A stretch of 13,713 bases of DNA from JBFMHD01 sp040752395 [NCBI: Candidatus Hydrogenedentota bacterium]. GTDB lineage: Bacteria; JBFMHD01. The number at the start of each line of letters is the position of its first letter. The first letter of the stretch is position 1. The DNA is taken from NCBI GenBank assembly GCA_040752395.1, contig JBFMHD010000061.1:1-13713 (forward strand). The letters run 5' to 3'. Of the stretch, positions 1 to 13,713 are shown one piece after another. The notes beneath the pieces are model-generated. The model did no database searches. It had not been told where the DNA came from and worked only from the letters and a program-made list of their open reading frames with translations. The position numbers and the translations under genes were made by a program.

Positions 1-117
1 ACAGGCTACAGGCTACGGACTATAGCCGGCTGGAGACAAAAGCCCAGAGCCTGCTGAAAAGTCTTGAGTCTTGAGTCCTGTTTTGACTCACGACTTGCGA
101 CTCGCGACTCACGACTC
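1..117. repeat. Heptanucleotide-periodic intergenic repeat block
   Basis: From base 4 to 80 the sequence can be read as consecutive 7-mers in one register: GGCTACA, GGCTACG, GACTATA, GCCGGCT, GGAGACA, AAAGCCC, AGAGCCT, GCTGAAA, AGTCTTG, AGTCTTG, AGTCCTG. After a short break, 85-117 holds a second heptamer family: GACTCAC, GACTTGC, GACTCGC, GACTCAC, GACTC. The AGTCTTG units (60-80) are near-complementary to the GACTYRC units (85-102), so the two halves could form an interrupted hairpin with its loop around 78-84. Bases 1-54 also match an inverted copy at about 5312-5366. Seen directly; function unknown. Confidence 0.8.
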
Positions 118-135
118 TTTTCATATCATCTTTAG

Positions 136-201
136 TTTTTCATACTTTGTGTAGAGCGCAATAACCCAAGAACCAAATAGTGTAGAGCGCAACCCGCGCT
201 C
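136..201. repeat. Dispersed hairpin element (left copy, with internal direct repeat)
   Basis: TTTTTCATACTTTGTGTAG at 136-154 recurs with one change at 10266-10284 in front of glnA. Inside this copy the 13-mer GTGTAGAGCGCAA occurs twice (149-161 and 180-192). The second is followed by its own complement, giving a perfect 6-bp stem: GAGCGC (185-190), loop AACCC, GCGCTC (196-201). At the glnA copy the bases differ but a stem of similar shape is kept. That compensation suggests the structure matters, but only two copies are seen here. Confidence 0.65.
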
Positions 202-207
202 ATGAGT

Positions 208-250
208 ACTCCTCTGAAAAACTTTGTAACTATAATAATATCAGCTAGAA
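208..250 (-). promoter_or_regulatory. Recurrent leader element, orphan copy 1
   Basis: Read on the minus strand this is TGATATTATTATAGTTAC followed by AAAGTTTTTCAGAGGAG. It matches the leaders of the first TPR gene (5455-5501) and the M29 peptidase gene (13242-13288); it agrees with the latter at 37 of 42 positions. As in those copies it ends in a GAGGAG Shine-Dalgarno sequence and is followed 5 nt later by ATG (203). Here, however, only a 23-codon frame follows (203 to 132), with no recognisable protein. It may be a mobilised or relic leader. A heptamer array abuts its upstream side. Confidence 0.6.
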
Positions 251-270
251 AGTCAAAAGTTAAAAGTAAA
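249..270. repeat. AAAGTNA heptamer array
   Basis: Three consecutive 7-mers, AAAGTCA, AAAGTTA and AAAGTAA, followed by AG. It abuts the upstream side of leader copy 1, the same relative position as the heptamers beside leader copies 2 and 3. Confidence 0.7.
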
Positions 271-314
271 GAAAGCGAAAATATACACTTCCTTGCCGTA
301 TCTTTCAATTTTTT

Positions 315-376
315 AATCTTTGAATCTTTGAATCTTTGTGCCTCTGTGCCTTTGAAAGTAAGAAGTAAGAAGTAAG
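315..376. repeat. Octamer array followed by AAGTAAG heptamers
   Basis: Three perfect copies of AATCTTTG (315-338) run into TGCCTCTG and TGCCTTTG (339-354), five octamers in register. They are followed by three perfect copies of AAGTAAG (356-376). The array ends about 15 bases beyond the stop of the urea-transporter/M23 gene. AAGTAAG recurs twice at 13591-13604, and its one-base variant AAGCAAG (as CTTGCTT) makes up the array at 5394-5463. I see no convincing intrinsic terminator for the operon in this stretch. Confidence 0.8.
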
Positions 377-390
377 AACTATCAGTAAAA

Positions 391-2460
391 CTAGTGAATT
401 ACAGATATTTCAATCTCTCTGTCTCTTTGTCTGGTTTTTATAGATTCTATAAATTTAACAGAATCTATTTTAACAGTAGAATACAAACTAACAATTTTTT
501 TATTTAATAAAAAGACATTGTTTATGCTTTCAATTGTGAAATTATCTTTATATTCTAAACTCACCTCGTTTTTCACTATCCCGGCATAGAGCGACTGAAA
601 TAAAATAAGAATATTTTTATACAATGGAGGTAAGCTGATTTCAAGTGGTAGAGGATCATCCCATGCTATTTTATTCTCACATAAAGGTAATGACGGGACC
701 GTAAGAAAAATATATTGAAGTATAGTATCTTTAGAACCGATATATTTATAAAATCTGAAGATATTTTTATAGATGATAAAATAGAGTCTGGAATCTCTGT
801 TTTTAAGATATGTCGTTCCATCAGTATCCATTACAACTTCAATCCTTTCTTTGGTCTCCTTGTTATTTATCCTAAAATTATATTCGAAAGTATCTCCTAA
901 TAAAAGCTCAAATACTTTCTTCTTTTTTATTGAACTATAAATTGAAGATAATAACTGACCTTTTTGTGGAGAAATCGTTGGATAGAATCTCCTGTTTAAT
1001 AAAACCTGTTCAAAATTAAACTCTATAGTAGGTGAAGAATTAGCTACACCTGTCTGGAGCTGGATATGAATATGCGGTGCGGGCGAATAACCCGAATTAC
1101 CACAATATCCTATAAGTTGACCTGTCTCTACATACGAACCAACCAATGGTATAATAGAGCCTTTTTTTAAATGACATATCTTCACGTAAAACTCACGACT
1201 ATCATAAATTATAATGTAATTACCCCAGTTATCTTCTCTGTTAACAGAACCTATATCATTATCCGGGATATCATTGACTACAGCAGAAACACTACCTGAT
1301 ACTGGTGAAAATACAGGTTTAGCATAAGCATAATAACTCTCTAATCTAGCCGGGTTCCCTTCATATTGTTCGTTTTTATCATTAACAAGAACAAAATCTA
1401 CGCCGTATTTCCACGGCCCCTTATGCGTGATCTCATCATCAAACCCCTGAGAAAGCTTCCATTCACCTGAAAATGGGAGAGATATTAATGGATAGGAAAA
1501 CCCGAATCGGGTAGTATAATTTATATAAAAATCGAGGTTAGTCTCTGGATTCTTTAGATACGTATATATCCGTAGTTTCCAGTTTATAATATCAGAATAA
1601 TAAATGAAACATAAAACAGTAATATTGAATGGCAGAGTAAAGACAGGGATACCATAAGTCCCTACAAAGACTTCTGTTGCACCAAGTATAACATAAGAAA
1701 CAGCTACAGCAAAAATAGCTATAATATAGGATTTAAAAGACGGGATTAGATAAATGCTACCAATGGCAATAGCTATCAATATGTAATTAAAATAATTCAG
1801 ATTTAAATATGTTGAATCAAGGGTTGAGTTAAATTCACCTGTAATAATCGCACCTGCGTAATACCCGATAATTGAGAGCAGAAAAACTATACGTGAATGT
1901 AATAAGAGTGCGAAAGCTACAAGTAACCCAACGATAATGTTTTTTGAGAAAAATATCGAGCCAAGCGATAAAAAATAACCATTAAGCCATATTGGTAAAT
2001 TAGATATAGTAACAGATGGCTGAGGTATAAGATAATTCGAGAATAGATTTGAGCTTCTTATTGTAGCAAGATACACAAAAGAACTGACAATAACAAAAGG
2101 GAGGCTTAATACAGGTAACCCTGTATATTTTTTTAATAAAAAATTTAATACTACGCTAAGAACAAAAGCAAGTATGGCTGATGCAAAAATAAGTAAGCCG
2201 GTTAATATAGATATTTTAAATAAAACACCTATGGATAAACCAACAAGTAAAGGATTATAATAATAAAAAGGTTCGAATCTTAATTCAGGTGAGAACGTTA
2301 ATTTATTAAAAAGATATGCTGAAAAAATAGCAGCCAGGCCACAAAGCCCTGTGTTAAAATCAAGCAAAGTAGCAATAAATACAATGATACCGAGTAATAA
2401 ATTATCAGTAAAAAATATTTCAGAATATATAATGAGTAATCTTTTTACTTTTTCCCACAT
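391..2460 (-). CDS. Urea transporter (UT family) fused to M23/LytM metallopeptidase domain
   Basis: A 689-residue membrane protein. Residues 1-300 are strongly hydrophobic, with about ten membrane segments. They carry the two-fold UT signature: LPVLSLPF (115-122) and IPVFTLPF (271-278), with NPLLVGL (69-75) in the first half. UT proteins are channels for urea and similar small amides. Residues about 320-485 form an M23 (lysostaphin/LytM) peptidase domain with candidate zinc ligands H346, D355 and H465 and catalytic histidines H430 (CHL) and H463 (HIH). All expected residues are present, so activity is plausible. The last 200 residues match nothing I recognise. The gene is last in a four-gene operon, 55 bp after the decarboxylase, with AAGGA before the ATG. 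Positive residues at both ends of the channel part suggest a cytosolic C-terminus, odd for a peptidoglycan enzyme. The family assignment is firm; the substrate is not known. Confidence 0.9.
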   Translation of the reverse strand: MWEKVKRLLIIYSEIFFTDNLLLGIIVFIATLLDFNTGLCGLAAIFSAYLFNKLTFSPELRFEPFYYYNPLLVGLSIGVLFKISILTGLLIFASAILAFVLSVVLNFLLKKYTGLPVLSLPFVIVSSFVYLATIRSSNLFSNYLIPQPSVTISNLPIWLNGYFLSLGSIFFSKNIIVGLLVAFALLLHSRIVFLLSIIGYYAGAIITGEFNSTLDSTYLNLNYFNYILIAIAIGSIYLIPSFKSYIIAIFAVAVSYVILGATEVFVGTYGIPVFTLPFNITVLCFIYYSDIINWKLRIYTYLKNPETNLDFYINYTTRFGFSYPLISLPFSGEWKLSQGFDDEITHKGPWKYGVDFVLVNDKNEQYEGNPARLESYYAYAKPVFSPVSGSVSAVVNDIPDNDIGSVNREDNWGNYIIIYDSREFYVKICHLKKGSIIPLVGSYVETGQLIGYCGNSGYSPAPHIHIQLQTGVANSSPTIEFNFEQVLLNRRFYPTISPQKGQLLSSIYSSIKKKKVFELLLGDTFEYNFRINNKETKERIEVVMDTDGTTYLKNRDSRLYFIIYKNIFRFYKYIGSKDTILQYIFLTVPSLPLCENKIAWDDPLPLEISLPPLYKNILILFQSLYAGIVKNEVSLEYKDNFTIESINNVFLLNKKIVSLYSTVKIDSVKFIESIKTRQRDREIEISVIH

Positions 2461-2515
2461 TTAATATCCTTAAATTATGGTTCTTCGGCATCAGGTAGCA
2501 TAGCGGTCACCAACT

Positions 2516-3862
2516 TTATATCTTCTTTAATCGTTCAGGTATCCTCTCTTTTCTTATAACATCTTCTAAAGTCTCCTTTTCGCGAATAACTTCTATTTGC
2601 TTGTTCTCTGAAATAAGCACAATATTTGGTCTATATTCAATAAACTGCATCCACTGAGTGATGCAATAAGCGCCCACAGGATTCATTACAAGTGGTGTTC
2701 CCGCGGACAAAGGTGGGAGTTTGACAGCCTCTCTGATTACATCAATGTTCATACATAATGGTCCATAAAGCGTAACGTCTTCAGCAGGTCCCTCAATATC
2801 AATACCAACTTTTATAGGTATATCGTACCAGGTTGATGTATATAAAAGATTTATTCCTGCATCAAGAATATATGTTTTTCTACCATCAAAAAGACGTTTC
2901 GAACCAGTAACTGTTGTTAATAAATAGCCGGCTTCGTCAACTATAGCTCTACCACTTTCTAAATAAACGATGGGAAATTTATCTGGCGCCAGTCTTGATA
3001 AAAGCACTTCACCGATAGCTTTTGCAAAATCCTCGATTGGTGGGATAGAAAAATCAGGTGATAGATAAATACCCTTCAGTTTATTCTTTGATGGGAAGCC
3101 ACCACCTAAATCTATGTATTCAATATTGATATTCAGTTCTTTTTCAAGGATGGAAGAGAAATACAACAACTTTTCGGTCTCAACCTGATAAGCCTGTGGC
3201 GATAAAATAAAAGTGCCGATGTGACAATGCAACCCGGCCAAATTAAGTTTACCGCTCTTTGTTAATCTTTTCGCTGCGGAGAATGCTTGACCACTCTCAT
3301 AATTAAACCCGAACCGGGACCACAGCGGGTAGATGCCTGAATCAAGGTTCAGTCTGATGCCTACATCGATCTTTTTATTAAGTTTTAAAGCTATCTCCTC
3401 AAGTCTATATATCTCATCAAAATTATCTATATTGATTATAGCATTATCTTTAACAGCCTTTTCTAAGATACCCTCTCTTTTGTAAGGTCCATTAAAAATT
3501 ATTTTATTGCCAGGTACACCGAGATATCTTGCTTTCTCATATTCAAACTCAGATACAACCTCAGCAAGACAATCTTCAGAATGAAGGATAGAACATATCG
3601 CCCCAAGATAATTAGTCTTATACGACCAGGCAAAGACTATTTTGGGATAGTAGGTTTTAAAAATTCGTTGATAATTTCTTATTGTTTCTCTTAATTTTTT
3701 TTCAGAAAATACAAAGACAGGTGAACCATACTTGCTGATAATATCTTTAACAGGCACCCCATCAATCTCAGAAGTCGTTCTTTCATAATAGGCTGACTGG
3801 AATTTATTAACAAACCCTATGCTCTGCTCTGTGAACATAGGTTTCTCATAGATCCTTTTCAT
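2516..3862 (-). CDS. PLP-dependent fold-III amino-acid decarboxylase, LysA-like
   Basis: A 448-residue member of the ornithine/diaminopimelate/arginine decarboxylase group 2 family (alanine-racemase-type barrel plus beta domain). Visible motifs: PLP lysine K82 in FAWSYKTNY, HCHIGT (212-217), phosphate-binding GGGFP (253-257), ESGRA (302-306), GPLCMNID (367-374, catalytic Cys370 contributed across a dimer) and GAYCITQWMQF (397-407). True diaminopimelate decarboxylases usually have Glu right after that Cys; here it is Met371, so lysine biosynthesis is doubtful. From memory the QWMQF..YRP ending resembles decarboxylases of antibiotic and siderophore clusters (BtrK or PvsE type), some of which act on carrier-bound substrates. 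The ATG overlaps the ATP-grasp stop (ATGA) and has AAGGAG 7 nt upstream, so the genes are probably translationally coupled. Enzyme class is sure; substrate unknown. Confidence 0.88.
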   Translation of the reverse strand: MKRIYEKPMFTEQSIGFVNKFQSAYYERTTSEIDGVPVKDIISKYGSPVFVFSEKKLRETIRNYQRIFKTYYPKIVFAWSYKTNYLGAICSILHSEDCLAEVVSEFEYEKARYLGVPGNKIIFNGPYKREGILEKAVKDNAIINIDNFDEIYRLEEIALKLNKKIDVGIRLNLDSGIYPLWSRFGFNYESGQAFSAAKRLTKSGKLNLAGLHCHIGTFILSPQAYQVETEKLLYFSSILEKELNINIEYIDLGGGFPSKNKLKGIYLSPDFSIPPIEDFAKAIGEVLLSRLAPDKFPIVYLESGRAIVDEAGYLLTTVTGSKRLFDGRKTYILDAGINLLYTSTWYDIPIKVGIDIEGPAEDVTLYGPLCMNIDVIREAVKLPPLSAGTPLVMNPVGAYCITQWMQFIEYRPNIVLISENKQIEVIREKETLEDVIRKERIPERLKKI

Positions 3863-4899
3863 AAGCTTTCTCCTTTTATAGTAATATTTTCAAAATCTGT
3901 TATATTTTTTATAATTTCGCCTGTATAACGGATTAATAACCTACCAGGTTTATATCCCATTCTAAATTTTTTTTTACCCTCAGTAAGATTTAATACATAT
4001 CTATGAGGAAGATTTATACCGACAGCTGTAGCAAGATAGACCCATGCAGGGAATCTCGGGTTTATCTCAAGAAGATATAATTCTTCTTTTGGTGTCATTC
4101 TGAACTCGAGCTCGAACCCGCCTCTGAAATGTGTCACTTCTATAAATTTTTTGCCCACCCCTATCATTCTTGGATTATCAATTGTTACTGCAGTCCAGAT
4201 TTTTCCAAGCTGAGTCAATAACAATTTCTTAGCAGCAACTAATCCTAAACACTCGCCGTCTTTGCTGCCAAGCCCCACAAGGTTATAGTCATTACCTGTA
4301 ATAAATTGCTGAACAAGAACAGGGAACCCCCATTTTTTTGAGAGCTGGTCAAAATAATTGTGAGCTTCGTAATAAGAGCTCACCCTGTATGCTTCGTAAA
4401 AACATCCTTTCACAATCGCCGGAAAACCAACATTCTCTAAAGCTCTGTTTAGCTCCTCAAACGTTGAGACCGAAAAAGTTAATGGCACTCTAATTTTAAT
4501 CCTTTCGGCAAGATGAGCCAGGTTCGCTTTATTACAACTCTCAAATTGCTCTCTTGTCGGCACAATCAATCTTATATCTCTTTTTTTAAGTAAATTGTAA
4601 TTCTTTATATAATGAGGTAATTCAGAATCAAACGCAGGTATGATTATATTAACCTTCTCTTTCCCACAAATATACATAAGTCTATCAAGATATTTTTCTA
4701 TCGAAGATGAGGGGTATGGAAGTAGATATCCTTTACTGATAAAATTATCAAGATATAAGCCAGGATCCATAGCATCATACGACAAACCTATACACCGATA
4801 CTTAGAATTAGCCTCCCTCAGACTTCGAATGATACCATAACCCGAACCAGGATTATCTACAATATTAATCCCTGAAACAGCGATGGTCAGTCTCTTCAC
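3859..4899 (-). CDS. ATP-grasp ligase, carbamoyl-phosphate-synthase-like
   Basis: A 346-residue ATP-grasp enzyme. The N-terminal 110 residues form a Rossmann-like pre-ATP-grasp domain that begins with a glycine-rich loop (IAVSGINIVDNPGSGYG). The ATP-grasp body follows: FPAIVKGC with nucleotide-binding K164, VLVQQFITGNDYN (194-206), and the metal-binding strand LLEINPRFP (276-284) with E278 and N280. Family members join a carboxylate, through an acyl phosphate, to an amine or thiol; the acceptor cannot be read from sequence. The start is GTG at 4899, overlapping the PqqD-like stop (GTGA), with GGGGA a few bases upstream. The end overlaps the decarboxylase start by 4 bp. Sitting between a PqqD-like protein and a decarboxylase, it may act on a peptide-bound or carrier-bound amino acid (inference). 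Confidence 0.88.
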   Translation of the reverse strand: MKRLTIAVSGINIVDNPGSGYGIIRSLREANSKYRCIGLSYDAMDPGLYLDNFISKGYLLPYPSSSIEKYLDRLMYICGKEKVNIIIPAFDSELPHYIKNYNLLKKRDIRLIVPTREQFESCNKANLAHLAERIKIRVPLTFSVSTFEELNRALENVGFPAIVKGCFYEAYRVSSYYEAHNYFDQLSKKWGFPVLVQQFITGNDYNLVGLGSKDGECLGLVAAKKLLLTQLGKIWTAVTIDNPRMIGVGKKFIEVTHFRGGFELEFRMTPKEELYLLEINPRFPAWVYLATAVGINLPHRYVLNLTEGKKKFRMGYKPGRLLIRYTGEIIKNITDFENITIKGESL

Positions 4900-5138
4900 T
4901 CTATGATCCCCTTACTTTTTAGAAGTTCCATAAAATCTATGATGTCTCTCTCAACCTCATAAGAAGATACATCAAATAACGAGACTATATAATTTTTAAT
5001 CTCTTCAATGTTAGTAGTCTCTTTTAGTTTTTTAAGTATCTCGAGACCCGTTGAGTTGGTTGTATATGATACGCCTGTTTGCGGATCAAAGATAAACCCG
5101 TTCTCGTTCATTGCCATACGCTTTAATCTCTCATTCAT
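4896..5138 (-). CDS. PqqD-like small protein (RiPP recognition element fold)
   Basis: An 80-residue protein with the PqqD pattern: a short basic N-terminus, GFIFDPQTGVSYTTNSTG (two strands and a turn), a helix (LEILKKLKE), then a helical C-terminal half ending in a DFMELLKSKGIIE segment. PqqD-family domains bind leader peptides and present them to modifying enzymes; many standalone members have no known partner. An ATG 30 bases further upstream (5168) is possible, but I chose 5138: it has a near-ideal GGAGGAG five bases upstream, and the upstream extension (MVRRFIGGER) is itself the translated Shine-Dalgarno region. It is the first gene of the operon and its stop overlaps the ATP-grasp start. 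No obvious precursor peptide gene lies beside it. Family call good; function inferred. Confidence 0.8.
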   Translation of the reverse strand: MNERLKRMAMNENGFIFDPQTGVSYTTNSTGLEILKKLKETTNIEEIKNYIVSLFDVSSYEVERDIIDFMELLKSKGIIE

Positions 5139-5220
5139 TCTCTCTCCTCCAATAAACCGCCGCACCAATTAGACTATATTATTTTGCTGATACTAATTTG
5201 CGCAGTGATAAATTTAATTT

Positions 5221-5249
5221 ATTATAGCATAAAATTTAAAATTTTTCAA
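5221..5249 (-). promoter_or_regulatory. Sigma-70-type promoter of the PqqD/ATP-grasp/decarboxylase operon
   Basis: On the minus strand: TTGAAA (-35, 5249-5244), a 17-bp spacer, then TATAAT (-10, 5226-5221) preceded by TGC, an extended -10. The ATG at 5138 lies about 75 bases downstream of the expected start site. This is the clearest promoter match in the window. A TTGACA lies on the opposite strand at 5257-5262, but I find no good -10 for it. Confidence 0.65.
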
Positions 5250-5308
5250 TTTAATCTTGACAATTTTTTTTATTATGTAAACTTAATTTGTTATGGAGAT
5301 GATATGTT

Positions 5309-5366
5309 GGCTTTAGGCTCCGGGCTTTAGGCTCCAGCCGGCTGTAGTCAGTAGCCTGTAGCCCGT
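5309..5366. repeat. Heptad-periodic dispersed repeat, inverted copy of the left-end block
   Basis: Consecutive 7-mers in register: GGCTTTA, GGCTCCG, GGCTTTA, GGCTCCA, GCCGGCT, GTAGTCA, GTAGCCT, GTAGCCC. The reverse complement of 5332-5366 matches window bases 1-35 at 32 of 35 positions, and the match continues more weakly to base 54 (AAAGCCCGGAGCCT against AAAGCCCAGAGCCT). It lies in the spacer between the PqqD-like gene and the divergent TPR gene. Seen directly. Confidence 0.8.
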
Positions 5367-5386
5367 CCTGATACTTCTCACTTCTT

Positions 5387-5463
5387 CCGTTATCTTGCTT
5401 CTTGCTTCTTGCTTCTTTCGTTATCTTTCTTTTTCGTTATCTTGCTTCTTGCTTCTTGCTTCT
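5387..5463. repeat. CTTGCTT heptamer array in two blocks
   Basis: Two blocks of exactly three CTTGCTT units (5394-5414 and 5441-5461), each preceded by CGTTAT and separated by a degenerate CTTTCGTTATCTTTCTTTTT stretch. The two 30-base units (5387-5416 and 5434-5463) are nearly identical. The right block runs directly into the leader of the TPR gene at 5509. Changes in copy number would alter the spacing of anything bound upstream of that gene. Confidence 0.85.
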
Positions 5464-5501
5464 ACTTGATATTATTAGAGTTAGAATGTTTTTCAGAGGA
5501 G
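5455..5501 (+). promoter_or_regulatory. Recurrent leader element, copy 2 (first TPR gene)
   Basis: Consists of CTTGCTTCTACTTGATATTA, then TTAGAGTTAGAATG, then TTTTTCAGAGGAG. It agrees at 43 of 47 positions with the M29-peptidase leader on the opposite strand (13288-13242) and closely with the orphan copy at 250-208. It includes the Shine-Dalgarno sequence and ends 7 nt before the ATG at 5509. GATATTATTAG could hold a -10 (TATTAT), but the -35 is not clear. Confidence 0.7.
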
Positions 5502-5508
5502 GGTAAAT

Positions 5509-6150
5509 ATGAGAAACTTAATTAACTTATTTAGTATTTTAATTATCACTTTATTCTTTGCTGTACCTGGTTTAAGTGCAAATGACCTCGCCAATGCACT
5601 TGATGAATCTTATAAAGCTGAGACCGAAAAAGACTATGAAAAAGCATATAGCATAATAGAAGATATTATGGAGGAAGTAACTGACGAATTTGGTTTGTAC
5701 ACGATACAGATGAGACTCGGTTATCTTAATAACCTTCTAAAAAAATATAAAGAAGCAGCTGAAAATTATAATGCAGCTGCTTTGTTACGGCCCAAGGCGA
5801 TTGAACCCATGCTTTATTTACAATATCAATATCTGATTCTACAGGATTGGTCAAAACTGATTGATGTTTGTATTAAAGCATTAAAATTAGATCCTAATAA
5901 CTATACCTCAAAAACCCGGCTTGCGTATTCGTTTTATATGACGGGTAACTATGAGCAGTCTGCAAGCGAGTATTTGGAAGTATTAAGTTTATATCCATTA
6001 GACATAGATGTTATGAATATGATTGGCTGGTCGTATGTGTTTCTCGGGATGAAAGACGAGGCAAAAAAGATATTTAAAACAGTAACAACCATATCTCCAG
6101 GCAATACATCTGCTAATGAGGGTCTTGATTATTTAAAAAATCTGAAATAA
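5509..6150 (+). CDS. Secreted tetratricopeptide-repeat protein
   Basis: A 213-residue protein with a typical Sec signal peptide: MRNLIN, a hydrophobic core to about residue 20, then probable cleavage after GLSA (24/25). The mature part is built of TPR-like helix pairs. The clearest are around 81-114 (KEAAENYNAAALLRP), 115-148 (KALKLDPNNYTSKTRLAYSFYMTGNYEQS) and 149-199 (EYLEVLSLYPLDI, then WSYVFLGMKDEAKKIF). TPR proteins are assembly and binding scaffolds; the partner is unknown. AGAGGAGGG lies just upstream of the ATG. The gene faces, tail to tail across 32 bp, a paralogue of the same length and layout. Presumably extracytoplasmic; no lipobox cysteine is seen. Confidence 0.85.
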   Translation: MRNLINLFSILIITLFFAVPGLSANDLANALDESYKAETEKDYEKAYSIIEDIMEEVTDEFGLYTIQMRLGYLNNLLKKYKEAAENYNAAALLRPKAIEPMLYLQYQYLILQDWSKLIDVCIKALKLDPNNYTSKTRLAYSFYMTGNYEQSASEYLEVLSLYPLDIDVMNMIGWSYVFLGMKDEAKKIFKTVTTISPGNTSANEGLDYLKNLK

Positions 6151-6182
6151 TCATAATTATAGGCCAGACGAATCCAGCCCTG

Positions 6183-6809
6183 CTATTGTTTGTTATTGTA
6201 GAATTGTTTTGCTGTAATGTTCTCAGGATCAAGTATAAGTACATTATCAAAAATTGAATATGCTTCTTCTTCCTTGCCTTGATAAAATAATACTATTCCT
6301 AATTCAGTAAGAAATGTAACGTTTGTCGGATACACATATAACATCTTTCTTGCTATAGCTTCTGCTTCTTCATATTTTTTCTGGTTTTTATAAGAAGTGA
6401 TTAAATAAAGATTAGCGTAATAATTATAATAATCAATCTTTAAAGTCTGATTACATTTTTCTTCAGCTTTAAGCCATTCCTCTTTAGCAAGATATACTAA
6501 AGCAATGCCGTTCTTTGCTTCAAGCGAATATGGGGCAGCTAACTCTGCCTGTTTATAATATTCTTCAGCATCTTTATATTTTTTCATTAGATAAGTCAGC
6601 CAGCCAAACCGTAAATTTATTGTATAGGTTTGTGAATATTTTTCATGGACAGGGACTAATACACGGAATGCATCAATATAATTAGTTGTTGCTTCATATT
6701 TATAAGACTCTTTATATAAAGAAGCGATATCAAGTTCTTTTTGCTCTGCATATATTCTTTCGCCAATAAAAAAGCCTGATAATAAGAACAATAACAATAT
6801 TTTCTTCAT
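6183..6809 (-). CDS. Secreted tetratricopeptide-repeat protein, paralogue of the facing gene
   Basis: A 208-residue protein with a short signal peptide (MKKILLLFLLSGFF..., likely cut after IYA, 21/22) and at least four TPR-like units. It aligns end to end with the convergent TPR gene: SYKYEATTNYIDAF with SYKAETEKDYEKAY, YTINLRFGWLTYLMKKYKDA with YTIQMRLGYLNNLLKKYKEA, and TLKIDYYNYYANLYLITSY with ALKLDPNNYTSKTRLAYSF. Similarity is diffuse at the protein level, so the duplication is old. GGGAG lies 7 nt before the ATG. nadE ends 48 bp upstream on the same strand, so the two may share a transcript. Its molecular role is unknown. Confidence 0.85.
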   Translation of the reverse strand: MKKILLLFLLSGFFIGERIYAEQKELDIASLYKESYKYEATTNYIDAFRVLVPVHEKYSQTYTINLRFGWLTYLMKKYKDAEEYYKQAELAAPYSLEAKNGIALVYLAKEEWLKAEEKCNQTLKIDYYNYYANLYLITSYKNQKKYEEAEAIARKMLYVYPTNVTFLTELGIVLFYQGKEEEAYSIFDNVLILDPENITAKQFYNNKQ

Positions 6810-6857
6810 AAAAAATCTCCCTTGAAAAAAGAAGTAAAAAGTATCAGAAAAAAAAAT

Positions 6858-8582
6858 TTAATCTTTCAATCTTTCAACATTCTTTCTACATTTTTCATCC
6901 TTTGTATAAACATTTGTAATCGGCATCCGACGGTCTTTACCAAATGCCCTGGGTGTGATTTTCACTCCGGGCGGTGATTGGCGACGTTTGTATTCGCTTC
7001 TGTTAACCATTGTGATAACTTTTTTTATTGTTTCCTCATCTATACCTGTTTCTTTTAATTCCTTAAAAGATTTATCTTCTTCTACATATGCATGAATCAA
7101 AGTATCAAGAACAGGATACGGTGGCAACGTGTCCTGGTCTCTCTGATTTGGTTTTAATTCTGCGGTAGGCGGCCTATCAATTACACTCTGCGGGATAAGC
7201 ATTTTACCTGCTCTGTTATTTACGTATTCTGCAAGCTTATAAACAATAGTTTTAGGGACATCTTTGAGCACTGCAAAGCCGCCAGCTGTATCACCATAAA
7301 GTGTGCAATAACCCGTAGAAACCTCACTCTTATTCCCTGTTGTAAGAACAAGCCAGCCAAACCTATTTGATAAAGACATTAATAAACTCCCTCGAATACG
7401 AGCCTGGATATTCTCAGCCTCAATACCAAAATTGTCTGATTTAAACATTTTTTTAAATGCTCTAAGATATGCTGAAAATATAGATTTTATAGGAATAGTC
7501 ATTAATTTTATACCCAGATTTTTAGCAATGATCTTTGAATCAGATAGTGTTTCGCTTGATGTGTAAACAGATGGCATAGTAACACCAATAACATTTTTTT
7601 TACCAACAGCATCAACAGCTATACAACAAGTAAGCGACGAATCAATGCCTCCTGAAAGACCTAAAACTACTCTTTCAAACCCATTTTTTAGTGTGTAGTC
7701 TCTTACTCCAAGAACAAGTGCACTGTATATCTCTTCATTTGAAGATAACTCTCTTGCTTTTTGAGGTTGGATCGGCTTATAAATAGAGCTGGTTTTGGTT
7801 AATAGACCAATATATTTTGTTTTTTTATTACAAGAAGGTGGTTCAACTGAAATCTCTGTGATCAGTATATCTTCCTTAAATCGTTCGGCACTCGCTATAA
7901 TTTTACCATCAGGACTTACAACCATACTACCACCATCAAATACAAGTTCATCCTGACCACCAACAAGATTAGTATAGCAGACAAACGTTTTTGTCTGTTT
8001 AGCAAATTTAGTGATAACTCCTTCTCTTAATTTTATTTTACCTGCATAAAATGGCGAAGCAGAACTATTGAATACAATCTTAATATCACCTCTCTTAGCA
8101 ATCTGAAAAGTTGAGCTATCAAAAATCCAGATGTCTTCACAAATGGTAGTAATAAAAGGAATATCGCCAATTTTAAATACAGGAGATTCCTTTCCCTGTG
8201 TAAAATAACGCTTTTCATCAAATACACCATAGTTCGGTAACTCTGCTTTATGATATGTTTTTACAATATTACATCTATTTAAAATAGCCAGAGCATTATA
8301 GAGATTATTGTTTTTAAGTTCAGGGAACCCAACAACCGCTGTTATTTTATCACAATAGTCGCAAACCCTTCTTAAATGTTTTTTGCAATCATAGAGAAAG
8401 TGCCGGTTCAATAATAAATCTTCTGGCGGATAACCACATATAGCAAGTTCAGGAAAAATTATTACGTGGCAATTATTATCATAAGCTATATTAATAGCAT
8501 CAATAATTTTTTTAACATTCCCTTCCAAATCACCTACCGCGGAATTTATCTGTCCAAGTGCAATATATAGAGTGGATTTCAT
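6858..8582 (-). CDS. nadE: Glutamine-dependent NAD+ synthetase
   Basis: Two-domain enzyme, 574 residues, that makes NAD+ from nicotinic acid adenine dinucleotide, ATP and glutamine, the last step of NAD synthesis. The N-terminal nitrilase-type glutaminase has the full Glu-Lys-Cys triad: E45 in FPELAICGYPPEDLL, K112 in YHKAELPNYGVFDEKRYF, and C148 in TTICEDIW. The C-terminal synthetase has the PP-loop SGGIDSS (310-316), STGYCTLYGDTAGGF and RPPTAELKPNQRDQDTLPPY. Length and motifs are normal for the family. No Shine-Dalgarno sequence is visible before the ATG (upstream bases AAATTACACTCAAT), and the MKSTLYIALGQIN start fits the family, so translation may be leaderless or SD-independent. glnA, which supplies glutamine, is the next gene upstream. 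Confidence 0.97.
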   Translation of the reverse strand: MKSTLYIALGQINSAVGDLEGNVKKIIDAINIAYDNNCHVIIFPELAICGYPPEDLLLNRHFLYDCKKHLRRVCDYCDKITAVVGFPELKNNNLYNALAILNRCNIVKTYHKAELPNYGVFDEKRYFTQGKESPVFKIGDIPFITTICEDIWIFDSSTFQIAKRGDIKIVFNSSASPFYAGKIKLREGVITKFAKQTKTFVCYTNLVGGQDELVFDGGSMVVSPDGKIIASAERFKEDILITEISVEPPSCNKKTKYIGLLTKTSSIYKPIQPQKARELSSNEEIYSALVLGVRDYTLKNGFERVVLGLSGGIDSSLTCCIAVDAVGKKNVIGVTMPSVYTSSETLSDSKIIAKNLGIKLMTIPIKSIFSAYLRAFKKMFKSDNFGIEAENIQARIRGSLLMSLSNRFGWLVLTTGNKSEVSTGYCTLYGDTAGGFAVLKDVPKTIVYKLAEYVNNRAGKMLIPQSVIDRPPTAELKPNQRDQDTLPPYPVLDTLIHAYVEEDKSFKELKETGIDEETIKKVITMVNRSEYKRRQSPPGVKITPRAFGKDRRMPITNVYTKDEKCRKNVERLKD

Positions 8583-8637
8583 ATTGAGTGTAATTTAATT
8601 TTGAAATTAGAATAGAGTCAAGATATATTCCAGGGGT

Positions 8638-8655
8638 CTCTAAAAAACTTTGTTC
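8638..8655. repeat. Partial copy of the recurrent leader element
   Basis: CTCTAAAAAACTTTGTTC resembles CCTCTGAAAAACTTTGTAAC in leader copy 1 (211-230) and the same part of copy 3. Only the SD-proximal half is recognisable, and the GAGGAG itself is replaced by GAGACC. It lies about 55 bases upstream of nadE, in the same orientation as that gene. Confidence 0.4.
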
Positions 8656-8660
8656 GTAAG

Positions 8661-8700
8661 GCACCTGGCTGCGCCGCGCTCCGCCGCGGCAGGCAGGCAA
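8661..8700. repeat. GC-rich imperfect palindrome upstream of nadE
   Basis: A GC-rich island in AT-rich surroundings. CTGC (8669-8672) pairs with GCAG (8689-8692) and CGCG with CGCG around a CTCCGC loop, with a two-base bulge, followed by GGCAGGCAGGCA and AAGAAAGAAAGAAG simple repeats. It resembles REP-type intergenic palindromes. It could block or terminate the upstream glnA transcript, but it has no T-tract on the minus strand. Confidence 0.45.
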
Positions 8701-8721
8701 AGAAAGAAAGAAGACAGGAGA

Positions 8722-8816
8722 TGAGAACGTGTGAAATAACCATCATTAATACCGGGCAACTCTTTTATTATCAGCCCCTGTTTTCTGAAAAAGTCTAATT
8801 TTTTCACAGGTTCTCA
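8722..8816. repeat. 15-bp inverted repeat flanking an AT-rich hairpin after glnA
   Basis: TGAGAACGTGTGAAA (8722-8736) is the complement of 8802-8816, with one mismatch; 65 bp separate the arms. Inside, TGAAAAA (8786-8792) can pair with TTTTTCA (8800-8806), and CCTG (8777-8780) with CAGG (8807-8810). It begins 23 bp past the glnA stop, so it may act as a 3'-end structure for glnA. It lacks a GC-rich stem with a T-run, so a classical intrinsic terminator is not shown. Confidence 0.45.
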
Positions 8817-8838
8817 GGGAGTACGAGAGTGTGAAGGC

Positions 8839-10251
8839 TTATGTATCAAAATACAGGCCGAACTCAAATGGATGCGGTCTTAAACTAATTTGATCAACCT
8901 CGTTTAAAATTTTGTAGGAAATCCATGTTTCTATAACATCCTCGGTAAATACATCACCCTTTAATAGATACTCATGATCGTTCTTTAATGATATTAATGC
9001 TTCTTGTAATGACCCTGGTGTTTTTGGAACTTTAGCTGCTTCTTCTGGTGGTAAATCATAGATGTTTTTATCAAGTGGTTCTCCTGGATCAATTTTGTTT
9101 TGTATACCATCAAGACCCGCCATTAACATAGCTGAAAAAGCTAAATATGGGTTACAGGATGGGTCAGGGAACCTGACTTCAATTCTTTTTGATTTTGGGC
9201 TTGGTGAATACATCGGGATTCGAACACCTGCTGATCTGTTCCGGGATGAATATGCTAAATTAACAGGTGCCTCGTAACCAGGTACAAGCCTTCTGTAAGA
9301 GTTTGTTGTGGGGTTTGTAAAAGCAAGCAGACTTGGTGCATGTTTTAGCATACCACCTATATAATATAACGCAAGTTCTGATAACCCTGCGTATCTGTCA
9401 CCTGCAAAAAGTGGTTTCCCTGCTTTCCATAACGATTGATGACAATGCATACCGCTACCGTTATCTTTGAATATAGGTTTAGGCATAAATGTAGCTGTTT
9501 TATTATGTTTTCTGGCTACGTTCTTTACTATGTATTTGAAAAGCACAAGACTATCAGCACATTTTAATAATGGTTTTGCTTTGAAATCTATCTCAGACTG
9601 ACCTGCAGTTGCAACCTCGTGATGCTGACACTCGGGCTCGATCCCACAGGCTTCCATTATAAGCATCATATCAGAACGTATATCTTGTAACGTGTCAGTT
9701 GGGGGTACCGGGAAATAACCCTCTTTATATCTTGGTTTATAACCAAGATTCGGGTTCTCTTGTTTCCCTGTATTCCATTGCCCTTCTTTTGAGTCCAAAT
9801 AATAATAACCAAAATTATAACTTTGATCATATCGTATATCATCAAATATAAAAAATTCAGCTTCAGGCCCAAAGTAAACCTCATCACCGATGCCTGTTTC
9901 TTTTAGATAGTTTTCAGCTTTATAAGCTATATGACGCGGACACCTTGTATATCTGTCTCTTGTGATCGGGTCATAAATATCTCCGATAATCGAGAGCGTG
10001 GGCACAGTGGTGAATGGATCCATAAAAGCAGTACTCGGGTCAGGGATAACCAACATATCAGATAGATTAATAGCTTGCCATCCTCTTATGGATGAGCCGT
10101 CAAATCCAAGCCCATTTTCAAAGATATCTTCAGTAAGTTCTGAAATAGGTACAGAGAAATGCTGCCATAGCCCAGGAAAATCCATAAATTTAATATCAAG
10201 TACTTTAGCACCATTCTTTTTAGCAAACTCAATTACTTCTTTGCCAGTCAT
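8839..10251 (-). CDS. glnA: Glutamine synthetase, type I (GSI-beta)
   Basis: A 470-residue glutamine synthetase, the dodecameric enzyme that makes glutamine from glutamate, ammonia and ATP. Visible: the N-terminal beta-grasp domain with the D51 loop ([10 protein letters not shown]), metal and glutamate ligands in [10 protein letters not shown] (E130, E132), H211/E212 and E220 in [24 protein letters not shown] (266-275), [17 protein letters not shown] (313-329) and [15 protein letters not shown] (356-370). [10 protein letters not shown] contains Tyr398, the adenylylation site of the beta subtype, so control by a GlnE-type adenylyltransferase is likely. The ATG has GAGGAG 8 nt upstream. The leader carries the dispersed hairpin element (10266-10301). 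nadE follows downstream after 256 bp. Confidence 0.98.
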
Positions 10252-10265
10252 AGATAACTCTCCTC

Positions 10266-10301
10266 TTTTTCATGCTTTGTGTAGCGGTGCAACGCACCCT
10301 A
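10266..10301. repeat. Dispersed hairpin element (copy in the glnA leader)
   Basis: TTTTTCATGCTTTGTGTAG (10266-10284) matches 136-154 at 18 of 19 positions. It is followed by a stem TAG(C)GGTGC, loop AAC, GCACCCTA (10282-10301): 8 bp with one bulged C. It sits immediately upstream of the glnA Shine-Dalgarno region, so it would be transcribed in the glnA 5' leader and could affect translation or RNA stability. Confidence 0.6.
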
Positions 10302-10339
10302 TGTTGACTACGCTAAAAGAATTAGAAATAAGAATAGTG

Positions 10340-10364
10340 TATGACCGAATAATCATTTGTCATA
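10340..10364. promoter_or_regulatory. Inverted repeat upstream of glnA, possible operator
   Basis: TATGAC (10340-10345) and GTCATA (10359-10364) form a perfect 6-bp inverted repeat about 90-110 bp upstream of the glnA start. The size would suit a dimeric repressor or activator. No sigma-54 GG/GC promoter was seen nearby. Weak evidence. Confidence 0.3.
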
Positions 10365-10416
10365 ATATAAAAAATATAAATAAAAATATTAAATTTTGCA
10401 AACTAAAAATTTAATA

Positions 10417-12153
10417 TTATTTTAACGATCGCTTTTTTATTAATGATATTTCTATTTTCCGAATAAAAATAACAACAACTCCCAGGGCCAGGAAGAGTAA
10501 GATAATATCTGCAGATATGAGGATATAATTTGAATCCAGATAGTATTTTTTTAATAGAATAATAAGAGCTGTTATGGTTGTTGCAAACATAAATATCGCA
10601 GGTAGTAAAGCAAATATAAATTTTCTTCCGGTTGTTAATAGAAAAACAGTTATAGTAATCAGTGTAAGTGCAGCAAGTAATTGGTTTCCTGTGCCGAAAA
10701 TAGGCCAGAGTGCATTAAACGCATTTTTATACGCAAGGAGAAACATTATAACTACAGCAAGTAATGAATTAAACCACATCTTCTGTAAAAATTTAACACC
10801 CGGGAATAGATATCGCCATAACTCCTCAAATATATACCGGGTAATTCTTATCGCAGCATCAAGCGTTGTTATAACAAAACCTTCAACAAGCAATATCCCC
10901 AATACACAACCAAGCGCAATATTTATCCCTAATGCATTGTTAAACAAAAAACCAGATGATAAAGCGAAAGCAAGTATAGGGTTCTGCCTGGCTTTCTCAC
11001 TTGCCCAAACAATGTTTATGTACTCAGTCTGATTCAGTGATGAACAGATTGTTAATACAACACATAAAGCAAGTATAGATTCAAGTAGCATCCCATTATA
11101 TCCTATTTTTTTTGCATCAGATTCTGTACTTATTTGTTTAGAAGGTGTACCGGATGCTACAATGGCATGAAAACCTGAGATTGCGCCGCAGGCAACTGTA
11201 ATAAAGAGCATTGGCCAGAGATAACCAAGCGAGATTATACCCTGATTTGAAAATGCAGGGAACCCAAGCGAAATACCTTTTATCCCACCAATAAAAAGAG
11301 AGACAAGAAGTAAAATTATGCCGCCATAAAGTATCTGCACATTAATAAAATCACGTGGCTGCAGTATCAACCATACAGGCAGAGTCGAAGCAAACCATAC
11401 ATATATACTTAAAATAACCATCCATAAGTTCAGGTCTATAGAGACGGGAATTTTAAACCCCAAAACTATACTTATGATAGCTATTAAGAACGCAATAATA
11501 TAAGCGATTAATTTTGATATACCTTTTTTGTATAAGAGATAGCCTAAAAGAGGCGACATAAGAGTTATAATTATAACAGAGGTTGAGGCTATACCACCAA
11601 TAACACCTAATTTAATATTATCTTTTTCTACAATATTAAGCAGTGTCTGCTCCGCTGTAAGCCCGAGTCTATCAAGTGGATACATCGAGGTAAGAGATAC
11701 AGAAGCGGCTCTTAAAAAAGCAGATGTAACAAGAAATAACATTAAAAGTGTAAAGCTTATAAAAAGAAAGAAACCGGTATTACCGAGATATTTTTTTGCT
11801 ATCTCGGCTATAGACCTACCATCTTCTCTTATTGATAAAAACAATGTTGAGAAATCATGAACAGCACCTATGAATATTCCACCAAGTATTATCCATAGAA
11901 CTGAGGGTAGATAACCATAAATAGCTGCGAGAGTGGGACCAAGTATAGGGCCAGCACCTGCGATCATTGAAAAATGGTGGGCAAAAAGAATATATGTTTT
12001 AGTAGGACAGTAATCCTTACCATCATTTAATCTTACAGAAGGCGTTGGTTTTTGGGGGTCTATTCCAAGGGAATTTTCAATCTTTACAGCATAGAACCTT
12101 GATGCAAGATAAAATATAACTATTGATGGAATCAAAACTAAGAGTACATTCAT
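10417..12153 (-). CDS. cstA: CstA-family carbon-starvation transporter
   Basis: A polytopic membrane protein of 578 residues with many hydrophobic segments. The CstA hallmark AHHFSMIAGAGPILGP lies at 58-73, followed by the conserved GGIFIGAVHDFSTLFLSIREDGRSI (91-115). FSMIAGAGP, GAISGFHAIVASGTP and GTGNQLLAALTL match family blocks I recognise. Known members import pyruvate (BtsT) or peptides (CstA) and are induced by carbon starvation. The length fits the shorter class of the family. The ATG overlaps the M29-peptidase stop (ATGA), with a weak AAGGA about 11 nt upstream, so coupling to the peptidase gene is likely. A peptidase and transporter pair fits use of peptides or amino acids (inference). 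No terminator is evident before glnA. Confidence 0.93.
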   Translation of the reverse strand: MNVLLVLIPSIVIFYLASRFYAVKIENSLGIDPQKPTPSVRLNDGKDYCPTKTYILFAHHFSMIAGAGPILGPTLAAIYGYLPSVLWIILGGIFIGAVHDFSTLFLSIREDGRSIAEIAKKYLGNTGFFLFISFTLLMLFLVTSAFLRAASVSLTSMYPLDRLGLTAEQTLLNIVEKDNIKLGVIGGIASTSVIIITLMSPLLGYLLYKKGISKLIAYIIAFLIAIISIVLGFKIPVSIDLNLWMVILSIYVWFASTLPVWLILQPRDFINVQILYGGIILLLVSLFIGGIKGISLGFPAFSNQGIISLGYLWPMLFITVACGAISGFHAIVASGTPSKQISTESDAKKIGYNGMLLESILALCVVLTICSSLNQTEYINIVWASEKARQNPILAFALSSGFLFNNALGINIALGCVLGILLVEGFVITTLDAAIRITRYIFEELWRYLFPGVKFLQKMWFNSLLAVVIMFLLAYKNAFNALWPIFGTGNQLLAALTLITITVFLLTTGRKFIFALLPAIFMFATTITALIILLKKYYLDSNYILISADIILLFLALGVVVIFIRKIEISLIKKRSLK

Positions 12154-13235
12154 TGAATAATTTTTCCTTTTTTCATAAAGAGTTTGTCATTAACATAAAC
12201 CTCACCTTTTTTACGTAAATCCTTGATAAAATCCCAGTGCAATGCTGATTTGTTTTTACCACCTGTTTCTTTGTATGAGCTACCAAGAGCAAGGTGTATA
12301 GTACCACCAATCTTTTCATCAAACAAGATATTTTTAATATGTTTTGTTATACCATAATTTAATCCGAATGCGAACTCCCCAGGATACCGTGCACCTTTAT
12401 CCATATCAAGCATCGTGCGTAGAAACTGCTCATTTTTTGTTGCGCTTTCTTTTACAACTTTACCTTCTTTGAATTCTAAATAAACACCCTCAATTTCCCT
12501 GCCGAGATTACATGCAGGGAATGAAAACTTAATGTAACCATTAGCACTTGTCTCAATTGGTCCTGTAAAAATCTCGCCGCTTGGCATATTGTATAACCCA
12601 CAGCTGTTTATAAAAATTCTGTTTTTAACTGATAGTGTTAGATCAGTATCATCATCTAAAATTCTTATCCTATCAGCACCTTTTAATCTTTTAATAATCT
12701 TTTCTTGATAATCTCGTAAATCATACCAGGCTTTTACAGGGTCTTTTTTATCTACGAATAATGCTTTATATACAAATTCTGTGAATTCTTGTAAACTCAT
12801 TTCAGCATCCTGCGCGTACGCTTGAGTCGGGTAAAGTGTTAATACCCACCGACCCTTTTTTAATATGATATCTTTTATGGGCTTCATTGTTTTAATATAC
12901 GTTGCTGGTTTTTCGGGATTAACAGATGTCAATGCTTTGGTATTAGTACTTGATTGAATAGTAATAACAGCATCTGCTTTTTTTGCTTCAAAAAGATTTA
13001 TCTCTGGTAGATATAAAAGGTGATGTTTTTTTGCATACTGATAGAAAAGTTCACCTAAATTATTGGGGACCAGCCTTAGAAACGGATACGCACCCTTTTG
13101 CAGAACCTGGATATACAATTGTTCGATCAATGGTATAGCCTCTACACATCCTGAGATAATTACTTTTTCTTTTGACTTAATCTTTAATGAATACTCGATT
13201 AGAATTCTTGCAAACTTTTTCAGATAATCAGCCAT
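12150..13235 (-). CDS. M29-family metallo-aminopeptidase
   Basis: A 361-residue aminopeptidase of the AmpS/PepS/T type, dinuclear metal enzymes that remove N-terminal residues from peptides in the cytosol. The metal ligands are all in place: E221 in MPSGEIFTGP, E287 in YPGEFAFG, H314 and Y321 in GGTIHLALGSSY (the spacing of 7 is typical), and H333/D335 in ALHWDF. I start it at 13235: the ATG has AGAGGAG six bases upstream and the MADYLKKFARILIEYSL beginning fits the family. The frame stays open to 13331 and would add 32 hydrophobic residues, but that stretch is the recurrent leader element and is unlikely to be translated. The stop overlaps cstA. It diverges from dnaE across 389 bp. Confidence 0.93.
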   Translation of the reverse strand: MADYLKKFARILIEYSLKIKSKEKVIISGCVEAIPLIEQLYIQVLQKGAYPFLRLVPNNLGELFYQYAKKHHLLYLPEINLFEAKKADAVITIQSSTNTKALTSVNPEKPATYIKTMKPIKDIILKKGRWVLTLYPTQAYAQDAEMSLQEFTEFVYKALFVDKKDPVKAWYDLRDYQEKIIKRLKGADRIRILDDDTDLTLSVKNRIFINSCGLYNMPSGEIFTGPIETSANGYIKFSFPACNLGREIEGVYLEFKEGKVVKESATKNEQFLRTMLDMDKGARYPGEFAFGLNYGITKHIKNILFDEKIGGTIHLALGSSYKETGGKNKSALHWDFIKDLRKKGEVYVNDKLFMKKGKIIQ

Positions 13236-13241
13236 AATAAT

Positions 13242-13288
13242 CTCCTCTAAAAAACGTTGTAACTCTAATAATATCAAATAGAAGCAAG
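13242..13288 (-). promoter_or_regulatory. Recurrent leader element, copy 3 (M29 peptidase gene)
   Basis: On the minus strand: CTTGCTTCTATTTGATATTA, TTAGAGTTACAACG, TTTTTTAGAGGAG, then ATTATT and the ATG. It differs at only four of 47 positions from the leader of the first TPR gene. A possible promoter is TTGTTT, 17 bp, TATTAT, but this is weak. Here the heptamer CTTGCTT occurs once rather than in an array. Confidence 0.7.
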
Positions 13289-13347
13289 ATAAACAAACAA
13301 AGATTGAAATAAAGATTAAATAAAATGTCAATATTGATTTATCAGGT

Positions 13348-13488
13348 CTCTTTTAAAACCTGCTTATCGCATCTAAAGATGCTCACTACATTTTTTATTT
13401 TTTGTAATTTCAATATAATGTAAAAAGGGTCACAAGACCCGTTCTTTAGTCTTTAGACCTGTTTTTAAAAAATGAGGTTTTAAAAGAG
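13348..13488. repeat. Inverted-repeat structure in the M29/dnaE divergent spacer
   Basis: CTCTTTTAAAACCT (13348-13361) and AGGTTTTAAAAGAG (13475-13488) form a perfect 14-bp inverted repeat spaced by 113 bp. Between them are TATAAT (13414-13419), with no good -35, and a hairpin GGGTC-ACAA-GACCC (13427-13440). TCTTTAG then occurs twice (13443-13456). The region carries control signals for dnaE or the M29 gene, or a small mobile or relic element; neither is proven. Confidence 0.5.
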
Positions 13489-13497
13489 GAATTAAAA

Positions 13498-13516
13498 TTG
13501 ACTTGCTTTAAGTCAA
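13498..13516. promoter_or_regulatory. Hairpin/operator-like palindrome upstream of dnaE
   Basis: TTGACTT, loop GCTTT, AAGTCAA: a perfect 7-bp inverted repeat about 110 bp upstream of the dnaE start. Its left arm contains TTGACT, a possible -35, but the best -10-like hexamer (CATAAT, 13527-13532) lies 23 bp away, too far. It could be an operator or a structured leader. Confidence 0.3.
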
Positions 13517-13590
13517 AAAATTAATGCATAATAAATTAAATTTCTGCTTTGATGCCGATGGATAAATGGTGAAGGTTATGAGGGGTTACA

Positions 13591-13604
13591 AAGTAAGAAG
13601 TAAG
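13591..13604. repeat. AAGTAAG heptamer pair
   Basis: Two perfect copies of AAGTAAG, the unit that occurs three times at 356-376, placed 20 bp before the dnaE start codon. The AGAGGTGA that follows could serve as a distant ribosome binding site. Confidence 0.65.
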
Positions 13605-13624
13605 AGGTGATACGAAACGAGTTT

Positions 13625-13713
13625 ATGAGTTTTGTGCATTTACACGTTCACAGTCAATTCAGTTTACTTGATGGTGCTATAAAGTTTGAAGAGCTGATGG
13701 ATAGGTGTCACAG
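13625..13713 (+). CDS. dnaE: DNA polymerase III alpha subunit, N-terminus (partial, runs off the window)
   Basis: Only the first 29 codons are present. They read MSFVHLHVHSQFSLLDGAIK and continue FEELMDRCH. This is the hallmark start of the PHP domain of DnaE-type replicative polymerases (FVHLHVHTEYSLLDGA in most members), including the HLHVHS metal-binding motif. The ATG at 13625 places the PHP motif at residue 3, as is usual. A GTG at 13607 is the only upstream alternative, after an in-frame TAA at 13601. AGGTGA lies 14 nt upstream, a long spacing. The strand is opposite to the M29-cstA pair. Identification rests on 29 residues, but the motif is very distinctive. Confidence 0.88.
   Translation, partial: MSFVHLHVHSQFSLLDGAIKFEELMDRCH

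Follow-up and report, generated by a model that had tools for sequence, protein, structure and literature searches.

PqqD-like and RRE families normally serve RiPP pathways, and in the butirosin pathway the ATP-grasp ligase is BtrJ. As described in PMC7857480, BtrK acts on carrier-bound glutamate, and the citrate-binding residues of the decarboxylase FigC are H357, R387 and N389. PMC13381572 gives YxxP as the motif bound by lasso RREs, with [Y/W]xxPx[L/V/I/F/A] as the recognition motif, and describes a pocket in LppB in which D70 binds the tyrosine, F74 divides the pockets and N33 fixes the proline kink.

Here we consider a gene set that appears to make and export a small molecule, located in a stretch of 13,713 nucleotides that was analysed as a whole and is called the window below. 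Its four genes, encoding a PqqD-like protein, an ATP-grasp enzyme, a fold-III PLP decarboxylase and a urea-channel/M23 fusion (UT-M23), are part of a conserved module. No description of this module was recognised in the open-access literature from titles and the beginnings of abstracts, and an earlier mention is possible.

The genes of the window and their conservation

The four minus-strand genes of the initial annotation were all found where it had placed them, each with a Pfam match (Table 1); in NCBIfam all four proteins fall below the model cut-offs. The overlapping stop and start codons are likewise present, at 4896-4899 between the PqqD-like and ATP-grasp genes and at 3859-3862 between the ATP-grasp and decarboxylase genes, 4 nt each, and a gap of 55 nt precedes the start of UT-M23. 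The start of the PqqD-like gene, previously put at TTG 5168, is most likely ATG 5138, which is preceded by ggaggag. The promoter assigned to the operon is indeed the best-scoring site of its kind, but such sites are common (49 in the window, compared to a mean of 59 in shuffles), and it is thus not evidence in itself. Finally, the module takes in more than these four confirmed genes, the two TPR genes of the window being homologous to the TPR gene that usually ends the module.

Table 1. Positions of the features discussed, numbered from the first letter of the window.
Feature	Position	Strand	Details
PqqD-like / RRE protein	4896..5138	-	80 aa; PF05402 44 bits
ATP-grasp carboxylate-amine ligase	3859..4899	-	346 aa; PF15632 33.5 bits
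Fold-III PLP decarboxylase	2516..3862	-	448 aa; Orn_Arg_deC_N 98.7 bits
Leader-like N-terminal tail of decarboxylase, residues 1-34	3761..3862	-	YEKP at 3839-3850
UT-M23, urea-channel (UT) domain, residues 12-288	1597..2427	-	PF03253 175 bits
UT-M23, zinc hydrolase domain of M23/LytM type, residues ca 322-490	991..1497	-	PF01551 Peptidase_M23 38 bits
UT-M23, C-terminal beta domain, residues ca 500-689	394..963	-	beta-rich in AlphaFold2 model
TPR protein, signal peptide by eye	5509..6150	+	jackhmmer 197 bits to module-end TPR family
Second TPR protein, same family, signal peptide by eye	6183..6809	-	jackhmmer 250 bits
Extended -10 promoter-like site TTGAAA-17-TGcTATAAT	5221..5249	-	top score in window, 11/12

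Loci were chosen by similarity of the ATP-grasp protein alone, as the best 80 of 563 relatives, and they represent 21 phyla as named in the records. In these best 80 loci the PqqD-like gene adjoins the ATP-grasp gene in 78 cases and the decarboxylase gene adjoins in 77. UT-M23 comes next in 65 of the 71 assessable loci, usually followed by a barrel-like gene (44/56 assessable), with a TPR gene usually downstream (47/55 assessable). The median intergenic gap is 0 nt between the PqqD-like and ATP-grasp genes and 1 nt between the ATP-grasp and decarboxylase genes. Samples from three phyla, 641 genomes altogether, show UT-M23 in all 63 genomes that carry the ATP-grasp gene, including those where the genes lie far apart, and in only 3 of the 578 that do not. 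It is important to point out that only part of the first-look candidates was scored in the larger genome samples (e.g. 3/9), and absences are therefore less sure than presences. The coupling suggested by the initial annotation thus extends across phyla, and neither the decarboxylase with LysA nor the ATP-grasp protein with a housekeeping enzyme was found to cluster.

Some loci deviate. In two genomes (L054 and L081) the ATP-grasp gene was found with no match to the decarboxylase or UT-M23, and one locus (L001) encodes a ligase-decarboxylase fusion with no PqqD match in that locus. The alignments used for residue conservation comprise 80 PqqD-like, 81 ATP-grasp, 73 decarboxylase and 63 UT-M23 rows, without L001-L005, L054 and truncated frames. 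Nothing informative came from the plasmid neighbourhoods (L002, L004, L005), the M23 neighbourhoods (L090-L092) or a genome scan using the window ATP-grasp protein alone. A known anti-phage defence system was also considered and rejected, PADLOC matching 0 of 7 proteins.

On one phage contig the PqqD-like (PF05402 30.6 bits), ATP-grasp and decarboxylase genes stand in a row, and a UT-M23 match is absent from it. When a phage collection was searched, the phage ATP-grasp protein was unmatched and the decarboxylase gave distant matches only. Further viral scans led back to the same contig.

The ligase, the decarboxylase and the channel fusion

The metal-binding residues E263, E265, E278 and N280 of the ATP-grasp protein are intact in 81/81 aligned rows. 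Its AlphaFold2 model, based on 55 of the 76 available ATP-grasp loci plus the window, has a mean pLDDT of 95.5, and in the fold search it matches 2pn1 with Z 32.2 and PylC (4ffr) with Z 25.9. These PylC/CPS-like ligases share the ATP-grasp fold across the whole chain, with an identity to the module protein of only 18% or less. A graspetide-type ligase finds no support in this search; its leading matches are 2pn1, carboxylases, PurD/PurK and PylC, and it speaks only to the families that it lists, others being possible.

The active-site residues K82, H212, E302 and C370 of the decarboxylase are intact in 73/73 rows. On the LysA model TIGR01048 the window protein scores 222 bits, below the cut-off of 297.9; the cassette decarboxylases score 200-229 bits in 10/10 genomes, and 7 of these 10 hold another protein above the cut-off. 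In a quick tree of 18 cassette loci and the window, with several long branches, the 19 cassette decarboxylases form one group with an SH-aLRT of 100, and the 7 LysA-labelled rows (6 above the cut-off, L102 just below at 294.1) lie outside. A LysA identity was rejected on these scores and this separate grouping. The decarboxylase half of the L001 fusion has a very long branch outside the cassette group and represents a distant case.

The closest solved structure is that of FigC/FslC (PDB 7kh2, 210 bits), the N-citrylornithine decarboxylase of rhizoferrin biosynthesis; the likeness to enzymes that act on capped amino acids supports this part of the initial annotation. On the corresponding model, NF041039, the window protein reaches 226.5 bits, below the cut-off of 500. 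The two enzymes have a methionine beside the catalytic cysteine in common, and T327 and Y331 of the FigC specificity helix correspond to T342 and Y346 of the module enzyme, whereas T330 is replaced by W345. In the alignment, the citrate-binding residues H357, R387 and N389 named in PMC7857480 become I373, Q403 and M405. An N-citryl substrate was rejected because of these replacements. Judged by its sequence, the protein resembles an N-citrylornithine decarboxylase without its citrate-binding residues.

This relationship, together with the PylC-like fold of the ligase, would fit a plain small-molecule pathway, whose product might be an amine of the siderophore or polyamine type. The PqqD-like protein would then serve solely in regulation or as a chaperone, and the YxxP tail described below would be used otherwise. 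The replaced citrate-binding residues and the retention of the PqqD-like gene even in the phage argue against this pathway, and we consider it the least probable of the alternatives discussed here.

As to UT-M23, the channel domain matches PF03253 above the cut-off, and in the fold search it gives Z about 34 with the urea channels dvUT and UT-B. The whole UT domain aligns with these channels, which lack the fused M23 and the further beta domain. The model is based on 36 of the 54 available UT-M23 loci plus the window; its C-terminal beta domain was barely covered in the fold search. The M23 domain matches LytM-type chains with Z 11.6-14.6, is fused to the channel in 63/63 aligned rows, and retains its zinc and catalytic residues (H346, D355, H430, H463, H465) in all of them. 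In the UT topology the termini are inside, and the positively charged flanks of the UT domain would, if that topology holds here, place M23 in the cytosol. Relatives occur in haloarchaea, which are not known to have murein. M23 may or may not act as a murein hydrolase.

The decarboxylase tail and the PqqD-like protein

At the N-terminus of 72 of the 73 cassette decarboxylases there is a YxxP tail, mostly YEKPxI, which is a new observation. It seems to be an address tag of the kind usually borne by the precursor peptides of antibiotics. The strict form [YW]xxPx[LVIFA] is present in 70/73 of them, compared to 0/20 other fold-III rows and 8/575 background frames, and within the first 50 residues the motif occurs in 0/81 ATP-grasp, 0/80 PqqD-like and 3/63 UT-M23 proteins. 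In one genome (L125) it is present on a decarboxylase encoded on a different contig from the ATP-grasp protein. As the 72 tails share their ancestry, they do not count as independent cases.

The PqqD-like protein exceeds the curated cut-off of PF05402 (23.4 bits). Its best lasso-type solved relatives are TbiB1 (E 0.0009) and TfuB1 (E 0.025), weak matches that appear beside two designed repeat proteins. Numbered according to the 90-aa frame that starts at 5168, N38, D75, F79, L83 and L88 are spaced like N33, D70, F74, M78 and L83 of LppB as given in PMC13381572, the match being by spacing only. D75 (99%) and F79 (94% of the 80 rows) are aligned with TbiB1; N38 (86% of the 80 rows) is matched by spacing to N33, and TbiB1 has an aspartate there.

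The initial annotation had this protein work with a peptide. The PqqD-like protein is real, but no widely conserved separate precursor was found on the same strand in the 600 bp or less before pqqD in 76 loci, and the likely partner is the decarboxylase tail. An ordinary RiPP pathway, with a precursor encoded elsewhere and the tail as a decoy or relic, would fit the usual role of such families, the lasso PqqD models that score highest in NCBIfam, though under their cut-offs, for the proteins of the window and L015, and the phage decarboxylase, which lacks YxxP although the phage keeps the PqqD-like protein. A motif scan of about 56 of the 65.7 kb of the phage gave many short frames and no convincing YxxP partner. 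Small frames in the 76 upstream regions form only clusters of 2-4 close relatives, the ligase fold is CPS/PylC-like and the tail motif is retained in 72/73 decarboxylases, all of which make this reading unlikely, if less so than the plain small-molecule one.

The most probable alternative, although still an improbable one, is carrier-bound chemistry as in butirosin. Here the ligase would load an amino acid via its side-chain carboxylate on the tail or the PqqD-like protein, decarboxylation would take place there, and M23 would release the product. The BtrI/BtrJ/BtrK trio is the nearest logic, the tail has a lysine at Y+15 that is 88% conserved, and in every aligned row the channel carries an M23 domain whose zinc residues are intact. 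However, this lysine is absent in ca 12% of the motif-bearing rows (e.g. L082 and L042), the C-terminus of the PqqD-like protein is variable, and its sole highly conserved serine (S34, 93%) is inside the fold and is a phenylalanine in the phage copy.

Proposed pathway and comparison with known systems

Our preferred reading, to which we assign a probability of about 0.5, is a conserved biosynthesis-and-export module in which an RRE docks a leader-tailed decarboxylase to a ligase to give a side-chain-capped amine. The ATP-grasp enzyme would join a carboxylate to an amine, yielding an amino acid capped at its side chain by a group other than citryl, and the decarboxylase would then take off the free α-carboxylate to give the capped amine. 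The PqqD-like protein, as a YxxP-type RRE, would bind the decarboxylase tail and, in contact with the ligase, couple the two enzymes, while UT-M23, the barrel-like protein and the TPR proteins may be responsible for trimming the product or for its passage through the envelope. With a somewhat lower probability, a leader peptide may have been moved onto an enzyme, so that a lasso-type RRE, instead of presenting a precursor for modification, docks a PLP decarboxylase on its ligase. This would drive a small-molecule pathway equipped with a channel, a hydrolase, a barrel-like protein and a TPR protein of its own in some 20 phyla, partly borrowed by a phage.

If true, this would constitute a widespread, unnamed biosynthetic pathway and would widen RRE biology beyond peptide precursors to enzyme assembly via a leader tag, which could itself find use as a docking module. 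The docking idea lends itself to direct tests through the tail with its two key residues and through the phage version of three genes.

Compared to the discrete lasso RREs (TbiB1, TfuB1/FusB1), the PqqD-like protein has the DxxxF pocket residues and a weak sequence relation in common. In the lasso systems the motif is on the precursor peptide, while here it is on an enzyme, and neither a lasso cyclase nor a B2 protease was recognised among the module's repeated flanking families. FigC is partnered by an NIS synthetase and the module decarboxylase by an ATP-grasp enzyme, and the N-terminal YxxP tail also sets the latter apart from FigC. Butirosin, to our knowledge, is without a channel, barrel or TPR protein. 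No phosphopantetheinyl acyl carrier protein was seen in the Pfam matches of the window or recognised among the repeated flanking families. Where butirosin uses carrier, ATP-grasp ligase and fold-III decarboxylase in sequence, the module has the ligase and the decarboxylase, with a PqqD-like RRE instead of the acyl carrier protein.

The operon and its spread across phyla

The initial annotation had described a four-gene minus-strand run with overlapping junctions, and this is borne out, the PqqD-like/ATP-grasp and ATP-grasp/decarboxylase junctions in the window each overlapping by 4 nt. The gene extents stand, except for the start of the PqqD-like gene, which was corrected to 5138 as the most likely position.

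Genes of the minus-strand operon in the window
Gene	Position	Strand	Remark
PqqD-like	4896-5138	-	start corrected
ATP-grasp	3859-4899	-	
Fold-III PLP decarboxylase	2516-3862	-	
Urea-channel/M23 fusion (UT-M23)	391-2460	-	

By Pfam, the other main genes of the window are NadE, GlnA, CstA, an M29 peptidase and two TPR genes, the latter homologous to the TPR gene of the module (197 and 250 bits). No barrel-like frame was seen in the 390 bases past UT-M23. The nearest relative among the matches found is an Elusimicrobia MAG (ATP-grasp 60%, decarboxylase 68% identity). In the intergenic stretches 5330-5470 and 1-130, A/G-rich direct repeats (aagaagcaag units) are located upstream of the operon, and gcctgtagcctgt / cagccggct strings that are alike occur on both sides.

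A genome scan with three ATP-grasps as query gave 563 relatives, of which the best 80 were taken. By record title these 80 loci span 21 phyla, with at least one title that looks wrong: L049 is titled a Klebsiella pneumoniae MAG, and its decarboxylase tail is near-identical to those of the Verrucomicrobia-type loci L031 and L039, the bin being probably mislabelled. Since the loci were picked by ATP-grasp only, the presence of the other module genes is an independent observation. Among these best 80 of 563, a PqqD-like gene lies at most 350 nt upstream in 78/80 and the decarboxylase at most 700 nt downstream in 77/80 (median gaps 0 and 1 nt). Of the 71 assessable loci, 65 have UT-M23 following at up to 800 nt; a barrel-like gene is found within 1500 nt in 44/56, and 47/55 have a TPR gene at up to 3000 nt. 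The proposal that the first four genes co-occur across phyla holds. As to the misses, L032 begins and L081 terminates at a contig end, UT-M23 is upstream in L013 and L055 and inverted in L021, and it is present on another part of the genome in L047, L067, L079 and, together with the decarboxylase, L018. The genomes of L054 and L081 were searched for decarboxylase and UT-M23 and neither was found; the L054 locus is also without a PqqD-like gene.

Some loci deviate in gene structure. In L025 (3165-6422), UT-M23 is continuous with two TPR units in a single 1085-aa open frame, either a fusion or a lost stop, and a stretch resembling a signal peptide separates the two parts. The Brasilonema UT-M23 is in two frames (L048, 10455-11883), through either sequencing error or decay. 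In L038 a PqqD-like gene and a truncated ATP-grasp (188-920) adjoin a full module. Genome G048 has, close to its full ATP-grasp match, a second one that is partial (G048:C65:21139-21585).

Co-occurrence was also counted in three phylum samples, drawn from the phyla to which Persephonella (101 genomes), Pantanalinema (244) and Petrimonas (296) belong. Judged from the record titles of the central loci, these are Aquificota, Cyanobacteriota and Bacteroidota, respectively; each sample is centred on one genome picked for having the module. In this order, 33, 3 and 27 genomes are matched by the ATP-grasp profile, and 35, 3 and 28 by that of UT-M23. UT-M23 is found in 63/63 ATP-grasp genomes compared to 3 of the remaining 578. 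These three are G059 (broken), G110 and the Bacteroidota genome G621, where the protein (G621:C40:77691-78260) matches the M23 part only. In genome G033 the two genes are ~195 kb apart on one contig, and the link is therefore not just one of shared position.

The ligase and the decarboxylase

The AlphaFold2 model of the ATP-grasp protein (mean pLDDT 95.5) aligns from end to end with ATP-grasp enzymes, 2pn1 being the best match (Z 32.2), followed by biotin carboxylases, GAR synthetases and PylC (Z 25.9). The metal-binding residues do not vary among 81 aligned rows. A conserved GE lies a few residues before the C-terminus (window 3859-3880).

The possibility that the decarboxylase is a LysA, which along with a housekeeping ATP-grasp protein would have undercut the initial annotation, is ruled out by scores and tree. 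With the LysA model, the cassette decarboxylases score 200-229 bits in 10/10 genomes, under the cut-off of 297.9, and 7 of these genomes have another protein over it. With the cassette profile, the other fold-III enzymes of the ten genomes reach at most 188 bits and the cassette copies 709-825 bits, the latter by construction, as they are part of the profile. A quick tree places 19 cassette rows, among them that of the phage, in a single fully supported group; seven LysA-labelled rows (six over the cut-off, one just under) fall outside it, joined by one unlabelled row (support 83). As some of the rows have long branches, only the separation of the groups was used.

The closest solved structure is N-citrylornithine decarboxylase. 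According to PMC7857480, related enzymes bind the side-chain amine with an Asp next to the catalytic Cys, a position taken by Met355 in this structure, and its H357, R387 and N389 are citrate contacts predicted from docking. Residues were mapped by alignment with a numbering offset of 19, verified on K63 and C354. Met355 corresponds to M371 of the cassette enzyme (99% conserved), and T327 and Y331 to T342 and Y346. T330 is replaced by W345, and the three citrate residues by I373, Q403 and M405. We infer from these residues that the substrate may carry a side chain capped by an uncharged group, not citrate.

Accessory genes, phage version and fusion

Along its length, the UT domain aligns with dvUT and UT-B (Z about 34). 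The domain after it resembles LytM (Z up to 14.6) and keeps every zinc residue; the fold of the C-terminal beta domain (window 391-963) is unassigned here. Because the flanks of the UT domain are positively charged and the termini are inside in the usual UT topology, the M23 domain would be located in the cytosol, beside the enzymes. The barrel-like gene, labelled by eye from its sequence, has no Pfam and no noteworthy NCBIfam match, and in Bacteroidota carries a TPR part at its N-terminus.

On a 65.7-kb phage contig (L006), the PqqD-like, ATP-grasp and decarboxylase genes are consecutive, with overlaps of 4 and 1 nt, and the decarboxylase is 47% identical to that of the window. PHROG identifies the contig as viral (DNA polymerase, exonuclease, terminase large subunit, internal virion protein, virion structural protein, primase/helicase); Pfam Terminase_6N matches below the cut-off only. 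UT-M23 was not found on this contig, which may be a fragment, with a query that matches 10/10 genomes elsewhere. In our reading, the phage version, made up of PqqD-like protein, ligase and decarboxylase, is the core, and the extra set of the cellular versions would serve in export or trimming.

Among plasmids, the search hit a Streptomyces zaomyceticus protein (L001) with an ATP-grasp (27.5% identity, E 2e-29) fused to a distant fold-III decarboxylase (24% identity, very long tree branch); the alignment for the viral scan was built with this protein. No PqqD-like gene was found at the locus, as expected if the PqqD-like protein tethers the two enzymes, although this is one distant case. The 195-aa frame after the fusion (10271-10858), without Pfam or NCBIfam match, resembles a transglutaminase-type cysteine protease on visual inspection. 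An Antarctobacter plasmid (L003, 4920-7957) has a tandem pair of fold-III decarboxylases followed by a 76-aa gene that Pfam does not match and by a methyltransferase, possibly another unnamed pathway.

A leader-like tail and the PqqD-like pocket

We propose that the PqqD-like protein, acting as a RiPP recognition element (RRE), would dock the leader-tagged decarboxylase onto the ATP-grasp ligase, and that the docked enzymes would together produce a capped amine. This proposal is strongest on conservation, on co-occurrence and on how the motif fits the pocket residues, and weakest on the product, the transport direction and the phage exception.

The N-terminal tail of the cassette decarboxylases has the consensus Y-E-K-P-V-I-x-K-L-x-x-G-x-M-N-K-F-G. 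With the rows anchored at the enzyme domain, 72/73 have YxxP, the exception being the phage enzyme. The strict form [YW]xxPx[LVIFA] is found in 70/73 versus 0/20 other fold-III rows (first 55 residues), with a background of 8/575 frames of at least 250 aa. Within the first 50 residues it occurs in 0/81 ATP-grasps, 0/80 PqqD-like and 3/63 UT-M23 proteins, and in 1/112 barrel-like and TPR frames. The motif is also on the decarboxylase of the L018 genome, encoded on another contig than the ATP-grasp. Among small frames upstream of pqqD in 76 loci, the search for a conserved precursor gave just clusters of 2-4 close relatives.

Compared to solved chains, the relevant matches of the PqqD-like protein are the lasso leader-binding TbiB1 (E 0.0009) and TfuB1 (E 0.025); two designed repeat proteins also score. 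The strict motif is the one described as bound by discrete lasso RREs in PMC13381572, and the lasso motif is listed as YxxP, with related motifs used by several RRE groups, in PMC12710340. In LppB, as described in the former, D70 binds the Tyr and N33 holds the Pro kink in place; F74 is at the Pro, its counterpart dividing the pockets, and M78 and L83 are also named. Matched by spacing, these residues (N33, D70, F74, M78, L83) correspond to N38, D75, F79, L83 and L88 of the PqqD-like proteins (90-aa frame), which are 86, 99, 94, 94 and 86% conserved; the phage copy keeps the D and F and has Ser at N38.
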